Origin: Epilithonimonas caeni DSM 17710
GTDB taxonomy: Bacteria > Bacteroidota > Bacteroidia > Flavobacteriales > Weeksellaceae
Reading direction: 5' to 3'
Assembly (NCBI RefSeq): GCF_000426465.1
Contig: NZ_AUFK01000018.1
Coordinates: 1-64,000, forward strand
Length of the DNA: 64,000 nucleotides
Part shown: positions 1 to 64,000 of the stretch, piece by piece
How positions within the stretch are numbered: the stretch's first letter is position 1
Layout of the letters: each line of letters begins with the position of its first letter
Translations under genes and position numbers: made by a program
Notes under the pieces: generated by a model
What the model saw: the letters and a program-made list of their open reading frames with translations, nothing else
Told to the model about the DNA's origin: nothing
The model's database searches: none

Positions 1-1
1 T

Positions 2-316
2 CTGACCAACGAATTTAAACTCTCTGCCAAGGAAATTTCTGATTATTACAGAAAGCGGTGGGACATTGAAGTGTTTTTCAGGTTCCTGAAACAGGAACTC
101 AACCTAAGTCACCTGGTTTCAATGAACAAGAACGGGATTGAAGTGATGGTCTATATGACAATGATTGCAGCGATGCTTTTGTTGATCTACAAAAAAGCCA
201 ATAATCTGGGCTACAAAACCGCTAAAAGACGAATAGCCATGGAGCTCCGGGATATGATAACTGCTATTCTAATCATATTTGCAGGAGGCGACCCAGGTAA
301 AGTTTTTAAAACATAA
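2..316 (+). mobile_element. IS4-family transposase, C-terminal fragment (cut by window edge)
   Basis: The frame is open from base 2 to a TAA at 314-316 and has no start inside the window, so this is the last ~104 residues of a longer protein. It carries YYRKRWDIEVFFRFLKQ, which fits the Y-(2)-R-(3)-E-(6)-K signature around the catalytic glutamate of IS4-type DDE transposases. It is followed by a hydrophobic stretch (VMVYMTMIAAMLLLIY), common at the end of these proteins. DDE transposases cut and re-join element ends. The N-terminal Asp residues and left inverted repeat lie outside the window, so activity cannot be judged. I did not recognise a right terminal repeat with confidence. Confidence 0.8.
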
Positions 317-319
317 AAA

Positions 320-343
320 ATGGTCGGAATTTCTTCCGACCAT
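320..343 (+). terminator. Hairpin after the transposase
   Basis: A perfect 10-bp stem (ATGGTCGGAA / TTCCGACCAT) with a TTTC loop lies 3 bases after the transposase stop. There is no strong T run directly behind it, so it may be a weak terminator or part of the insertion element's end. Confidence 0.45.
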
Positions 344-365
344 GACTAGAATATTTCCCGCTTTT

Positions 366-530
366 TTAGTTTTTACCCCTTGATAGAAGCCACATTACTA
401 AGCCGATCACACCGACTACAAGGATAATTCCCCACCACATACCGGCTTTGAAAATTGTTTCTATTGCTTCGCAGCTTGTTAACAATCCTAAGATTAGGAA
501 TAATGGAAGAATATTGATATATTTTTTCAT
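366..530 (-). CDS. Small lipoprotein/membrane peptide, 54 aa
   Basis: ATG at 530, TAA at 366-368. The N-terminus is a lipoprotein signal (MKKYINILPLFLILGLLTSC) with lipobox LLTSC, so Cys20 should be the lipidated residue. After EAIETIFKAGMWWG comes a second hydrophobic helix (IILVVGVIGLVMWLL) and a basic end (SRGKN). The expected product is a tiny envelope protein held by lipid plus one transmembrane helix. I recognise the general type (short orphan envelope lipoproteins of flavobacteria) but no function. It stands alone between the IS fragment and another tiny gene on the same strand. Confidence 0.7.
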   Translation of the reverse strand: MKKYINILPLFLILGLLTSCEAIETIFKAGMWWGIILVVGVIGLVMWLLSRGKN

Positions 531-635
531 AATTTATTTATTTGTGCTGAAAATCCAAAACTTAAGCCAAAATGTTATTTTTTTGATAAAAATTGGAATT
601 AGGATTTTATTTTTCACATAAATTGCTAAAAACAA

Positions 636-656
636 AACCACCGAAAATCAGTGGTT
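636..656 (-). terminator. Rho-independent terminator of the 38-aa gene
   Basis: Stem AACCAC / GTGGTT with a 9-base loop. On the minus strand it is followed by TTTTGTTTTT, the expected T tract, 14 bases after the stop of the gene at 670-786. Confidence 0.5.
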
Positions 657-669
657 ATTGGTTTATGCT

Positions 670-786
670 TTAATAGTTTTTTTTAATTTTATTTTTATTC
701 GTCCTCTCTTCTATCTTGTTCACGATATACCCGATAACAAAAGGGGCAAGCCAAGTGAGTGCCATTCTTAACAATCTTGATTTCAT
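670..786 (-). CDS. Small basic membrane-associated peptide, 38 aa
   Basis: ATG at 786, TAA at 670-672, followed by a terminator-like hairpin. The predicted peptide begins MKSRLLRMALTWLAPFVIGY, continues IVNKIEERTN and ends in a lysine/asparagine-rich tail (KNKIKKNY). One amphipathic or membrane helix (residues 8-24) precedes a strongly charged tail. Length and layout resemble the short uncharacterised single-helix proteins often found in flavobacterial genomes. Function is unknown. Support comes from the clean start, the helix-plus-basic-tail composition and the terminator directly behind it. It lies 39 bases downstream of the WYL regulator stop on the same strand. Confidence 0.55.
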   Translation of the reverse strand: MKSRLLRMALTWLAPFVIGYIVNKIEERTNKNKIKKNY

Positions 787-825
787 ATCTTTAAATTTTT
801 TAAGATTATTACAAGAAATGCGCCA

Positions 826-1836
826 TTATTGATTTTCATCAGAACTGTAATTCTGAACGGCTTCTTTTAAGCTTTTATAAATTCTTTGCTTTAATTTTCT
901 GGGAGCCAAAACTTTGATAAACTCTCCCATTCCGAGGATCGTTCTTTCTAATTCGAAATTCAGCTGAACACAGATTTTGAAAGTTGTTCCCATTTCGTCT
1001 TCTTTTATAATTTCCTGAGAATGATGAAAAGGTTTGGTTTTCACATAAGGCGCGTGCTTTTGAGTGATAAAAAAAATCACATTTTGAGGACGTTGTGTCT
1101 CGGAAACCGTTGCGCCGATCACTTCTCCGAAATATCTGTCCGCATTGAAATCTTTGTCGATATATTCGATTTTGTCTTCAATGGTAATTTCTTCCATTCT
1201 GTCCAAGGCTAGATTCATGATCTTGTTCTTGTGCCAACAGATGAGAAACCAACGGTTATTATATTCCTTTAATAATTGTGGATGTACGATGTACTTATTG
1301 GATTCTCTGGCTTTGAAACTTTTGTAAAGAATATTCAAGACCTTTTTATTGAGGATACTTTCGTAAAGAATATCAATGTGTTCAAGACCTTTTAGCTGTT
1401 CGTTTTTATCAAGATGAATAATGGATTTCTGATTGGTCGACTGAATCGAATCTTCCAATTTTTGGATTACACCGTTCATCTCCCTGAACATTGAAAAATC
1501 CTTGAACTGTTTCAGAATCTGGACGGCGTTATTCATTGCCTTCAAATCATTTTCATTGACGGAAATATTATGAATACTGTAATCCGGATCGCTGTATCGA
1601 TAATATCTTCTTTCATAAACTTCGATTGGCGCTTCATAACCGAACTTCTCACTTCGCATATTCTGAAGGTCCAATTGAATGGTTCGTTTACTAACAAAAG
1701 ATTCTTTGCCTTCAAATTCAAACAAAGCTTCGGAACATTCATCCATCAGATCTTCCAAAGTATATTTTTTATACTTATTCTTCAGACATTTGTCTAACGT
1801 TTTGTAACGGATAAGTGCGTTTTTATTTGAAGACAT
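826..1836 (-). CDS. WYL-domain transcriptional regulator
   Basis: A 336-residue regulator of the HTH plus WYL type (YafY/PafC-like). The first ~75 residues hold a winged-helix-like DNA-binding part (TLEDLMDECSEALFEF then SKRTIQLDLQNMR, the usual recognition helix of this family). The WYL domain spans roughly 150-235, with KVLNILYKSF, HPQLLKEYNNRWFLICW (the aromatic motif that names the family) and LALDRMEEI. The C-terminal ~85 residues form the usual WCX-like extension. WYL regulators bind nucleotide-type or nucleic-acid ligands and are frequent beside defence and RNA-repair genes. The next genes are hopJ and the divergent rtcB operon, so control of the latter is plausible but is inference. 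The ATG at 1836 gives the full family length. Confidence 0.88.
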   Translation of the reverse strand: MSSNKNALIRYKTLDKCLKNKYKKYTLEDLMDECSEALFEFEGKESFVSKRTIQLDLQNMRSEKFGYEAPIEVYERRYYRYSDPDYSIHNISVNENDLKAMNNAVQILKQFKDFSMFREMNGVIQKLEDSIQSTNQKSIIHLDKNEQLKGLEHIDILYESILNKKVLNILYKSFKARESNKYIVHPQLLKEYNNRWFLICWHKNKIMNLALDRMEEITIEDKIEYIDKDFNADRYFGEVIGATVSETQRPQNVIFFITQKHAPYVKTKPFHHSQEIIKEDEMGTTFKICVQLNFELERTILGMGEFIKVLAPRKLKQRIYKSLKEAVQNYSSDENQ

Positions 1837-1855
1837 TTTGTTGAATTTAAGTTAT

Positions 1856-1980
1856 ACACAAAGGCACAAATTTTATTTAATTCAAATATTTTTAAGGCAA
1901 AAGACTCAAAATTTAATTTCGAAGATAAAATCCTAGCGCTTTAAAAACATAATATTATTATTTCCATTGTGCCTTTGTGT
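1856..1980. repeat. MITE-like element with 14-bp inverted ends
   Basis: ACACAAAGGCACAA (1856-1869) is repeated exactly in inverted orientation as TTGTGCCTTTGTGT (1967-1980). The 97 bases between are AT-rich and non-coding. The element fills the gap between hopJ and the WYL gene. It could be a small non-autonomous mobile repeat or a long hairpin. Confidence 0.5.
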
Positions 1981-1986
1981 TAAAAA

Positions 1987-2319
1987 TTATTTCTTAGCTA
2001 AAGCCTCTCCCTCAAACAAAACCCCGTCCCAACCAAACTCGATAAAATTTCTGATATTCTGATGGTCTGTCCTTTCTGGATTCTGTAAAACATCAGTTCT
2101 GTAAAAATCTCCGAATAAAGCCAAAGTCTCTTCCTTCGAAAGTTGATTCAATTTTGCAAAACTGAAAACTTTGCACGAACCATTATTTTGATCGGCTTCA
2201 TTGACTGTATTTCCATTTGTGAACTTTGTTGGGGTAAAATCATAATTTTCATCAATAAAAGCAATGACACCTTTGAAATCAATTATTTCTGGTGAGTTTT
2301 TCAGCTGTTCTAAAATCAT
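1987..2319 (-). CDS. HopJ-family protein
   Basis: 110 residues matching the family named after Pseudomonas HopJ: an N-terminal helix (LEQLKNSPEIIDFKGVIAFI), the core DENYDFTPTKFTNG and NNGSCKVFSFAKLNQL, then EETLALFGDFYRTDVLQ and NFIEFGWDGVLFEG near the end. In most bacteria that carry it there is no type III secretion system, so the 'effector' label is historical and the molecular role is unknown. It lacks a signal peptide and should be cytoplasmic. The ATG at 2319 is the only reasonable start. It is divergent from rtcB, with 95 bases between the starts. Confidence 0.88.
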   Translation of the reverse strand: MILEQLKNSPEIIDFKGVIAFIDENYDFTPTKFTNGNTVNEADQNNGSCKVFSFAKLNQLSKEETLALFGDFYRTDVLQNPERTDHQNIRNFIEFGWDGVLFEGEALAKK

Positions 2320-2348
2320 TTTAATAAAATTTCATCAAAAATACCTAA

Positions 2349-3797
<1,449 letters not shown>

Positions 3798-3830
3798 ATT
3801 TATTAGTTTCCATAACTTTAAAAGCAGACT

Positions 3831-4166
3831 ATGAAAAATCTCTACAACAAAGGTAAATATCGTTCATTTGAATATGCAAAACATTTGCGTCCATTTCTAA
3901 AAAGAATCGGAAACAAAAAATGGCGAAAAACTGAAAAGCAGGAAATTGAAAATCAATTGAAGGATTTTGTTCGATTTCAGAAAGCCAGAAAGAAAAAACA
4001 ATTTAAAATTTGGGTAAAAATCACAACAGAAGATAATGCTAGAAAATATTCAGAGTACAAAAATTTTTATTCTGAAAAATCATTTCAAGATTCCATTAAA
4101 AGAAATTCTGTAACACATTTTTTTATCCTAAAAAATAAAAACAATGAAAACAAAAATAATAGATAA
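3831..4166 (+). CDS. Small, very basic hypothetical protein in the rtcB operon
   Basis: A 111-residue protein unusually rich in Lys/Arg, with long charged helices (FLKRIGNKKWRKTEKQEIEN, FVRFQKARKKKQFKIWVKIT). There is no signal peptide or membrane helix. The composition is compatible with nucleic-acid binding, but I do not recognise a family. It starts 33 bases after rtcB, and its last 23 bases overlap the start of the next gene in another frame, which supports translation as part of one operon. An RNA-binding helper for the ligase is a guess only. Confidence 0.65.
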   Translation: MKNLYNKGKYRSFEYAKHLRPFLKRIGNKKWRKTEKQEIENQLKDFVRFQKARKKKQFKIWVKITTEDNARKYSEYKNFYSEKSFQDSIKRNSVTHFFILKNKNNENKNNR

Positions 4167-4893
4167 ATTAAAAACTCTTGAAAAAGAGAAAAATATAGAG
4201 ATACTTTTCGCGATAGAATCAGGAAGTCGTTCTTGGGGATTTGCTTCTCCAGACAGCGATTATGATATACGTTTTATATACAAGCATCCGGTAGACTGGT
4301 ATCTTTCCCCTTGGGAAAAACGGGACACGATAGAATTTATGACAGAAGATGATTTGGATGGTTCTGGTTGGGATTTGAAGAAGACTTTTCATTTATTGAA
4401 CAAATCCAACGTTCCACTCTTGGAGCATTTGTTTTCACATATACTTTATATAAAAAACGATGCTTTTTTGGAAAAGGTGCTACCTTTAGCAAAAGAAGCT
4501 TTTTCTCCTGTTTCGGTAGTTTTCCATTATTTATCAATAAGTAAAAAATATTTGGAATCGTGTAATAAAGAGGAAGTGAAGCTTAAAGATTATTTCTATT
4601 GCTTAAGGACAACTTTAGCCTCAAAATGGGTGGTTGAGAAAGGAACTTTTCCGCCGTTAATATTTCACGAAATGTTAGATTTGTTGCCTGAAAATATATT
4701 TGATAAAGTTCAATTTTTATTGAATGTAAAATCTGAGAACGGAGAAAAATATTTCCACACTCAGGATTGGGAACTTTTTGAGTATCTCAAATCAGAGATA
4801 GAAAATCTTTCAGAAAAAGCAAAAACTTTGAGAGCAGGAAATCTTGATAAATCAGAAGCTGAAAAAGTATTTGTAGAATTATTAAAATCATAA
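4144..4893 (+). CDS. RlaP-type nucleotidyltransferase (first copy)
   Basis: 249 residues of the DNA polymerase beta superfamily. The active-site signature is near the N-terminus: ESGSRSWGFASPDSDYDIR (about 26-44), i.e. GS followed by DxD, which should bind two metals and the NTP. Later parts (HYLSISKKYLE, LRTTLASKWVV) form the helical C-terminal half typical of the family once called YcgL-like nucleotidyltransferases (Pfam RlaP). Comparative genomics by others links these proteins to RNA-repair operons, where they are proposed to add nucleotides or trim and modify RNA ends. The biochemical substrate is unproven. Overlap with the gene before and a 2-base gap to the gene after indicate translational coupling. 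Confidence 0.85.
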   Translation: MKTKIIDKLKTLEKEKNIEILFAIESGSRSWGFASPDSDYDIRFIYKHPVDWYLSPWEKRDTIEFMTEDDLDGSGWDLKKTFHLLNKSNVPLLEHLFSHILYIKNDAFLEKVLPLAKEAFSPVSVVFHYLSISKKYLESCNKEEVKLKDYFYCLRTTLASKWVVEKGTFPPLIFHEMLDLLPENIFDKVQFLLNVKSENGEKYFHTQDWELFEYLKSEIENLSEKAKTLRAGNLDKSEAEKVFVELLKS

Positions 4894-4895
4894 TC

Positions 4896-5960
4896 ATGAT
4901 AACCATTGATTTTTTAAAAGAAAACAACCTCATCCTTTTCGAAGCCATTTCCGGAAGCAAGTCTTTCGGATTGGCAACGGAAAATTCGGATACAGATATA
5001 AAAGGCGTTTTTTATTTGCCGAAAGATTTATTTTATGGTTTAGAATATATTCAGCAGATTTCTAATGAAACTAATGATATTGTCTATTATGAAATCGGGC
5101 GTTTTGTTGAACTTCTATTAAAAAACAATCCGAATATTCTGGAAATTCTCGCAACACCAGAAGATTGTATTCTTTACAAACATCCGATAATGGATAAGTT
5201 TTGTCAAGAAGATTTTCTGTCAAAACTTTGTAAAGATACTTTTGGCGGATATGCGTCAACTCAGATTCAGAAAGCAAGAGGACTTAATAAAAAGATTGTG
5301 AATCCGGTTGAAAAAGGACGAAAAGGGATTCTTGATTTTTGTGTGGTTTTGGAATACTCAAATTCAATTGCAGCTAAAGATTGGTTAAAGGTAAGAAGCT
5401 TTGTACAGGAAAATTGCGGTTTGGTAAAAATGCCAAATTCAAAAGGCGTTTTTGCTTTGTTTTATGATATAATCGGAGATAAAAACTACAACGGAATTTT
5501 TAAAAATGAAGATTCTAACGAAGTCAGTCTATCATCCGTTCCAAAAGAAGAAAAGCCAGAAGCCTATTTATTTTTCAATCAGGACGCCTATTCTACTTAC
5601 TGCAAAAGTTATAAAGAATATTGGGATTGGGTAGCAAAAAGAAATGAAGACCGATACAATACCAATCAAAAGCACGGAAAAAACTACGACAGCAAAAATA
5701 TGATGCATACGATTCGGCTTTTGCAATCGGCTGTTAATATTTTCAAGAATAATAAGATTGAAATACGTGTTAAAAACCGCAATGAGCTTTTGGATATCAA
5801 AGCCGGAAATCGGGATTATGATGATTTGCTTTTATTAGCTGACCAATTAATCAAAGAATTGAACTTATTAGCGAAAAGTTCTTCATTACCAGATTTTCCT
5901 GATAAAGAAAAAGTTGAGAGAACATTAATAGAAATCAGGGAAGAATTATATCAATATTAA
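4896..5960 (+). CDS. RlaP-type nucleotidyltransferase (second copy)
   Basis: A 354-residue protein of the same superfamily as its upstream neighbour but longer. The signature is LFEAISGSKSFGLATENSDTDIKG in its parts: GSKSFG at about 20-25 and DTDIKG at about 33-38. A long helical region follows (ILEILATPEDCILYKHP, KARGLNKKIVNPVEKGRKG, MMHTIRLLQSAVNIF). The MMHTIRLL helix is typical of the larger RlaP-like subgroup. It begins 2 bases after the first copy. Two diverged copies in tandem behind an RNA ligase suggest either two end-processing activities or a heterodimer. The sequence shows operon structure and family; the role in RNA repair is inferred. Confidence 0.85.
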   Translation: MITIDFLKENNLILFEAISGSKSFGLATENSDTDIKGVFYLPKDLFYGLEYIQQISNETNDIVYYEIGRFVELLLKNNPNILEILATPEDCILYKHPIMDKFCQEDFLSKLCKDTFGGYASTQIQKARGLNKKIVNPVEKGRKGILDFCVVLEYSNSIAAKDWLKVRSFVQENCGLVKMPNSKGVFALFYDIIGDKNYNGIFKNEDSNEVSLSSVPKEEKPEAYLFFNQDAYSTYCKSYKEYWDWVAKRNEDRYNTNQKHGKNYDSKNMMHTIRLLQSAVNIFKNNKIEIRVKNRNELLDIKAGNRDYDDLLLLADQLIKELNLLAKSSSLPDFPDKEKVERTLIEIREELYQY

Positions 5961-6016
5961 CCCAATGTAATTATCCATAGCCTTGAGTTGTCTTAACTCT
6001 GGAACATTAAACAAAA

Positions 6017-7453
6017 ATGAAGAAATCAATCCTAATATTATTGACTTTTGCATCACAGATCACTTTTGCACAATTACCTGCAGACAGTATAAAAGCGATA
6101 ATCAAGCAAGAAGTTAACAACAAAAGAAGCAAAAGTATTGTCGTCGGAATCGTTGATAAAAACGGAAGACAAATCTATTCTGAAGGCGTTTTGAGTGATA
6201 AAAATCCCGCTTTGCCAGATGGAAATACAGTTTATGAAATCGGTTCTATCACAAAGGTTTTTACTTCTCTCCTATTGGCGAATATGAGTTTGAAGCACGA
6301 AGTTAACCTGAACGACCTGATCTCAAAATATCTTCCGAAAAATGTAAGATCACCTACAAGAAACGGAAAAGAGATTACCTTATCCAATCTCTCCACCCAT
6401 CGGTCAACTTTCCCGAGATTTCCTTACAATGTTGACCCGAAAAACTTAGACCAGCCTTATGCAGATTATAGCGTGAAACTGTTATATGAATATGTTTCAG
6501 ATTTCAAACCGGGTTTTGACATCGATTCCAGATGGCAGTATTCCAATGTTGCTTACGGCGTTTTGGGTGAAATTCTGACTTCTGTGGCTCATAAAAAGAA
6601 TTACGAGTCCTTTGTGCAGGATGTCATTTGCAAGCCTTTAAAGATGAAAAGCACCGTGATCACCTTCACTCCGGAAATCAAAAAAAGAGCAGCAACCGGG
6701 CATTCGGAATACGGTGAACCTGTCGATTTTATCGAGCTGGGTGCGATTGAGGCCGGCGGCGGTTTCCGTTCTACAGCCAATGATATGCTCACTTTTGTGG
6801 CTGCCAATCTGGGATTCATCCAATCCGATATTTATCCGGCAATGGAACTCACACATCTGCAGCAAGCTAAAAAAGACGGCAATAGAGGTTATGTCACACT
6901 CGGCTGGACCTTGCAAAATGACGATGGAAGGTATATTATTTTCAAAGACGGCGGAACGCCAGGATTCAGGACATTTTTAGGGATTGATAAAAAGAATGGA
7001 TTCGGTGTTGTTGTTCTGTCGAATTCCAATAATGGTGTCACCGATATTGGTAATCACATTATTGATCCTACTTCGAAGATAACACCTTATAAATATCCCT
7101 GGAAACTACTGGATACATTGCGAACAACGGTCAATCAATCTGGTGTAGATGGAGGAATCAATCTATATAAAAGATTGAAAATCTCAAAAGCACCAGATCT
7201 ATATTTCAATGAAAATCAGCTCAATTATCTCGGTCACGAATTAAGGAAAGCCAATAAAATAAATGATGCTATTAAGATATTCGAACTGAATGTCACCGAA
7301 TATCCAGCTTCTACTCTCCCCTATGAAAATCTTGGCGAAGTTTACAAAAGGAATAATAACAGGAAAAGAGCAGTCGAATGCTTCAGAAAGGCGCAGGAAT
7401 TGGAACCGGAAAACCCACGCTGGAAGTTTCTTCTTGATAAATTGACAAACTAA
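6017..7453 (+). CDS. Secreted beta-lactamase-fold serine hydrolase with C-terminal TPR
   Basis: 478 residues. A Sec signal peptide (MKKSILILLTFASQITFAQ) is followed by a class C beta-lactamase/DD-peptidase fold: SITK (EIGSITKVFTSLL, SxxK nucleophile and base at about 79-82), YSN (RWQYSNVAYGVLGEIL, second motif) and FKDGGTPGF (third-motif region, HxG-like). Residues ~400-475 add tetratricopeptide repeats (DAIKIFELNVTEYP, PYENLGEVYKRNNNRKRAVE). Such periplasmic enzymes act on peptidoglycan peptides, D-amino-acid esters or beta-lactams, and the sequence does not decide which. It starts 56 bases after the RlaP genes with no terminator seen between, so it may be read through from that operon, but its function looks unrelated. 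Confidence 0.88.
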   Translation: MKKSILILLTFASQITFAQLPADSIKAIIKQEVNNKRSKSIVVGIVDKNGRQIYSEGVLSDKNPALPDGNTVYEIGSITKVFTSLLLANMSLKHEVNLNDLISKYLPKNVRSPTRNGKEITLSNLSTHRSTFPRFPYNVDPKNLDQPYADYSVKLLYEYVSDFKPGFDIDSRWQYSNVAYGVLGEILTSVAHKKNYESFVQDVICKPLKMKSTVITFTPEIKKRAATGHSEYGEPVDFIELGAIEAGGGFRSTANDMLTFVAANLGFIQSDIYPAMELTHLQQAKKDGNRGYVTLGWTLQNDDGRYIIFKDGGTPGFRTFLGIDKKNGFGVVVLSNSNNGVTDIGNHIIDPTSKITPYKYPWKLLDTLRTTVNQSGVDGGINLYKRLKISKAPDLYFNENQLNYLGHELRKANKINDAIKIFELNVTEYPASTLPYENLGEVYKRNNNRKRAVECFRKAQELEPENPRWKFLLDKLTN

Positions 7454-7460
7454 AATCATT

Positions 7461-7490
7461 ATCCGTCTCAAAAAGACGGATATTTTTTTC
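7461..7490 (+). terminator. Rho-independent terminator
   Basis: Stem ATCCGTCT / AGACGGAT, loop CAAAA, followed by ATTTTTTTC. It lies 7 bases after the serine hydrolase stop. Confidence 0.85.
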
Positions 7491-7618
7491 ACCCATTTGC
7501 TCCCGATAACACAGATCTGCAATCTGCCCTTTCCCGTTACCGCACGAACCAATAATCCAATCCAGAGTTTCCAAGCCCCTGGTATAATTAAATAACTTGT
7601 GCTCTCTTTTACATGTTA

Positions 7619-8749
7619 TTAGTTATCCAATTGTTTCCATGCTGAGCCATTCCAGCCGAAAAAATGAGAATTTTGGAATATTATAGTTCCGGCTCCTCCT
7701 TGAGGAATAGGAGTAGTTGATCCGTTTACGATGGTATTTGAAATATAGGATGTTGAAATTTTCACAGCTCCGTTTACATCCAGTTTTTCTTTAGGAGTTA
7801 GAGAGTTAATGCCTAAATTGTCTTTAATATAATTATATGTGATTGATGTACCTGTTCCCTCATTATCCTGAAAAATACCATATCTGTTTCCGGACACTGT
7901 TCCGGAAGTATCTGTGGTAAGAATATAAACTCCGTAGGAATTTCCCATAATATTAGCAGTAGGTTGAATGTCCGTATTTAAATATATTCCATAGTTATTG
8001 CCTGAAACTTTTCCACCTGGTCTTGAGTTTACTGAAACACCATAATTATTACCATTTATAGTTGCTGAAGATTTTGGATTCGCAGTAATATCCAGTCCCC
8101 AGTTGTCAAATACCTGAGCAGAAGGATTGGCTTCAACCCAGATTCCACGGTTGTTTCCTGCTAAATTGGCTGTTGCATTTGCTCTTAAATAAATTCCCCT
8201 GGATTCAGCGGGGGTTTCAGTAATGGGGCTTGCATTTACCTCAATAGCATTCCAATTCCCTTCTGCTTTTGTTACATTAAGCTGTACGGACCCTGTAGTA
8301 TTTGTTCCTATGCTCACATTTCCCATCTGATATATGTTCTGGGTATTGGCAGTAGCTTCTGTATTTGTGGCACTATTATACCATGGTTCTACATATGAAG
8401 GGGTAAATTTTATCCAAACAGTTCCATCAAAATAATAGTATCCTAATGTTGTGACATTAATAGTCTTAGGAGTGACATCATCAGTGGTGGCGGTGGTTGT
8501 GTTATTCCCATCTAAAGCCTCAGTGATATATATGATTGCGCCTGTTTGATCTGTAGAATATTTATTGTCTTTCGATTTTAATTCAATTCCTTTCAGTCTG
8601 GGAACTATAATACCTTCCGCCGTAGTACCATCTGTCTTCTTTGCGGTAACATCCAGTGTAGCTTTTGGCTCCGGATTATTGATACCCACTTGTGCAGAAA
8701 CAAAGTAAAATGAAAGGATGGATAATGAGGTTAGAATTTGTTTTTTCAT
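7619..8749 (-). CDS. Secreted QVGIN-type surface protein with tandem beta repeats (copy 1)
   Basis: 376 residues with signal peptide MKKQILTSLSILSFYFVSA, then the QVGINNPEPKATLDV opening found in many flavobacterial exported proteins. Residues ~165-292 contain about seven imperfect 16-19-residue repeats of the pattern (Y/R/W)G(I/V)xxxxxPxxxxxxGNN, suggesting a beta-solenoid. The C-terminal part (LGINSLTPKEKLDVNG, AVKISTSY) resembles the neck of tail-fibre-like proteins, ending in GWNGSAWKQLDN. No type IX C-terminal sorting domain is visible. The first ~60 codons and the upstream region are nearly identical to the inverted paralogue at 10692. Exposure at the surface is inferred; the exact function is unknown. 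Confidence 0.85.
   Translation of the reverse strand: MKKQILTSLSILSFYFVSAQVGINNPEPKATLDVTAKKTDGTTAEGIIVPRLKGIELKSKDNKYSTDQTGAIIYITEALDGNNTTTATTDDVTPKTINVTTLGYYYFDGTVWIKFTPSYVEPWYNSATNTEATANTQNIYQMGNVSIGTNTTGSVQLNVTKAEGNWNAIEVNASPITETPAESRGIYLRANATANLAGNNRGIWVEANPSAQVFDNWGLDITANPKSSATINGNNYGVSVNSRPGGKVSGNNYGIYLNTDIQPTANIMGNSYGVYILTTDTSGTVSGNRYGIFQDNEGTGTSITYNYIKDNLGINSLTPKEKLDVNGAVKISTSYISNTIVNGSTTPIPQGGAGTIIFQNSHFFGWNGSAWKQLDN
7874..8257 (-). repeat. Tandem 16-19-residue repeats within the surface protein
   Basis: Seven degenerate protein repeats, for example RGIYLRANATANLAGNN, RGIWVEANPSAQVFDN, YGVSVNSRPGGKVSGNN and YGIYLNTDIQPTANIMGNS. Each starts with an aromatic or Arg followed by G(I/V) and ends near GN(N/S/R). 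The register suggests one turn of a beta-helix per repeat. Confidence 0.7.
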
Positions 8750-8813
8750 ATATGTGTTTTTAGAATTGTTAGTGTTTGCTCAAAAAATTTTGTGATGCAA
8801 AGGAACTCCAACA
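8628..8813 (-). repeat. Left arm of a 186-bp inverted repeat
   Basis: Covers 64 bases upstream and ~41 codons of the copy-1 surface gene. Read on the minus strand it matches 10628-10813 with only 6 differences that I count (~97% identity), including non-coding and silent positions. Confidence 0.85.
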
Positions 8814-8822
8814 GCAGACGTG

Positions 8823-8863
8823 AAAAAATAAAAACCCTTTTGAAATTATTAATTTTAGAAGGG
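8823..8863 (-). terminator. Terminator of the TPR/AraC regulator
   Basis: On the minus strand an imperfect stem CCCTTxTxAAATT / AATTTxAxAAGGG (8835-8863) is followed by TTTTTATTTTTT. A second 13-bp hairpin with one mismatch (8874-8905, ACAACTTTA / TAAAGTTGT) lies between it and the gene's stop. Confidence 0.65.
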
Positions 8864-8926
8864 CATAATGAGGACAACTTTACTATCAATGAATAATAAA
8901 GTTGTTCAAGTGAAATCGTTGTTTTA

Positions 8927-10468
8927 CTAGGTCATCCGTTTATCAGATGAGGATAATAATAAAAACTGAGAAGGAGATAAACCCGTAACTTCCTTAAATT
9001 TTGTAGAAAAAGCACTATGAGAAACAAAGCCCGAGTCCTCAGCGAGAAAACTTATCTTGTAATTTCGGTATGTTGGGTTTTCAATTATTTTTTTTGTGAT
9101 ATAGTTAATTCTTAATTCGTTAATGTAGCTGTTGAAATTTTTATTATAATGTTGGTTGATAATTCTGGAAAGATAATTGGAATTGGTATTAAGATGTGAT
9201 GCTAATTTAGGAAGTGACATATCTTTGTCCCGGAACATTTCTTCATTTTCAAACCCATTAAGTTTTTCTAGAATATCTAATTCTAATTGCGTGTTTATCA
9301 ATGTTTGTGTACCCGTTGATAAACCTTCAATAATTACTTCAGTCTGTGTTGGATGCTGAGTATGAAGTTGTTTTACATATTCCTGATAAAGTTTTTTCTG
9401 TTTTTTCAGTTTAAAAAAGTACCAAAAAGTACTGATGATCAATAGTATTCCAAAGATCAATAGCAGATATAGCAGATTTGAAATTTTATTTTCCTTTTCA
9501 GTAATAATTGCGATCTTATCTTTTTTAATTTTATTGACAGCAGTATCAAGTCCCTTTTTATTCTGAGTACTTATTAATTGTTTGTAATGTCTAGCACTAT
9601 CTGCATAAATACCCGCATTTTTTGTATCCTGAAGTTTCAGATAAAGATCTCTCATACTTTCAAATACTTCAGATTTCATTTCTACCGGAGGAAAAAAGGT
9701 GAGTACCATTTTATAGTGGTTTAAAGCCTGAGAATAATTGCCCAGATTTTTCTCTGTTTCTGCCAGACTATGATGTAAATAATTGATATATCTTTGGTTG
9801 GGAGCTATCATACTGGCCTCAACCCCCTTATTCAGATAAAATTTTGCACTGTCAAACATTTTCTTCCCATTGTAGGCTGTCCCAATCGCATCACAGGAAA
9901 ATGCAACAAGATTATTACATTCTTTATTTCTTTTATTATATATTTTTCCGGTATCAACAAGTCTTAGAAATTTTTTATGAACTTTTATTGCTTTATCAAA
10001 TTGATTATTTTCTAAATAGATATTTCCTAAGGTTGCATAGATTCTGTAGGTTATATCTCTTTTCTGAGGGGGGCTCAAATTTTCAGTATATTTTTGAGCT
10101 TGGATAAGATATTCTTCTGCTTCGGAATATAGAGCCATCCGTCCATAAAGTTCACCAGTATTACTGGCAATAATCGCTTTACAGAATAAATCGCTGGATC
10201 TATTTGCAAAATCCTGGGCTTTGATCATATAACTTACTGCCGTTTTTTTATCTCCCTTTTCAATATAGCTATTGGCTAAAAAATCACAGGCATAAGCTTT
10301 AAAACTCTCAGAATGATTCTCTTTTAATAAAGGTAGGGTTAAAGAGATTTTTTCATCAGGATTTTTTAATGAATTTAATTTATTGATGATACTATCTTCT
10401 TTCTTATTGCTTAACTGAGCATTTCCTAAAAAAATAAACAGTAAAAAAAGTAAAAAATAATTTTTCAT
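8927..10468 (-). CDS. Membrane-anchored TPR / AraC-type regulator (copy 1)
   Basis: 513 residues from the ATG at 10468. I prefer this start to a TTG 21 bases upstream because it gives a clean signal peptide (MKNYFLLFLLFIFLGNAQ), and the TTG lies in the promoter. Domains: signal peptide 1-18, helical tetratricopeptide array ~40-300 (CDFLANSYIEKGDKKTAV, YATLGNIYLENNQFDKAI, SLAETEKNLGNYSQALN), one transmembrane helix ~330-352, basic cytoplasmic linker, AraC-type double HTH ~402-505 (LPKLASHLNTNSNYLSRIIN, ISFLAEDSGFVSHSAFSTKF). The topology puts TPRs in the periplasm and DNA binding in the cytoplasm, a one-component transmembrane sensor. It sits between the two inverted surface-protein genes and probably controls them (inference). 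Confidence 0.85.
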   Translation of the reverse strand: MKNYFLLFLLFIFLGNAQLSNKKEDSIINKLNSLKNPDEKISLTLPLLKENHSESFKAYACDFLANSYIEKGDKKTAVSYMIKAQDFANRSSDLFCKAIIASNTGELYGRMALYSEAEEYLIQAQKYTENLSPPQKRDITYRIYATLGNIYLENNQFDKAIKVHKKFLRLVDTGKIYNKRNKECNNLVAFSCDAIGTAYNGKKMFDSAKFYLNKGVEASMIAPNQRYINYLHHSLAETEKNLGNYSQALNHYKMVLTFFPPVEMKSEVFESMRDLYLKLQDTKNAGIYADSARHYKQLISTQNKKGLDTAVNKIKKDKIAIITEKENKISNLLYLLLIFGILLIISTFWYFFKLKKQKKLYQEYVKQLHTQHPTQTEVIIEGLSTGTQTLINTQLELDILEKLNGFENEEMFRDKDMSLPKLASHLNTNSNYLSRIINQHYNKNFNSYINELRINYITKKIIENPTYRNYKISFLAEDSGFVSHSAFSTKFKEVTGLSPSQFLLLSSSDKRMT

Positions 10469-10486
10469 TTCATTTGTAAAGTTGAG

Positions 10487-10494
10487 CAAAGTTA
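10487..10494 (-). promoter_or_regulatory. -7 promoter element of the copy-1 regulator
   Basis: TAACTTTG on the minus strand fits the Bacteroidetes TAnnTTTG consensus. It would start transcription about 12 bases before the chosen ATG (10468). An 8-bp inverted repeat AATTCTGA / TCAGAATT (10547-10554, 10582-10589) lies farther upstream and may be a regulator site. Confidence 0.45.
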
Positions 10495-10627
10495 GATAAA
10501 ATAAGTTTTGGAACTGAGAAAACAGTCATTAATTCAACCATTGTAAAATTCTGATTTTCAACATTTTAATTTTTAATATTTTCAGAATTAATAATTTCAA
10601 AAGCACATTGCTTCCATTCAATATGCA

Positions 10628-10813
10628 TGTTGGAGTTCCTTTGCATCACAAAATTTTTCGAGCAAACACTAACGATTCTAAAAACACATGTATGAAAAAA
10701 CGAATTCTAACCTCATTATCCTTCCTTTCATTTTACTTTGTTTCTGCACAAGTGGGCATCAATAATCCGGAGCCAAAAGCTACACTGGATGTTACCGCAA
10801 AGAAGACAGATGG
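10628..10813 (+). repeat. Right arm of the 186-bp inverted repeat
   Basis: Starts at TGTTGGAGTTCCTTTGCATC and runs through the first ~41 codons of the copy-2 surface gene. It is about 97% identical to the reverse complement of 8628-8813. The arms enclose 1.8 kb that includes the regulator gene. Confidence 0.85.
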
Positions 10814-12116
10814 CACCACTGCAGAGGGAATTATTGCACCAAGATTGACGGCAGATCAGTTATTTTCAAAAAATGATAAATATGCGGCTGATCAGAAAGG
10901 TTCTATTGTTTATGTAACAGAATTAATGAGTAATTCTGACAATCTTATAGACGATACAGAAGATGTAACAGAAATAGGATACTATTATCATGACGGGATA
11001 AAATGGAACTCGATGAGGCAAGAGCCCTGGATGATTTCCGGGACAGGTACCAAGGCAAGTGACAATTTGCAAGATATCTATCAGATGGGAAGTGTTTCTA
11101 TAGGAGATTCCTATGGAGAGGGAAAACTTAGTGTGAAAAATATAGAGGCAGGTAATCTTCCTGGAAATTCTTATGGTATTTTCAACCAGTCCACAACCAA
11201 CAGGCAAGGTCAGAAATATGGAATTTTCAACACAATAACGGATAATTCAACAGCAGGTAGCCCACATTATCTGGCAGGTATATTATCACAGGTTTATGAT
11301 GTTTCTACTACCCAGAAACAAGGTACGGCAGGTGAATTTGAGTATAATTTGAATACCGGCAGAGACAATACTTATGGTTTTAATGGCACACAAACATTCA
11401 TGAATATTACTCCAACAGGAGGAAATATTAATATGAATTACGGTTCATCCGTCTCAGGCAGACTAAATGCCAATGCAACAGGGGGAAATTTACAAACCGC
11501 CGGACTTCGTATTTATGATGGTGAGATTAATGTTAATGTACCATCAGGACGTTCTTTCAGAGCAAATGTAAATACCATAGGTGTAAATTCTATTATAAAG
11601 TTTAATGCAAATGGTGGTACATTATATTCTAGGGATATGGTTGGTAACAACAGTGCCAATCAGCTTACAGGAGCTTCAGGTATCATCAATGTGACTAATC
11701 TTACTTCTTTTTCGGCATCTAATGAAATAATGGGAACAAGTACCAAGAATATTAATGTGGTAAAAGGAATTAATATCAACTTGTATCAGGATGCAGATAG
11801 TGTAGGTAATACAACCATAAATAATGCATATGGTGTTTACATCAATGCCTATAAAACACCAGGTGTAAGTGCAGCTAATGCCTATAATCTATATTCTCAA
11901 GGAGCAGATACTAAAAATTACTTTCAGGGAAGAATTGGTATTGGTCAAATTACTCCTGCAGCTCAATTACATATTGTAAAACAGGCTGCTGATATAACGC
12001 CTGCAGTTATAGAAGGATGTGGCGTATATGCAGACAATACGGAAGCATCTGCTGCAGGTTTGCCTGTTGGAGCGCTCTATCGTACAGCTACGGGGGTACT
12101 AATGATAAGATATTAA
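10692..12116 (+). CDS. Secreted QVGIN-type surface protein (copy 2)
   Basis: 474 residues from the ATG at 10692, chosen because it gives signal peptide MKKRILTSLSFLSFYFVSA and matches the start of copy 1. A longer in-frame start 28 codons upstream would remove the signal peptide from the N-terminus. After QVGINNPEPKATLDV the protein keeps the shared block ending in DIYQMGSVSIG, then diverges into a Gly/Asn/Thr-rich region (GNSYGIFNQSTTNRQGQKYG, GNINMNYGSSVSGRLNANAT) and ends with an adhesin-stalk-like part (GRIGIGQITPAAQLHIVKQ, LYRTATGVLMIRY). Pattern and context suggest an exported surface fibre. No catalytic motif is seen. Probably regulated by the adjacent TPR/AraC protein, because the promoter region is shared with copy 1. 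Confidence 0.82.
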   Translation: MKKRILTSLSFLSFYFVSAQVGINNPEPKATLDVTAKKTDGTTAEGIIAPRLTADQLFSKNDKYAADQKGSIVYVTELMSNSDNLIDDTEDVTEIGYYYHDGIKWNSMRQEPWMISGTGTKASDNLQDIYQMGSVSIGDSYGEGKLSVKNIEAGNLPGNSYGIFNQSTTNRQGQKYGIFNTITDNSTAGSPHYLAGILSQVYDVSTTQKQGTAGEFEYNLNTGRDNTYGFNGTQTFMNITPTGGNINMNYGSSVSGRLNANATGGNLQTAGLRIYDGEINVNVPSGRSFRANVNTIGVNSIIKFNANGGTLYSRDMVGNNSANQLTGASGIINVTNLTSFSASNEIMGTSTKNINVVKGININLYQDADSVGNTTINNAYGVYINAYKTPGVSAANAYNLYSQGADTKNYFQGRIGIGQITPAAQLHIVKQAADITPAVIEGCGVYADNTEASAAGLPVGALYRTATGVLMIRY

Positions 12117-12189
12117 ACGAATGTCGGCATGTAATGTAGTGCTTACTGAATCCCGATAGCTGGGATCCACACTCCCTCACGACAAACCC

Positions 12190-12214
12190 AAACCCTGGCC
12201 TCCCGCTAGGGTTT
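12190..12214 (+). terminator. Possible terminator of the copy-2 surface gene
   Basis: Stem AAACCCT / AGGGTTT with an 11-base loop, followed by CCCATTTTCC. It has no strong T run, so it is weak. Confidence 0.4.
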
Positions 12215-12271
12215 CCCATTTTCCAATTTAACATAACATCCTGACAACAAAATATTTAACCAAAAAAAATG

Positions 12272-12299
12272 TTGCAATTCAAAATAAATTCTATATTTG
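12272..12299 (+). promoter_or_regulatory. Promoter of the 124-aa membrane protein gene
   Basis: TTG (12272-12274), 17-base spacer, TATATTTG (12292-12299): a full match to the Bacteroidetes TTG-N(17-23)-TAnnTTTG promoter. It argues against the TTG at 12297 as a start codon and for the ATG at 12327. Confidence 0.6.
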
Positions 12300-12326
12300 A
12301 AAAAACAATTAAAAACACAAATACCT

Positions 12327-12701
12327 ATGTCCTCAAGATCAAAGTTGCAAGATGACCCTAAAAGTCTGAATAATAATATTGATGATATCGATATTGCTTT
12401 TTATACACTTCGTTTATTTATAGTGTTTATAGTACTAATTGATGTCGTAGTACCAACATTTTGGGCAATATGTAATTATAAGGCCTTTGTAGAAGAATAC
12501 GATGGTATTGGCTACTTGATTATTGTATATAGTATTTCTTTTTATTATATTTTTTCCTCGAATAAATCAAAGATAATTGCATTTGCATTTAAACATTTAA
12601 AGAAAAAAATATTTCTTCGTAAATGGGTAATAAACATTTCCTTTTATATATCAAGCTTTTTCTCTTTGAATAATAATACTGCCAATAAGACATTAAAATA
12701 A
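12327..12701 (+). CDS. Hypothetical two-helix membrane protein
   Basis: 124 residues from the ATG at 12327; an upstream in-frame TTG is part of the promoter. The N-terminal ~25 residues are polar (MSSRSKLQDDPKSLNNNIDD). Two hydrophobic helices follow: FYTLRLFIVFIVLIDVVVPTF and GIGYLIIVYSISFYYIF. The basic C-terminal half (KHLKKKIFLRKWVINISFYI) contains a possible third, weaker amphipathic segment. I recognise no family. It is AT-rich like small accessory membrane proteins of this group. It has its own promoter and a terminator shared with convergent pnp, so it appears to be a single-gene unit. Confidence 0.6.
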   Translation: MSSRSKLQDDPKSLNNNIDDIDIAFYTLRLFIVFIVLIDVVVPTFWAICNYKAFVEEYDGIGYLIIVYSISFYYIFSSNKSKIIAFAFKHLKKKIFLRKWVINISFYISSFFSLNNNTANKTLK

Positions 12702-12703
12702 AA

Positions 12704-12726
12704 AAACCACCGGAATTCGGTGGTTT
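12704..12726. terminator. Bidirectional terminator between the 124-aa gene and pnp
   Basis: Stem AAACCACCG / CGGTGGTTT with loop GAATT, flanked by an A-rich run on the left, so a T tract follows on the minus strand. It serves the convergent pair. Confidence 0.8.
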
Positions 12727-12748
12727 CATATAATAGTTAAGACAAATC

Positions 12749-15010
12749 TTAAGCCTCATTCAAAGGTTTATGTTCTCCTGGTTGGTCTTTTCCTTCAGGA
12801 TTTACATTTCCTTCCGGTCTCGCTGGTCTGTCGGGTCTGTTTTGCCCTTCCGGTCTTGGACCTCTTTGCTCACCTTCCTTCTTCTCTGGTCTTGGTGGTC
12901 TTGGCAACAAAACTTTTCTGGAAAGTTTCATTTTCTTACGGTCATCATAACCCATGAATTTCACCTCAACCTCATCGCCTTCTTTATAAGGAACTTTATC
13001 GAGACGTGACCATTCGATCTCAGAGATGTGAAGTAACCCTTCAGTACCCTTTGCGATCGCTACGAAAGCACCGAAATCCATAACCTTCACCACTTTACCT
13101 TTGTAAACTTCACCTACGACCGGTACGAAAGTAATTTCATTGATCTTCGCAATCGCTTCATTGATCTTCTCTCTGCTGACACCGGAAATCTCGATTCTTC
13201 CGATCTCTCCGATCTCTTCGATAGCGATAACCGTATCAGTATCTTTCTGCATCTGCTGAATGATCTTTCCACCAGGTCCGATTACAGCACCTATGAAATC
13301 TTTAGGGATTTCCATCATCACCATTTTCGGAGCGTGTGGTTTCACATCAGCTCTTGGCTCGGCAATCGTTTCCGTTATTTTATCTAGGATGTGGAGTCTT
13401 CCTTCTTTTGCCTGCAGAAGCGCTTTCTCCATAATATCCATAGAAAGTCCCTGGATTTTGATGTCCATCTGGCAAGCGGTGATCCCGTCTGCTGTTCCGG
13501 TTACTTTGAAGTCCATATCACCCAAGTGGTCTTCGTCTCCCAAGATATCAGAAAGCACAGTATATTTCCCTGTTTTCACATCGGTCACCAATCCCATTGC
13601 AATCCCGGAAACCGGCTTGTGAATCTGAACACCAGCATCCATCAATGCCAAAGTTCCGGCACAAACAGTTGCCATAGAAGATGAACCATTTGATTCCAGA
13701 ATATCAGAAACGATACGGATCGTGTAAGGGTTTTCTTCCGGGATCATATTGGCCAAAGCTCTTTGAGCCAGATTCCCGTGACCAACTTCTCTTCTTGAAG
13801 TTCCTCTCAAAGGACGAGCTTCACCGGTTGAGAACGGAGGGAAGTTATAATGTAAGAAAAATCTCTCGTCATAATTCACCATTACACTGTCCACCATGTT
13901 CGCATCTTTTACCGAACCAAGAGTTACGGCAGTCAAAGATTGTGTTTCACCTCTTGTGAAGATAGCAGAACCGTGCGCTCCAGGCAAATAATCGATTTCT
14001 GACCAGATTGGACGAATCGTTTGTGGGTCACGACCATCAAGACGGATCTTATCATTCAAGATCATCTGACGCATCGCTTCTTTTTCCACATCGTGGTAAT
14101 ATACTTTTACAAAAGGAGTTACTCTTTCCAGCTCTTCTGCATCATCAACATATTGAGCTAAAAATTCATCACGGACCGCTTTGAATTTCTCACCTCTTTC
14201 TTCTTTACTGGAAGGTGTTTTCGCTACTTCGTAAACTTTATCATAAGTTTCTTTCCACACTTTTTCACGGATCGCTTCGTCGTGAACTTCGTGGTTGTAT
14301 TCTCTTTTAGGGAAAGATCTTCCAACTTTGGCTGCCAATCTTTCCTGGGCCTCTACTTGTTTTTTGATTTCTTCGTGGGCAAAAGTGATCGCTTCAAGCA
14401 TTTCTGCTTCAGTGATCTCTTTCATTTCCCCTTCCACCATTACGATAGAATCCTTAGTCGCTCCAACCATAATATCAAGGTCAGAATTTTTAAGGTCAGC
14501 ATAATTAGGATTGATAGATAGTTTACCATCGATTCTTACTACCCTTACCTCAGACATTGGTCCGTTGAAAGGAATATCAGTAATTGCGATGGCGGAAGAA
14601 GCCGCAAGACCTGCCAGATCATCAGGAATCGACTCTCCGTCATAAGAAATCAATGAAATCATCACCTGAACTTCCGCATGGAAATCCTCTGGGAACAAAG
14701 GTCTCAAAACTCTGTCTACCAAACGCATCGTTAAGATCTCTTGGTCTGAAGGACGAGCTTCTCTTCTGAAAAAGTTTCCGGGGATTTTACCACCTGCATA
14801 GAATTTTTCTCTGTAATCAACTGTTAAAGGTAAAAAGTCCACGCCGGGATTGGCTTCTTTGTTGGCTACGACTGTTGCTAAAAGCATAGTTCCGCCCATT
14901 TTTACTACTACAGATCCATCGGCTTGTTTTGCCAGTTTCCCTGTTTCGATTGTGATTTCTCTGCCGTCTGCAAGAGTAATCAGCTCTGTAATTGCTTGAG
15001 GTACACTCAT
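12749..15010 (-). CDS. pnp: Polyribonucleotide nucleotidyltransferase (PNPase)
   Basis: 753 residues from the ATG at 15010 ([19 protein letters not shown]); a GTG six codons upstream is possible but less likely. PNPase degrades RNA 3'-5' by phosphorolysis in the cytoplasm. Order: first RNase PH domain, alpha-helical domain, second RNase PH domain with [17 protein letters not shown] and the active-site region [19 protein letters not shown] domain ([20 protein letters not shown]), S1 domain ([20 protein letters not shown]). The last ~50 residues are a low-complexity Pro/Arg/Glu/Gly tail ([20 protein letters not shown]), often variable in this phylum and a possible partner- or RNA-binding tail. 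Promoter element at 15076-15083. Confidence 0.97.
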
Positions 15011-15075
15011 AAAATTGTTTTGTTGCACTCCGTATTGAGTGCTTTTAATTAATGTATTTCGTCTAAAATTTGGTG

Positions 15076-15083
15076 CAAATTTA
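15076..15083 (-). promoter_or_regulatory. -7 promoter element of pnp
   Basis: TAAATTTG on the minus strand, 66 bases before the ATG at 15010. It matches TAnnTTTG; no clear -33 TTG was seen. Confidence 0.45.
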
Positions 15084-15159
15084 ATGTATTTATTTGAATA
15101 TCATTAACAGGTATCAAAACAAGTATTTTTTAAACGGTGTGAAGTACAATTATTACAAA

Positions 15160-16794
15160 TTATCTCCGCGTAATTCTTAGTAAAAGAATGACAACAAGTA
15201 CAACCGAAAACACTGACCCCAAAACAGCGACCAAGGACATTTCTCCGATCCTGGGACCGGATTCTGAAACAAAAACAATTGCCGTTGCCACGATATTCGC
15301 TCCCAAGACCATCGCTAAAATCAAATTGACAATACTAGACCTGATCAGTTGATTGGTCTTTTCAATATTTTTGATCTCACTTGAAATGGTAAATTTATTA
15401 TCATCTAATTTCTGCAAAACTGAGCGAAGCTCTTTCGGAATTTCATCCACATTATCTGTGAAATTAATGATCTTATCCATTCCGTTTTTCAGGAGTTTTT
15501 TGGGGCTAATTTTCCTCGTGAGTATCTTTTTAGTGTAAGGATGCAGGCTTTTCACAATATCCAGATCAGGATTGATCGTTCTTCCAACACCTTCTATCAA
15601 GCCAATTCCTTTGAATAAAAGGTAAAAATAATCCGGCATATAAAGTTGGTTGTCTTTCAACACATCTTTCATTTTGTTGATGATGATATGCGGATCAATG
15701 TCTTTCAAAGAACTGCTGTGAACGAAATTCAAAACCTCTTCTACATCATTTTCAAATTTTCTTTCGTCCGGGATCTCATAGCTGACCGCCATCTTTTTGA
15801 GAGACCTTACGATTTTATTAGAATTTTTCGCCACGAAAGCAACGATAAGACTTTCAAGGATTTCCTTATCATTCGGCTGAATTTTCCCGACCGCACCGAA
15901 ATCTATGAAAACCACCTTCCCATCTTTTTTCACCAAAATATTTCCTGCATGGGGATCGGCGTGGAAGAATCCGTAATCCAAAATCTGGGAAACGAATAAC
16001 CTTAGTCCAATTTCAGAAATTTTGATTGGATCAATATTATATTTCAAAAGTCCGGTTCTGTCTGTGACTTTGATCCCATCGATAAACTCCATACAAAGGA
16101 CATTATTATTGGAAAATTCGTCATAGACAACCGGAACGTAGGTTTCCTTGTTATTTTTAAAATTCAGGGAAAACTGCTTGATATTATTCCTTTCGTTAAC
16201 CAAAGAAACCTCTTCCAGCAAAGACTTTTCGAAGGTAGCAATGGCTTGTTTCAAATTCAATTTAGAAGCAATTTCAGAATAGGCTGAGATCAGCTTGACC
16301 AAATCTTTAATGAGAAGCAGATCGTCTTCTATAATACTAAGAACATCCGGCTTTTTGATCTTAAGAATAACATCTTCGCCAGAGATCAAAGTTGCCTTAT
16401 AAACTTGTGCAATAGATGCGGTTGCCAAAGGTTTTGAAATGATCTCCGCAAAATGTTCCTTAACTGAAATATTGAATTCATTTTCAAGGATCTCCTCTAC
16501 ATCCATATCAACAACTTCTACACGATCCTGAAGTTTCTGAAGCTCATGGATCAGATCCGGCGGAAGCAGGTCCTCACGGTTGCTAAATGTCTGTCCAAGC
16601 TTCACAAAAGTTGGCCCCAATTCTTCTAAGACCAATCGGATTCTTTCATAAACGGTTCCTTTTGAAATGATTTCGTCAGAAATTATTTCAGGCTTTTTTC
16701 CCATTCGAGAAATCAAGTCTCTGAAACCATATTTACTCAATACAGAAATCAGCCTTGCAGATCTTTTTAGTTTTCGTTGTTGCTTATCAAACAT
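15160..16794 (-). CDS. ABC1/AarF (UbiB-like) atypical kinase
   Basis: 544 residues. Family marks: the KxGQ-type motif GPTFVKLGQTFSNREDLLPP (~75-95), the alanine-rich nucleotide loop with SIAQVYKATL, the catalytic HADPHAGNI and the metal-binding FIDFGAVG. Two hydrophobic helices close the protein (VNLILAMVLGANIVATAIVF, LVAVLGSVFSVVLVVILLL), anchoring it in the inner membrane. UbiB/ADCK proteins are ATPases or kinases that support isoprenoid-lipid (quinone) biosynthesis. In a menaquinone-using flavobacterium the exact role is unclear. It follows the DUF4286 gene on the same strand (65 bases apart), possibly one transcript. Confidence 0.9.
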   Translation of the reverse strand: MFDKQQRKLKRSARLISVLSKYGFRDLISRMGKKPEIISDEIISKGTVYERIRLVLEELGPTFVKLGQTFSNREDLLPPDLIHELQKLQDRVEVVDMDVEEILENEFNISVKEHFAEIISKPLATASIAQVYKATLISGEDVILKIKKPDVLSIIEDDLLLIKDLVKLISAYSEIASKLNLKQAIATFEKSLLEEVSLVNERNNIKQFSLNFKNNKETYVPVVYDEFSNNNVLCMEFIDGIKVTDRTGLLKYNIDPIKISEIGLRLFVSQILDYGFFHADPHAGNILVKKDGKVVFIDFGAVGKIQPNDKEILESLIVAFVAKNSNKIVRSLKKMAVSYEIPDERKFENDVEEVLNFVHSSSLKDIDPHIIINKMKDVLKDNQLYMPDYFYLLFKGIGLIEGVGRTINPDLDIVKSLHPYTKKILTRKISPKKLLKNGMDKIINFTDNVDEIPKELRSVLQKLDDNKFTISSEIKNIEKTNQLIRSSIVNLILAMVLGANIVATAIVFVSESGPRIGEMSLVAVLGSVFSVVLVVILLLRITRR

Positions 16795-16859
16795 ATCTAT
16801 AGAAATAAAAGGAGCTACAAAGTAACTCCAAAAATTATTCCTCCCAAGTAATGAATTAT

Positions 16860-17174
16860 TTAAAATCTTTTCTTTTTAGGATTAAGAAAAGTAGGAAAGA
16901 CCATCACTTCGGGACCAAATTTTTGCGAAATTCTTTCCTCAAGATTCACCAATTCGCTTTCCATAAACTGATCGCGGATATCGTCATTATCAAACAATAG
17001 AAAAAGGTTGGTGTTCTTACCTTCATTTACCATATCGGAATGAACTTCAGACAGTATATATTTTTCTACATCAATGAGATTTTCCACCATTTGATGCAGA
17101 TCATTTTCCACATAGATATCCCACTCTTCTATTCTATCTTCTGTCGTGTGGAATGTAACGCTAAGGATGCTCAT
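16860..17174 (-). CDS. DUF4286 family protein
   Basis: 104 residues, no signal peptide. It begins SILSVTFHTTEDRIEEWDIY, continues with LLFDNDDIRDQFMESELVNL and ends in a basic tail (TFLNPKKKRF). This is the short alpha/beta protein (ferredoxin-like layout) annotated DUF4286 in Bacteroidetes; no function is established. It is divergent from gyrA with 147 bases between, and upstream of the ABC1 kinase gene on the same strand. Confidence 0.8.
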   Translation of the reverse strand: MSILSVTFHTTEDRIEEWDIYVENDLHQMVENLIDVEKYILSEVHSDMVNEGKNTNLFLLFDNDDIRDQFMESELVNLEERISQKFGPEVMVFPTFLNPKKKRF

Positions 17175-17321
17175 ATTTTTAATTTTTTATGATTAATGTT
17201 GATAAATTCAGAATGCAAAAATCGGTTTTTTTTTGTAAATTAGCCCGTTATAAAAAACAGAAAAACTCAACAGGTCAGAATCTAATGTAGATTTCTGATT
17301 TACAATAAATTAAAAATATTT

Positions 17322-19916
17322 ATGCATAAGGAAGGAGAAAGGTTAATACCGATCAACATTGTTGACGAAATGAGAACCTCCTATATCGATTATTCGATGT
17401 CGGTAATTGTATCAAGAGCTTTACCAGATGTAAGAGACGGACTGAAACCCGTGCACAGACGTGTTCTCTACGGTATGTATGGCCTCAATGTATTTTCTAA
17501 CAGAAAACATCTGAAATCTGCGAGAATTGTTGGAGACGTTCTAGGTAAATATCACCCGCACGGCGACAGCTCGGTTTACGATGCAATGGTAAGAATGGCG
17601 CAACCGTGGAGTTTGCGTTACGAACAAGTCGACGGTCAGGGTAACTTTGGGTCAATGGATGGCGATCCACCTGCAGCAATGCGTTACACGGAAGCAAGAC
17701 TTAAGAAGATATCTGACGAGATCCTTGCCGACCTTGATAAAGATACCGTTGATTTCCAAAATAACTTCGACGACTCTTTGCAGGAACCTACCGTTCTTCC
17801 TACAAGAATTCCAAATCTTTTGGTAAACGGAACCTCCGGAATTGCTGTTGGTATGGCGACCAATATGGCGCCCCATAACTTATCTGAAAGTATAGATGCA
17901 ATATGTGCTTATATCGATGACAAAGAAATTACGATCGATGAATTGATGAAGCACATCATCGCACCAGACTTCCCCACAGGCGGAATTATATATGGTTACG
18001 ATGGTGTCCGTGATGCTTTCCATACCGGAAGAGGACGTATCGTTCTAAGAGCAAAAGTTGGTTTCGAAGAAATTGGAAACAGGAATGCCATCATTGTAAC
18101 AGAAGTGCCTTACCAAGTGAACAAGGCAGAAATGATCGCCAGAACTGCCGAATTGGTAAAAGACGAAAAGCTTCCCGGAATTTATGAGATCCGTGATGAA
18201 TCCGACAGGAACGGATTAAGAATCGTTTATGAATTAAAGAATGATGCGATACCAAATGTCGTATTGAATCTTTTATATAAATATACTTCTCTGCAAACTT
18301 CTTTTTCAGTGAATAACATTGCACTAGTCAAAGGAAGACCGGAGCAGCTGAATCTGAAGAACCTTATTCATCATTTCGTAGACCACCGTCACGAAGTGAT
18401 CGTAAGAAGGACAGAATACGAACTAAGGAAAGCCAAAGAAAGAGCCCACATCCTTGAAGGTTTCATGAAAGTAATAGGAACGCAGGATTCTCTTGACAGG
18501 GCGATTGCAATTATCCGTCACAGTGAAAACCCTGCTGCCGCAAAAGAAGGTTTGATTGCGGAATTTGAACTTTCCGAGATCCAGGCCCAGGCGATTCTAG
18601 ACCTTCGTTTGGCTCGTCTTACCGGAATGGAACTGGACAAGATCCGTGCGGAGTATGAAGAAATAATGGCCTTGATAAAAGACCTGGAAGATATTCTTAC
18701 AAACGAGCCAAGACGTTATCAGATCATCAAAGACGAACTTCTTGAGATCAAAGAAAAATACGGTGATGAGAGACGTTCAGAGATCGACTATTCTGGTGGA
18801 GAGTTCTCTATCGAAGATATTATTCCTGATGAAAAAGTAGTTCTTACGATTTCTCATGCTGGTTATATCAAGAGAACGCTTCTTTCCGAATATAAAGTAC
18901 AATCCAGAGGTGGTGTCGGAAACAGGGCTGCAACTACAAGAGATGAGGATTTCCTGGAATATATTGTAACGGCAACCAACCACGAATACCTTTTATTCTT
19001 CACAGAAAAAGGAAAATGTTTCTGGCTGAGGGTTTTCGAAGTTCCGGAAGGTTCCAAAACGGCAAAAGGAAGAGCTGTTCAGAACTTGATCAACATAGAA
19101 CCAGATGACAAGATCAAGGCTTACATCAGAACAAAAGACTTAAAGAATCAAGAATACATCAACCAGATGAATGTTGTGATGATCACCAAAAACGGGACCA
19201 TCAAGAAAACATCTTTGGAAGCATACTCCAGACCAAGAACAAATGGTGTGAATGCCATCGAGATCCGTGACAACGATGCTTTATTAGGGGCAAGATTGAC
19301 AGACGGAAATTCTGAGATCATGATTGCTACCAAAAATGGAAAATGTATCCGTTTCCCTGAAGAAAAAGCAAGAGCAGTTGGTAGAAGTTCAATTGGTGTA
19401 AGAGGTATTTCCCTTGAAGACAACGACGAGGTAATCGGAATGATTGTTGTAAACGATTTGGAAAATGATACTGTTCTAGTAGTTTCGGAAAGAGGTTATG
19501 GTAAGAGAACAGCGGTTGAAGACTACCGAGTAACAAACCGTGGAGGAAAAGGTGTGATCACTCTTAATATTACTGAGAAAACCGGTAATCTAATAGCTAT
19601 TCAAAGCGTAACAGACGAAGACGGATTGATGATCATCAACAAATCAGGTGTTGCCATCCGAATGAATATGAATGAGATGCGTGTGATGGGCAGAAACACC
19701 CAGGGTGTGAAAGTCATCAACCTTAAAACTAAAGACGAAATCGCAGCTATCGCCAAAGTTGAAATGGATAGAGATGTAGAAGATGAAAATGAAGAAGGTC
19801 TGGAAAACAATGATAATAATACCGAAACAACAGTAGATCAATCGCAAGCAGAAGACACTCCGGGAAATCCTGAAAATGAAAATACCGAAGAATCTTCTGA
19901 TAATGATAACGAATAA
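17322..19916 (+). CDS. gyrA: DNA gyrase subunit A
   Basis: 864 residues. GyrA cuts and re-joins DNA in the A2B2 gyrase that introduces negative supercoils. The winged-helix/tower/coiled-coil core has catalytic Tyr122 ([10 protein letters not shown]). The quinolone-contact segment reads [20 protein letters not shown], with Ser83 and Asp87 (E. coli numbering coincides here), i.e. the susceptible type. The C-terminal beta-pinwheel begins near residue 500, and the GyrA-box equivalent is NRGGKG ([14 protein letters not shown]), which favours GyrA over ParC. The final ~35 residues are very acidic ([16 protein letters not shown]). A TPR-protein gene follows 17 bases later and is probably co-transcribed. 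Confidence 0.97.
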
Positions 19917-19933
19917 AAAATAAAAATTAACAT

Positions 19934-21313
19934 ATGAAAAGATTAATTTTAAGTTTAGCAGTTTTGTCTGTAGCATTAGTATCTGCTCAGAAAAAAGAAA
20001 TCGCTAATGCTGTAAAAGCAGTTGATTCAGGCGACCTTTCAACTGCGAATTCAGAAATATCAAAAGCAGAAGGTATTTTTGGTGATAAAACCTATTTGTT
20101 GGAGCCATCCGTTCTTGAACAATATTATTATGCAAAAGGATTTTCATTACTTAAATCCGGAAAGAATACAGAAGGAGCAGAATATCTTGCTAAAATATCT
20201 TCTTTAGGCAAAGAGCAGATCTTCACGGGAAAAGATGCTGAAAAAAACAAAGTCTATTTCGTAGGAAAAGAAGCTGCAGATAAATTCGGGGCCGGATTAT
20301 CTTTGAAACAGGAAAAATACTCGCCTGCTTTGGGAGACAAATTAAGACAAGCAATCGATCCTCTTTTGAGAAAAGCAAATCAAACTGCAACCACAAGTTA
20401 TAATGAGAAAAAATTCGATGTTGCCGGAGACAAATTTGCAGAAACTTATTATCTGTTCAAAGCCGCAGGTGAAGATAACAAAAATCTTTTATATTATGCA
20501 GGAGTAGCTTATGCCCAAACCCCAGATAAAAAAGCACAATCTATAGAGATCCTTGAGTCTTTGATCAAATCAGGATATACAGGTGTTGAAACTATTTATA
20601 CAGCAAAGAACAAAGCCGGAGAGAAGGAAACACTTGACAAAGCTGCATTTGACCTATATAAGAAAACAGCTGATGGTGCAGGTTACTCAGATTTCAAAAC
20701 AGAAACGACACCCAGCAAGCAAGAAGAACTTTATGATGTGACGGCATCCTTATTATTTGAACAACAGAAATATGATGAGGCGGCAGCTATTGCAACTGAA
20801 GGTCTTAAAAAATTTCCTGCAAATAAAAGCCTTGCCCAAACGCAAAGCAACTCTTACTTCAAATCCGGGAAAACAGACCAGTTTGTAAGTAATTTGAAAG
20901 CTAAAATTGCAAGCAATCCAAATGATAAGGAAAGTCTTTACAACCTTGGTGTGATGCTTAGCAAGGATCCCAGCAAACAGGCAGAGGCTGAAGCTACTTT
21001 CAAGAAATTGATAGAAATAGACCCTAAATATCCTGATGCACTTAACAATCTTGTTTTTGCCATCATCGGAGAAGATGAAGCGGCGATCAACTCTTATAGA
21101 GATTTGAAAAAAGCCGGTAAAATTGATGAGGCAAACAAAGTTCTGGAGCAGAGAAGGGCAAGATTCCAAAAAGCGTTGCCTTATGCGGAAAAGCTTTATG
21201 AACAAAATCCAGGCAACAAAGAAGTTGTAACGCTTCTAAAGGGAATGTACATGACTACTCAAAACACGGCTAAGTACAACGAATTCAAAGCTAAAGAAAC
21301 AGCATTAAAATAA
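19934..21313 (+). CDS. Exported tetratricopeptide repeat protein
   Basis: 459 residues with signal peptide MKRLILSLAVLSVALVSAQ. The rest is helical with TPR-type motifs: YAKGFSLLKSGKNTEGAEYL, AETYYLFKAAGEDNKNLLYY, FEQQKYDEAAAIATEGLKKF and LYNLGVMLSKDPSKQAEAEA. TPR arrays bind other proteins; the location should be periplasm or inner face of the outer membrane. No enzymatic motif. It starts 17 bases after gyrA, so shares its transcript, and is closed by a strong terminator. This gene pairing looks conserved-type but gives no functional clue. Confidence 0.88.
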   Translation: MKRLILSLAVLSVALVSAQKKEIANAVKAVDSGDLSTANSEISKAEGIFGDKTYLLEPSVLEQYYYAKGFSLLKSGKNTEGAEYLAKISSLGKEQIFTGKDAEKNKVYFVGKEAADKFGAGLSLKQEKYSPALGDKLRQAIDPLLRKANQTATTSYNEKKFDVAGDKFAETYYLFKAAGEDNKNLLYYAGVAYAQTPDKKAQSIEILESLIKSGYTGVETIYTAKNKAGEKETLDKAAFDLYKKTADGAGYSDFKTETTPSKQEELYDVTASLLFEQQKYDEAAAIATEGLKKFPANKSLAQTQSNSYFKSGKTDQFVSNLKAKIASNPNDKESLYNLGVMLSKDPSKQAEAEATFKKLIEIDPKYPDALNNLVFAIIGEDEAAINSYRDLKKAGKIDEANKVLEQRRARFQKALPYAEKLYEQNPGNKEVVTLLKGMYMTTQNTAKYNEFKAKETALK

Positions 21314-21321
21314 ATTTTACG

Positions 21322-21347
21322 GAAGCCTTCGGGCTTCTTTTTTATTT
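21322..21347 (+). terminator. Strong rho-independent terminator of gyrA-TPR
   Basis: GAAGCC-TTCG-GGCTTC (stable TTCG tetraloop) followed by TTTTTTATTTT, 9 bases after the TPR gene stop. Confidence 0.92.
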
Positions 21348-21401
21348 TACCGATGCTAATTAAAATGATATATTTACAAATAATTTTATAAAATTCTATA
21401 T

Positions 21402-22055
21402 ATGAAATTTTTCATCGACACAGCCAACCTGGACCAGATCAGAGAAGCACAAGACCTTGGAATCCTAGACGGCGTTACTACCAATCCTTCCCTAATGGCA
21501 AAAGAAGGCATCTCAGGAAAAGAAGCTATCAATAAACATTACGTTGATATTTGTAATATTTCTGATGGCGATGTTTCTGCAGAGGTTCTTTCTACCACTT
21601 ACGAGGAAATGATCAAAGAAGGTGACGAGTTGGCAGCTCTTCACGAGAGAATCGTGGTGAAGATCCCAATGATCAAGGATGGTGTAAAAGCCCTTAAATA
21701 TTTTTCCGACAAAGGAATCAAAACCAACTGCACGCTTATTTTCTCAGCAGGACAAGCATTGTTAGCGGCAAAAGCCGGCGCAACTTATGTTTCTCCGTTC
21801 TTAGGAAGACTGGATGATATTTCTGTTGATGGCCTTAATTTGATTGAAGAGATCAGAACCATTTACGACAATTATATGTTTGATACAGAAATTCTTGCCG
21901 CTTCCATCAGAAGCCCTATGCACATCATCAATTGTGCTAAGATCGGGGCGGATGTGATCACATCTCCTCTCCCATCAATACTTAATCTGCTTAAGCATCC
22001 ACTTACAGATTCCGGATTAGCTCAGTTTGTAGCAGATTCTAAAAAATTAGGATAA
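21402..22055 (+). CDS. tal: Transaldolase (short TalC/FSA-like type)
   Basis: 217 residues, the length of the short transaldolase/fructose-6-phosphate aldolase class. Motifs: [34 protein letters not shown] (substrate loop), VVKIPM with the Schiff-base lysine, [23 protein letters not shown], and [11 protein letters not shown]. The enzyme moves a dihydroxyacetone unit between sugar phosphates in the pentose phosphate pathway. Sequence alone does not fully separate transaldolase from fructose-6-phosphate aldolase, but flavobacterial members are usually transaldolases. Single-gene unit between two terminators. Confidence 0.93.
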
Positions 22056-22077
22056 ACGCTTAATATTATAAAAAACA

Positions 22078-22108
22078 AAAAAACCGGACTTCAAAAGTTC
22101 CGGTTTTT
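22078..22108 (+). terminator. Terminator of the transaldolase gene
   Basis: AAACCGGA / TCCGGTTT stem extended by CTT/AAG with one bulge, followed by TTTGTTTTTT. It may also serve the convergent mntH in the opposite direction. Confidence 0.8.
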
Positions 22109-22129
22109 GTTTTTTATAATGTTTTTGAA

Positions 22130-23464
22130 TTAAGTGAAAAGCGTTTCCTTCAGAAGATAGAGATTCAAAATGATAATAATTCCACTGATAGCCCAAGCCA
22201 AAACTTTGAGCCACATTTTATTGGCAAACTCACCCATTTTAACCTTGCTTCCAGTGAACATCACAAGTGGAACAACTGCAAAACTCAGTTGCATGGACAG
22301 AATAACCTGACTGAAAACCAATAATTCCGCAGTTCCTTTTTCACCATACAGGATTGAAATGATCAAAGCTGGTATAATAGCAATTAGTCTAGTTATCAAT
22401 CTTCGGACCCAAGGTTTAAGCCTGATATTCAGAAAGCCTTCCATCACGATCTGACCAGCCAAAGTTCCCGTCAAAGTAGAATTCTGTCCAGAAGCCAACA
22501 ATGCAATTCCAAAGAAAATACTTGCCAAAGTAGTTCCCAGAAGCGGTGTTAACAACATATAAGCATCATTGATATCAGCTACATCTTTGTTTCCGGAAGT
22601 GTGGAAAGTGGCCGCAGAAATAATCAAAATCGCAGCATTGATGAAAAATGCCAGCATCAAAGATAAACTACTGTCCCAAGTGGCAAACTTCAGAGCTTCT
22701 TTTTTACCTTCAGCTGTTCTAGGGTAATTTCTAGTTTGAACAATGCTACTGTGCAAATAAAGGTTGTGAGGCATAACCGTAGCTCCCAAAATCCCGATTG
22801 CAATATAGAGCATTGATGGATTGGTTATGATTTCTTTCTTAGGGATCAAACCTTCCAGAAGTGGAAAAATATCAGGTTTACTTAGAATTATTTCGTACAG
22901 AAACGACGCGAAAATCACAAATATCAACCCTCCAACTATACTTTCTATATACCTGAAGCCTCTCGATTGTAGAAAAAGAATAAGAAAAACATCGATTACC
23001 GTAATCACAACTCCCACACTCAATGGAATGCCGAATAAGAGATTAAGAGCAATTGCGGAACCTATAACTTCTGCCAGATCGCAAGCTGCAATTGCAATCT
23101 CACAAAAGATCCAAAGAACAAAATTAACACTCGGATGAAAATGGTCTTTGCAAGCTTGTGCTAAATCCCGCTCAGCAACAACGCCCAATTTAACGGACAA
23201 ATGCTGCAGAACAATCGCAAATAGATTCGATATTAAAATCACAGATAAAAGAGTATATCCAAACTGTGCCCCCCCAGCAATATCCGTCGCCCAGTTTCCG
23301 GGATCCATATAACCAACAGCCACTAATAATCCCGGCCCTACATAAGCCATAAATTTTTTCCAGGAACTTGCATTTTCCGGAACATTGACACTGGAAAAAA
23401 CTTCTTGAAGGGAGTTCGAACTTTTATCTTTTCTCCAGCCTTTCTTGATATCAGAATTATTCAA
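22130..23464 (-). CDS. mntH: Nramp-family Mn2+/divalent metal transporter
   Basis: 444 residues if started at the TTG at 23464. Eleven or so membrane helices with the two metal-site signatures: YMDPGNW on helix 1 (Asp54, Asn57) and VMPHNLYLHSS on helix 6. Nramp proteins import Mn2+ (and Fe2+) by proton symport through the inner membrane. No in-frame ATG precedes the conserved N-terminal segment (KKGWRKDKSSNSLQEVF). An ATG at 23475 opens a 4-codon ORF (MKII) whose TGA overlaps the TTG start (TTGA), suggesting translational coupling or a 1-base frameshift. The promoter carries a DtxR/MntR-like box, so repression by metal is likely. Confidence 0.93.
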   Translation of the reverse strand: MNNSDIKKGWRKDKSSNSLQEVFSSVNVPENASSWKKFMAYVGPGLLVAVGYMDPGNWATDIAGGAQFGYTLLSVILISNLFAIVLQHLSVKLGVVAERDLAQACKDHFHPSVNFVLWIFCEIAIAACDLAEVIGSAIALNLLFGIPLSVGVVITVIDVFLILFLQSRGFRYIESIVGGLIFVIFASFLYEIILSKPDIFPLLEGLIPKKEIITNPSMLYIAIGILGATVMPHNLYLHSSIVQTRNYPRTAEGKKEALKFATWDSSLSLMLAFFINAAILIISAATFHTSGNKDVADINDAYMLLTPLLGTTLASIFFGIALLASGQNSTLTGTLAGQIVMEGFLNIRLKPWVRRLITRLIAIIPALIISILYGEKGTAELLVFSQVILSMQLSFAVVPLVMFTGSKVKMGEFANKMWLKVLAWAISGIIIILNLYLLKETLFT

Positions 23465-23474
23465 ATAATTTTCA

Positions 23475-23494
23475 TTGTTAGATTAGACTAACAA
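23475..23494. promoter_or_regulatory. DtxR/MntR-like operator of mntH
   Basis: TTGTTAG-ATTAGA-CTAACAA, a 7-bp inverted repeat whose core TTAGATTAGACTAA closely resembles the DtxR-family box TTAGGTTAGCCTAA. It overlaps the 3' end of the -7 element and the expected transcription start, a typical repressor position. Confidence 0.6.
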
Positions 23495-23522
23495 ATTTAA
23501 TAATACTTTTCTTAACCCGCAA
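23492..23522 (-). promoter_or_regulatory. mntH promoter
   Basis: On the minus strand TTG (23522-23520), 20-base spacer, TAAATTTG (23499-23492): a full Bacteroidetes-type promoter reading into mntH. Confidence 0.6.
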
Positions 23523-23531
23523 TAAAACAAT

Positions 23532-23558
23532 AAAAAAACTGCCAAATATTGGCAGTTT
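23532..23558 (-). terminator. Terminator of the OmpA-domain gene
   Basis: 10-bp stem AAACTGCCAA / TTGGCAGTTT with a 3-base loop. On the minus strand it is followed by a TTTT run, 21 bases after the stop. Confidence 0.8.
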
Positions 23559-23578
23559 ATATTAATTCGAAATTATTT

Positions 23579-24907
23579 TTACTTTGTGAATCTTACAGCT
23601 GTTTTTCTGTCAGATTCTCTTTCTTTGTCAGTAGCTTCAGCAGGAACTTTGGCAAATTTGGAACCATAACCTTCCGCATTCAAAACCTGTGGAGAATTAA
23701 GCGAAGACTTTACAACGTCAGCTCTTTCCCCGGATAATTTCAAATTTACAGCCTCGTCTCCTTTTTTGTCCGTATAAGCCCCTATTCTTATTTTAGCATC
23801 TGGAAATTCTGCAAGAATCAATTTAAGATTATCCAGCTGTACTTGAGATTCCGGTGTCAAAACTGCTTTACCAAATTCGAAATTAAGATTATCAAAATTG
23901 AACCATTTTTCTTTAAGCTGAGCTTCTGTTGCATTTTTGTATTCATCAGATTTAAGGAAAGCAACGATCTGGTCTTCGATTCCGCCTTTATAAGCTTGCA
24001 AAGTTTTTCCACTTGGCAATGTTACGACCAAAGTCTCCTTAGTCGTCGCCACTGTATTTCCCGCAGAATTGGTGGAGTCCACTACAATTGTTGTAGAATC
24101 AACAGTCGTTGCAACTGGTGCAGGCTCTGCTTTTTTATTGCATTGTTTCCAGAAAAACCATCCCAGAAGCAACAATAAAAGTAATGGCAGTAACCATTTC
24201 CAGATGCTTCCTCCAGAATCATTATGAGAAACAATCTCGTGAGTTGTTCCACTTCTCGTCACATCAATTTTTGGAGTTCCTGTCACTACAGGCTCTTCTG
24301 TGATAGGCGTTACGGGATTTACATCAGCAATAGGTGTTTGTTGAGGTTCAGGGACTACATTTATTGCTTCTGCATCCACTGTTCCAAACCAATTCCCCAA
24401 GCCTAAAGATGCAAAACTAAATCCTGCTGGTAATATGGAAGATAAAAATCCTTTTTGCCCAGCAAGTAGATTTCCGAAAGATGAAACATCCATATTATTA
24501 TCTACCGCATATTTCCCTAAAGTTCCGGCAGTTGCTCCAGTAACAAGGTTTAGTAGAGAGTTCGTAGATTCGTTTCTAATTCCGGCATAAGAAGATACCG
24601 AATTCGTGATAGCAGCCAGCTTATCTCCATCTCCGAAAATCAGACTCAAGATTTTGGAAATAAGAGGATTGTTTCCATTCAGATTTTCTAAAAGACCTGA
24701 CAAAACACCGGAAGAAGCAGCTTCTTTTACCGTGTTGAAAAGTTCCGATTGTGTATTGTTATTAGCAAAACCTCCAATGACAGCAGGCAATAAAGCAGAA
24801 ATAGCTTTTGAGATCCCTGATTCGCTTTCTCCAAGTTGAGTCGCTGTTTGGGAAACCGTTTCCGGTCCCAATTGACCTTTAATGAGGTCGATTAAGTTGA
24901 TTGACAT
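23579..24907 (-). CDS. DUF937 / OmpA-domain envelope protein
   Basis: 442 residues. The N-terminal ~170 residues match DUF937 (LIDLIKGQLGPETVSQTATQ, ISALLPAVIGGFANN). A Pro/Thr/Val-rich linker (~185-230) follows, then one membrane helix (IWKWLLPLLLLLLLGWFFW), a spacer, and a C-terminal OmpA/MotB-like peptidoglycan-binding domain (~330-440) with FGKAVLTPESQVQLDNLKL, IRIGAYTDKKGDEAVNLKLS and ERADVVKSSL. The TDxxG motif and following NxxLSxxRA-type segment are the peptidoglycan-contact parts. The N-terminal half should be cytoplasmic and the OmpA domain periplasmic. It likely links the inner membrane to the wall. Monocistronic, ending in a terminator. Confidence 0.88.
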   Translation of the reverse strand: MSINLIDLIKGQLGPETVSQTATQLGESESGISKAISALLPAVIGGFANNNTQSELFNTVKEAASSGVLSGLLENLNGNNPLISKILSLIFGDGDKLAAITNSVSSYAGIRNESTNSLLNLVTGATAGTLGKYAVDNNMDVSSFGNLLAGQKGFLSSILPAGFSFASLGLGNWFGTVDAEAINVVPEPQQTPIADVNPVTPITEEPVVTGTPKIDVTRSGTTHEIVSHNDSGGSIWKWLLPLLLLLLLGWFFWKQCNKKAEPAPVATTVDSTTIVVDSTNSAGNTVATTKETLVVTLPSGKTLQAYKGGIEDQIVAFLKSDEYKNATEAQLKEKWFNFDNLNFEFGKAVLTPESQVQLDNLKLILAEFPDAKIRIGAYTDKKGDEAVNLKLSGERADVVKSSLNSPQVLNAEGYGSKFAKVPAEATDKERESDRKTAVRFTK

Positions 24908-25050
24908 AATAGTTTATTTTTTGTGATTGATGTTTGTAATATTACCAAATATTAATCCACATCATTTCATTATTAATAATTTTAATAAAACTTTAACAGA
25001 GTAATATTTAACTTTAAATAAATATTTCAGACAAAAAATATTTATCCAAA

Positions 25051-25079
25051 CAAAAAAATCCGAAGAAAATCTTCGGATT
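25051..25079 (-). terminator. Terminator of proS
   Basis: AATCCGAAGA / TCTTCGGATT with an AAA loop; a TTTTTTTG tract follows on the minus strand. Confidence 0.82.
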
Positions 25080-25102
25080 CAAGGGTATCAATAAAATTTA
25101 GT

Positions 25103-26578
25103 TTAATAAGCTTTTGCAAATACAACTCTTTGTTTGGATGGTTTACCAGATATCAATGAAACGCCAGCTTCCAATTCATTATTCAAAGGAATACATCTGA
25201 TCGTTGCTTTGGTTTCTTGTTTGATCTGCTCCTCTTCTTCTTCGCTTCCGTCCCAATGTGCCAAAATAAATCCTCCTTTTTCTTCCAAAACTTTTTTGAA
25301 TTCCTCGTAAGAATCAACTTTCGTAATATTTTCTTCTCTGTAAGCCAAAGCTTTGTTATAAATATCTTTTTGGATTGTTTGAAGCAATTCTTCGATATAA
25401 TTTTCCAATCCCTCGATTGAAACAGACTCTTTTGTCAGGTTATCACGTCTTGCCAATTCAACTGTTCTGTTTTCCAGATCTCTCGGCCCCATTGCAATTC
25501 TCAACGGAACACCTTTCAATTCATATTCGGCAAATTTCCAACCTGGTTTGTTCTGAGTATCATCATCAAACTTCACAGAAATCCCTTTCGCTCTCAATTT
25601 GGCCTGAATATCCAAAGCCACTTCACTGATCTGGGCCAATTGTTCTTCGCCTTTGAAAATCGGAACGATCACAACCTGAATCGGTGCCAAAGTTGGAGGC
25701 AAAACCAAACCCAGATCATCTGAGTGAGTCATGATCAAAGCTCCCATCAATCTTGTGGAAGTACCCCAGGACGTTCCCCAAGCATGTTCTATTTTCCCTT
25801 CTCTTGTTGTGAATTTCACATCAAAAGCCTTTCCGAAATTCTGACCAAGGAAATGCGAAGTTCCAGCCTGCAATGCTTTTCCGTCCTGCATCATAGCTTC
25901 GATACAATATGTTTCATCCGCTCCGGCGAATCTTTCTGAAGGGGATTTGATTCCTCTGATTACCGGAATTGCCATAAAATCCTCTGCAAATTTCGCATAA
26001 ACTTCGATCATTTTTTCAGTTTCTTCTATTGCTTCATCTTTTGTAGCATGAGCAGTATGTCCCTCTTGCCAAAGGAATTCAGCAGTTCTCAGGAACAATC
26101 TTGTTCTCATCTCCCATCTTACAACATTCGCCCATTGGTTGATCAGGATCGGCAGATCTCTATAAGACTGGATCCAGTTTTTATAAGTATTCCAAATAAT
26201 TGCTTCAGAAGTTGGACGTACGATCAGTTCTTCTTCCAATTTGGCTTCGGGATCTACAATTAGCTTACCCGGATTATTTGGATCAGTTTTCAATCTGTAA
26301 TGTGTAACTACAGCACATTCTTTGGCAAAACCTTCCGCATTCTTTTCTTCAGCTTCAAAAAGGCTTTTGGGAACAAAAAGAGGGAAATAAGCGTTCTGAT
26401 GTCCGGTCTCTTTGAACTTTTTGTCCATCTCGTCACGCATCTTTTCCCAAATTGCGTAACCATAAGGTTTGATAACCATGCATCCTCTAACGCCAGAATT
26501 CTCTGCTAAATCTGCTTTAACAACCAATTCATTATACCATTTGCTATAATCTTCCGCCCTTGATGTTAATTTTGCCAT
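25103..26578 (-). CDS. proS: Prolyl-tRNA synthetase (archaeal/eukaryal type)
   Basis: 491 residues, the length of the short archaeal-like ProRS without the bacterial editing insertion. It charges tRNA-Pro in the cytoplasm. Class II motifs: [19 protein letters not shown] in the N-terminal region, motif 2 near [29 protein letters not shown], motif 3 near the [20 protein letters not shown] segment. An anticodon-binding domain follows ([20 protein letters not shown]) and the characteristic C-terminal domain ends in [24 protein letters not shown]-like stretch carries the usual [20 protein letters not shown] signature. Monocistronic. Confidence 0.96.
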
Positions 26579-26726
26579 AATTTTTTTTGATATGATTTTA
26601 ACTTTTTTTAAACTTTATAATCTAAATAAAAAGCCTAATTTTACACGTATTTAAACAATTTAAATGGTATAAAATTTGGTCTTGTTTAAGAAATGCAAAT
26701 ATAGGAAACTTAATACTTCTCATAAA

Positions 26727-27785
26727 ATGAAAAATATCAACAATAAAAGCTTTTTCAATTTCATCAAATCAAAAGGTTTGATATTGATTTCCAGCAGCTT
26801 TCTGTTGACTTCCTGTGTGATCTATACAGGAGGCTATTCAGAAACCGATGGTGTATATTATGACCCGAACAAAGATTCTCTTCCTGCGGGATCATATTCC
26901 GGCAATTATGGTAACCAAGTTGATGATTATTATAACTACCAAGATACTTACCCAAGTCTTTATGACAACAATCAACAAAACATTCAGGAGCAAAAAAACA
27001 GATATAGCCTAAGCAGCGATTCTGATTGGGGAACTTTCACAGGGTCAGAAACCAACTATACCAGTTTTAATAATTGGGGCTGGGGCGGAGGTTTCGGCTG
27101 GGGTGGCTGGGGCTATCCTAACTATGGCTGGGGTTGGAATGGCGGCTTCAATTCTTTTGGCTGGGGCATGGGCTTCGGTTGGGGATGGGGAAGCTCATTC
27201 TATTCACCTTGGGGATGGGGAGGTTTTTATGATCCATTCTGGGGATATGGCTATGGTGGCTGGGGAGGCTATTATGGCGGCTTCTACGGTTATCCATATT
27301 ATGGAAATGGATACTATAGACCAGTATACCACAGATCCGGTGCTAATGGCAGCAGATTAAGCGGAATGTTACCTCAGGGCAGTGGCAGAAATAACGGACT
27401 TAGAGGAATCAACAGTACCGCGGGATTCAGAACTCCACAAAGTATTGCAGGAGTCAATAACGGAAATATTAGAAATAATAATATCAGAATCCCTAATAAT
27501 TCTGGAGGTGGAAGAAACCCAAACATTATTAATGGCGGTGTAAGACAGTATCCAAACAATGGGGGAATTAGAAATTCTTACCCTAATAACGGAGGAATTA
27601 GAAGTCAATCCAATTATCCAAACAACGGGAGTATAAGACAGCAAAATAATGGAGGTTTCAGAAATGATTCCTATAATGCCCCTACAAGATCAGGAGGCAA
27701 CTCAGGAGGCTTCAATTCCGGTGGTGGAATGAGATCAGGCGGTTCCGGGGGAGGCGGAATGAGATCAGGTGGTGGAAGAAGATAG
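26727..27785 (+). CDS. Gly/Trp/Tyr-rich lipoprotein
   Basis: 352 residues from the ATG at 26727, the first start that puts a lipoprotein signal at the N-terminus (GLILISSSFLLTSC, lipobox LLTSC). After a polar Tyr/Asp/Asn segment come ~90 residues dominated by Gly, Trp and Tyr (WGWGGGFGWGGWGYPNYGWG, FGWGMGFGWGWGS, YGGWGGYYGGFYGYPYYGNG). A Gly/Asn/Arg/Ser-rich tail follows with imperfect YPNNGGIRN repeats, ending GGGMRSGGSGGGGMRSGGGR. It belongs to the low-complexity outer-membrane lipoproteins found near proS in relatives. Role unknown; an extended or matrix-like structure at the cell surface is plausible. The next gene starts 31 bases later, so the two are likely co-expressed. Confidence 0.82.
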   Translation: MKNINNKSFFNFIKSKGLILISSSFLLTSCVIYTGGYSETDGVYYDPNKDSLPAGSYSGNYGNQVDDYYNYQDTYPSLYDNNQQNIQEQKNRYSLSSDSDWGTFTGSETNYTSFNNWGWGGGFGWGGWGYPNYGWGWNGGFNSFGWGMGFGWGWGSSFYSPWGWGGFYDPFWGYGYGGWGGYYGGFYGYPYYGNGYYRPVYHRSGANGSRLSGMLPQGSGRNNGLRGINSTAGFRTPQSIAGVNNGNIRNNNIRIPNNSGGGRNPNIINGGVRQYPNNGGIRNSYPNNGGIRSQSNYPNNGSIRQQNNGGFRNDSYNAPTRSGGNSGGFNSGGGMRSGGSGGGGMRSGGGRR

Positions 27786-27816
27786 GATTAATTTTAAAAT
27801 AATATTTAATATTAAA

Positions 27817-29247
27817 ATGATAAGAAAGACTTTGTTACTGTTAAGCATCCCTGTTTCCGTTGTTTATTTCAAGGCTCAGGATGTATCGGTAATCACAAAT
27901 ACCGCTGATGTTTATTCGGGAAATCCAATCAATGGAACTGCCAAATATAATTCGATGGCAGGATCTATGGGAGCCTTGGGAGGCGATATTTCCTCTGCGA
28001 GTGTAAACCCTGCCGGCATTGGAGTTTTTATTGCCAGTGATGTTAATCTGACACTTGGGATCAATAGCAATAAAAACAAGACAACTTTTGGTGGCAATTC
28101 ATCAAACTATACGATCAACAAAACAGACCTTAACAACAGTGGCGGCGTATTAACAATAAATCTTGGTAATACAAATTCTAAATGGAAATTTGTCAACATT
28201 GGAATCAATTATTCCACACAATCTATAGATAATTATGTAGAATCTCAAGGGAATCAGAATATTCAAATTGCAAGTACTCCAACCGAAACCATCAATTCTT
28301 CCAATTATACATTAGCAGGACATTGGTATGATAGATATGGCGATATTTCCAAAACCAGTTTTACTGTTGGTGCCAATTATGACAACAGATTATATTTTGG
28401 TGCAGGTCTTAATTTCCACAATTCATACATCAATCAATATGATTCTGCCAACTTTGGAAATGGAAATGGTTTGATAAGATTTGATAAGCAATTTACAGAT
28501 TTCGAAGAAAAAGCCGATGGTTTTTCAGCCAACATTGGAGTTATTGCAAAAGTAAGTAATCAGTTCAGAGTAGGTGCTGCGATAGAAACCCCTACCTGGT
28601 GGACTATGGATAGGTATTACAACGAATATTATCTTAATGATAGCTATTATGACAGATTTTATGAAGATAGAAAGCTGTCCACACCTATGAAGGCAAGCAT
28701 CAGTGCTGCTTTTGTTCCGAGTAAGAATTTTGCATTGAATGTGGATTTTATCCAGGGAATCACAAAGCCTAAATATAAAGAATACGGAGCCGCAGAAGCT
28801 GAGCTCAATGATTTCTTCAAAGAGACCTATAAAAATTCTTCAGAAGTCAGAATAGGTGCGGAATACAGAATTATGGATTTCCGTCTGAGAGGTGGATATG
28901 CGTATCAAGGAAATAGTTTTGATAATATGTCAACGCTTAGTTATAATGATAACGGTTCTGCTTCCAATCAATCCTATTCCAATCTTTTTGTTGGAAAAAG
29001 AAATATCATCGGAACAGGTATTGGTTATGATTTCAAAGCTTTCTACATCGATGCTTCTTATCAGAACATAACCTCAACATATTCTAGTCCATTCCTGTTT
29101 GGTAAACTAATAACTACATCTGAAGGAACATATACTTCCGGTTATTATTCTACAAATGGAACAGAATTGTTAAGTGATGCAGAAGCTGTTTCAAAAGTAA
29201 AAAATACCAGAAGTAATTTCTTTGTTACACTAGGCTGGAAATTCTAA
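27817..29247 (+). CDS. OmpP1/FadL-family outer-membrane transporter
   Basis: 476 residues from the ATG at 27817 (signal peptide MIRKTLLLLSIPVSVVYFKAQ); an earlier in-frame start would bury it. The mature part opens with NGTAKYNSMAGSMGALGGDI and SSASVNPAGIGVF, the conserved plug/hatch segment of FadL-like proteins. It continues as alternating beta strands ending SNFFVTLGWKF, a C-terminal outer-membrane insertion signal (aromatic last residue). FadL-type barrels let hydrophobic molecules cross the outer membrane; the substrate here is unknown. It follows the Gly/Trp-rich lipoprotein gene on one likely transcript and ends at a bidirectional terminator. Confidence 0.87.
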   Translation: MIRKTLLLLSIPVSVVYFKAQDVSVITNTADVYSGNPINGTAKYNSMAGSMGALGGDISSASVNPAGIGVFIASDVNLTLGINSNKNKTTFGGNSSNYTINKTDLNNSGGVLTINLGNTNSKWKFVNIGINYSTQSIDNYVESQGNQNIQIASTPTETINSSNYTLAGHWYDRYGDISKTSFTVGANYDNRLYFGAGLNFHNSYINQYDSANFGNGNGLIRFDKQFTDFEEKADGFSANIGVIAKVSNQFRVGAAIETPTWWTMDRYYNEYYLNDSYYDRFYEDRKLSTPMKASISAAFVPSKNFALNVDFIQGITKPKYKEYGAAEAELNDFFKETYKNSSEVRIGAEYRIMDFRLRGGYAYQGNSFDNMSTLSYNDNGSASNQSYSNLFVGKRNIIGTGIGYDFKAFYIDASYQNITSTYSSPFLFGKLITTSEGTYTSGYYSTNGTELLSDAEAVSKVKNTRSNFFVTLGWKF

Positions 29248-29260
29248 TATCTCAAAAACT

Positions 29261-29297
29261 AAAAAATCCTACAAATTAACTTTTGTAGGATTTTTTT
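29261..29297. terminator. Bidirectional terminator, FadL-like gene / rsgA
   Basis: AAATCCTACAAA / TTTGTAGGATTT, with a long A run before and T run after, between convergent genes. Confidence 0.85.
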
Positions 29298-30222
29298 ATT
29301 TCTGGTTAATCTCTTCCGCCTCTTCCATGAGTTTGAGATAGGTAATGTACCTGGTTTCTTCTATCTCTCCGGTTTCCAGACTTTCTACAACTGCACATTT
29401 TGGCTCGTTGATATGCATACAATTATGATATTTGCAATCTCTGCCTTTTTGGAAGATCTCTGGAAAATAGTGCTGGATCTCTTCTTTTTCAACGTCTATC
29501 ATAGCAAATTCCCGAACACCTGGCGTATCGATAACCGATCCACCAAAATCCCAAAAATGCATCTGAGCAAATGTTGTTGTATGCTTCCCTTTGAGTACAG
29601 ATTCTGATATCTCACCTGTTCTGATATGGAGGTCCGGTTGCAGAGCATTAACCAATGTTGATTTCCCACAGCCGGAATGTCCGAAGAAAACAGACGTTTT
29701 ATCTTTTATTTTATCGATTAAAAAATTAAGATTAAGTTTTGTATAAGAAGAAATATTCAACGTATCATAACCGATATTCTGATACATTGCTTCTATGTTC
29801 TTTACAATATCCTTCTCCTCATCGTTCAAAGTATCCATTTTATTGAATAAGATCAAGGGCAAAATATTATATGCCTCACAACAAGCAAGAAATCTATCCA
29901 AGAATCCCAATGAGGTTTCAGGAAATTTCAAAGTGTAGATAAAACAGGCAACATCCACATTAGAAGCAATAATATGAGCTTCTTTGGAAAGGTTTACTGA
30001 TTTTCTGATGAGATAATTTCTTCTCGGAAAAATTTTGGTGATCCAAGCAACATCATCTTGCTCCAACGAAAATTCGACTTCATCTCCAACTGCAAGAGGA
30101 TTTGTAAGCCTTGTTTTTATTAATTTGAATTTCCCACGGATCCTGGCCTCATAGATCTGTTTTGTCTCAGATTCCAAAACCTGATACCAGCTTCCTGTGG
30201 ATTTGATGATAATTCCTTTCAA
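29296..30222 (-). CDS. rsgA: Ribosome small-subunit GTPase RsgA
   Basis: 308 residues; the start is a TTG (30222), the only initiator after an in-frame stop 18 bases upstream. RsgA is a late 30S assembly factor that hydrolyses GTP. The order is the family's circular permutation: OB fold (residues ~1-65), then G4 (LFNKMD), G1 (GHSGCGKSTLVNAL), G2/switch (GKHTTTFAQMHF) and G3 (DTPGVREFAMID). The zinc domain has the conserved cysteines and histidine (CKYHNCMHINEPKC). All catalytic parts are intact. Its last bases overlap the terminator shared with the upstream convergent gene. Confidence 0.96.
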   Translation of the reverse strand: MKGIIIKSTGSWYQVLESETKQIYEARIRGKFKLIKTRLTNPLAVGDEVEFSLEQDDVAWITKIFPRRNYLIRKSVNLSKEAHIIASNVDVACFIYTLKFPETSLGFLDRFLACCEAYNILPLILFNKMDTLNDEEKDIVKNIEAMYQNIGYDTLNISSYTKLNLNFLIDKIKDKTSVFFGHSGCGKSTLVNALQPDLHIRTGEISESVLKGKHTTTFAQMHFWDFGGSVIDTPGVREFAMIDVEKEEIQHYFPEIFQKGRDCKYHNCMHINEPKCAVVESLETGEIEETRYITYLKLMEEAEEINQK

Positions 30223-30274
30223 ACAGTAGAATTTTAGTTATTTGGCAAATTTAGAAATTTAAAATTAGCATCTA

Positions 30275-30302
30275 CAAAAAAAGAAGCCAATAATAGCTTC
30301 TT
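30275..30302 (-). terminator. Terminator of the DAHP synthase/chorismate mutase gene
   Basis: AAGAAGC / GCTTCTT with an 8-base loop; TTTTTTTG follows on the minus strand, 23 bases after the stop. Confidence 0.72.
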
Positions 30303-30324
30303 TCTTTTTGCTCAACCAGAGAGA

Positions 30325-31404
30325 CTACTTGTCAATCATAATATGATTCTGAACCTCGATACTTTCTTCGTGTATTGCTTTGAAAACTTTTTCTATGAAT
30401 TCTTGCGACATTCCTGTTTCAAAAGCTTTCTGAGTAGCATATTCTGTAATTATCTTCCAACGTTCCGGCTGGAAAATAGCAATATTATTCTCTTTTTTAA
30501 GTTTTCCAATTTTTTCAGAAACTTTCATTCTTTGAGATAAAAGTTCAATCAACTGGAAATCCATATCACTGATCAGTGTTCTGTGTTTCCCCATCTCGTC
30601 CTCGTATCCGGAAATATCAGAGTTACGAACTTGGAGATCATTGATCATTTCAGCCAGAACTTCAGGCGTGATCTGCTGAGAGGCATCGCTCCAGGCATTA
30701 TCCGGATCGCAGTGGCTTTCTATGATCGCACCTTGGTAGCCAACATTGAAAGCTTCCTGAGCCACGCCCGCCAAACCAGTTCTGTTACCGCAAATATGCG
30801 AAGGATCGATGAACAAAGGGATATTAGGGAATTGATTTTTGAAATCCAGGGCGATCTGCCAGTTCGGGATATTTCTATATTTGGTTTTTTGATATGTTGA
30901 GAAACCTCTGTGAATTGCACCGATATTTTCCACACCTTGACCTAATAATCTTTCCAAAGCACCGATCCAGAGTGCCAGATCTGGATTCACTGGATTTTTG
31001 ACCAAAACCGGTTTATTGGTACCTCTTAAAGCCTGGGCAATTTCCTGAACTGTAAATGGGTTGACCGTAGAACGTGCTCCAATCCAAAGGATATCAACAT
31101 CTGCTTCCAGGGCAGCAAAAACATGGTGAGCATTCGCAACTTCAGTTGCTGTTTTGAATCCGAATTCTTCTTTTACTTTTTTCAACCAATTAAGGCCTAT
31201 CACACCTACTCCTTCGAAGCCATTCGGTTTTGTTCTAGGTTTCCAGATCCCTGCGCGGAAAGCAGAGATCTCTGCATTACTTTCTTTCAGCCTCTTTGCC
31301 GTCTCCAGCATTTGAGATTCACTTTCTGCGCTACAAGGTCCTGCGATAATCATTGGATTTGCAAAGTCTTGGATCCAGTCGTTCTTCAATTCATTAAGGT
31401 TCAT
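30325..31404 (-). CDS. Bifunctional DAHP synthase / chorismate mutase
   Basis: 359 residues. The N-terminal ~255 residues are a class Ibeta DAHP synthase (KDO8PS-like barrel): MIIAGPCSAESESQM, FRAGIWKPRTKPNGF, ILWIGARSTVNPF, HRGFSTYQKTKYRN, FIDPSHICGNR and GAIIESHCDPDNAWSDASQQ with metal-binding His, Glu and Asp residues. The C-terminal ~90 residues are an AroQ-type chorismate mutase (HRTLISDMDFQLIELLSQRM, SEKIGKLKKENNIAIFQPER). The barrel condenses PEP and erythrose-4-phosphate, the first shikimate step. The mutase makes prephenate for Phe/Tyr and can mediate feedback control of the barrel. Single gene with its own terminator. Confidence 0.94.
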   Translation of the reverse strand: MNLNELKNDWIQDFANPMIIAGPCSAESESQMLETAKRLKESNAEISAFRAGIWKPRTKPNGFEGVGVIGLNWLKKVKEEFGFKTATEVANAHHVFAALEADVDILWIGARSTVNPFTVQEIAQALRGTNKPVLVKNPVNPDLALWIGALERLLGQGVENIGAIHRGFSTYQKTKYRNIPNWQIALDFKNQFPNIPLFIDPSHICGNRTGLAGVAQEAFNVGYQGAIIESHCDPDNAWSDASQQITPEVLAEMINDLQVRNSDISGYEDEMGKHRTLISDMDFQLIELLSQRMKVSEKIGKLKKENNIAIFQPERWKIITEYATQKAFETGMSQEFIEKVFKAIHEESIEVQNHIMIDK

Positions 31405-31948
31405 ATTTCTAATTTTATATATTTTAAATTAATTCAATAGTATATCTGTTATAAATCTTGATTTATAATTCTTTTCCAAAAAATAACGTTTAAAGCTTTT
31501 AAATGAGTCACGGAAAAGTGAATATTTCCGTAGTTTTTTGAGAAAGAAATTTAGTTAGCTAAACCAATAAAATCGGTAATAGTTTCTAAAATTTCTGTGA
31601 TAAGTTCCAAAAAAGCTAAACAATCCGTCCCAATAAAAGACAGATGCTGTAGTGGTGAAATATGGAAATTTGTTCGATTCCATTTTTATAAATCCTTTAC
31701 TAAAAGGATACTTAGCTTATTTTGATTAATATTAATTCTCCTTTTATCGGAGAAATCTTGGACAAATATATAAATTAATGTGAAACCACAAGTCATTAAA
31801 TTTATAAATCTTTCATAATAAGATCAATTTCATAAAACACATAAAAACAAAAAGCAGGGAAACCCCTGCTCTAATAAATTTAATTTCAACATTTGTATCC
31901 TGCTTAGAATCGGACTTGTGTTTTAGTTTATAAGAAAATAATTTAATG
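31405..31948. other. 544-bp AT-rich intergenic region
   Basis: No convincing gene. It holds the terminator for the surface-protein gene (31843-31870) near its right end and the presumed promoter of the DAHP synthase gene near its left. On the minus strand, bases ~31551-31680 read without a stop as a peptide ending LELITEILETITDFIGLAN, which looks protein-like but has no start codon. An overlapping frame with an ATG encodes 42 residues of aromatic-rich, unconvincing sequence. It could be a gene remnant. Confidence 0.5.
31843..31870 (-). terminator. Terminator of the locus A surface gene
   Basis: AGCAGGG-AAAC-CCCTGCT hairpin followed on the minus strand by TTTTTGTTTTTATG, 78 bases after the stop. 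Confidence 0.72.
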
Positions 31949-32662
31949 TTAATTGGAGATTTTATAAATATAGACATTCACCTTCGCTTGTCCTAGCAAG
32001 TTAATATCTGCTGGTAGCAAACCAGAAGTATTAACCGCAAACGTCAATGTATCTCCGGCATTTAATTGTACTATAGAACTTAACTTAGTAGACGTAATTG
32101 GTAATGAAGCAATATTAATTGTGAGTAAAACCAGCCTGACACCATCAAAGATTTTTTCATCCCATACAGCATTATTTTTCAATATGCCCAATCTCTTGCC
32201 TCCTAACACCTCTAAATTAACTCCTGATGCAAATTGAAATTCATAGTAGACAGAATAGGTTCCTGCCTGTTGTGCTGTATAAACGCCCGTATTAAACAGT
32301 GCTGGGTTTCCTAACTTAGTATCTGCAGATCCCGTAAGGTTAATTCTAGCCCAAGAATTACCAAGTCCCAAATCGATCAGTGACCAAGAGCCGCTTTTTG
32401 AAGCATAATATGCATTAGCATTACCGGTTACCAAAATGTCAGAATTAATTTCTTTAATTTCAAAGTCTCCAGTTGTCGTCGTCTTATCTCTTACCAAAAA
32501 AGTATGGTTGCTACTTACTGAAGGTATATTGGTCACATCCCGAATTTTCAGATTTCCATTGATGTCCAATGTAGCTTTGGGATCAGTTGTATTAATCCCT
32601 ACTTGTGCAAATATGATATTCGATAATAATGAAATCACGAATATGCGAATTCTATTTTCCAT
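31949..32662 (-). CDS. Secreted QVGIN-type protein with C1q-like C-terminal part (locus A)
   Basis: 237 residues. Signal peptide MENRIRIFVISLLSNIIFA, then QVGINTTDPKATLDINGNLK. The C-terminal ~140 residues look like a beta-sandwich of C1q/TNF type: NTGVYTAQQAGTYSVYYEFQ (the typical F/Y-x(3)-G-x-Y strand) and IVQLNAGDTLTFAVN (the late V-x-L-x-x-G-D strand), ending VNVYIYKISN. Such domains trimerise and often bind carbohydrate or protein. This is a weak fold-level guess from pattern. It lies 164 bases downstream of the small lipoprotein on the same strand, in the same order as its counterpart at 59726, so it is presumably an output of the divergent regulator. Confidence 0.78.
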   Translation of the reverse strand: MENRIRIFVISLLSNIIFAQVGINTTDPKATLDINGNLKIRDVTNIPSVSSNHTFLVRDKTTTTGDFEIKEINSDILVTGNANAYYASKSGSWSLIDLGLGNSWARINLTGSADTKLGNPALFNTGVYTAQQAGTYSVYYEFQFASGVNLEVLGGKRLGILKNNAVWDEKIFDGVRLVLLTINIASLPITSTKLSSIVQLNAGDTLTFAVNTSGLLPADINLLGQAKVNVYIYKISN

Positions 32663-32826
32663 GTCATATGAGTTAAAAAGTTATTTTAAAGGCAAAAAAT
32701 AAAGTCTCTATAGTTTTGTCAAATCACAGAACTTAAATATTTCCAGCACTCATGGATTCTTTATGATAATTGGATATTTTTATCTGTTGATCAATAAAAA
32801 ACCAACAGCTATGATTACAGCTCGTT

Positions 32827-33048
32827 TTACCATTGGTGTCCATTCTTGGGAGGTGGATCAGCAGGCAATGGTTGGTTTGCGAGATTTAAACTATCTGGAG
32901 CTAGTATGCTATCATTAGTTTTTTGAAAAACAGAACTATTTTCTGACATATTGCTGTTCTCTACTGGAAGGTCAACATCGCTTTCTCTACAAGAGCACAT
33001 TGTGACCATAACTATTAAAATTGAAATTGTTGAGATAATCTTATTCAT
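32827..33048 (-). CDS. Small lipoprotein with C-terminal DPPxxxGxxW motif (locus A)
   Basis: 73 residues. Lipoprotein signal MNKIISTISILIVMVTMCSC with Cys20 as the predicted lipidation site, directly followed by Arg (CRESD). The middle is low-complexity Ser/Asn-rich. The end, NQPLPADPPPKNGHQW, shares DPPxxxGxxW at the very C-terminus with the small lipoprotein of locus B (60738). The two also share SCR at the lipobox and a KTxDS segment, with almost nothing else conserved. Conservation at the extreme C-terminus suggests that the tail is the working part, for example a ligand for the periplasmic TPR domain of the divergent regulator (inference). No named family recognised. Confidence 0.72.
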   Translation of the reverse strand: MNKIISTISILIVMVTMCSCRESDVDLPVENSNMSENSSVFQKTNDSILAPDSLNLANQPLPADPPPKNGHQW

Positions 33049-33139
33049 AATTTTAGATTTAAAGGTTATCCCGGCCGGTTTATATTAGAATTCTGACACC
33101 GAATTTAGGCGACAAAATGCAAGCATAAAAACCATCGTG

Positions 33140-33161
33140 GTGCTTATTTAGGAATAAGCAC
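33140..33161. promoter_or_regulatory. Palindrome between lipoprotein and regulator (locus A)
   Basis: GTGCTTATT-TAGG-AATAAGCAC, a perfect 9-bp inverted repeat with a 4-base spacer, followed by GTATTTA. It lies 92 bases before the lipoprotein start and 170 bases before the regulator start. A matching element occurs at the same place in locus B (61102-61123), with one base pair changed in a compensatory way. Confidence 0.65.
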
Positions 33162-33330
33162 GTATTTATCAATATGACTAACAATACTTAACCAATTGAT
33201 TTATATGTAAATAAATACAGCAATTATTTTAATTTATTCAAAGAAATGAAAAACTGCCCTTCCCTTTATTTTAGCATAATTTTAGCTAGTTTTAATACAA
33301 AAAATTAATCCCCATAAAACACTCGACAAG

Positions 33331-35115
33331 ATGAAAAAAGTTTGTTTTTTAATAACATACTTCTTTTTCGGGATATACTATTCTCAAAAAGAAGAGATCA
33401 GTAATTACTACAAGATCAAAAAGAATTACGAAAATTATCCGGAAAATGATATTCGGGCTTTCAAATACCTCAATAATTACATACGTCTTGCAAAGCAAGA
33501 AAACAACAATAAACATCTGACACAAGCCTATGAAGATGCTGTATTTTATTCTTCTTCGGAAAAGCAGAAATTAATGTATGCCGACAGCACGATCATGGCA
33601 AGTCTATTGACCAAGAACAATGATCTGATCAGTGATGCTTATCTTGGGAAAGGAATCATCTATTATTTCAATTATAAAAAATACAAACCCGCACTGGAGG
33701 AATATTTAAAGGCCTATCAATACTCCAAAGACTCGAAGGATGGTTATCTTAAAAATGAGATCCTCTACCATCTTGGAGTTGTGAAAAGTCATCTGGGATA
33801 TTACGATTCTGCATTGGTACACTTTCAAAAAGCGAATAGTTTTTTCTTCAAAAAATTGCAAGAAAAGGCTCACCCCAATATAATATTTAACAACAAAAAA
33901 GGATACTACAACACCTTGCACAGGATAATAGTATGTCAAAGAAATCTGAAAAAATATGATTCTGTTGATTCCCTAATAACAAGAGGTTTGTTGCGAACCA
34001 AGAATGACGAAGATCTTTCCCAGGAATATGGATATTTCTTAAAAGAAAAAGGGATTGAGGAATTTCGGAAGAAGGATTATCAGAATGCATTGGTTTCATT
34101 AAAAAGGTCCTTACCTCCAATTGTGAAGATCAATGATTTTGCATGGGCAACAGTAGATTATTTTTATATTGGCAAGTCATATTTAGCTATCAATAACCCT
34201 CAGAAAGCATTACTCTATTTTCAAAAAGTAGATTCTGTTTTCAACAAACATAATTTTATTCTTCCGGAATTAAGAGAGAACTACGAATTACTTATTCATC
34301 ATTATAAAAATGAAAAAAATAACGCAAATGAATTATATTACACCAAACAACTCCTGAATGCAGACCAGCTTATTTCAAAAGATTTCGCATATCTTTCTTC
34401 AACTATTCACAAAGAGTATGACACAAAAACATTACTTGACGAAAAGGAAAAATTAGAAAAAGTGACTTCCTGGGGAATAAACATCATTGCAGGGCTGATC
34501 ATATTAGCCATTAGTCTTGCAATATGTATTATAATAAGGCTCAAAAACGAGCAGAAAATCAAACTGAACTATCAGATCCTGGAGGAAAAGATCATCAATT
34601 ATTCATATTTACCACCTACACAAGTTATCACAAAAATAAAAGACGAGGACAAATCCGCATTAAATGAAACAATGGTAAACAACATCCTTAAAAAATTGCA
34701 AAGTTTTGAGGAAAAGCACGGTTTTATTGAGTACGGCCTGACCATCAACAAATTAGCACATAAGTTAAATACCAATTCAACCTATCTTTCGCAAATCATC
34801 AATGAGTATAAAGGCGTGAATTTCAACAGATACCTCGGAGAACTTCGCATCAATTATATTACCAATAAGTTATATAATGACAAGGTCTATCTCAATTACA
34901 AAATAGAAACTTTAGCCGAGAAATGCGGTATCGCTTCCAGAACCAATTTTTCCAATCTTTTTATGGAGATCAATGGAATAAGACCCACAGACTTTATCAA
35001 AAAAAGACAACAGGATATGAAAATAAATTGCAGGAATTTTCCAAAATTTAATAAGATTCAGCTTATGTCAAATCAAACCTCATCAAGTCGTCTAAATCTT
35101 TCAAAAGAGGATTGA
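33331..35115 (+). CDS. Membrane-anchored TPR / AraC-type regulator (locus A, copy 2)
   Basis: 594 residues. Signal peptide MKKVCFLITYFFFGIYYSQ, periplasmic TPR-rich helical array ~25-365 (YLGKGIIYYFNYKKYKPALE, YHLGVVKSHLGYYDSALVHF, YFYIGKSYLAINNPQKALLY), one transmembrane helix ~381-403 (WGINIIAGLIILAISLAICI), a coiled linker, then an AraC-type HTH pair ~467-560 (TINKLAHKLNTNSTYLSQII, IETLAEKCGIASRTNFSNLF, and the closing NGIRPTDFIKKR). It is closely similar to the protein at 61265 and more distantly to that at 8927. It is divergent from the small lipoprotein. The last ~35 residues are non-conserved, and the 3' end overlaps the dnaX 3' end on the other strand by 53 bases. Confidence 0.87.
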   Translation: MKKVCFLITYFFFGIYYSQKEEISNYYKIKKNYENYPENDIRAFKYLNNYIRLAKQENNNKHLTQAYEDAVFYSSSEKQKLMYADSTIMASLLTKNNDLISDAYLGKGIIYYFNYKKYKPALEEYLKAYQYSKDSKDGYLKNEILYHLGVVKSHLGYYDSALVHFQKANSFFFKKLQEKAHPNIIFNNKKGYYNTLHRIIVCQRNLKKYDSVDSLITRGLLRTKNDEDLSQEYGYFLKEKGIEEFRKKDYQNALVSLKRSLPPIVKINDFAWATVDYFYIGKSYLAINNPQKALLYFQKVDSVFNKHNFILPELRENYELLIHHYKNEKNNANELYYTKQLLNADQLISKDFAYLSSTIHKEYDTKTLLDEKEKLEKVTSWGINIIAGLIILAISLAICIIIRLKNEQKIKLNYQILEEKIINYSYLPPTQVITKIKDEDKSALNETMVNNILKKLQSFEEKHGFIEYGLTINKLAHKLNTNSTYLSQIINEYKGVNFNRYLGELRINYITNKLYNDKVYLNYKIETLAEKCGIASRTNFSNLFMEINGIRPTDFIKKRQQDMKINCRNFPKFNKIQLMSNQTSSSRLNLSKED

Positions 35116-35689
35116 TCTCTACAAATTTTTCGAATATTTTCCGTTTGGTCATCACTTCTTTTTTAATTGACAGATCCGTTTGATATTCGATTTCAATCTT
35201 GAAGTTGTTGACCTTATGTTTGAAATGATTGAAAAATTCGGGGCTTAACTTATCAAACTCTCCTTTGGCCGTTTCGGAAGAATATTTGACTGTAATCTGA
35301 TATTCATCTGATTTTTCTAACTTAAAAGTATTGATTGCATTATACGCCAAGGTATTGGTTTTAGCAATATTCTTTAGAAAAATCCCCCATTCTCTATCAA
35401 TGTCCGTTTGTGAAAAATGATTGGAAGGAAGATTCTCATCTTTAACTTCCGAAAATTTGTCCTTTTCTATCTCTTCTTTCTTTTCTAAAGCTGCTTTTAT
35501 ACTGAATTTGGAACCAGAATTAGTCTTTGCAATCGGCTCAGAGGCTTTTTGAATAACTTTTTTTGGTTCTTCAAAAATAGATTTTACAGGTTCTGGTTTT
35601 GGTTCAGCCAAAACTTTTGTTTCGGTAGAAACAGGCCTATTATCGGAAATTAAATTAGCTTCAAGAAGCGGGGCTAATATTAAGAACTT
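35063..35689 (-). CDS. dnaX: DnaX tau-specific C-terminal region (-1 frame extension)
   Basis: This frame has no ATG of its own and joins the dnaX reading frame exactly at the run of ten A residues (35697-35688, minus strand) by a -1 shift: the gamma form reads KKKSS-stop, the shifted frame reads KKKKFLILAPLLEANLIS and continues for ~208 codons. It contains a Pro/Glu/Lys linker (LAEPKPEPVKSIFEEPKK), a charged region and a C-terminal alpha/beta domain (DIDREWGIFLKNIAKTNTLA, NNFKIEIEYQTDLSIKKEV, LDDLMRFDLT) typical of flavobacterial tau tails. In tau this region contacts polymerase III alpha and the helicase. It should be read as part of dnaX rather than as a separate gene. Confidence 0.75.
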   Translation of the reverse strand, partial: KFLILAPLLEANLISDNRPVSTETKVLAEPKPEPVKSIFEEPKKVIQKASEPIAKTNSGSKFSIKAALEKKEEIEKDKFSEVKDENLPSNHFSQTDIDREWGIFLKNIAKTNTLAYNAINTFKLEKSDEYQITVKYSSETAKGEFDKLSPEFFNHFKHKVNNFKIEIEYQTDLSIKKEVMTKRKIFEKFVEINPLLKDLDDLMRFDLT

Positions 35690-35700
35690 TTTTTTTTAGC
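35654..35700 (-). promoter_or_regulatory. Candidate frameshift signal in dnaX
   Basis: Minus strand: GCT, then A10 and G (slippery run 35697-35688), a ~9-base spacer, then a stem ATTAGC (35678-35673) / GCTAAT (35659-35654), with an alternative inner hairpin GCTTCTTGAAGC. The layout resembles known dnaX frameshift or slippage sites, where a poly-A run gives both short gamma and long tau. Confidence 0.6.
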
Positions 35701-36762
35701 TTCCAAACCCGCTGTCAGACTTGATAATTGCATCAATGCAATCTCAACGGTCAATCTCGGGTTTTTAGAATTCTTATAATTGATGTCAGCAAAATTACAA
35801 ATCTCAATTCCATCAATCAATTGCTGTGCAGACCATTTTTGAGATTGTTCTGCAAATTTAGCTTTTGTTTTTTCTCCAACTTCAATTAGATTCAGAGTTT
35901 TCGGATTCTGTGCCATCATAAGGTCGCGGAAATGATTTCCTAGTCCTGCAATGAAAATATGTGGGTCAAATCCCTTTTTAACAATTTCATCAAAAGCGGT
36001 CAAAACACTTGGGATATCATTCTCTTTCGCCAAATCTACAATTTTCAGATATTGGTCATAATCCAAAATATTGAGAACTTCTGCCGCTTTTTCAAGCGTG
36101 ATGTTTTTCTGAGAAAATGTGCTCAACCTATCAAAGATTGATAAAGCATCTCTCAATGCTCCATCAGCTTTTTGGGCGATTAGGTAAAGCGCATCATCTT
36201 CGTAAGTGATGCTTTCTTTCTCAGCAATTTTTCTCAAATGTTCCTGAATATCCTCAATCGTGATTCTTTTGAAATCATAGATTTGACATCTTGAAAGAAT
36301 CGTTGGAATGATTTTATGCTTCTCAGTCGTTGCAAGAATAAAGATCGCATGTGCAGGTGGTTCTTCCAAAGTTTTCAAAAACGCATTGAAAGCAGCCTGA
36401 GATAACATATGAACCTCGTCGATAATATAAACTTTATATTTTCCGACCTGAGGCGCAAATCTGACCTGATCTATCAATTCTCTGATGTCATCCACAGAAT
36501 TGTTGGAAGCCGCATCTAATTCATAGATATTAAATGCAAATCCGTCATCATCTGCTGCGCCGGATTTTTCATTGATTTTTCTGGCAAGAATCCTGGCGCA
36601 AGTCGTTTTACCTACACCCCTCGGTCCGCAGAATAATAATGCCTGAGCCAACTGACTTTCGTCTATAGCATGCTCCAAAGTATCCGTAACGTGAGATTGT
36701 CCAACAACAGTATCAAACTCTTGCGGACGGTACTTGCGTGCGGATACGATGAAATTTTCCAT
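35680..36762 (-). CDS. dnaX: DNA polymerase III subunit gamma/tau (in-frame product, 360 aa)
   Basis: The clamp-loader ATPase. In-frame reading gives 360 residues: Walker A GPRGVGKTTCARIL (~46-59), a short insert, SRC region, Walker B IIDEVHMLS (~116-124), sensor 1 (FILATTEKHKIIPTILSRC) and domain III through LTVEIALMQLSSL, then AKKKSS and stop. The usual four-Cys zinc module after Walker A is missing (INEKSGAADDDGFAFNIYEL carries no cysteines). Translation stops right after the A10 run, while the tau C-terminus lies directly behind in the -1 frame. So this product is either the natural gamma form or half of a gene broken by a homopolymer error. Domains I-III are complete. Confidence 0.92.
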   Translation of the reverse strand: MENFIVSARKYRPQEFDTVVGQSHVTDTLEHAIDESQLAQALLFCGPRGVGKTTCARILARKINEKSGAADDDGFAFNIYELDAASNNSVDDIRELIDQVRFAPQVGKYKVYIIDEVHMLSQAAFNAFLKTLEEPPAHAIFILATTEKHKIIPTILSRCQIYDFKRITIEDIQEHLRKIAEKESITYEDDALYLIAQKADGALRDALSIFDRLSTFSQKNITLEKAAEVLNILDYDQYLKIVDLAKENDIPSVLTAFDEIVKKGFDPHIFIAGLGNHFRDLMMAQNPKTLNLIEVGEKTKAKFAEQSQKWSAQQLIDGIEICNFADINYKNSKNPRLTVEIALMQLSSLTAGLEAKKKSS

Positions 36763-36952
36763 TGTTCAAAAGTAAGGAATAATTGTGGATTTTCGAAATT
36801 GTTTTCGATTAACTCGAAAAATTTTTCGAACGCCAAGAACACAAAGATTTTATTAATTATTGAAAATATCTTTAAGGTTCGCAAAGGTACTTCGACAAGC
36901 TCAGCATAAACTTCAAAACTCATCAAAGTTTCATAATCATAAAAGTGTGTTT

Positions 36953-37002
36953 GTCACTCCGGAGGAATCTCGACAGCTAAGTTTAGATTCTTTCAGAATG
37001 AC
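36953..37002. repeat. REP-like imperfect palindrome
   Basis: GTCACTCCGGAGGAATCT at the left end pairs with AGATTCTTTCAGAATGAC at the right end with several wobble positions. Similar sequences, by memory, are common between genes in Chryseobacterium and Flavobacterium genomes. Confidence 0.55.
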
Positions 37003-37045
37003 AATAATATGTTTTTAAGGCAACTGTTGTTTTGATGTCGAATCT

Positions 37046-37149
37046 GCAGCCCGACTTGAGCGGAAATCCTTTTTTGCTTGTGCAAAATTTCTATTTAATA
37101 TCAAATGGTTCTGCAAAAAAGATTGGGAGCGGAAGGCGGAAATAGCTGC
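37046..37149. repeat. Imperfect inverted-repeat element, ~104 bp
   Basis: Outer GCAGC / GCTGC and inner ATCCTTTTTTGC / GCAAAAAAGAT arms, with GAGCGGAAAT and GAGCGGAAGG near each end. It could fold as a long hairpin. No coding potential was accepted. Confidence 0.45.
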
Positions 37150-37170
37150 CCAAATAATAATTATTTAACA

Positions 37171-37197
37171 AAAAAAAGAGAGCAAAATGCTCTCTTT
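37171..37197 (-). terminator. Terminator of sucAB
   Basis: AAAGAGAGCA / TGCTCTCTTT with an AAA loop; TTTTTTTG follows on the minus strand. Confidence 0.85.
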
Positions 37198-37218
37198 AAA
37201 TATCTTGTTTGTAATTTC

Positions 37219-38457
37219 TTACAATTCTAATGCTTTTCTTTCGTCGCCATCCATTAGGAATTCCACTGGATTGTCAATCGCTTCTTTCACAGCAACCAAG
37301 AAACCTACGGACTCTTTTCCGTCGATGATTCTGTGGTCATAAGACATTGCAACGTACATCATTGGTCTGATAACAACTTGCCCGTCAACTGCAACCGGTC
37401 TTTGGATAATGTTGTGCATTCCTAAGATTGCAGATTGAGGAGGATTGATGATCGGAGTTGACATCATAGAACCGAAAGTTCCACCATTTGTAATCGTGAA
37501 TGTTCCACCAGTCATTTCGTCAACAGTGATTTTTCCGTCTCTAACTTTAGTTGCCAGATCCTTGATGTTAGCTTCAACACCTCTAAGGGTCATATTTTCA
37601 GCATTTCTAAGAACAGGGACCATCAAACCTTTTGGCCCGGAAACTGCGATAGAGATATCTGCAAAATCATAATTGATTTTGAAATCACCATCAATAGAAG
37701 CATTCACGTCCGGATAAAGTTTCAATGCTCTTGTTACAGCTTTTGTAAAGAAAGACATAAAGCCAAGTCCAATCCCGTGTTTTGCAGCGAATTCTTCTTT
37801 GTATTGTTTTCTGATCCTGAAGATCTCAGACATATCAACCTCGTTGAAAGTTGTCAACATCGCCGTTTCATTTTTAACAGAAACCAATCTTGCAGCAATC
37901 TTTCTTCTAAGAACTGAAAGTTTTGTAGTTGTCTGGGCTCTGTTTCCACCAGCCGGAGCATTTCCCATTGCAGGAACAGAAGCAGTTACAGCATCATCTT
38001 TCGTGATTCTGCCATCTCTGCCTGTACCAGTTACCTGGCTTGGAGCAATCCCTTTTTCGTCAAGGATTTTTTTAGCAGCAGGCGAAGGTGTTTGAGCAGC
38101 ATAAGTTTCAACTTTTGGAGCTTCTGCTTTTACCGGAGCAGGCTCTTCTTTTTTAACTTCTGCTTTTGGTTCTTCTTTCGGAGCCTCAGCTGCTGCAGCA
38201 CTTCCTGCTGGTTTTGCAGCATCCATATCGATAAGACAAACTACCTGACCAACTTGTACCACTTCTCCTTCTTCTGCTTTCAAAGTAATGATTCCACTTT
38301 GCTCAGCAGGAAGTTCCAAAGTTGCCTTGTCAGAATCTACCTCTGCAATCGGCTGGTCTTTTTCTACGTAATCACCATCTTGTACTAACCACGTTGCAAT
38401 TTCAACTTCTGTGATTGATTCTCCCGGTGAAGGAACTTTCATTTCTAATATTGACAT
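37219..38457 (-). CDS. sucB: 2-oxoglutarate dehydrogenase E2 (dihydrolipoyl succinyltransferase)
   Basis: 412 residues. Lipoyl domain at 1-77 with the lipoylated lysine in [12 protein letters not shown], an Ala/Pro/Glu/Lys linker (residues ~80-120), the peripheral-subunit-binding domain ([32 protein letters not shown]) and the catalytic acyltransferase domain ending with [20 protein letters not shown], whose His and Asp form the active site. E2 transfers succinyl groups to CoA and scaffolds the TCA-cycle complex. It follows sucA by 69 bases on the same strand, forming an operon. The E3 gene is not in the window. Confidence 0.96.
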
Positions 38458-38526
38458 ACTAATAATTGTTTTTAATTTCAGAACAATCCTATTAAGATTG
38501 TTATTCTTTATAGTTTATTAATTTTA

Positions 38527-41337
38527 TTAAGCTGTTACTGGTCTTTTTGCAGGTGCATCTTCTGTTTGAAAAACCTCGTTGATAATTTTGGTTTGATTTT
38601 TCTCAAACATTTTGTGACTTCCCGGAGCAGGAGTTCCGCTTGCAACCGGAGAAATCAGCTGGATACCTGTATCTCTGAAGTTTCTAAGAATGAAACTCCA
38701 AGCACCCATATTTTCAGGTTCTTCCTGAGCCCAGATCAGTTCTTTCTTATTTTTATATTTATCAAAGATCGAATTGATTTTTTCAAGATCCAATGGGTAA
38801 ACCTGCTCCAATCTTACCAAAGCTACTTTATCATCATTGATCTCTTCTTTCTTAGCTAATAGATCGTAATATAACTTACCTGTACAAAGCACCACTCTTT
38901 CAACTTTTGCAGCATCGGCAGTCGGGTCGTCCAAAACCGGTTGGAAACTTCCGTTTGCTAAATCTTCCAATGGAGAAACTACTTTTGGATGTCTCAATAA
39001 AGATTTCGGTGTCATAATAACCAATGGTTTTCTGAATCCGAATTTCATCTGTCTTCTCAGCAAGTGGAAATAGTTTGCAGGAGAAGTAATGTTTGCAACA
39101 ATGATATTTTCATTGGCACAAAGTGTCAGGAATCTCTCCAACCTTGCGGAAGAGTGTTCTGCACCCTGGCCTTCTGAACCATGTGGCAACATCATTACCA
39201 ATCCGTTTTGGATCTTCCATTTTTCTTCGGCAGCAACCAAATATTGGTCAACAATAATCTGAGCACCATTTGTGAAATCTCCGAACTGAGCTTCCCAAAT
39301 TGTCAAAGTTTTCGGTGCAGCCATCGCATAACCGTAGTCATAACCTAAGACGCCATATTCTGACAAGTGAGAGTTATAAACATCAAATCTCTGCTCGTTG
39401 ACGTGACGAAGCGGGATGTATTCTTCTTCAGTATCTTCTGTTTTCACAACAGCATGGCGGTGAGAGAATGTTCCTCTTTCCACATCTTCACCGGAGATTC
39501 TTACATTGTAGCCTTCAGTCAAAAGTGTTGCATAAGCTAACAACTCTCCTAATGCCCAATCCAAAGAATTATTTTCTACCATCTTGACTCTATTTTCGAA
39601 AAGACGGGTAATTTTATTAATGAACTTTTTATCTGCAGGAAGTGTCGAAATCTTGATTGCTAGCTCTTTAAGTTTTTCCAGATCGTAAGTCGTATCAACT
39701 TTAGAATTAGAAACACAACCTTTTCCTCCGATTGGGAAATCTGTCCAGTCATCTTTCATAAAGATGTCCATCGTGTTTCTCTCTATTTCTTTGGATGCAT
39801 CAAAGTTCTCATCAAGCAACGCTTTGAACTCCTGCTCCATTTTTTTCAAAACTTCATCAGAAACTACATTTTCCTTGATCAAAAGGTCTTTATAGATCTC
39901 TCTTGGATTTGGGTGTTTTGAAATTGTTTTATAAAGATTCGGTTGAGTGAATCTTGGTTCATCGCCTTCATTATGGCCATATTTTCTATAACCCAAAAGA
40001 TCGATATAAACATCCTTGCCAAACTTCGCACGGAAATCTGCGGCAAATCTGATCGCATGAACCACCGCTTCTACATCATCAGCATTGATGTGCATCACAG
40101 GAGAATCTGTTACTTTTGCAATATCAGTACAATAGACAGACGATCTTGCATCCATATAATTGGTTGTAAAAGAGACCTGGTTATTGACAACAATGTGAAC
40201 TGTACCACCTGTTCTGTAACCTTCCAGGTTCATCATCTGAGCAATCTCATAAACGATACCCTGCCCGGCAATTGCACCATCACCGTGGATCACAATTGGT
40301 AAAACTTTGGAATAATCGTCTTTGTAAGTATTGTCAACTTTAGCTCTACAGATTCCTTCTACAAGTGCGGCAACAGTTTCAAGGTGCGATGGATTCGGAG
40401 TAAGGTTGATTCTTACTTCTTCTCCGTTTGCTGTAGTGATTTTCTTAGAAGAACCTAAGTGATATTTAACATCACCCGAGAAAACATCTTCTTCGAACTC
40501 TTTTCCTTCGAATTCTGAGAAAATCTGTTTGTAAGACTTTTGGAAAATATTGGTCAATACATTCAGACGTCCTCTGTGAGCCATCCCAAGAACAACCTCA
40601 TCAACACCTAACTGAGAAGAACGCGTGATCAATTGGTCAAGCGCAGGAATCAAAGATTCACCACCTTCCAGAGAGAAACGTTTTTGTCCCACGAATTTTG
40701 TATGTAAATAATTTTCAAACGCAACCGCCTGATTCAATTTGAAAAGAATTTCAGTTTTTTCCTTAGCAGAAAGATTGGGGTGGTTTTCGTTGACGTTCAC
40801 CCATTCCATGATCCACTTTTTCTCTTCTACATTCTGAATATGCATATACTCCACACCGATAGAATCACAATAGATGTTCTGAAGGTGTGTGATGATCTCT
40901 TGCAAAGTTGCAGGACCAGGCATCCCGGTCTGAGTTGCAGAATTGAATTTTTTATTAAGGTCGTCCTTGGACAATCCGAAATTTTCTATATCAAGTGTCG
41001 GAAAGTAATGTCTTCTTTCTCTTACAGGATTGGTTTTTGTAAAAAGGTGTCCTCTTGAGCGATAAGCTTCGATTAGATTTACAACTTTGAATTCTTTTGT
41101 GATATCTTCTGAAACCGTGTTGTTTGTAACAGCTTGCTGAGCATATTGAACCGGTGCAGAACCTGTAGATACTGCTGTAACCTCTGCATCTTCGCCATAA
41201 TTTTCTAAAGCGAAATCGAAACCTTGAAAAAATGCTTTCCAAGAAGGTTCTAGAGCATCAGGGTATTTTTTGTACTGCTCATACATATCGTCAATTAACT
41301 GAGCATGTACGGCATTTAGAAATGAAAATTTATCCAT
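38527..41337 (-). CDS. sucA: 2-oxoglutarate dehydrogenase E1
   Basis: 936 residues, normal length. N-terminal E2-binding helix (FLNAVHAQLIDDMYEQYKKY, EPSWKAFFQGFDFAL), thiamine-diphosphate site (HGDGAIAGQGIVYEIAQM, then VNNQVSFTTN), and the transketolase-like C-terminal half (GSEGQGAEHSSARLERFLTL, HLLRRQMKF, PKSLLRHPKVVS). It decarboxylates 2-oxoglutarate and passes the succinyl group to lipoyl-E2 in the TCA cycle. The H-G-D-G motif and HSSARLER segment are intact. First gene of sucAB; a -7 element (TAATTTTG, 41390-41383) lies 46 bases upstream. Confidence 0.97.
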   Translation of the reverse strand: MDKFSFLNAVHAQLIDDMYEQYKKYPDALEPSWKAFFQGFDFALENYGEDAEVTAVSTGSAPVQYAQQAVTNNTVSEDITKEFKVVNLIEAYRSRGHLFTKTNPVRERRHYFPTLDIENFGLSKDDLNKKFNSATQTGMPGPATLQEIITHLQNIYCDSIGVEYMHIQNVEEKKWIMEWVNVNENHPNLSAKEKTEILFKLNQAVAFENYLHTKFVGQKRFSLEGGESLIPALDQLITRSSQLGVDEVVLGMAHRGRLNVLTNIFQKSYKQIFSEFEGKEFEEDVFSGDVKYHLGSSKKITTANGEEVRINLTPNPSHLETVAALVEGICRAKVDNTYKDDYSKVLPIVIHGDGAIAGQGIVYEIAQMMNLEGYRTGGTVHIVVNNQVSFTTNYMDARSSVYCTDIAKVTDSPVMHINADDVEAVVHAIRFAADFRAKFGKDVYIDLLGYRKYGHNEGDEPRFTQPNLYKTISKHPNPREIYKDLLIKENVVSDEVLKKMEQEFKALLDENFDASKEIERNTMDIFMKDDWTDFPIGGKGCVSNSKVDTTYDLEKLKELAIKISTLPADKKFINKITRLFENRVKMVENNSLDWALGELLAYATLLTEGYNVRISGEDVERGTFSHRHAVVKTEDTEEEYIPLRHVNEQRFDVYNSHLSEYGVLGYDYGYAMAAPKTLTIWEAQFGDFTNGAQIIVDQYLVAAEEKWKIQNGLVMMLPHGSEGQGAEHSSARLERFLTLCANENIIVANITSPANYFHLLRRQMKFGFRKPLVIMTPKSLLRHPKVVSPLEDLANGSFQPVLDDPTADAAKVERVVLCTGKLYYDLLAKKEEINDDKVALVRLEQVYPLDLEKINSIFDKYKNKKELIWAQEEPENMGAWSFILRNFRDTGIQLISPVASGTPAPGSHKMFEKNQTKIINEVFQTEDAPAKRPVTA

Positions 41338-41382
41338 TATTACAGATTATCTGTTAAAATTTTAATTTTAAATAATTGCCAA

Positions 41383-41390
41383 CAAAATTA
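41383..41390 (-). promoter_or_regulatory. -7 promoter element of sucAB
   Basis: TAATTTTG on the minus strand matches TAnnTTTG, 46 bases before the sucA ATG. No clear -33 TTG. Confidence 0.4.
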
Positions 41391-41463
41391 CTAAATTTTT
41401 GTTGATCAGCATTAAATGTAATGATTTATTGCGATAAATATACGTGATATTTATCAGATTGAC

Positions 41464-42498
41464 CTATCGGAAAACTGGCAAGGATAATTTAAGCTTTACG
41501 TCTTGATTTTCAGTTGGATCTTCAAGAAACTCTTCTATAAGAAGACCGTTTCTCAAAGTATCTTTTTTTGCCTGTTTTAACAGTTGCTGTACATTTTTGA
41601 CCCTGTTGTTATAATTTCCTTGATAATACATCACATAGACCTTGGAAGCGTTCATGGTCTGAAAGTTGAAATTATTATCACTTACGGCAACTCTTTTTGA
41701 CAACGGAACGCCATAAAAATAGGAGACCTCCTTGTCTTTGAGATTGGAAGGATTTATAAGCAATACGGGCGCACCGAATTCATCATCTTTTTTGCCAAGA
41801 TCAGACCTGACGAAATTCAGAACCTTACCATGATTCATAATGACGTTTTTGAAAAGTATATCTTTCGTATTCCTTGTACTCACATTAACACCTAATAGCA
41901 ATCCTCCTTCCCTGTTTTCTACCATCAGGCTGTCATATTTAACAGATGCCAGTTTCTGCTCTTTATCTACTTTATTCCCTAATAACTGATAAAGATTTTT
42001 CACACTTTTATCAATATTCTCAACAAAAAAATCTTCTGCAACTAGGTTCAAAGACCTTTCAAGATAGCTTCTTTTGGGAGTTTGCACATTCCAAAGCATT
42101 TTGGTCTTATTGCCTGCTGCTGTAAATTTGACGTCTATCAAATAAGGATTCTCATTCTCCCCGTCGAAAAGCTGATAACGAAGCGTACGATTGGGATTGG
42201 AATAACGAATAAAAAAATCGCCAAATTCTCCGTTATCCTTGTCAGAATACTTCATGGCACTTCCAATTCCCTCATAAGGTGTAAAATATGTAAAATTCAG
42301 ATCTTTCTTTCCTGTGAAATAATCATTCCAAGTGGTAAAGTTCTGAAGATTATTGAACTGAGGAAAAACTTTGTCCACAGGATAGTTTATCTCTGATCGA
42401 TAAGTAAAATTTTTACTCTCATCCACAAAATTCATGGAAATAGAATAGATACCGAACAGGCAAAAGGATATAATGATTATAAATTTGAAAAGACGCAT
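41464..42498 (-). CDS. Membrane-anchored SRPBCC-type protein
   Basis: 344 residues. An N-terminal hydrophobic anchor or signal (LFKFIIIISFCLFGIYSIS) precedes an SRPBCC/polyketide-cyclase-like module: FTYRSEINYPVDKVFPQFNN, LQNFTTWNDYFTGKKDLNFT, GIGSAMKYSDKDNGEFGDFF and the long C-terminal helix ERSLNLVAEDFFVENIDKSV. The last ~150 residues form a second alpha/beta part (ASKVYVMYYQGNYNNRVKNV), possibly GyrI-like. These folds bind small hydrophobic ligands in a cavity; the ligand is unknown. It lies 15 bases after tamL on the same strand, so an envelope-related role is possible. Confidence 0.72.
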   Translation of the reverse strand: MRLFKFIIIISFCLFGIYSISMNFVDESKNFTYRSEINYPVDKVFPQFNNLQNFTTWNDYFTGKKDLNFTYFTPYEGIGSAMKYSDKDNGEFGDFFIRYSNPNRTLRYQLFDGENENPYLIDVKFTAAGNKTKMLWNVQTPKRSYLERSLNLVAEDFFVENIDKSVKNLYQLLGNKVDKEQKLASVKYDSLMVENREGGLLLGVNVSTRNTKDILFKNVIMNHGKVLNFVRSDLGKKDDEFGAPVLLINPSNLKDKEVSYFYGVPLSKRVAVSDNNFNFQTMNASKVYVMYYQGNYNNRVKNVQQLLKQAKKDTLRNGLLIEEFLEDPTENQDVKLKLSLPVFR

Positions 42499-42513
42499 TG
42501 TAAAATATCAGAT

Positions 42514-45096
42514 TTAGAAAGGGTAACCAATCGCAAAGTTAACGGTAGGCTGCAATGGTTTTATTTTATTGATCACCCATCGGCTTCCTTCCGGTCTATT
42601 AGGGTCATGTACTTTGTAGGCCATGTCCAATCTAAGATTGACATAGGCAATGTTGATCCTTAATCCAAAGCCACTCCCGACTCCCATCTGGCTAATAAAT
42701 TTTTTGAACTTGAACTGATCGCCAAATCCATTATCCTTAAGCCCCCAGATATTACCCGCATCTGTAAAAAGTGCTGCTTCAAACATATCTGTAAGGGGCA
42801 TACGATACTCTATACTGGTTGTGAGCTTCACATTGTCCATAGCATAAGAACGCACTCTCTCATCCAATTGGGAATCAGCAGGACCTAATCCTCCGAAAGC
42901 AACCCAGGCTCTGATATCGTAAGCACCACCATTAAAATATGATCTGACAAAAGGCATGGAAGAAGAATTCCCATAAGGAATCCCCACCCCAACAAACTGA
43001 CGAAATGCCAATGTGTGAGGCTTAGTCCTATCATTAAAGAAGCTGAAATATTTTTTGAAATCAAGGTCAAATTTTATAAACTGCGAAAACGGGATCTTGA
43101 AAATTGTTTTAGAATTACCCGAAACTACTCCATCCTCGTGTTCTCTACGAGAAAGAAGGTTAAGCGTATTTCCCGCAAATTCTACTTTCCCACTAAAAAA
43201 CATTGGATTTGTGTAATCTTTTTTCCCTATTTCATTATATGTAAAATTATAGATGATCGAAGAAATGATAACATCCTGAGTTTGTCTGTCCTTATTGATC
43301 AATGATTGTCTGAAAGCATTGATCGTATCTTGATTCTCTGTAGAAATAGATGACAAAAATGCCTGGTCATTGATGATCATTTTAGAGATCTGGTCATAAG
43401 AATAATTATTTGTGTTTACATCGGGATAGATATCTTCATACCAACCAAACACCGTTTGCCTGATCACATCTTCTGCAGGGAAGTAATCATAATATTTATC
43501 TTTGTTCTGTGTCAAACTCAGCTGTGTATTGAAAAGTGTCAATTTATGCTGAATCCTTCCATTATCCACATTGGCAAAGTAATTAAGCCCTGCATTGAAG
43601 TTGATCCTGCCCAATCCGATATTATTTTGTACAGAGGCTCCCAGATTTATGCTCGTTATCGGGGAATATTTCTTTGGAATCCATTTATAATATTTTCTAA
43701 ATGGAACCAACAATCTCGGAAACTGAAGAGATGTTTGGGCAGATAATTCGTAGGCATTGAAAAATGCATCAGGATTTTTAGGATCTTTTGTCGTTCCTAT
43801 GATCCCGGAAAAACTTGTCGTCAAGTTTTCCGCCCCACCAAATATATTCCTGGACGTAAGATCTACAGATGGCGAAAAACCAAAATTCAGGATTTGAGAA
43901 TAATGCAGATCAGTAGCAATATTGAACTCATATTTTCGTAATGGACTCAAAACATATTCCACATCTATGATACTATCTGAGCCTTTCCTAAAATCATCGG
44001 AAGCTTTCAGTATCGTAAAATTATTCATAGCAATGAGATTCTTTCTGGTGAGATCCAAATTGGTCTGCTTATAAACCTCGCCAGGTTTTAAAATAATTGG
44101 CAGCCATAAAGAATTCACAGAATACGCAGTATCTTTCCTCAAAATATTGATACCTCTCAAACTATCCTTCAAAGGAAGCTTATTGACATCATTGATATTC
44201 CTTGCCACTGCAACTGTAATTTTACCAATTGTCGATTTTCTGTAAGGTGTGTTGAGAGAATCTCGGATGATATTCATCACAACTGGAACATTCTTTCTGC
44301 CATGCAGAGAATCTGCAACAAAATAGATATCCTGATTATCATTATTGAATTTATAATAACCCTCTTCCTTCATTTGATTATTGATTCTAGTGATCTCCTT
44401 TTCAAGAACACTTTCATCCAGAATCTGTCCTTTTTTAACAAAACTTTTATGGAATTGGAATTCATACAGACTTCTGATATTCTGATCTGGTATATTATAA
44501 AAATAATCCTTGATATAAGTAGGATCTTTATGAGTAATGATATAGCTGACCTCCGCTTTTTTACCTGCAGAATCTTTTTTCACACTGGTTTTAACTTCCG
44601 CATCCCAGTATCCTTTGTTGATCAGTTTATTATTAATACTCTTAGCACTTTGTTTTGTTTTAGCATCGCTATATATAACAGGAGCTTCTCCAACACTATG
44701 AAAAAATCGATTCCAAAAAAGGTTTCGTCCCACAAATTCCGGATGTTCGTATTTCCTGAAAAGGGAATCTCTGAGTTTCTGATTTCTCATCTCACTCGGA
44801 TAGGTCATATATTCTTTCAAAATGGTATCATACTTGGGATTGGCTTTATTATAGAGGATCAATCCCAAAGGTATGGCAAACAGCGTTTTTTTATTAGGCT
44901 TCTGGGCGACAAGATCTGGGATCTCATCCGAAAGTAATTGTCCATCGGTATATTCGAATTTGTTCTTTGTAAGCAGATAGTCACCATCGGGAACTTTTTT
45001 TGTCACGTTACAAGCATACAAAAACACACTTAAAATTGTGGAATAATAAAATATATGATACTTTTGAAAATATTTGTTGATATGCTTACGGCTCAT
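42514..45096 (-). CDS. tamL: BamA/TamA-superfamily outer-membrane lipoprotein (TamL-like)
   Basis: 860 residues from the ATG at 45096, just ahead of a lipoprotein signal (YYSTILSVFLYACN). POTRA-like domains span ~30-330 (KGYWDAEVKTSVKKDSAGKK, VLEKEITRINNQMKEEGYYK), followed by a 16-strand Omp85 barrel with FRQFVGVGIPYG, the VRSYFNGGAYDIRAW segment corresponding to the conserved barrel loop, FTDAGNIWGLKDNGFG, and the C-terminal SRWVINKIKPLQPTVNFAIGYPF ending in Phe. TamL is the lipidated TamA relative of Bacteroidetes and works with TamB in outer-membrane biogenesis. Its start overlaps the start of the divergent SpoU gene. Confidence 0.9.
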   Translation of the reverse strand: MSRKHINKYFQKYHIFYYSTILSVFLYACNVTKKVPDGDYLLTKNKFEYTDGQLLSDEIPDLVAQKPNKKTLFAIPLGLILYNKANPKYDTILKEYMTYPSEMRNQKLRDSLFRKYEHPEFVGRNLFWNRFFHSVGEAPVIYSDAKTKQSAKSINNKLINKGYWDAEVKTSVKKDSAGKKAEVSYIITHKDPTYIKDYFYNIPDQNIRSLYEFQFHKSFVKKGQILDESVLEKEITRINNQMKEEGYYKFNNDNQDIYFVADSLHGRKNVPVVMNIIRDSLNTPYRKSTIGKITVAVARNINDVNKLPLKDSLRGINILRKDTAYSVNSLWLPIILKPGEVYKQTNLDLTRKNLIAMNNFTILKASDDFRKGSDSIIDVEYVLSPLRKYEFNIATDLHYSQILNFGFSPSVDLTSRNIFGGAENLTTSFSGIIGTTKDPKNPDAFFNAYELSAQTSLQFPRLLVPFRKYYKWIPKKYSPITSINLGASVQNNIGLGRINFNAGLNYFANVDNGRIQHKLTLFNTQLSLTQNKDKYYDYFPAEDVIRQTVFGWYEDIYPDVNTNNYSYDQISKMIINDQAFLSSISTENQDTINAFRQSLINKDRQTQDVIISSIIYNFTYNEIGKKDYTNPMFFSGKVEFAGNTLNLLSRREHEDGVVSGNSKTIFKIPFSQFIKFDLDFKKYFSFFNDRTKPHTLAFRQFVGVGIPYGNSSSMPFVRSYFNGGAYDIRAWVAFGGLGPADSQLDERVRSYAMDNVKLTTSIEYRMPLTDMFEAALFTDAGNIWGLKDNGFGDQFKFKKFISQMGVGSGFGLRINIAYVNLRLDMAYKVHDPNRPEGSRWVINKIKPLQPTVNFAIGYPF

Positions 45097-45810
45097 ACTA
45101 TAAAGACTATACAATCTCTGGACAAAAAGAAATACAGGCAAAAATACAATTTGTTTTTAGTTGAAGGTAATAAAATCATAAAAGAACTGCCAAATTCTGA
45201 TTATGAAATTGAAAATCTGTACTCCGTAAATCCGGAAAATTTATCTTTTAAAACGAAAGAAATTGAGAAAATCTTGCCCAACGAACTGAAAAAAATAAGT
45301 TTTCTTCAACATCCGAAAGATTCTGTCGCGGTTTGTAAGATCCCAGAGAATAAAATATTAAAAGAGGTTTCCATTCAATTGATATTAGACGGCATCCAGG
45401 ACCCGGGCAATCTTGGAACGATCATAAGACTGGCGGACTGGTTCGGGATAGAACAGATCATTTGTAGCAATGATACAGTAGATGTTTATAATCCAAAAGT
45501 CATACAAGCAACGATGGGATCCTTTCTAAGAGTGAATGTTTGCTATACAGATCTGGAAGAATACCTATCAACATATCCATATCCGACCCTGGGGACGGAT
45601 ATGAACGGGGAAAATATATATGAAACCGATTTTCCGGAAAAATTCTCATTGATATTTGGGAATGAAGGAAACGGACTGCGAGCTTCTACAGAAAATCTTA
45701 TTTCAAAAATGATCACAATCCCAAGATTCGGCAAAAATCAATCTACCGAAAGTCTGAACGTATCTATGTCCGCCGGAATCATACTGGGGGAAATTTTTTC
45801 TAAAAAATAA
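45082..45810 (+). CDS. SpoU/TrmH-family RNA 2'-O-methyltransferase
   Basis: 242 residues from the ATG at 45082 (MLTAHTIKTIQSLDKKKYRQ), preferred to an ATG nine codons upstream because it begins at the conserved substrate-binding domain. The N-terminal L30e-like part (FLVEGNKIIKELP) is followed by the SPOUT knot: LDGIQDPGNLGTIIRLADWF (motif 1), LIFGNEGNGL (motif 2) and FGKNQSTESLNVSMSAGIIL (motif 3, SAM pocket). It methylates a ribose in rRNA or tRNA; the exact site cannot be read from sequence. The first 15 bases overlap tamL, which is transcribed in the opposite direction. Confidence 0.92.
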   Translation: MLTAHTIKTIQSLDKKKYRQKYNLFLVEGNKIIKELPNSDYEIENLYSVNPENLSFKTKEIEKILPNELKKISFLQHPKDSVAVCKIPENKILKEVSIQLILDGIQDPGNLGTIIRLADWFGIEQIICSNDTVDVYNPKVIQATMGSFLRVNVCYTDLEEYLSTYPYPTLGTDMNGENIYETDFPEKFSLIFGNEGNGLRASTENLISKMITIPRFGKNQSTESLNVSMSAGIILGEIFSKK

Positions 45811-45834
45811 AAATTATCCACTATTGAAATAAAT

Positions 45835-46329
45835 TCAAATTAGTTTCTCGAGGCTAGAGGCTGCTTTATTCTTTTGATAGTCGTCTAGTTTTTTTCTGAT
45901 AAATCTCAGAGCATAGGGTGCAACATATACCAGCGCAAGACCTAAGGCTTTTCTTTTCCAATTTTTATTCATCACACTTTTTTTCGCAAAATTACCTACC
46001 AAAGTTACAACGCCCATTTTTATCGTATTCTCCAGCAATCCTGATCGTAAACTATCATTGGCCAGACCGAGAATATTTTTTTTAGATGCGGATTCTTTAA
46101 TCCCGGAAGATATTTCTCTCATAATATTCTGAGTATCGAGAGAGAGAGAAGTATCACCATCCTCATTTTTTGTTTCTTTCAAGAACTTGTCTGTAAAACC
46201 ATGGGTCAACACTCCTAGACTTTCTTTCTTACTTTTGAAAGTAATAATATCCTCGAGTTCTCCGATCTCATGTTTCAGGAGTTTTTTCTGATTTCTAAGC
46301 TCTTGCAGATTATTGTAGTTAGTTGCCAT
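45835..46329 (-). CDS. Hypothetical protein of the YtxH/holin-like cluster
   Basis: 164 residues. A coiled N-terminus (ELRNQKKLLKHEIGELEDII), a central polar region with EISSGIKESASKKNILGLAN, then two hydrophobic stretches, IKMGVVTLVGNFAKKSVM and ALGLALVYVAPYALRFIRKK, around a basic linker (NKNWKRK). No named domain recognised with certainty. It is the last gene of a three-gene membrane-stress type cluster (YtxH, holin-like, this one), 4 bases after the holin-like gene, so probably translated from one message. The role is unknown. Confidence 0.75.
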   Translation of the reverse strand: MATNYNNLQELRNQKKLLKHEIGELEDIITFKSKKESLGVLTHGFTDKFLKETKNEDGDTSLSLDTQNIMREISSGIKESASKKNILGLANDSLRSGLLENTIKMGVVTLVGNFAKKSVMNKNWKRKALGLALVYVAPYALRFIRKKLDDYQKNKAASSLEKLI

Positions 46330-46333
46330 AATT

Positions 46334-46642
46334 TTAATGTTTTAAAAATTCTATTACCTGATTTGCTATAGATGTCACAATTTTTTTCTTCAAGACAATG
46401 ACGATCAACATCAATAGAAAATAAAATCCGGCAACAATCAAAAATCCATAAGCGGCATTACCTAAAGACTGCCCAATAAGAAACGCAATCCCGAAATTGA
46501 AAAGAATAATAAAAAATGAGAATGCAATCAAAACAATAGAAAGAAATGCGATGATGCCAGCTGACAATGAAGACTTCTCTGTAAATTGCAACTTGAGAAG
46601 ATCCAATCGCTTGGTTGTATAATCTTTTATAATATCAATCAT
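46334..46642 (-). CDS. Phage-holin-like (Hol_Tox family) membrane protein
   Basis: 102 residues. An N-terminal amphipathic helix (MIDIIKDYTTKRLDLLKLQF) and two strong membrane helices (AGIIAFLSIVLIAFSFFIILFNFG region and AAYGFLIVAGFYFLLMLIVIV), then a basic tail. This is the chromosomal 'phage holin family' protein that accompanies YtxH proteins in Bacteroidetes and Actinobacteria; despite the name it is not prophage-borne here. No lysis role is implied. Its start is 90 bases behind the YtxH stop, with a terminator-like hairpin in between. Confidence 0.83.
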   Translation of the reverse strand: MIDIIKDYTTKRLDLLKLQFTEKSSLSAGIIAFLSIVLIAFSFFIILFNFGIAFLIGQSLGNAAYGFLIVAGFYFLLMLIVIVLKKKIVTSIANQVIEFLKH

Positions 46643-46680
46643 AAGAATCTTGTTAAATATAAAATTACACTTTTATTTAC

Positions 46681-46713
46681 AAAAAAAGGAACTTAGAAAC
46701 TAAATTCCTTTTT
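46681..46713 (-). terminator. Terminator-like hairpin between ytxH and the holin-like gene
   Basis: AAAAAGGAACTTA / TAAATTCCTTTTT (12 of 13 pairs), loop GAAAC; on the minus strand it ends in TTTTTTTG. It should terminate or attenuate ytxH transcripts ahead of the two downstream genes. Confidence 0.7.
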
Positions 46714-46732
46714 ATAGCTATTTAAAGGGTTA

Positions 46733-47110
46733 TTATTTCAAACCATCCAATTCGGTCTCTACATCTTTTACAACATCAGAAGTTTTTGAAACGATCTGAT
46801 CTTTGTACTTATCATAACTGTCTTTCACAGTTGAAGCTACATTTTGAGCTGTTTCTTTGAACGTTGAAGACAAAGACTGATATTTATCCTTTACATTGTG
46901 GGACACTTCCGAGTATTTATCTTTAACTTTTTCAGATGTTTTGCCATACTCGTCTACAGCTTTATCTTTTAGGTCATTCGCCTTTTCTCTGATTTTTTTT
47001 CTGGTTTCTTTACCTTCTTCTGGCGCATAAAGCAATCCTAGAACTACACCTGTAGCTGCTCCTGCCAACAATGCAGCTAATACCGCTGCTGAATTTGATT
47101 TTTTTGACAT
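46733..47110 (-). CDS. YtxH-domain membrane protein
   Basis: 125 residues. A membrane helix at the start (SAAVLAALLAGAATGVVLGLLYAPEEGKETRKK) carries the LLYAPxxGxETRxKI signature of YtxH proteins. The rest is a long charged amphipathic helix with 11-mer-like KDKxxxxSxxVKD repeats (DKAVDEYGKTSEKVKDKYSE), similar to LEA-type stress proteins. It likely sits in the inner membrane with a cytoplasmic helical tail. YtxH proteins respond to general stress in other bacteria; here regulation is not visible beyond the separate terminator. Confidence 0.88.
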   Translation of the reverse strand: MSKKSNSAAVLAALLAGAATGVVLGLLYAPEEGKETRKKIREKANDLKDKAVDEYGKTSEKVKDKYSEVSHNVKDKYQSLSSTFKETAQNVASTVKDSYDKYKDQIVSKTSDVVKDVETELDGLK

Positions 47111-47206
47111 TATTTATAATTTTTTAGTTAATTTAAAAATTTCGATTTGATAATTCTAAATTTACAACTAAAATGCCAAAGAAAAAATAAACTTCTTAAA
47201 ATTTTG

Positions 47207-47884
47207 TTAAAACTTTTTGATATAGGACAAAATCAACTTTATCGTTTCTTCTTTATTGATATTTGTATTATCTATAAGAATGGCATCATCAGCTTGTTTA
47301 AGAGGGGAGACTTCTCTTTCGCTGTCAATTTTGTCTCTCGAGATGAGATTTTTCTTCACTGTTTCAATATCAGTTTTTTCGCCAGCCAATTCCAATTCCA
47401 GAAAACGCCTTCTGGCACGTTCATCCTGACTTGCTGTCATAAAAAATTTGTAATCGGCATTTGGAAGGACAACTGTTCCGATATCTCTGCCATCCATGAT
47501 CACACCTCCTTTTTTAGCAATATCGCGTTGCGTTTTCAGTAAAAAACTTCTCACATCAGCCTCTTTTGCTACCTGACTTACATTGTCCGAAACCTGTGGA
47601 AATCTGATTTCCCTATCTATATTCTTACCGTTAAGAAAAAGTTTAAGCTCGCCATCAATATCCTGAAATTCCAGATTGATCTTTGGAAGATCAGCAATTA
47701 ATTTATCAATGTCTACATTTTTGTCAGCATCTACACAATTCTGAATAGCATAAAAAGTAACACCCCTATAAAGTGCACCCGTGTCCATATGAATCAGACC
47801 CAATTTTTTTGCAATGATTTTAGAAATAGAACTTTTCCCTGTAGATGAAAATCCGTCTATAGCGATTACCGGCTTTTTTGTCAT
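47207..47884 (-). CDS. cmk: Cytidylate kinase
   Basis: 225 residues. P-loop near the N-terminus (IAIDGFSSTGKSSISKIIAK), then DTGALYRGVTFYAIQN, the long CMP-binding insert (residues ~60-110) typical of Cmk, SQVAKEADVRSFLLKTQRDI, MDGRDIGTVVLPNADYKFFM and the lid REVSPLKQADDAILIDNT. It phosphorylates CMP and dCMP to diphosphates in the cytoplasm. All motifs are intact. It lies 108 bases downstream of porQ on the same strand, a pairing I recall from other flavobacteria, though without functional explanation. Confidence 0.96.
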   Translation of the reverse strand: MTKKPVIAIDGFSSTGKSSISKIIAKKLGLIHMDTGALYRGVTFYAIQNCVDADKNVDIDKLIADLPKINLEFQDIDGELKLFLNGKNIDREIRFPQVSDNVSQVAKEADVRSFLLKTQRDIAKKGGVIMDGRDIGTVVLPNADYKFFMTASQDERARRRFLELELAGEKTDIETVKKNLISRDKIDSEREVSPLKQADDAILIDNTNINKEETIKLILSYIKKF

Positions 47885-47992
47885 GCCACAAAATTAAAAA
47901 AATTTAAGCTCTCGACATTAAGGAATTTGTTTGATCTAGAAATTTAATTCTTTAAATATTGACTTTCAATATCCTTCTTTAGAAACTTGACT

Positions 47993-48988
47993 TTATCTCC
48001 TGTTTCCTCCAAGTTCTATAAGATCCATCGTAAGACCAAGCATGTTGACATTGGAAGCATTGTGATAACGCATATGAGAATAATCGAACCTGAAAGAAGA
48101 GATCTTGATGCTGAATCCAGCTGATAATCCCGTGAAATTTCTCTGGTCGAGCACAGCAAGATCACCTCCTCTCTTCACATTATAACCTACTCTAATATTA
48201 AAAGCCTGACCAGGAAACAACTCGGCTCCCAAAGACAAATGGTCTAAAACTTTCCTACCGAATTTTGTAGGCTGTCCATTGATATCGGTATCCGGAGAGA
48301 TATTGAACTCTTGCAGGTCGTGTGCAGTAATAGTAAGCGCAGCAGGAAACTCATTCAAAATCTTGGTATAACCAAGGTCTACGCGAAAAGGAAGTTTTTC
48401 CCTTACACCATTATAAGGGCGAATCTGATAACCAAAATTACGAAAAACCAGGGCCAACGTTTCATTGGTCTTATCAAAATAATAGGTAACTCCTGCATTG
48501 GCTGTAATGGCAGAAGATGAATAGGTATCTATTTTAGAGGTCACATAATTTACATTCATCCCTATTGTCCAATCATCTTCGAACTGATAGGCATAACCTA
48601 ATCCTACTGATGCATCCATTGCAGAGAAATCACCATTGATATTAGAACTTTCATCGGTCCTCGGCATAGAGCCATAATCCATATATCTTGCATTGAACGA
48701 GACCAGATGGCCATACTCCATATCACGAACATAACTAATGCTCCCGATCTTTGTATCCGCAAGATAAGAAGCATAATTTACAGATAACATTTTATCCATT
48801 TCCAGGTTCATCAGAGCCGGATTGGCAGCTGTAAAGTTCACATCATAATCACGAACAGAGATAGCATCTCCCAAAACGGCTTGCCTCGGAGAAATCGGAA
48901 TATTAAGGAACTGATAGACCGTGGTCCCTGTCTGGGAAAAAACCACTTTGGAAATTATGATAAAAAAAAGGTAGTAAAACTTCTTCAA
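47993..48988 (-). CDS. porQ: Type IX secretion system protein PorQ
   Basis: ~332 residues of the PorV-like outer-membrane barrel family. No ATG is available: TTG at 48988 (LKKFYYLFFIIISKVVFSQ as signal peptide) is chosen, with GTG at 48991 and TTG at 49009 as alternatives. The mature protein begins TGTTVYQFLNIPISPRQAVL with the conserved GDAISVRDYDVNFTAANPAL segment, then beta strands ending NVNMLGLTMDLIELGGNRR. PorQ is a T9SS accessory protein in the outer membrane, needed for secretion or surface attachment in Porphyromonas-type systems. Together with gldD in this window it indicates that the organism has a T9SS/gliding apparatus. Upstream of cmk. Confidence 0.88.
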   Translation of the reverse strand: MKKFYYLFFIIISKVVFSQTGTTVYQFLNIPISPRQAVLGDAISVRDYDVNFTAANPALMNLEMDKMLSVNYASYLADTKIGSISYVRDMEYGHLVSFNARYMDYGSMPRTDESSNINGDFSAMDASVGLGYAYQFEDDWTIGMNVNYVTSKIDTYSSSAITANAGVTYYFDKTNETLALVFRNFGYQIRPYNGVREKLPFRVDLGYTKILNEFPAALTITAHDLQEFNISPDTDINGQPTKFGRKVLDHLSLGAELFPGQAFNIRVGYNVKRGGDLAVLDQRNFTGLSAGFSIKISSFRFDYSHMRYHNASNVNMLGLTMDLIELGGNRR

Positions 48989-49084
48989 CACTATATCTTG
49001 GCTTTGCAAAAATAATCTATTTTGATACTAATCAAAATTTTTACACTACTATCTTTTTCATTAACGTAATTCTTTTGCTTTCAT

Positions 49085-49092
49085 TATATTTG
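49085..49092 (+). promoter_or_regulatory. -7 promoter element of pyrH-frr
   Basis: TATATTTG matches TAnnTTTG exactly; the expected start ~49099 gives a ~79-base leader before pyrH. Confidence 0.5.
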
Positions 49093-49177
49093 CACAGTCA
49101 AAATTTAAAATAAATTTGAATTTGCCTGATAAGAGGAATTCGATCTGATAAACTAAGAAAAAGTAACAACAAAAATA

Positions 49178-49885
49178 ATGAAATATAAAAGAATCCTTCT
49201 GAAACTAAGTGGTGAGGCACTTATGGGAGAACGCCAATATGGTATCGACAATGATAGACTGAAAGAATATGCAGTAGAGATCAAAAAAGTAGTTGATAAG
49301 GGTTGCGAAGTTGCAATCGTAATTGGCGGCGGTAATATTTTCAGAGGATTAGCAGGTGCTGCAAAAGGCATGGACAGAGTTCAGGGAGATTACATGGGGA
49401 TGCTTGCAACAGTGATCAACGGAATGGCTTTACAAGGTGCTTTGGAAGACGCCGGGATCATTACAAGATTGCAATCTGCCATAGAAATGGACAAAGTTGC
49501 CGAGCCTTTCATCAAAAGAAAAGCGGTTCGCCATCTTGAAAAAGGAAGAGTTGTGATCTTTGGGGCTGGAACTGGAAACCCTTATTTCACAACAGATACT
49601 GCGGCAACGCTTAGAGCAATTGAAATAGATGCTGATGTGATTCTAAAAGGAACAAGAGTGGATGGAATCTATGATAGTGATCCTGAAAAAAATGCAGATG
49701 CCGTGAAATTCAACAGCTTGTCATTTGATGAAGTTTTTGAAAAAAACCTGAAAGTAATGGACATGACGGCATTTACCTTAAGTCATGAAAACAAGCTGCC
49801 AATTATCGTCTTTGATATGAATAAAGAAGGTAATCTGGAAAAACTAGTAGACGGAGAAAATATAGGAACACTAGTCAACGTTTAA
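49178..49885 (+). CDS. pyrH: UMP kinase
   Basis: 235 residues, the normal length. Amino-acid-kinase fold: [95 protein letters not shown] and the C-terminal [12 protein letters not shown]. It phosphorylates UMP to UDP as a hexamer and is subject to UTP inhibition and GTP activation in the family. It is followed after 103 bases by frr, the very common pyrH-frr order (often tsf-pyrH-frr; tsf is not upstream here). Confidence 0.97.
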
Positions 49886-49988
49886 ATGAGGATCGATTTT
49901 TGATATTTTGATTTAAGATCATTTATCACTTAATTATATAATCCATCATTCATAAAATATGTGTCAATTATCAAATTTTAAATATACA

Positions 49989-50543
49989 ATGGAAGAATTA
50001 GAACTCATTGTAGCATCGGTAAAGCAAGAGATGGATGCTGCAATCAAGCATTTGGAACACGCTTTTCAAAAGATCAGGGCCGGACGTGCTTCCACATCTA
50101 TGGTTCAGGATGTGATGGTAGAATATTACGGGGCTCCGACTCCACTTAGCCAGGTTGCGAACGTGTCTGTAGTAGATGCAATGACACTTTCTATCCAGCC
50201 TTGGGACAGAACGGCTTTGGGAGCAATAGCGAAAGGGATCGTCAACTCCAACCTTGGTTTTGCACCGTCTAATAATGGCGACGTGATCATTATCAATGTA
50301 CCTCCTTTGACAGAAGAAAGAAGACGCGAATTGGCAAGACAGGCAAAAGGAGAAACCGACCAGACAAAGGTAACCATCAGGAACGCAAGACAGGAAGGTA
50401 ACAAAGAACTGAAAAGACTGGATGGCGTAGCTGAAGACCTTATAAAAGGTGTTGAAAAAGATATCCAAGACCTTACAGACGCTTACGTGAAAAAAGCTGA
50501 CGAACATCTGAAAGTAAAAGAAGCCGAGATCTTAAAAGTTTAA
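49989..50543 (+). CDS. frr: Ribosome recycling factor
   Basis: 184 residues from the ATG at 49989, matching the standard length (~185); an in-frame ATG ten codons upstream would add a non-conserved leader. The three-helix bundle part has HLEHAFQKIRAGRASTSMVQ and the C-terminal KELKRLDGVAEDLIKGVEKD. The small beta domain contains VEYYGAPTPLSQVANVSVVD and IQPWDRTALGAIAKGI. RRF splits post-termination ribosomes together with EF-G. Co-transcribed with pyrH and closed by a strong terminator. Confidence 0.97.
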   Translation: MEELELIVASVKQEMDAAIKHLEHAFQKIRAGRASTSMVQDVMVEYYGAPTPLSQVANVSVVDAMTLSIQPWDRTALGAIAKGIVNSNLGFAPSNNGDVIIINVPPLTEERRRELARQAKGETDQTKVTIRNARQEGNKELKRLDGVAEDLIKGVEKDIQDLTDAYVKKADEHLKVKEAEILKV

Positions 50544-50572
50544 TCCTACTGACTCTTTTAATTAAAATGTAC

Positions 50573-50605
50573 AGGCCTCACAATTTGATATTGTAAGGCC
50601 TTTTA
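50573..50605 (+). terminator. Terminator of pyrH-frr
   Basis: AGGCCTCACAAT / ATTGTAAGGCCT (one mismatch) followed by TTTATC. Confidence 0.82.
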
Positions 50606-50630
50606 TCTTGGTTAGAAAAAATTTATTACA

Positions 50631-50666
50631 AAAAACTAAAAAAGGATGAGCAAACGCCCATCCTTT
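50631..50666 (-). terminator. Terminator of the SurA-like gene
   Basis: AAAGGATG / CATCCTTT with a 10-base loop; TTTTTAGTTTTTTG follows on the minus strand. Confidence 0.72.
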
Positions 50667-50685
50667 TGTTTTTTAAAATTGATTA

Positions 50686-52062
50686 TCATTTAGTTTCCAC
50701 TACAGAACTTTTCAGCCAATTGCTGTGGAACTTGCAATCCTTGTATTTGTTATCAATGGAAATGAAGATGGAAGGGATTTTATTATTGACCCATTTTTCC
50801 ACAATTTCATTCTTCTTCTTGTTTAGAGCCATATCCTTGATCCTTTCATAATCAGTAGATAACTCCAACTGGTGTGCATCTATGATATCATTCACCTGAA
50901 TAATGCTTATCATTTTTCTTTTCTGAGAATCTTCTTGCTGAAATGGGTCTGTAATATCACCCTTTTTAAGACCAGCGATCTGATAAGAAATTGTAGGATC
51001 TAGCCCTAATTTTTCCAATTTGTCCGATCCATCACTATTATTAGCAATCACACCTGCACTGAATTTGTTGCTCTTATCATCCGAGAATTTATAAGCTGCA
51101 TCTTTGAAGCTGATTTTCTTCTCGATGATCAATGTTCTGATGCTATCTAATTCTTTTTTAGCGGCCGTAAGTTCTTCTGCATTCGGTGTACTTTTTATCA
51201 GAATATGTCTGGCATCGTATTTTTTACCATTTCTCTTAACCAATTGTATCAGGTGATAGCCAAACTCGGATTCAACCGGGTCGGACAGCTCACCTTCCTG
51301 AAGATTAAGAGCCGCTGCTTCGAATGGCTTTACCATCTGGCCTGTATTGATATTCTTATAAAGTCCTCCCACAGCAGCAGAACCTTCGTCTTCTGAATAG
51401 ATCCTTGCCATATTCTCAAAAGACTCTCCGCCTTTTATGTCCTGCTTGATCTTGTTCAGTTTATCTACGATCTCTTTTTTATGGGCTTCAGTTAATTTCG
51501 GATAGATACTGATTTTGGAAAGCGATACCTCATCCTTCACATTCGGAAGTTGGAATTTGAATTGATTATAAAAATCTGTTACTTCATTAGGCGTTACATC
51601 CGCTTTATCCGTAATACGTCCGTACTTTGCCTGCCCGTAATAATTATCCGCATCGATCTTCTCGATCGCATTTTTCATCTCGTAACTTGTTCTGAATTTA
51701 TACGCCGCCAACATCGCCTTTTCATCCGGAAACTGTCCCAAGATCTGGTTATATTTATTACCTGCCATTTCTTTTATAGCAGCAGACCGGTTTTCTATAA
51801 GCGTATCCTTTTTAGCTTCGTAGATCAGCAATTTGTTATTCAGGATACTTTCCATAAAATCACATTTATCCCCGACATTGGCGCCTTGCTGTTTAGCATA
51901 GTTCGCCTGATCCTCTATGTCAGATTCCAGAACGATCTCATCACCAATTACGGCTGCGATACCATCTATAAGCTGACCTTTTTGTAATTGTGCAGATAAT
52001 TTTCCACTGAAAAGGAAAATAAATACTGACAATAAAAAAAGACATTTAGTGTATTTTGACAT
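50686..52062 (-). CDS. SurA-like periplasmic peptidyl-prolyl isomerase
   Basis: 458 residues with signal peptide MSKYTKCLFLLSVFIFLFSGKLSA. SurA N-domain (LIDGIAAVIGDEIVLESDIE, CDFMESILNNKLLIYEAKKD) and two parvulin-type isomerase domains: the first ~190-285 (FENMARIYSEDEGSAAVGGL, PVESEFGYHLIQLVKRNG), the second ~286-390 starting YDARHILIKSTPNAEELTAA with KDAAYKFSDDKSNKFSAGVI. It acts as chaperone or isomerase for outer-membrane proteins in the periplasm. Another isomerase gene lies 65 bases upstream on the same strand, so both are likely in one operon with the PfkB kinase gene. Confidence 0.92.
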   Translation of the reverse strand: MSKYTKCLFLLSVFIFLFSGKLSAQLQKGQLIDGIAAVIGDEIVLESDIEDQANYAKQQGANVGDKCDFMESILNNKLLIYEAKKDTLIENRSAAIKEMAGNKYNQILGQFPDEKAMLAAYKFRTSYEMKNAIEKIDADNYYGQAKYGRITDKADVTPNEVTDFYNQFKFQLPNVKDEVSLSKISIYPKLTEAHKKEIVDKLNKIKQDIKGGESFENMARIYSEDEGSAAVGGLYKNINTGQMVKPFEAAALNLQEGELSDPVESEFGYHLIQLVKRNGKKYDARHILIKSTPNAEELTAAKKELDSIRTLIIEKKISFKDAAYKFSDDKSNKFSAGVIANNSDGSDKLEKLGLDPTISYQIAGLKKGDITDPFQQEDSQKRKMISIIQVNDIIDAHQLELSTDYERIKDMALNKKKNEIVEKWVNNKIPSIFISIDNKYKDCKFHSNWLKSSVVETK

Positions 52063-52127
52063 TATTATTGTTTATTAAGGTGCAAAATTAGAATTATCAG
52101 CCAATTCTACTCTATTTTTAATTATAA

Positions 52128-53957
52128 TTATTTCTTAAAATTTTTATTCAGTTCTTGCATGAAAGCAGGCTGAATTTCAACTTTTGTTTTTTTACGTTGA
52201 TCAGCAATTGTTTTTTGTAATAATTTCTCAGTAACAGCATCATCCATTTCCGGCTCTGCTTCTGCCTGGGTCATCTGTTGTTCCGGCAAAAGTTCATCGA
52301 TAGTAACGATCACATCCCTCTCACCAATTTTGGTAAGAAATGTTCCTTTTTTGAATGGTACATTATGCTTTTTGAAAATATCAGCAGATTCCTGGACTTT
52401 TCCCTCCTCAAAATGGACCAAGACCTGATTTTTATCGTTTACCAGATCCTTATACTTTGTTTTGAGTGCTTCCCATTTTTTAGGATCCTTTAGTTCTTTC
52501 TCCACATCTTTTACAAGTTTCGGATCAGAAACAACTGCTACTCTGGAAACAGCTCTCTTTTCCCAAACAAATTTGGATTTGTTCTCATTATAATACTGGG
52601 TATAAAGTTGAGGATTATTCTTGACCTCATTCTTAAGATATTCTGAGAAGATATATTCTGAATAGAGATTTTTCTTCAGTTCATCCAATTCAGGTTTTAT
52701 CTCCGGAAGATCTTCAAAACCTCTGGCATAAGTCCCTAGTATATACTGCATAGCCTGATAACTCACAAGATCCGACCATTGATTGCTTGGCATCTGTTCA
52801 AGATTCTTGTATTGGGAGTCCATTGCTTTTTTTAGATCTTCATAGGTCACCTTGTTTTTTCCGTAAGTGAAAAGAACTTCTTTTGTGTCTTTTGGATTTA
52901 AATAGTTCTGGTAGGATTTTTTGATTTCCGCAAAATTTGTTGTTTCCGTATATTTGTTCTGAGTTTTCAGCCAGTCTGTCAATTTCTCCGTCATTTCCTC
53001 ACCATAGCTCGTTGATAGCATTTCTTTCTGGAAAAAAGATTTATTTGCATCAGTAAGTGTATAGGGTTCAATATTATAAATATTGAAAATGAAATATTTG
53101 TCGTTGAACAAAATCGGCACTTTGGTATAGTAATCTTTTTTCTGACCTTTCAAGGCATTATAAACTTCATCCGGTAAAATAGGAGATCCCATGACTGCAC
53201 CTCCCGATTTCTTTTCATCCTCAGTTGCTCCAAATTCTTTTACGACTTCTTGAAATTTCTTCCCCGATTCCAATTCTTTATAGATCTTGGCTTTTGTTGT
53301 TTCATAGTTTGCATCATTCGGAATTGTCAAGACACCGAAGATCATATATCCCAGACTTGGTCTTGTGTTTACAACCTTTGCAAAAGCTACGACATTCGGT
53401 TTATCAATGAAAGTGGTATAAGAGTTAACCGGAGTATTTTTTACTTGCTGATAAAGTTCGTAATCCAGCATTCCCGGTTTTACATAAAATGCTTTGCCAG
53501 CTTCCGGATTGGCATTTTTTGCCAGGAAATCCTCCATCTTCAATTTCCCGCTTTTCACCTCATTATAAAGTGCTTTGTAATCGGTCTTGTCTTCTGCTTT
53601 TTTCTCCTTTATGAAAAGTAAAACCTGGATCTCATTATTGCTGGATTTCACAAAATCCTGTAATAACGGGTCGACCAAATTCTTTGGATAGAATTTTTGC
53701 TCTCTTAGTTCTGATAATTTCTGATTTACAGTATTCACAAAAAAACTAAGCGTGTCTGCCTTCTTTTCTTTTGCCAACTGTTGCAGTAGCAAAAATTCTA
53801 CTGTAGAGTTCACAGATTTGTCCGGACCAGAATTCTCCAGTCCATATTTATTCTCTCTCATATAATCTTTTACAGAGATACTGTCATTACCCACGATAAG
53901 ATATTGGGAAAAGGCCATTTGTGAAGCTAGGACAACAGGAAAAAAAATCTTCTTCAT
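52128..53957 (-). CDS. Large parvulin-type peptidyl-prolyl isomerase
   Basis: 609 residues with signal peptide MKKIFFPVVLASQMAFS. A helical SurA-like N-part (SVKDYMRENKYGLENSGPDK, FLLLQQLAKEKKAD), parvulin-related segments around residues 120-300 (MEDFLAKNANPEAGKAFYVK, LGYMIFGVLTIPNDANYETT, VKEFGATEDEKKSGGAVMGS) and a second chaperone-like half (YTQYYNENKSKFVWEKRAVS). The first isomerase domain keeps the GG(A/x)VMGSP turn, while the second looks degenerate, so enzymatic activity may rest in one domain. A PpiD/SurA-type role in outer-membrane protein folding is inferred. It sits between the PfkB kinase gene and the SurA-like gene, all on the same strand. Confidence 0.87.
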   Translation of the reverse strand: MKKIFFPVVLASQMAFSQYLIVGNDSISVKDYMRENKYGLENSGPDKSVNSTVEFLLLQQLAKEKKADTLSFFVNTVNQKLSELREQKFYPKNLVDPLLQDFVKSSNNEIQVLLFIKEKKAEDKTDYKALYNEVKSGKLKMEDFLAKNANPEAGKAFYVKPGMLDYELYQQVKNTPVNSYTTFIDKPNVVAFAKVVNTRPSLGYMIFGVLTIPNDANYETTKAKIYKELESGKKFQEVVKEFGATEDEKKSGGAVMGSPILPDEVYNALKGQKKDYYTKVPILFNDKYFIFNIYNIEPYTLTDANKSFFQKEMLSTSYGEEMTEKLTDWLKTQNKYTETTNFAEIKKSYQNYLNPKDTKEVLFTYGKNKVTYEDLKKAMDSQYKNLEQMPSNQWSDLVSYQAMQYILGTYARGFEDLPEIKPELDELKKNLYSEYIFSEYLKNEVKNNPQLYTQYYNENKSKFVWEKRAVSRVAVVSDPKLVKDVEKELKDPKKWEALKTKYKDLVNDKNQVLVHFEEGKVQESADIFKKHNVPFKKGTFLTKIGERDVIVTIDELLPEQQMTQAEAEPEMDDAVTEKLLQKTIADQRKKTKVEIQPAFMQELNKNFKK

Positions 53958-54013
53958 TTTGTATATTTTAATTTATAACACCTTTTTGAGTGATAAATTT
54001 TGATTAGGTTAAA

Positions 54014-54934
54014 TTATATTACAGACTCGAAAGAAGTCAGTTCCTTAAATTGATGAATTCTTTCGCTCAATTCTTCTTTTGTAACCGCTTGTATCCTTTC
54101 TGTACCGAATTTCTCCACCGTGAAAGAAGCCATTGCACTACCAACGATGATCGCTGTTTTCATAGTTTCAAAACTGAAATCACCTTTCTTGGTAAGATAT
54201 GAGGCAAATCCACCTGCAAAGGTATCACCAGCGCCTGTTGGATCAAAAACTTCCTCAAGCGGCAAAGCAGGGATTGCAAAAACTTTCCCTTTGTGGAAAA
54301 GCAATGCGCCATGTTCTCCTTTTTTGATGATCACATATTTTGGTCCCAATTCGTGGATCTTCTTAGCCGCTTTTACAAGAGAATATTCTCCTGAAAGTTG
54401 TCTTGCTTCTTCATCATTGATTGTAATGACATCCGTTTTTGCGATCACTTTCATCAGGTTATCCCAGGCGATATCCATCCAGAAATTCATGGTATCAAGA
54501 ATTACCAGTTTCGGTTGCGTTTTCATTCTTTCCAAAACCGAAAGCTGAACCACAGGGTCCAGATTTCCTAACAAAAGAACCTCTGCTTCCGATGAATGTT
54601 CAGGAACTTTTGGGTCAAAATCTGCCAAAACATTAAGTTCTGTAACCAAAGTATCCCTAGAATTAAGATCATTGTGATATTTTCCGCTCCAGAAAAAGGT
54701 TTTGCCATCTTTTACAACCTCTACTCCATCAACATTGATGTTTTTAGATATCATCATATCAAGATATTCCTGAGGGAAATCTCCTCCGATAACAGAAACC
54801 AAACTCACGTCTGTATCCAAAGCAGAAGCCGCCAAACCAATAAAAGTTGCTGCTCCTCCAAGGATCTTATCTGTTTTACCAAAAGGTGTTTCGATGGCAT
54901 CAAATGCTACAGTTCCTACTGCTAGTAATTTCAT
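54014..54934 (-). CDS. PfkB-family carbohydrate/nucleoside kinase
   Basis: 306 residues of the ribokinase fold. N-terminal GTVAFDAIETPFGKTDKILG and the substrate loop GGAATFIGLAASALDTDVSL; C-terminal catalytic signature DPTGAGDTFAGGFASYL with the base Asp and anion hole (~247-263), preceded by KYVIIKKGEHGALLFHKGKV. Members phosphorylate sugars, nucleosides or related metabolites with ATP; the substrate cannot be named from sequence. The protein is cytoplasmic, yet its gene lies 56 bases upstream of periplasmic isomerase genes on the same strand and 82 bases downstream of gldD, so co-transcription appears without obvious functional logic. Confidence 0.92.
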   Translation of the reverse strand: MKLLAVGTVAFDAIETPFGKTDKILGGAATFIGLAASALDTDVSLVSVIGGDFPQEYLDMMISKNINVDGVEVVKDGKTFFWSGKYHNDLNSRDTLVTELNVLADFDPKVPEHSSEAEVLLLGNLDPVVQLSVLERMKTQPKLVILDTMNFWMDIAWDNLMKVIAKTDVITINDEEARQLSGEYSLVKAAKKIHELGPKYVIIKKGEHGALLFHKGKVFAIPALPLEEVFDPTGAGDTFAGGFASYLTKKGDFSFETMKTAIIVGSAMASFTVEKFGTERIQAVTKEELSERIHQFKELTSFESVI

Positions 54935-55016
54935 ATTTTAAGTTTTTATGTCGGAATTCCCGGTTATGGAAATCCTAAGTTTTTATATTTATATATTATT
55001 TTCTAAATTTCAAATC

Positions 55017-55574
55017 TTATTTCTTCCATTCAAAGGAATCTATCATATGGAGAAGGTCTCTTTTGACGTAATCGATGGCAGGTCCCAATGAATCAGGTCT
55101 TGGGCGGGAGTTGAAATACAGATTCCCCGTTACGAAATGCCTTGTACTATCCGTCACAAAAAATTGAACATTAGATGCCGTCTGACCTTTCAGAACATAA
55201 AAATTCCCATATACTTTTTTCTCCGGGTATTGGAAAAATTTGGTATCGATGGAACTTGCTTTGATCGTGTGTTCATAAACCATTTTCTCAACTTCTTTCA
55301 CGTGAAGCGGGAAATCATTTTTGATAGGGAAATAAGTCAGGAAAACCTTTGCTTTCATCTTTGGATAGTTGACATAATACCAGCAATTTTCTTTGGCATC
55401 TTCCACCCTGGAAAAATCCGAATAGTCAAAAGAGTAATTGCAAGGTGAATCGAATCTCAAATATTTTGGATTTGGATATTCCAGGCGGAGGTCTCCTTTT
55501 GGCTTCGGGATGGGTTCTTTGCCACAGGAAAATAAGGTGAGTCCAATAAAAAGTCTGAACAGATTTTTTAACAT
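55017..55574 (-). CDS. gldD: Gliding motility lipoprotein GldD
   Basis: 185 residues from the ATG at 55574, chosen because it places the lipoprotein signal at the start (MLKNLFRLFIGLTLFSC, lipobox TLFSC); an upstream in-frame start would add 16 residues. The mature part opens with GKEPIPKPKGDLRLEYPNPK, the hallmark of GldD, then FDSPCNYSFDYSDFSRVEDA, NCWYYVNYPKMKAKVFLTYF and DSTRHFVTGNLYFNSRPRPD. GldD is required for gliding in Flavobacterium johnsoniae and is linked to type IX secretion and GldJ stability. Chryseobacterium-like bacteria often keep it without visible gliding. With porQ it supports a T9SS. Confidence 0.93.
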   Translation of the reverse strand: MLKNLFRLFIGLTLFSCGKEPIPKPKGDLRLEYPNPKYLRFDSPCNYSFDYSDFSRVEDAKENCWYYVNYPKMKAKVFLTYFPIKNDFPLHVKEVEKMVYEHTIKASSIDTKFFQYPEKKVYGNFYVLKGQTASNVQFFVTDSTRHFVTGNLYFNSRPRPDSLGPAIDYVKRDLLHMIDSFEWKK

Positions 55575-56012
55575 CCGGCAAAAATAACAATTAGAATTGA
55601 TACTGAGAATTTTGATTCCCAAAATTTTGTTAAGAATGATTGATTTACAGAGAAATGGGGATTAATTGTGAAATTGAGTTGGTTAAGATGATGTAGTGTT
55701 CCAAAGCCACAGCAGTTTGAGAAGATGTTTTACAAGCGCTGAATTGCAAATGCGTGAGGGCGAAGGGCATTGTTGGAGCTCTCCCGATGACAAACTTTGC
55801 AAAGTTTGTCATCGGGAAGCGACTGCCCGTAGACCGACCCGTTTTTGTATTGGGAAAAGCATTGGGAAAAAACGGAGCACGCCCAAATTGTATTAATATG
55901 TTTTAAAAAGCGTTAAAATCTCATATAAATCTGACAAAAGTAAAATTTTTGTAACCTTTTGCAAGTTATGATCGTATAATATAATGCAACCTAATAGAAT
56001 GAGGTTTTTATA
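55575..56012. other. 438-bp intergenic region upstream of rpoD
   Basis: No gene accepted. The left ~130 bases are AT-rich. The middle (55752-55882) is a GC-richer structured element with a perfect 34-bp palindrome; the right ~130 bases hold the rpoD promoter region, without a clean consensus match. Confidence 0.6.
55752..55882. repeat. Structured repeat-like element with a 34-bp perfect palindrome
   Basis: Outer pair GCGTG (55752-55756) / CACGC (55878-55882), second pair GGGCA (55765-55769) / TGCCC (55824-55828), and a central perfect palindrome at 55783-55816 whose half is CCCGATGACAAACTTTG. Nested pairing and higher GC than the flanks suggest a mobile palindromic repeat or a structured RNA in the rpoD upstream region. 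Confidence 0.55.
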
Positions 56013-56879
56013 ATGAGACAATTAAAGATTACAAAACAGGTTACCAACAGGGAAACCGCATCACTAGACAAGTATCTGCAAGAGATCGGAAAAGTTGAAT
56101 TGATCACCGCTGACGAGGAGGTAGATTTGGCTCAGAGGATCCGTGCCGGTGACAGAGCTGCTCTTGAAAAACTGATCAAAGCTAACTTACGTTTCGTGGT
56201 TTCGGTTTCTAAACAGTATCAGAATCAAGGTCTTTCTCTTCCGGATCTCATCAACGAAGGAAATCTTGGTCTGATGAAAGCGGCAAAAAGATATGATGAA
56301 ACGAGAGGTTTCAAATTCATCTCTTATGCTGTTTGGTGGATTCGTCAATCGATTTTGCAAGCGCTGGCCGAACAGTCGAGAATCGTAAGATTACCTTTGA
56401 ATAAGATTGGTTCTATCAACAAGATCAACAAGGCTTATGCTCACCTGGAGCAAGAGAACGAAAGACCGCCTTCTCCGGAAGAGCTGGCAGAAGTTCTGGA
56501 TATGAGCGAGGAGGACATCAAGGAATCTATGAAAAACAGTGGTCGTCACCTATCGATGGATGCGCCACTTGTGGAAGGTGAAGATTCTAACTTATATGAT
56601 GTTTTGCGTTCCGGAGAATCGCCAAGTCCCGATAAGGATCTAATGCTGGAATCTCTACAGATCGAGATAGAAAGAGCACTACAAACTTTGACTCCGAGAG
56701 AGGCCGATTTGGTGAGATTATATTTCGGGCTGAACGGAAAACATCCAATGACTTTGGAAGAAATCGGTGAAACTTTTGACCTTACAAGAGAAAGGGTTCG
56801 TCAGATCAAAGAAAAGGCGATCAAGAGATTGAAACATAATACAAGAAGTAAGATTCTTAAGTCTTACCTTGGTAAATAA
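56013..56879 (+). CDS. rpoD: RNA polymerase primary sigma factor (short Bacteroidetes type)
   Basis: 288 residues, the short RpoD/SigA of this phylum, lacking region 1.1. Region 1.2 ([20 protein letters not shown]), region 2 ([40 protein letters not shown] for -10/-7 recognition and melting), region 3 ([20 protein letters not shown]) and region 4 HTH ([20 protein letters not shown]). This sigma recognises the TAnnTTTG-type promoters seen repeatedly in the window. Monocistronic with a strong terminator. The upstream region holds the structured palindromic element. Confidence 0.97.
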
Positions 56880-56904
56880 TATTTTTCATTCATCGAATGA
56901 TTTT

Positions 56905-56935
56905 AAAGCAAGACTTTTTGGTCTTGCTTTTTTTG
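56905..56935 (+). terminator. Terminator of rpoD
   Basis: AAAGCAAGAC / GTCTTGCTTT with a TTTTTG loop, then TTTTTTG. Confidence 0.88.
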
Positions 56936-56972
56936 TAATGCTAATAACAATTACAACTTGCTTTTAACTAAA

Positions 56973-57497
56973 TCACTCCTCTTCTTTTTTTAGACTTTCA
57001 ATCAAACCTTCCAGTTCTTTGATCTTATCTTTCAGGTTTTTGATGTCGTTTTTGTTATTGGTAACCTTACTTTTCAACATTACGGTCCTGGCGCGTTCGC
57101 TGTGGTCTTCGCTGTCCTCGTCCTCGCTGATCTCCTCAACATCTTCCTGAATCTCCTCTACGTCCTCTTGGATCTCTTCAATATCTTCCTGGATCTCGTC
57201 AATATCTTCCTGGATCTCATTAACATCTTCTTTCAGATCTTCGATATGTTCAGAACTTTTGTTCACTGACATTTGAATGAAAATAGCCAAATAAATGGCC
57301 TCTAAAGAGACAACTGTAGTAAGTACCAGCAACATATGCTCGAACTCTACAATATTGAAAATCGGCAATGCAAAACAGACGATAAAAAAAATCGTATGGA
57401 AAACCAATGACTGGATAGAACCTACCCACCAAATAATTCCGTTTGCAATCTTTTCTAAGACAGAAAGCTTTTCCTGGTTTTCTTCTGTAAGTTTCAT
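56973..57497 (-). CDS. Two-helix membrane protein (DUF1003/iron-permease-like) with heptad repeats
   Basis: 174 residues. Two membrane helices, IQSLVFHTIFFIVCFALPIF and FEHMLLVLTTVVSLEAIYLAIFIQ (read in two parts), followed by MSVNKSSEHIEDLKEDVNEI. The layout and the VSLEAIYLAIFIQMSVNK segment resemble DUF1003 and low-affinity iron permease families, but the match is not decisive. Next comes a perfect-looking coiled coil made of 7-residue repeats (EIQEDID, EIQEDIE, EIQEDVE, EIQEDVE, EISEDED), then a second basic coiled segment (VTNNKNDIKNLKDKIKELEG). The tail is expected in the cytoplasm. Convergent with rpoD; function unknown. Confidence 0.75.
   Translation of the reverse strand: MKLTEENQEKLSVLEKIANGIIWWVGSIQSLVFHTIFFIVCFALPIFNIVEFEHMLLVLTTVVSLEAIYLAIFIQMSVNKSSEHIEDLKEDVNEIQEDIDEIQEDIEEIQEDVEEIQEDVEEISEDEDSEDHSERARTVMLKSKVTNNKNDIKNLKDKIKELEGLIESLKKEEE
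57127..57234 (-). repeat. 21-bp tandem repeat encoding heptads
   Basis: About five imperfect 21-base units in the membrane-protein gene, each encoding a 7-residue E-I-Q-E-D-(I/V)-(D/E) coiled-coil heptad. Unit number could vary by slippage without changing the frame. Confidence 0.7.
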
Positions 57498-57662
57498 TGA
57501 TGATTTTTTTAACTGTTTGATTTTTCACTCAGAACTTTTTTGAAGCTACAATAATTAAAATAAAGTTGATAAAATCAAATAATATCCAATTTTAATTCGG
57601 TCTATAGTTTTGAGAACTCCACAAAAATAGAGTAAAATAGCCGAAATAACCAACAAATCAAA

Positions 57663-58565
57663 TTAATTTAAAATGTCAGACAATGCAGAATCCAGATTAC
57701 TATATTTGAATTTGAAGCCCAGGTCTTCAATTTTTCTGGAAGAAATGCGGCTTCCTTCCAAAGCTAAAACTGACATTTCGCCCAAAATTGCTTTTATTAA
57801 AAATTTTGGAATGTTAGGTAACCATATTCTTTTATGAAGATGTGAAGCCAATTTTTCAGTTAAGGTTTCATTAGTTACAAAATCCGGTGCTGAAGCGTTG
57901 TATGCGCCATTCATAGAAACATCTTCCACAGCTTTGAAATAGATATCTACGAGATCATCGATATGGATCCACGGAAAGTACTGTTGACCCGTTCCCAATG
58001 CCGAGCCAATATTGAAATCAATCGGTTTTCTTAAGACTTCCAATGCACCACCTTTTTCGGATAAAACGGTTGTAGTCCTAACTCTCACAACTCTGCTTCC
58101 CAAATTCTGAAATTGTAAAGCTTTCTGCTCCCAATCATTACAAACTCTTCCTAAGAAATCTTCTGCAGGCAGATCTTCTTCCGAGAAAATATGTCCTGAT
58201 GTGATCTGCCCATAAAACCCGACAGCAGAAGCCGAAATAATTGCTTCGGGATGGATATTTTGTTTCTGCATCTGTTCATAAATAAACTGTGCAGAGTTTA
58301 TCCTGCTTGTGTAGATCTCTTTTTTGTAAGATTCTGTCCAGCGCTTGCTGATCGGTGCTCCTGCCAAATGAATGAAAATATATGTATTATCCAGCGCACC
58401 TTCTTCCAGAAAGCCATTCTCATAATCCCAAACGTATGATTTGAAGCTGGATCTCTTCGATCTAGAGCGGACCAAGGTTTCTACCTGATAACCTCGCTCG
58501 TATAATTTCCGGGAAAGTTTTTTGCCAACAAGTCCTGTTGCACCACTTATGAGAATCTTTTTCAT
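57663..58565 (-). CDS. TIGR01777-family NAD(P)-dependent epimerase-like protein
   Basis: 300 residues, extended short-chain dehydrogenase type. N-terminal dinucleotide motif ILISGATGLVGKKLSRKLYE, the family's HLAGAPISKRWTESYKKEIY, the SASAVGFYGQ active-site segment (S and YG, where the usual YxxxK is altered to GFYG as in this subfamily), VVRVRTTTVLSEKGGALEVL, YFPWIHIDDLVDIYFKAVED and the DUF1731-like end ILGEMSVLALEGSRISSRKI. Members are annotated as sugar-nucleotide epimerases, and SulA-like in Gram-negatives, but true substrates are unknown. Cytoplasmic. Single gene. Confidence 0.92.
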   Translation of the reverse strand: MKKILISGATGLVGKKLSRKLYERGYQVETLVRSRSKRSSFKSYVWDYENGFLEEGALDNTYIFIHLAGAPISKRWTESYKKEIYTSRINSAQFIYEQMQKQNIHPEAIISASAVGFYGQITSGHIFSEEDLPAEDFLGRVCNDWEQKALQFQNLGSRVVRVRTTTVLSEKGGALEVLRKPIDFNIGSALGTGQQYFPWIHIDDLVDIYFKAVEDVSMNGAYNASAPDFVTNETLTEKLASHLHKRIWLPNIPKFLIKAILGEMSVLALEGSRISSRKIEDLGFKFKYSNLDSALSDILN

Positions 58566-58655
58566 CTGCTTTTATTTCGTCTTTTCAAACAAAAACGATT
58601 CCAATGAAAAACAATTATAAAATAAGTTTCGTAAATCTGATAATTGACATAATAA

Positions 58656-59480
58656 TCACAACAATCTGATCTTATCCTCCAAAATCTCGATCACTTTATC
58701 TTTATAAAGACTTCCTATCGCTTTTTTGAAGTTCTTTTTGCTCATTCCGAGCTCATCTTTGATCTCGTCCGGCGTAGATTTGTCAGAAAGATAAAGAAGT
58801 CCATAGTTATCGTTGAGCTTGTCTATGACTTTTTGTTTGAATTCGTCTACGTTTTCAAAGCCTTGCGGCTGAAGCGTAACATCTATTTTACCATCTTCGC
58901 GGATTGTTTTGATATAACCGGTCTCCTCAGATAGAGGATATAATTTTTTGAAAACATCGGATGCATAGATCAATCCTATGTATTGTTTATTGATAATGAC
59001 ATTCCATCCCAATTCAGACTCGTTCATCATGATCAGATCGACTTTGTCTCCGCTTCTGAAAGGCAGATCTTCGTATTGTGGATTCCGTTTGAATTTGGTT
59101 GTCCCGGTAATCAAGCCGGTTGCCTCATCAATATACACATACACTAAGTAACGTTTACCTTCTATTATTTTAGATTTTTGTTGCTTGTAGGGGATAAAGA
59201 GATCTTTGATGATTCCCCAATCCATAAACGCTCCTGTCGGCAGACTTTGCACGCAGGTCATTACAGCAAATTCTCCTATCTCTGCATTGGCTTTTTCGGT
59301 TGTTGCCTTCAGATTACCTTCTTCCTGATAAACAAAAACCTCCACTTCTCTGCCAACTTCCCAAGAATCATCTGCAAAGACCTTTTGAATAAAGGCTTTT
59401 TCGCCATTGTCATCTCGCAGAATGTATCCAGAAGATATTTGTTCAGAGATCGTAAGAGTTTGAGTTTGTCCGGGCTTCAT
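58656..59480 (-). CDS. cvfB: CvfB-family S1-domain RNA-binding protein
   Basis: 274 residues of the CvfB/YitL type: tandem S1-like OB domains and a C-terminal winged helix. Visible parts: MKPGQTQTLTISEQISSGYI, GEFAVMTCVQSLPTGAFMDW, LFIPYKQQKSKIIEGKRYLV, YIDEATGLITGTTKFKRNPQ, GWNVIINKQYIGLIYASDVF and LYKDKVIEILEDKIRLL. In Staphylococcus CvfB binds RNA and affects virulence gene expression; in Bacteroidetes no role is assigned. Cytoplasmic. It precedes, on the same strand, no close gene; upstream lies locus B. Confidence 0.9.
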   Translation of the reverse strand: MKPGQTQTLTISEQISSGYILRDDNGEKAFIQKVFADDSWEVGREVEVFVYQEEGNLKATTEKANAEIGEFAVMTCVQSLPTGAFMDWGIIKDLFIPYKQQKSKIIEGKRYLVYVYIDEATGLITGTTKFKRNPQYEDLPFRSGDKVDLIMMNESELGWNVIINKQYIGLIYASDVFKKLYPLSEETGYIKTIREDGKIDVTLQPQGFENVDEFKQKVIDKLNDNYGLLYLSDKSTPDEIKDELGMSKKNFKKAIGSLYKDKVIEILEDKIRLL

Positions 59481-59603
59481 AAAATTGAATTTCCTGCAAA
59501 AATACAGATACTTTTTCTAATCTGACTTTTAAGAATCATTTTTTGTTAGACATCTGCACCCTTGGTCAACAAATCTATATAAAAAGAAAGTCCGGAAAAA
59601 AAA

Positions 59604-59720
59604 TCAATTATTTTCGTAGTCCGGTCTTTTTCGGAATATCTCTTCGCCAAAAAACATTTTCAAAACAAACAAAATGATGGCAACTAATTTTACTATTATT
59701 AAGTTATTGAATTTTGACAT
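59604..59720 (-). CDS. Small single-helix membrane peptide, 38 aa
   Basis: ATG at 59720, TGA at 59604-59606. It encodes MSKFNNLIIVKLVAIILFVL and continues KMFFGEEIFRKRPDYENN: one membrane helix (residues 7-24) and a charged tail. The start is only 5 bases behind the stop of the locus B surface-protein gene, so it should be translated from the same transcript. CCGGA/TCCGG arms around its 3' end (59588-59628) could form its terminator, with TTTCTTTTTATA following. Function unknown. The size alone does not prove it is real, but the tight spacing, helix and basic/acidic tail support it. Confidence 0.5.
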   Translation of the reverse strand: MSKFNNLIIVKLVAIILFVLKMFFGEEIFRKRPDYENN

Positions 59721-59725
59721 AATGA

Positions 59726-60553
59726 TTATCTTATTTTATAAATTGAAATCTCTGTAGAAATATCTCCCAAAACAGAAAGATCCATACCGCCTGTCACAAT
59801 CCCGAAATTAAGTTTCTCACCCGCTTTCAGGTTATAAATATGATCAATACGGCCTTCTGTTAAAGAAACTTTGGTTGCGATGACCGGAATTGTACCATTT
59901 GCTAATAAAACATGGTCTAATAATGTAGGTACCTTTCCGGCATATGAGGTTCTGGAAATCACCAGACCAGGTTTTGCAGAAGCTGGAATATCTTTGGTCA
60001 GTCCATCTCCGAATCTAAGAGAATAATTAATCATATACAGTCCAGTTTCTGGAACTATATATTGGTTATCCTTTACAAATTCCTGTCCCATCTCTTGTAC
60101 CAATTGGGCGTTGAATTGAAGAATCTTAAAATCAGAACCCAAAAACTCGGTTCCCGAACTTACCAATGATAATCCAGACACTCCCTTTGCGGCAAAAGCA
60201 CTGGGATCACTGAACATTTTTTTCCAAAGCCCTTTCGTCTTATCTGCATGCGTATAATGTGCATCATAAATATAGTAACCAGAACTTGTCATATTCTGAG
60301 TTTTAGGGGACGCAGGTGAAGATAACGGGGCAACAATATGGATAAATGCACCGTTTTGGGGCGAACCATAGAGTTGATCTTTCATTTTCAGTGAGTCTGC
60401 CGTGGTTCGGGGCGGTATAATTCCGTCCGGAATTGTAATTAGTGAAGATTTATGTACCTCTAGATTAGCTAAAGGTTTCTGTGTATTTATTCCAATCTGT
60501 GATTTGATATTGATAAATAACAAACCAAAAATTAAGAAATATATCGTTTTCAT
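59726..60553 (-). CDS. Secreted QIGIN-type protein with C1q-like C-terminal part (locus B)
   Basis: 275 residues. Signal peptide MKTIYFLIFGLLFINIKS, then QIGINTQKPLANLEVHKSSL and PDGIIPPRTTADSLKMKDQL, the same opening block as the surface proteins at 7619 and 10692. Residues ~145-275 show the C1q/TNF-like pattern (YIVPETGLYMINYSLRFGDG, IYNLKAGEKLNFGIVTGG), ending TEISIYKIR. It parallels the locus A protein at 31949 in size, C-terminal pattern and position. Exported; probably surface-exposed. A ligand-binding beta-sandwich is a guess. The small lipoprotein gene lies 184 bases upstream on the same strand. Confidence 0.78.
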   Translation of the reverse strand: MKTIYFLIFGLLFINIKSQIGINTQKPLANLEVHKSSLITIPDGIIPPRTTADSLKMKDQLYGSPQNGAFIHIVAPLSSPASPKTQNMTSSGYYIYDAHYTHADKTKGLWKKMFSDPSAFAAKGVSGLSLVSSGTEFLGSDFKILQFNAQLVQEMGQEFVKDNQYIVPETGLYMINYSLRFGDGLTKDIPASAKPGLVISRTSYAGKVPTLLDHVLLANGTIPVIATKVSLTEGRIDHIYNLKAGEKLNFGIVTGGMDLSVLGDISTEISIYKIR

Positions 60554-60655
60554 AAAATTAGTTTTTTCAGAACGTGAAGCTTATACTGTTTCTCGATCTT
60601 ATTTTATGTTCGTTACCAGTAGTAACACTGAATCGAATGAACCCTACTTTATACT

Positions 60656-60685
60656 CTGCCCCAATTCTCAAAAGAAATGAGGCAG
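60656..60685 (-). promoter_or_regulatory. Hairpin between lipoprotein and surface gene (locus B)
   Basis: CTGCCCCAATT / AAATGAGGCAG (9 of 11 pairs plus wobble), 8-base loop, 52 bases after the lipoprotein stop. No T tract behind it. It could be an attenuator or a message-stabilising hairpin. Confidence 0.4.
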
Positions 60686-60737
60686 ATATAAAATGCAAAT
60701 AATGAATGTTTCTATTAATTATAAGGTTGTCTCTAGA

Positions 60738-60971
60738 CTACCATCTAGTTCCATCTCTCACTGGTGGATCTGGATCTACTTCCGGTGCAGCGGCTGCAGA
60801 AGTTGTAGTATTAGTAGCTGTGCCTACCTGCGTAGAATCGTCTGTTTTTCTAAGATTTTTATTTTGTTGTGTGACACTCTCTTGTAGGTCAGCAGTCTCG
60901 TCTTCTTGTCGGCAAGAAACGAAGCTTGTAGTGATGACAGCAATCGCTAAAATGGAAATAAATTTTTTCAT
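60738..60971 (-). CDS. Small lipoprotein with C-terminal DPPxxxGxxW motif (locus B)
   Basis: 77 residues. Signal MKKFISILAIAVITTSFVSC, with Cys20 lipidated and followed by Arg (CRQED), as in locus A. A polar Gln/Asn/Thr middle with KTDDS, an Ala/Thr-rich linker (TNTTTSAAAA), and the end PEVDPDPPVRDGTRW. Only the signal, SCR, KTxDS and the final DPPxxxGxxW are shared with the lipoprotein at 32827. The gene is divergent from the TPR/AraC regulator, as in locus A. The invariant C-terminus looks like a recognition tail presented in the periplasm or at the surface; binding to the regulator's TPR domain is a hypothesis. Confidence 0.72.
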   Translation of the reverse strand: MKKFISILAIAVITTSFVSCRQEDETADLQESVTQQNKNLRKTDDSTQVGTATNTTTSAAAAPEVDPDPPVRDGTRW

Positions 60972-61039
60972 GATATAAATGATGTTTAATGTTTATTAAA
61001 ATGAGTCGGTTTAAAAAATATTTCATTTGAAATACATCG

Positions 61040-61047
61040 CAAAAGTA
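61040..61047 (-). promoter_or_regulatory. -7 promoter element of the locus B lipoprotein
   Basis: TACTTTTG on the minus strand matches TAnnTTTG, 69 bases before the lipoprotein ATG and 54 bases from the palindrome at 61102. Confidence 0.45.
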
Positions 61048-61101
61048 TGCGCAAAAGACCATTTATAAAAACATATATGGTCTCGATTTGGAAATCTTGA
61101 C

Positions 61102-61123
61102 GTCCTAATTCATAAATAAGGAC
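61102..61123. promoter_or_regulatory. Palindrome between lipoprotein and regulator (locus B)
   Basis: GTCCTAATT-CATA-AATAAGGAC (8 of 9 pairs), followed by ATATTTA. Aligned with locus A (33140-33161), the third pair is C-G here and G-C there, so both arms changed together. This points to selection on the symmetry. Confidence 0.65.
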
Positions 61124-61226
61124 ATATTTAAATTATTGATTTACAACTGATTAAATTTATTATTAACAGTTCACTTGTCATAACGTTTTTTTATTAAAAA
61201 TTTCTCAAACATATTTCATATTTCCG

Positions 61227-61234
61227 TATTTTTG
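61227..61234 (+). promoter_or_regulatory. -7 promoter element of the locus B regulator
   Basis: TATTTTTG matches TAnnTTTG. It would give a transcript start about 24 bases before the ATG at 61265, which supports that start codon over the upstream ones. Confidence 0.5.
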
Positions 61235-61264
61235 AGGACACAAATGATTGAGATAATAATTATA

Positions 61265-63037
61265 ATGAAGAATTTTTTCTTGATCATATTTCTGTTATTT
61301 TCCAGCTATGTTTTTTCAGAAGACACTAGCCCAAAAAGCTATGAGATATTAAGAAAAAAATACAGTAATTTTCCTGAAGATGATGGCCGTGCTTTTCCAT
61401 ATTTAAATTCCTACATCAAAAAGGCAAAAGCAGAAAAAAGAGATCTGGAACTTTTCCAAGGTTACCGTGATGCCGTTTACTATTCCAAATCTTTGGAAAA
61501 AAAATTGAAATATGCGGACAGTTGTCTAGATGCTGCGTATAAATCTTCGAATGATAACAGGATAGCAACGGCCTATGTCTTGAAAGGGAGTGTATACTAC
61601 GCCAATTACAGAAAATACAAACCTGCATTGGATGAATATCTGATGGCATACAAATATTCTAAAGACACTCGGGATCTCTACTTAAAAAACAAAGTTTCTT
61701 ACCATCTTGGCGTTGTCAAAAATTATTTAGGTTACCATGAGGAAGCTTTAGAACTTTTCAAAAATTGCGTATCCTATTTTGAGGCAGAATCCAATGACAA
61801 AACATCACACGAATCTCAAAGGTTCAATAACAAAAAAGGCTACCTTAATAGCTTACATCAGATGGTGATCTGCTACAGCAACCTAAAGGATACAAAAAAA
61901 ACAGACTCCCTTATAGATGTTGGTCTTTTAAAAACCTTTAATGATAAAGATTTTTTATTGGAAAGAAGTTATTTCTTGAAATGCAAAGGACTTTCTGAAT
62001 ACAATAATAACAAATATACCTCTGCCATTGATTACTTGAGCGAATCTCTAAGTTTGATAAAAGATGATTTTGCCTGGATATCTGTAGATTATTTTTACAT
62101 CGGTAAAAGCTATCTTGCCCTCAAAGATGAAGAAAAAGCAATCTCCAATTTCAAAAAAACCGATTCCATCTTTACAAAGCATGATTTTATACTTCCCGAA
62201 CTGAGAGAAAATTATGAATTGCTCATTAATCATTACAAAATAAATAAAGACCACGAAAAGCAACTTTTCTATACAACACAATTATTGAAAGCGGACAGTA
62301 TTATTTCCCGAGACTTTGCCTATCTTTCTTTGAAGATCCACCGCGAATATGATACAAACACGCTTATAGAAGAAAAAGGAAGGCTAGAGACCGCAAATAC
62401 CTGGGGAGGATTCCTGATTGCTGCTTTATTTATTTCAGGAGGCGTCATCGTCTTTATTCTAAACAAGAAGTACAAAAAGGAAAAAGATACGCTTAGCAAA
62501 TATCTTCTTTTGGAAGACAAGATGAAGAATAACAGCTATGTAAGCTCAGAAAATACGGCCACAAGAACTTCGCCTGCCACTATTTTAACCTCTGACTCAC
62601 TGGATGAGAAAAAAACCCAAATTGCGGCAGCTATAAAAAGGGACCTGTTAAGGAAACTGCAATCCTTCGAAGAGAAAAAACAATTTACCCAAAAAGGTCT
62701 TACAATACAAAAGCTTGCCATTCAAATGGATACGAATACAAATTATCTATCCAACGTCATCAATGAGCAAAAAGGAATGAACTTCAATAAGTATCTGGGT
62801 GACTTAAGAATCAGATACATTACGAGACTTATGTTTGAGAAGAGCATCTATCTCAATTATACCATAGATACCTTGGCAAAGGAATGTGGCATTGCGTCTC
62901 GACAAAACTTTTCAGATCTTTTTTATGAGATCAATGGCATCCGTCCTACAGACTTCATCCGAAAAAGGAAAAAAGAGCTCGAAAATAATAACGGCAATAA
63001 TTTTTCTCCCTTAGAAAGACTTCACGGATTGTTATAA
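61265..63037 (+). CDS. Membrane-anchored TPR / AraC-type regulator (locus B, copy 3)
   Basis: 590 residues from the ATG at 61265 (signal peptide MKNFFLIIFLLFSSYVFS); in-frame starts at 61232 and 61244 would sit on or before the predicted transcript start. TPR-type periplasmic array ~25-365 (YVLKGSVYYANYRKYKPALD, YHLGVVKNYLGYHEEALELF, YFYIGKSYLALKDEEKAISN), one membrane helix ~377-398 (WGGFLIAALFISGGVIVFIL), linker, and AraC-type HTH (TIQKLAIQMDTNTNYLSNVI, IDTLAKECGIASRQNFSDLF, NGIRPTDFIRKR). It aligns almost end to end with the locus A regulator, so the two loci are duplicates. It ends 8 bases before the hisS stop on the other strand. Confidence 0.88.
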   Translation: MKNFFLIIFLLFSSYVFSEDTSPKSYEILRKKYSNFPEDDGRAFPYLNSYIKKAKAEKRDLELFQGYRDAVYYSKSLEKKLKYADSCLDAAYKSSNDNRIATAYVLKGSVYYANYRKYKPALDEYLMAYKYSKDTRDLYLKNKVSYHLGVVKNYLGYHEEALELFKNCVSYFEAESNDKTSHESQRFNNKKGYLNSLHQMVICYSNLKDTKKTDSLIDVGLLKTFNDKDFLLERSYFLKCKGLSEYNNNKYTSAIDYLSESLSLIKDDFAWISVDYFYIGKSYLALKDEEKAISNFKKTDSIFTKHDFILPELRENYELLINHYKINKDHEKQLFYTTQLLKADSIISRDFAYLSLKIHREYDTNTLIEEKGRLETANTWGGFLIAALFISGGVIVFILNKKYKKEKDTLSKYLLLEDKMKNNSYVSSENTATRTSPATILTSDSLDEKKTQIAAAIKRDLLRKLQSFEEKKQFTQKGLTIQKLAIQMDTNTNYLSNVINEQKGMNFNKYLGDLRIRYITRLMFEKSIYLNYTIDTLAKECGIASRQNFSDLFYEINGIRPTDFIRKRKKELENNNGNNFSPLERLHGLL

Positions 63038-63045
63038 TAATAAAT

Positions 63046-64000
63046 TTATTTTAAGAATTCTTCTATTTTCAAAGACCTTTGTTCACCGGAAAAAAGATCT
63101 TTGACCGTAACAGTTTGGTCTTTTATTTCTTGCTCACCTAAAAAAACAAGGTTTTCAATTCCTTTTTTCTCAGCATAAGCAAACTGTTTTTTCAATTTAG
63201 AGGCTTCGGGATAAAGTTCGGCAGAAATATTTCTATCCCTAAGCTCAGAAATCAGCTTCAAAGCTTCGATAGATTCTTTTTCTCCGTAATTGGCAAAAAG
63301 ATATTTTACTTTTACATCAGAATCTTCCGGGAAGATCCCTAATTCCTCCATCACAAGATAGATCCTGTCCAACCCGAAAGAAATACCAATTCCAGGAACA
63401 TCTTTCACACCGAAAACTTCCGTCAAATTATCATAACGCCCACCTCCGCCGATGGAACCCATCGCAACCTCATCAGCTTTCACTTCGAAAATCGCACCTG
63501 TATAATAATCCAATCCTCTTGCTAGAGTAATATCAAAAACAAGGTTTTGGGAATCTATGCCGAGAGATAATGCATTACTGATCACAAACTCCAGTTCTTC
63601 TACTCCTTTCAGTCCGGTTTCGTTTCCAGCAAATTTTTCTTTTAAGTTTAATAAATTCTCAAGTGCATCATTGGTCTGATCAAAAAGGAAATCCAATTTT
63701 GAAATCGCTTCTTCCGAGATTCCTTTTTCCAGCATTTCTTTAGTCACGCCATCTTTTCCAATTTTATCCAGTTTGTCAAGCGCAACGGTAAAATCAATTA
63801 ATTTATCAGCAATTCCAGCATATTCTGCAATTCCGGAAAGTATTTTTCTGTTATTGATATGAACCGAAACTGATAATTTCAAATCTTTGAACGATTTGAA
63901 ATACAACTGAAGCAACTCAACTTCCTGCCAAAGACTTGTACTTCCAACAACATCTGCATCACACTGATAAAACTCTCTGAATCTCCCTTTCTGCGGACGA
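63046..64000 (-). CDS. hisS: Histidyl-tRNA synthetase (partial, N-terminus beyond the window)
   Basis: The frame is open through the right edge; ~318 C-terminal residues are present, reading from [19 protein letters not shown] (class II motif 2 region). The His-specific loop [15 protein letters not shown] follows, then [17 protein letters not shown] and [19 protein letters not shown] (motif 3), and the anticodon domain ([40 protein letters not shown]), ending KIEEFLK. It charges tRNA-His. The start lies upstream, outside the window. Tail-to-tail with the locus B regulator, with no terminator visible between them. Confidence 0.95.

Follow-up and report, generated by a model that had tools for sequence, protein, structure and literature searches.

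Predicted transmembrane regulators with a C-terminal AraC-type DNA-binding domain, found in Epilithonimonas caeni DSM 17710 and its relatives, are usually paired with divergently encoded small lipoproteins that end in a short conserved tail. Regulator and lipoprotein together form the conserved unit, with a neighboring surface-protein gene as replaceable cargo, and their layout is beyond chance by association tests run in both directions and by operator tests. There is about an even chance that each such module is a self-regulating one-component switch, with the lipoprotein tail as the dedicated ligand of the regulator's periplasmic TPR domain.

Modules in a single genome

A preliminary description had placed a regulator, a small lipoprotein, and a QxGIN surface gene at each of two loci in the window (the whole stretch of DNA analyzed, 64,000 nucleotides), and all six genes are present where it put them.

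Module A
31949..32662, minus strand: surface protein A (QVGIN start)
32827..33048, minus strand: lipoprotein A, 73 aa, C-terminal tail ADPPPKNGHQW
33331..35115, plus strand: regulator A
Module B
59726..60553, minus strand: surface protein B (QIGIN start), replaceable cargo
60738..60971, minus strand: lipoprotein B, 77 aa, lipobox VSC, C-terminal tail PDPPVRDGTRW
61265..63037, plus strand: regulator B, likely start ATG 61265 (likelier than the TTG at 61232 with which the open reading frame listing begins)

The two regulators are 50-51% identical and the two surface proteins 23%, and the lipoproteins, compared by eye, are hardly alike outside the lipobox and the tail. The C-terminal part of surface protein B, which has a weak Pfam match to BclA_C, resembles a TNF-type jelly roll in a model with a mean pLDDT of only 59.6. 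As a three-gene unit the module held in part: the regulator and its divergent lipoprotein stand, but the surface gene is not core: of the 12 named B-type loci, 8 have a homologue of it, whereas all 12 have the lipoprotein. The cargo varies (QVGIN, MauE, and others) while lipoprotein and regulator remain paired. Of the two partners earlier suggested for the TPR domain, the tail is the best candidate.

Several modules, each with a different tail, can be found within one genome. In E. caeni, regulator matches number 19, the regulator itself counted and some covering the HTH region only. Besides A and B, this genome contains a third module, C, complete with its lipoprotein (C6:245454, L020), as well as regulator D, a fourth close one, which has no lipoprotein (C7:295321, L021). 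A further regulator at 8927-10468 does sit between two QVGIN genes, as had been claimed. Its proposed kinship proved to be that of a distant paralogue (25-26% identity) without a lipoprotein: about 200 bp separate it from the gene upstream, and no lipoprotein is among the open reading frames listed there.

Predicted architecture of the regulator

Hydropathy, AlphaFold2, and Pfam all match the domain order first proposed for these regulators, for which the topology is predicted. In regulator B, a 19-residue hydropathy window shows the N terminus to be hydrophobic and marks a single strong membrane segment at residues 381-399, and the AlphaFold2 model places a helical repeat region, identified as TPR from weak Pfam matches, at residues 26-361 and the HTH at 455-577. 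The protein is predicted to consist of a signal peptide or anchor, a periplasmic TPR domain, a single membrane helix, and a cytoplasmic AraC-type HTH. The HTH_18/HTH_AraC domain that typifies the AraC/XylS family is present, with HTH_18 scores that, against a cut-off of 33.6 bits, fall just above it in regulator A (33.9), just below it in regulator B (32.5), and at 53.7 in the third regulator. The regulator model resembles the peptide-binding TPR proteins LGN, Rap-Phi3T, and NprR, with modest TM-scores; the likeness is one of fold and of sequence profile.

Association across genomes

How often a lipoprotein lies divergent from a TPR-membrane-AraC regulator, a count suggested in the preliminary description, was determined in 173 deduplicated relatives, a chosen rather than random set. 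A divergent small gene with the conserved tail at or near the C terminus of its product is present at 136 of these loci (131 found by script and 5 variant tails added by eye), usually about 250-340 bp from the regulator gene. In the reverse direction, the tail pattern gave 24 matches in 23 genomes of the genus, of which 22 adjoin a regulator, one a truncated regulator, and one lies near a contig end, where the lipoprotein gene begins 246 bp from the end; the control for this search gave 0 matches. A stricter pattern in 148 genomes of the family gave 14 matches, 13 adjoining regulators and the last (G035) a partial regulator frame.

Regulators lacking the lipoprotein, which had been named in advance as evidence against the proposal, do exist (37/173, against the 136 that have it). 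Sixteen of them belong to one group, in many of which the dyad described below is nonetheless present. A DPP[IV]K tail occurs in none of 10 genomes searched, nine from this group. The putative switch recurs among environmental bacteria.

A second family of regulators (f3; 32-38% identity) exhibits a similar arrangement with different, larger lipoproteins. A divergent gene of more than 120 aa lies within 450 bp of 19 of its 20 regulators, 18 of these 19 genes have a lipobox, and [KR]D.{2,3}W is found in 16 of the 19 proteins, compared with 1.9% of shuffles. The tail-like motif is typically KD[KR]DW, its KDxxW form one residue shorter than KDxxxW. Twelve of the 14 genomic matches to this type of pattern adjoin regulators, and at the other two no frame of 60 or more aa reads the motif. 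The dyad was found in only 1 of the 20 loci, and four of the lipoproteins examined had no Pfam match above cut-off.

The lipoprotein tail

The consensus of the tail is roughly [DE]PPx[KR]DGxxW. Purifying selection is far stronger on the tail than on the linker, with pN/pS of 0.07 and 0.44, respectively (Fisher p 0.001; 8 of 13 pairs, those of equal length). An identical tail, PDPPVRDGDNW, is found in 11 loci from several species, and three lipoproteins (L200, L207, L266) carry 2-3 copies of the tail.

Neither the lipoproteins nor a 55-aa protein has a Pfam or NCBIfam match above cut-off. The weak NCBIfam matches (PG1828, BSAP5b, BamM, AimP) cover the signal-peptide end and are far below cut-off. 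A graspetide or RiPP reading, considered in the light of PMC8939145, was set aside.

The residues that follow the lipidated cysteine partly resemble the surface-export signal of Bacteroidota. In PMC5080379, this LES signal is given as Q-K-D-D-E-like at +2 to +6 after the cysteine, with an optimum of C-X-K-(D/E)2-X. In the 136 lipoproteins, with the cysteine chosen by a simple rule, the commonest residues at these positions are R, Q, D, D, and E, and acidic residues occupy +4 in 37%, +5 in 68%, and +6 in 44%. Lysine is not usual at +3 (Q 47, E 23, R 15).

Candidate operators and promoters

A dyad lies between the divergent regulator and lipoprotein genes, mismatch-free in 71 of 131 loci and in 0 of 2620 shuffles. 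The candidate elements in the two modules are as follows (consensus of the -7 boxes from general knowledge).

33140..33161, no strand: candidate dyad operator, module A, GTGCTTATTTAGGAATAAGCAC
61040..61047, minus strand: possible -7 box, lipoprotein B promoter, TACTTTTG (the minus strand has another match, beginning at 61213)
61080..61101, no strand: candidate dyad operator 1, module B, GTCTCGATTTGGAAATCTTGAC
61102..61123, no strand: candidate dyad operator 2, module B, abutting operator 1, GTCCTAATTCATAAATAAGGAC
61227..61234, plus strand: possible -7 box, regulator B promoter, TATTTTTG

Comparison with known systems

The open-licence PMC literature yielded no description of this regulator-lipoprotein system, in keeping with the initial remark that no described system with such a layout was known, nor of a signal for TPR-membrane-AraC regulators. 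In the co-component systems VtrA/VtrC and ToxR/ToxS, a membrane-spanning DNA-binding regulator has a partner that is exported and encoded next to it (PMC9214523), features shared, by prediction, with the module. In the module, however, the HTH is C-terminal and AraC-type, the sensor is an N-terminal TPR domain, and the partner is a divergent lipoprotein with a short conserved tail rather than the product of the same operon; a lipocalin-like fold is not expected in so short a lipoprotein. CadC has a periplasmic TPR-type subdomain (PMC9214523). Like the module regulator, CadC/ToxR-like proteins combine periplasmic sensing and cytoplasmic DNA binding in one protein, but the module adds a dedicated lipoprotein gene. 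The domain order of CadC is the reverse of that in the module regulator, and its HTH is of another family. RcsF/IgaA performs surveillance through a surface lipoprotein; likened by description alone, it shares with the module the prospect that lipoprotein localization is the signal, and differs in its output protein.

RRNPPA receptors are cytoplasmic proteins of Firmicutes with an N-terminal HTH where they bind DNA (PMC9765709). Common to both are a TPR domain and a nearby small exported protein, whose key segment, in the module a tail with a putative signal role, lies at the C-terminal end. The module regulator is instead predicted to be periplasmic in its sensor, comes from Bacteroidota, has a C-terminal AraC HTH and a lipidated partner, and departs from the RRNPPA plan of a cytoplasmic receptor with an N-terminal HTH or 3HB and a C-terminal TPR. 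A periplasmic receptor would not need re-import by oligopeptide permease. With the receptor in another compartment and the HTH at the other end of the protein, the likeness to RRNPP systems drawn at the outset survives as an analogy and not as membership.

A proposed switch and its alternatives

The two-way co-occurrence, the selection on the tail, the repeated tails, the dyad, and the predicted architecture support the self-regulating switch, as do the second family's KD..W lipoproteins and the likeness to peptide-binding TPR proteins. In this mechanism, the regulator would be a membrane one-component receptor, with a periplasmic TPR domain and a single inner-membrane helix, whose AraC-type HTH would bind the dyad that separates the regulator gene from the lipoprotein gene. 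The tail [DE]PPx[KR]DGxxW would be its dedicated ligand and the linker only a tether, and we infer that binding of the tail by the TPR domain would switch the operon of lipoprotein plus cargo, in one direction or the other, closing a feedback loop. Because the post-cysteine residues partly resemble the surface-export signal, a same-cell version is preferred, in which the lipoprotein would normally end up on the cell surface after flipping, while the amount of tail left in the periplasm would be what the regulator gauges.

A possible but doubtful alternative is that the lipoprotein is a mere target of the regulator, which senses something else, and that the tail acts elsewhere, for example at the cell surface. 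The partial export signal and the persistence of regulators without a lipoprotein fit this reading, as does clade D, which lacks the lipoprotein but has only 2 of 59 conserved TPR sites altered. Changes are clear in a single lipoprotein-less clade, of 3 sequences beside an outer-membrane-protein gene (12/59), compared with 4/59 TPR and 9/37 HTH sites in L283/L292, so the count lends no support to the tail as ligand. Nor does co-variation single out the TPR domain: partial Mantel values (97 pairs) were 0.23 for tail and HTH given TPR and 0.06 for tail and TPR given HTH. As the tail gave no separation of TPR from HTH and the operator, intended as positive control, only a weak one, co-variation is not counted as support. 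A mere target, however, would not readily explain why cargo is swapped while lipoprotein and regulator stay paired, or why KD..W appears again in a different lipoprotein body beside second-family regulators.

A broader proposal, which we consider unlikely, is that these modules represent a Bacteroidota family of tail ligands and TPR receptors outside the cytoplasm through which cells exchange or monitor short signals of the Trp-tail type. Such a family would be the Gram-negative equivalent of RRNPPA signaling, with multi-copy precursors and several parallel channels per genome, one beside mobilization genes. Also improbable is that the tail is an intercellular pheromone, with either the whole lipoprotein or a peptide released from it by cleavage read by the TPR receptors of neighboring cells in RRNPPA fashion outside the cytoplasm. 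The position of the tail at or near the C terminus and its repetition in some precursors, the differing tails of modules in one genome, and the structural likeness to Rap-Phi3T and NprR, among others, are consistent with this. Pheromone types are fast-changing, however, while PDPPVRDGDNW is constant across species at 11 loci, and the lipid anchor and linker suggest tethering. That the association is simply gene order inherited through duplication, with no functional partnership, is very improbable: most loci are indeed related paralogues and orthologues, but the tail is under selection, the dyad is conserved, and the second family has a different lipoprotein in the same place.

Implications

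For some TPR-membrane-AraC regulators, the probable ligand is encoded next door, as a defined tail peptide accompanied by a defined candidate operator, and the sensing mechanism is therefore directly testable. If the tail binds, the module would provide a minimal, portable set of ligand, receptor, and operator in Bacteroidota, and confirmation of that binding would establish a new kind of built-in signaling pair.

Layout in the Source Genome

In modules A and B of Epilithonimonas caeni, the genes described from the sequence are present as stated: a plus-strand regulator gene and a small lipoprotein gene are divergent, with 283-294 bp from start codon to start codon, and the gene for a QxGIN surface protein comes next after the lipoprotein gene. 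The lipoprotein ends in a short conserved tail, roughly [DE]PPx[KR]DGxxW. A regulator of E. hungarica is 97% identical to regulator B, and the 4.11-Mb source genome itself holds two additional close relatives (C and D, outside the window) along with 15 remoter matches, some confined to the HTH region. One of these 15 is the third regulator of the window, which does sit, as the preliminary description had it, between two QVGIN genes (almost the same at their N-termini) and has no lipoprotein partner there.

Further regulators of the source genome
Regulator C: 50% identical; divergent lipoprotein with tail DPPVKDGQDWKH, then a MauE gene (PF07291)
Regulator D: 39% identical; MauE-like gene directly divergent, without lipoprotein
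Third TPR-AraC regulator: window 8927-10468, flanked by QVGIN genes at 7619-8749 and 10695-12116

Module C (L020:3965-8743, G000:C6) adjoins relaxase (PF03432) and ParA-like genes, and Chryseobacterium sp. ZHDP1 (L257) has the identical lipoprotein sequence, as does another genus member with a truncated regulator (L302), so that the module looks to be carried by a mobile element.

A Conserved Pair with Variable Cargo

With regulator B as query, 71 matches at E <= 1e-60 were found, distributed over all 23 genus genomes; among 296 family genomes, with at most four candidates scored per genome, matches occurred in at least 187 genomes and at least 13 of 33 genera. Flanks were taken for all 71 genus matches, 60 selected family matches and 80 named loci (6 dropped), a sample made by choice rather than at random, and the resulting 206 loci were reduced to 173 by removing duplicates with identical last 200 residues. 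How often a divergent lipoprotein accompanies the regulator in Weeksellaceae had been posed as a check: the tail-bearing lipoprotein is present in 136 of these 173 chosen loci, 131 by script and 5 as variant tails by eye (Y replaces the terminal W in 2). Homologues without it, which had been named as evidence against the proposal, make up the other 37.

Loci without the lipoprotein
16 loci: one group, mainly Chryseobacterium (L157-L161, L165, L167, L172, L238-L240, L243, L244, L248, L250, L268), all lying downstream of a gene with an LGGGWK end that by eye resembles the outer-membrane component of an RND efflux system
7 loci: MauE-like gene directly divergent
3 loci: outer-membrane-protein-like gene
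2 loci: QVGIN gene directly divergent
2 loci: less than 500 bp of upstream sequence
7 other loci, among them L197, with a lipoprotein-like frame lacking the tail

The gene after the lipoprotein is variable. A rough script, which also counts distant genes and misses some early-start QVGIN genes, classed it in 131 loci as MauE (61), QVGIN (19), GG-peptide (1), other (42) or none (8); the named B-type loci (L218-L229) have the lipoprotein in 12 of 12 and a surface homologue in only 8. The conserved unit is therefore lipoprotein plus regulator, and of the three-gene module first proposed the surface gene is cargo. A 55-aa protein (CPxSGIWESMGNFKTT...KGxxMPxYCGKKIKWxL) occurs in 53 of the 173 loci, 49 of them of MauE type; in L100, L105 and L174, for example, it lies about 500 bp from the regulator on the upstream side, and the one sequence tried had no Pfam or NCBIfam match. 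At L094, beyond the lipoprotein gene and about 833 bp upstream of the regulator, lies a peptide of 68 aa whose leader (QLKGGF) is double-glycine-like.

The association also holds in reverse. A DNA pattern for the tail gave 24 matches in the 23 genus genomes (reversed control, 0), 22 of which adjoin a regulator by coordinate comparison with the E <= 1e-60 list; of the others, G009:C33 adjoins a truncated regulator (residues 21-124 match), and at G009:C50 the lipoprotein gene starts 246 bp from a contig end in module A-type surroundings. A stricter pattern gave 14 matches in 148 family genomes, 13 adjoining listed regulators and the last (G035) a partial regulator frame (L169).

Constraint on the Tail

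Counted from the W in 131 aligned tails, a few of them mis-anchored, position -7 is P in 123, -5 is K or R in 124, -4 is D or N in 118, and -3 is G in 74. Across 8 pairs of relatives equal in length, the 11-residue tail has 4 nonsynonymous and 16 synonymous differences (pN/pS 0.07), as against 70.5 and 43.5 for the linker (pN/pS 0.44; Fisher p 0.001). The tail is repeated in L200 and L207 (2 copies) and L266 (3), and the L269 lipoprotein has degenerate repeats.

A search of the order outside the family of the genus matched 57 of 296 genomes; of these, 16 belong to a second family (f3), presumably Flavobacteriaceae and mostly one Flavobacterium-like genus. Of 20 f3 regulators collected (identity 32-38%), 19 have, within 450 bp, a divergent gene of more than 120 aa, in 18 cases with a lipobox; the products, mostly about 230 aa, had no Pfam match in the 4 tried. 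The pattern [KR]D.{2,3}W, usually KDKDW or KDRDW with E or D next, close to the C-terminus, is present in 16 of the 19 versus 1.9% of shuffled sequences. As DNA, the motif gave 14 matches in 12 genomes chosen from the 16 (control, 1); 12 adjoin regulators from the order search, and the other 2 lie in no motif-reading frame of at least 60 aa, with no regulator match nearby. That lipoproteins with different bodies share this motif is the strongest hint that the motif itself matters; its spacing differs from that of the tail by one residue, and the two lipoprotein types may have a common origin.

A Candidate Operator

The dyad GTSnnnATTnnnnAATnnnSAC occurs without mismatch in the 280 bp before the regulator at 71 of 131 loci, duplicates included (shuffles, 0 of 2620), 53 with and 18 without the scripted lipoprotein, and with at most one mismatch at 97 of 131 versus 0.19% of shuffles. 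Many of the 16 LGGGWK-group loci retain it; among 20 f3 loci only 1 has it without mismatch. Since modules A and B supplied the pattern, their own two sites do not count as independent. In the whole source genome a stricter form is confined to A and B (reversed control, 2 matches per strand), and the window holds 2 sites versus 0.28 expected at one mismatch.

Abutting dyads of module B
61080-61101, first dyad
61102-61123, second dyad

The double dyad lies 33-76 bp upstream of what we take, by consensus, to be a possible lipoprotein -7 box. This position would suit activation of the lipoprotein operon, and the regulator may bind the dyad.

Protein Models and Known Systems

The AlphaFold2 model of the regulator (56 sequences; mean pLDDT 85) predicts helical repeats at 26-361, a long helix at 364-422 spanning the membrane segment, and the HTH at 455-577. 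Foldseek matches it first to LGN/Pins, a TPR protein in complex with partner peptides, and also lists Rap of phage Phi3T with pheromone and NprR (TM-scores, by query length, 0.3-0.45). Among solved sequences, a profile search returned AraC-type HTHs and the TPR region of RapF/RapJ. TPR hits of this sort are generic and are no proof that a peptide is bound. For surface protein B the model is weak (pLDDT 59.6); TNF-type jelly rolls match the protein's C-terminal part.

Co-component systems (PMC9214523) offer the nearest described principle and RRNPPA systems (PMC9765709) the nearest functional analogy. The earlier RRNPP comparison thus survives as analogy but not as membership, since receptor location and HTH placement differ. 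In agreement with the claim of novelty, searches of an open-licence library, with few subscription papers, yielded no description of such a system.

A Proposed Sensing Role

Most likely, the lipoprotein tail would be a ligand of the regulator's TPR groove, and the regulator would switch the shared promoter region, giving a feedback loop. Tail distances track the HTH (0.23) better than the TPR domain (0.06), the other held constant, so co-evolution lends TPR binding no support. One lipoprotein-less clade (3 sequences) has changes at 12 of 59 conserved TPR sites; clade D, also lipoprotein-less, has only 2 of 59, and L283/L292 show more change in the HTH (9/37) than in the TPR (4/59). A DPP[IV]K tail was found in none of 10 genomes searched, 9 from the lipoprotein-less group and the tenth (G107) with no lipoprotein in the 1.5 kb examined, and once in each of 4 lipoprotein-bearing genomes. 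Lipoprotein-less regulators must either do without a ligand of this kind or use one that has gone unrecognised. Signalling between cells by the tail is possible, but the same tail is found in several species, which favours a role within the same cell.

Among the 136 lipoproteins the commonest residues after the lipidated Cys are R-Q-D-D-E, with acidic shares of 37%, 68% and 44% at +4, +5 and +6. They are partly like the Capnocytophaga lipoprotein export signal, QKDDE (PMC5080379), but lysine is unusual at +3. If the lipoprotein of the proposed loop were flipped to the surface, any tail remaining on the periplasmic side would signal the state of export or of the envelope.

Elsewhere in the source genome, divergent proteins of 202 aa (L025:1755-2363, ending RPPPSIS) and 236 aa (L030:6466-7176, ending RPPPSVA) stand beside other TPR-AraC regulators and are followed by QVGIN surface genes; their ends are perhaps a second tail type. 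Several remoter TPR-AraC paralogues (L022-L031) adjoin secreted proteins whose ends we take to resemble type IX sorting tails, and there looks to be a broader tie between TPR-AraC regulators and surface proteins.
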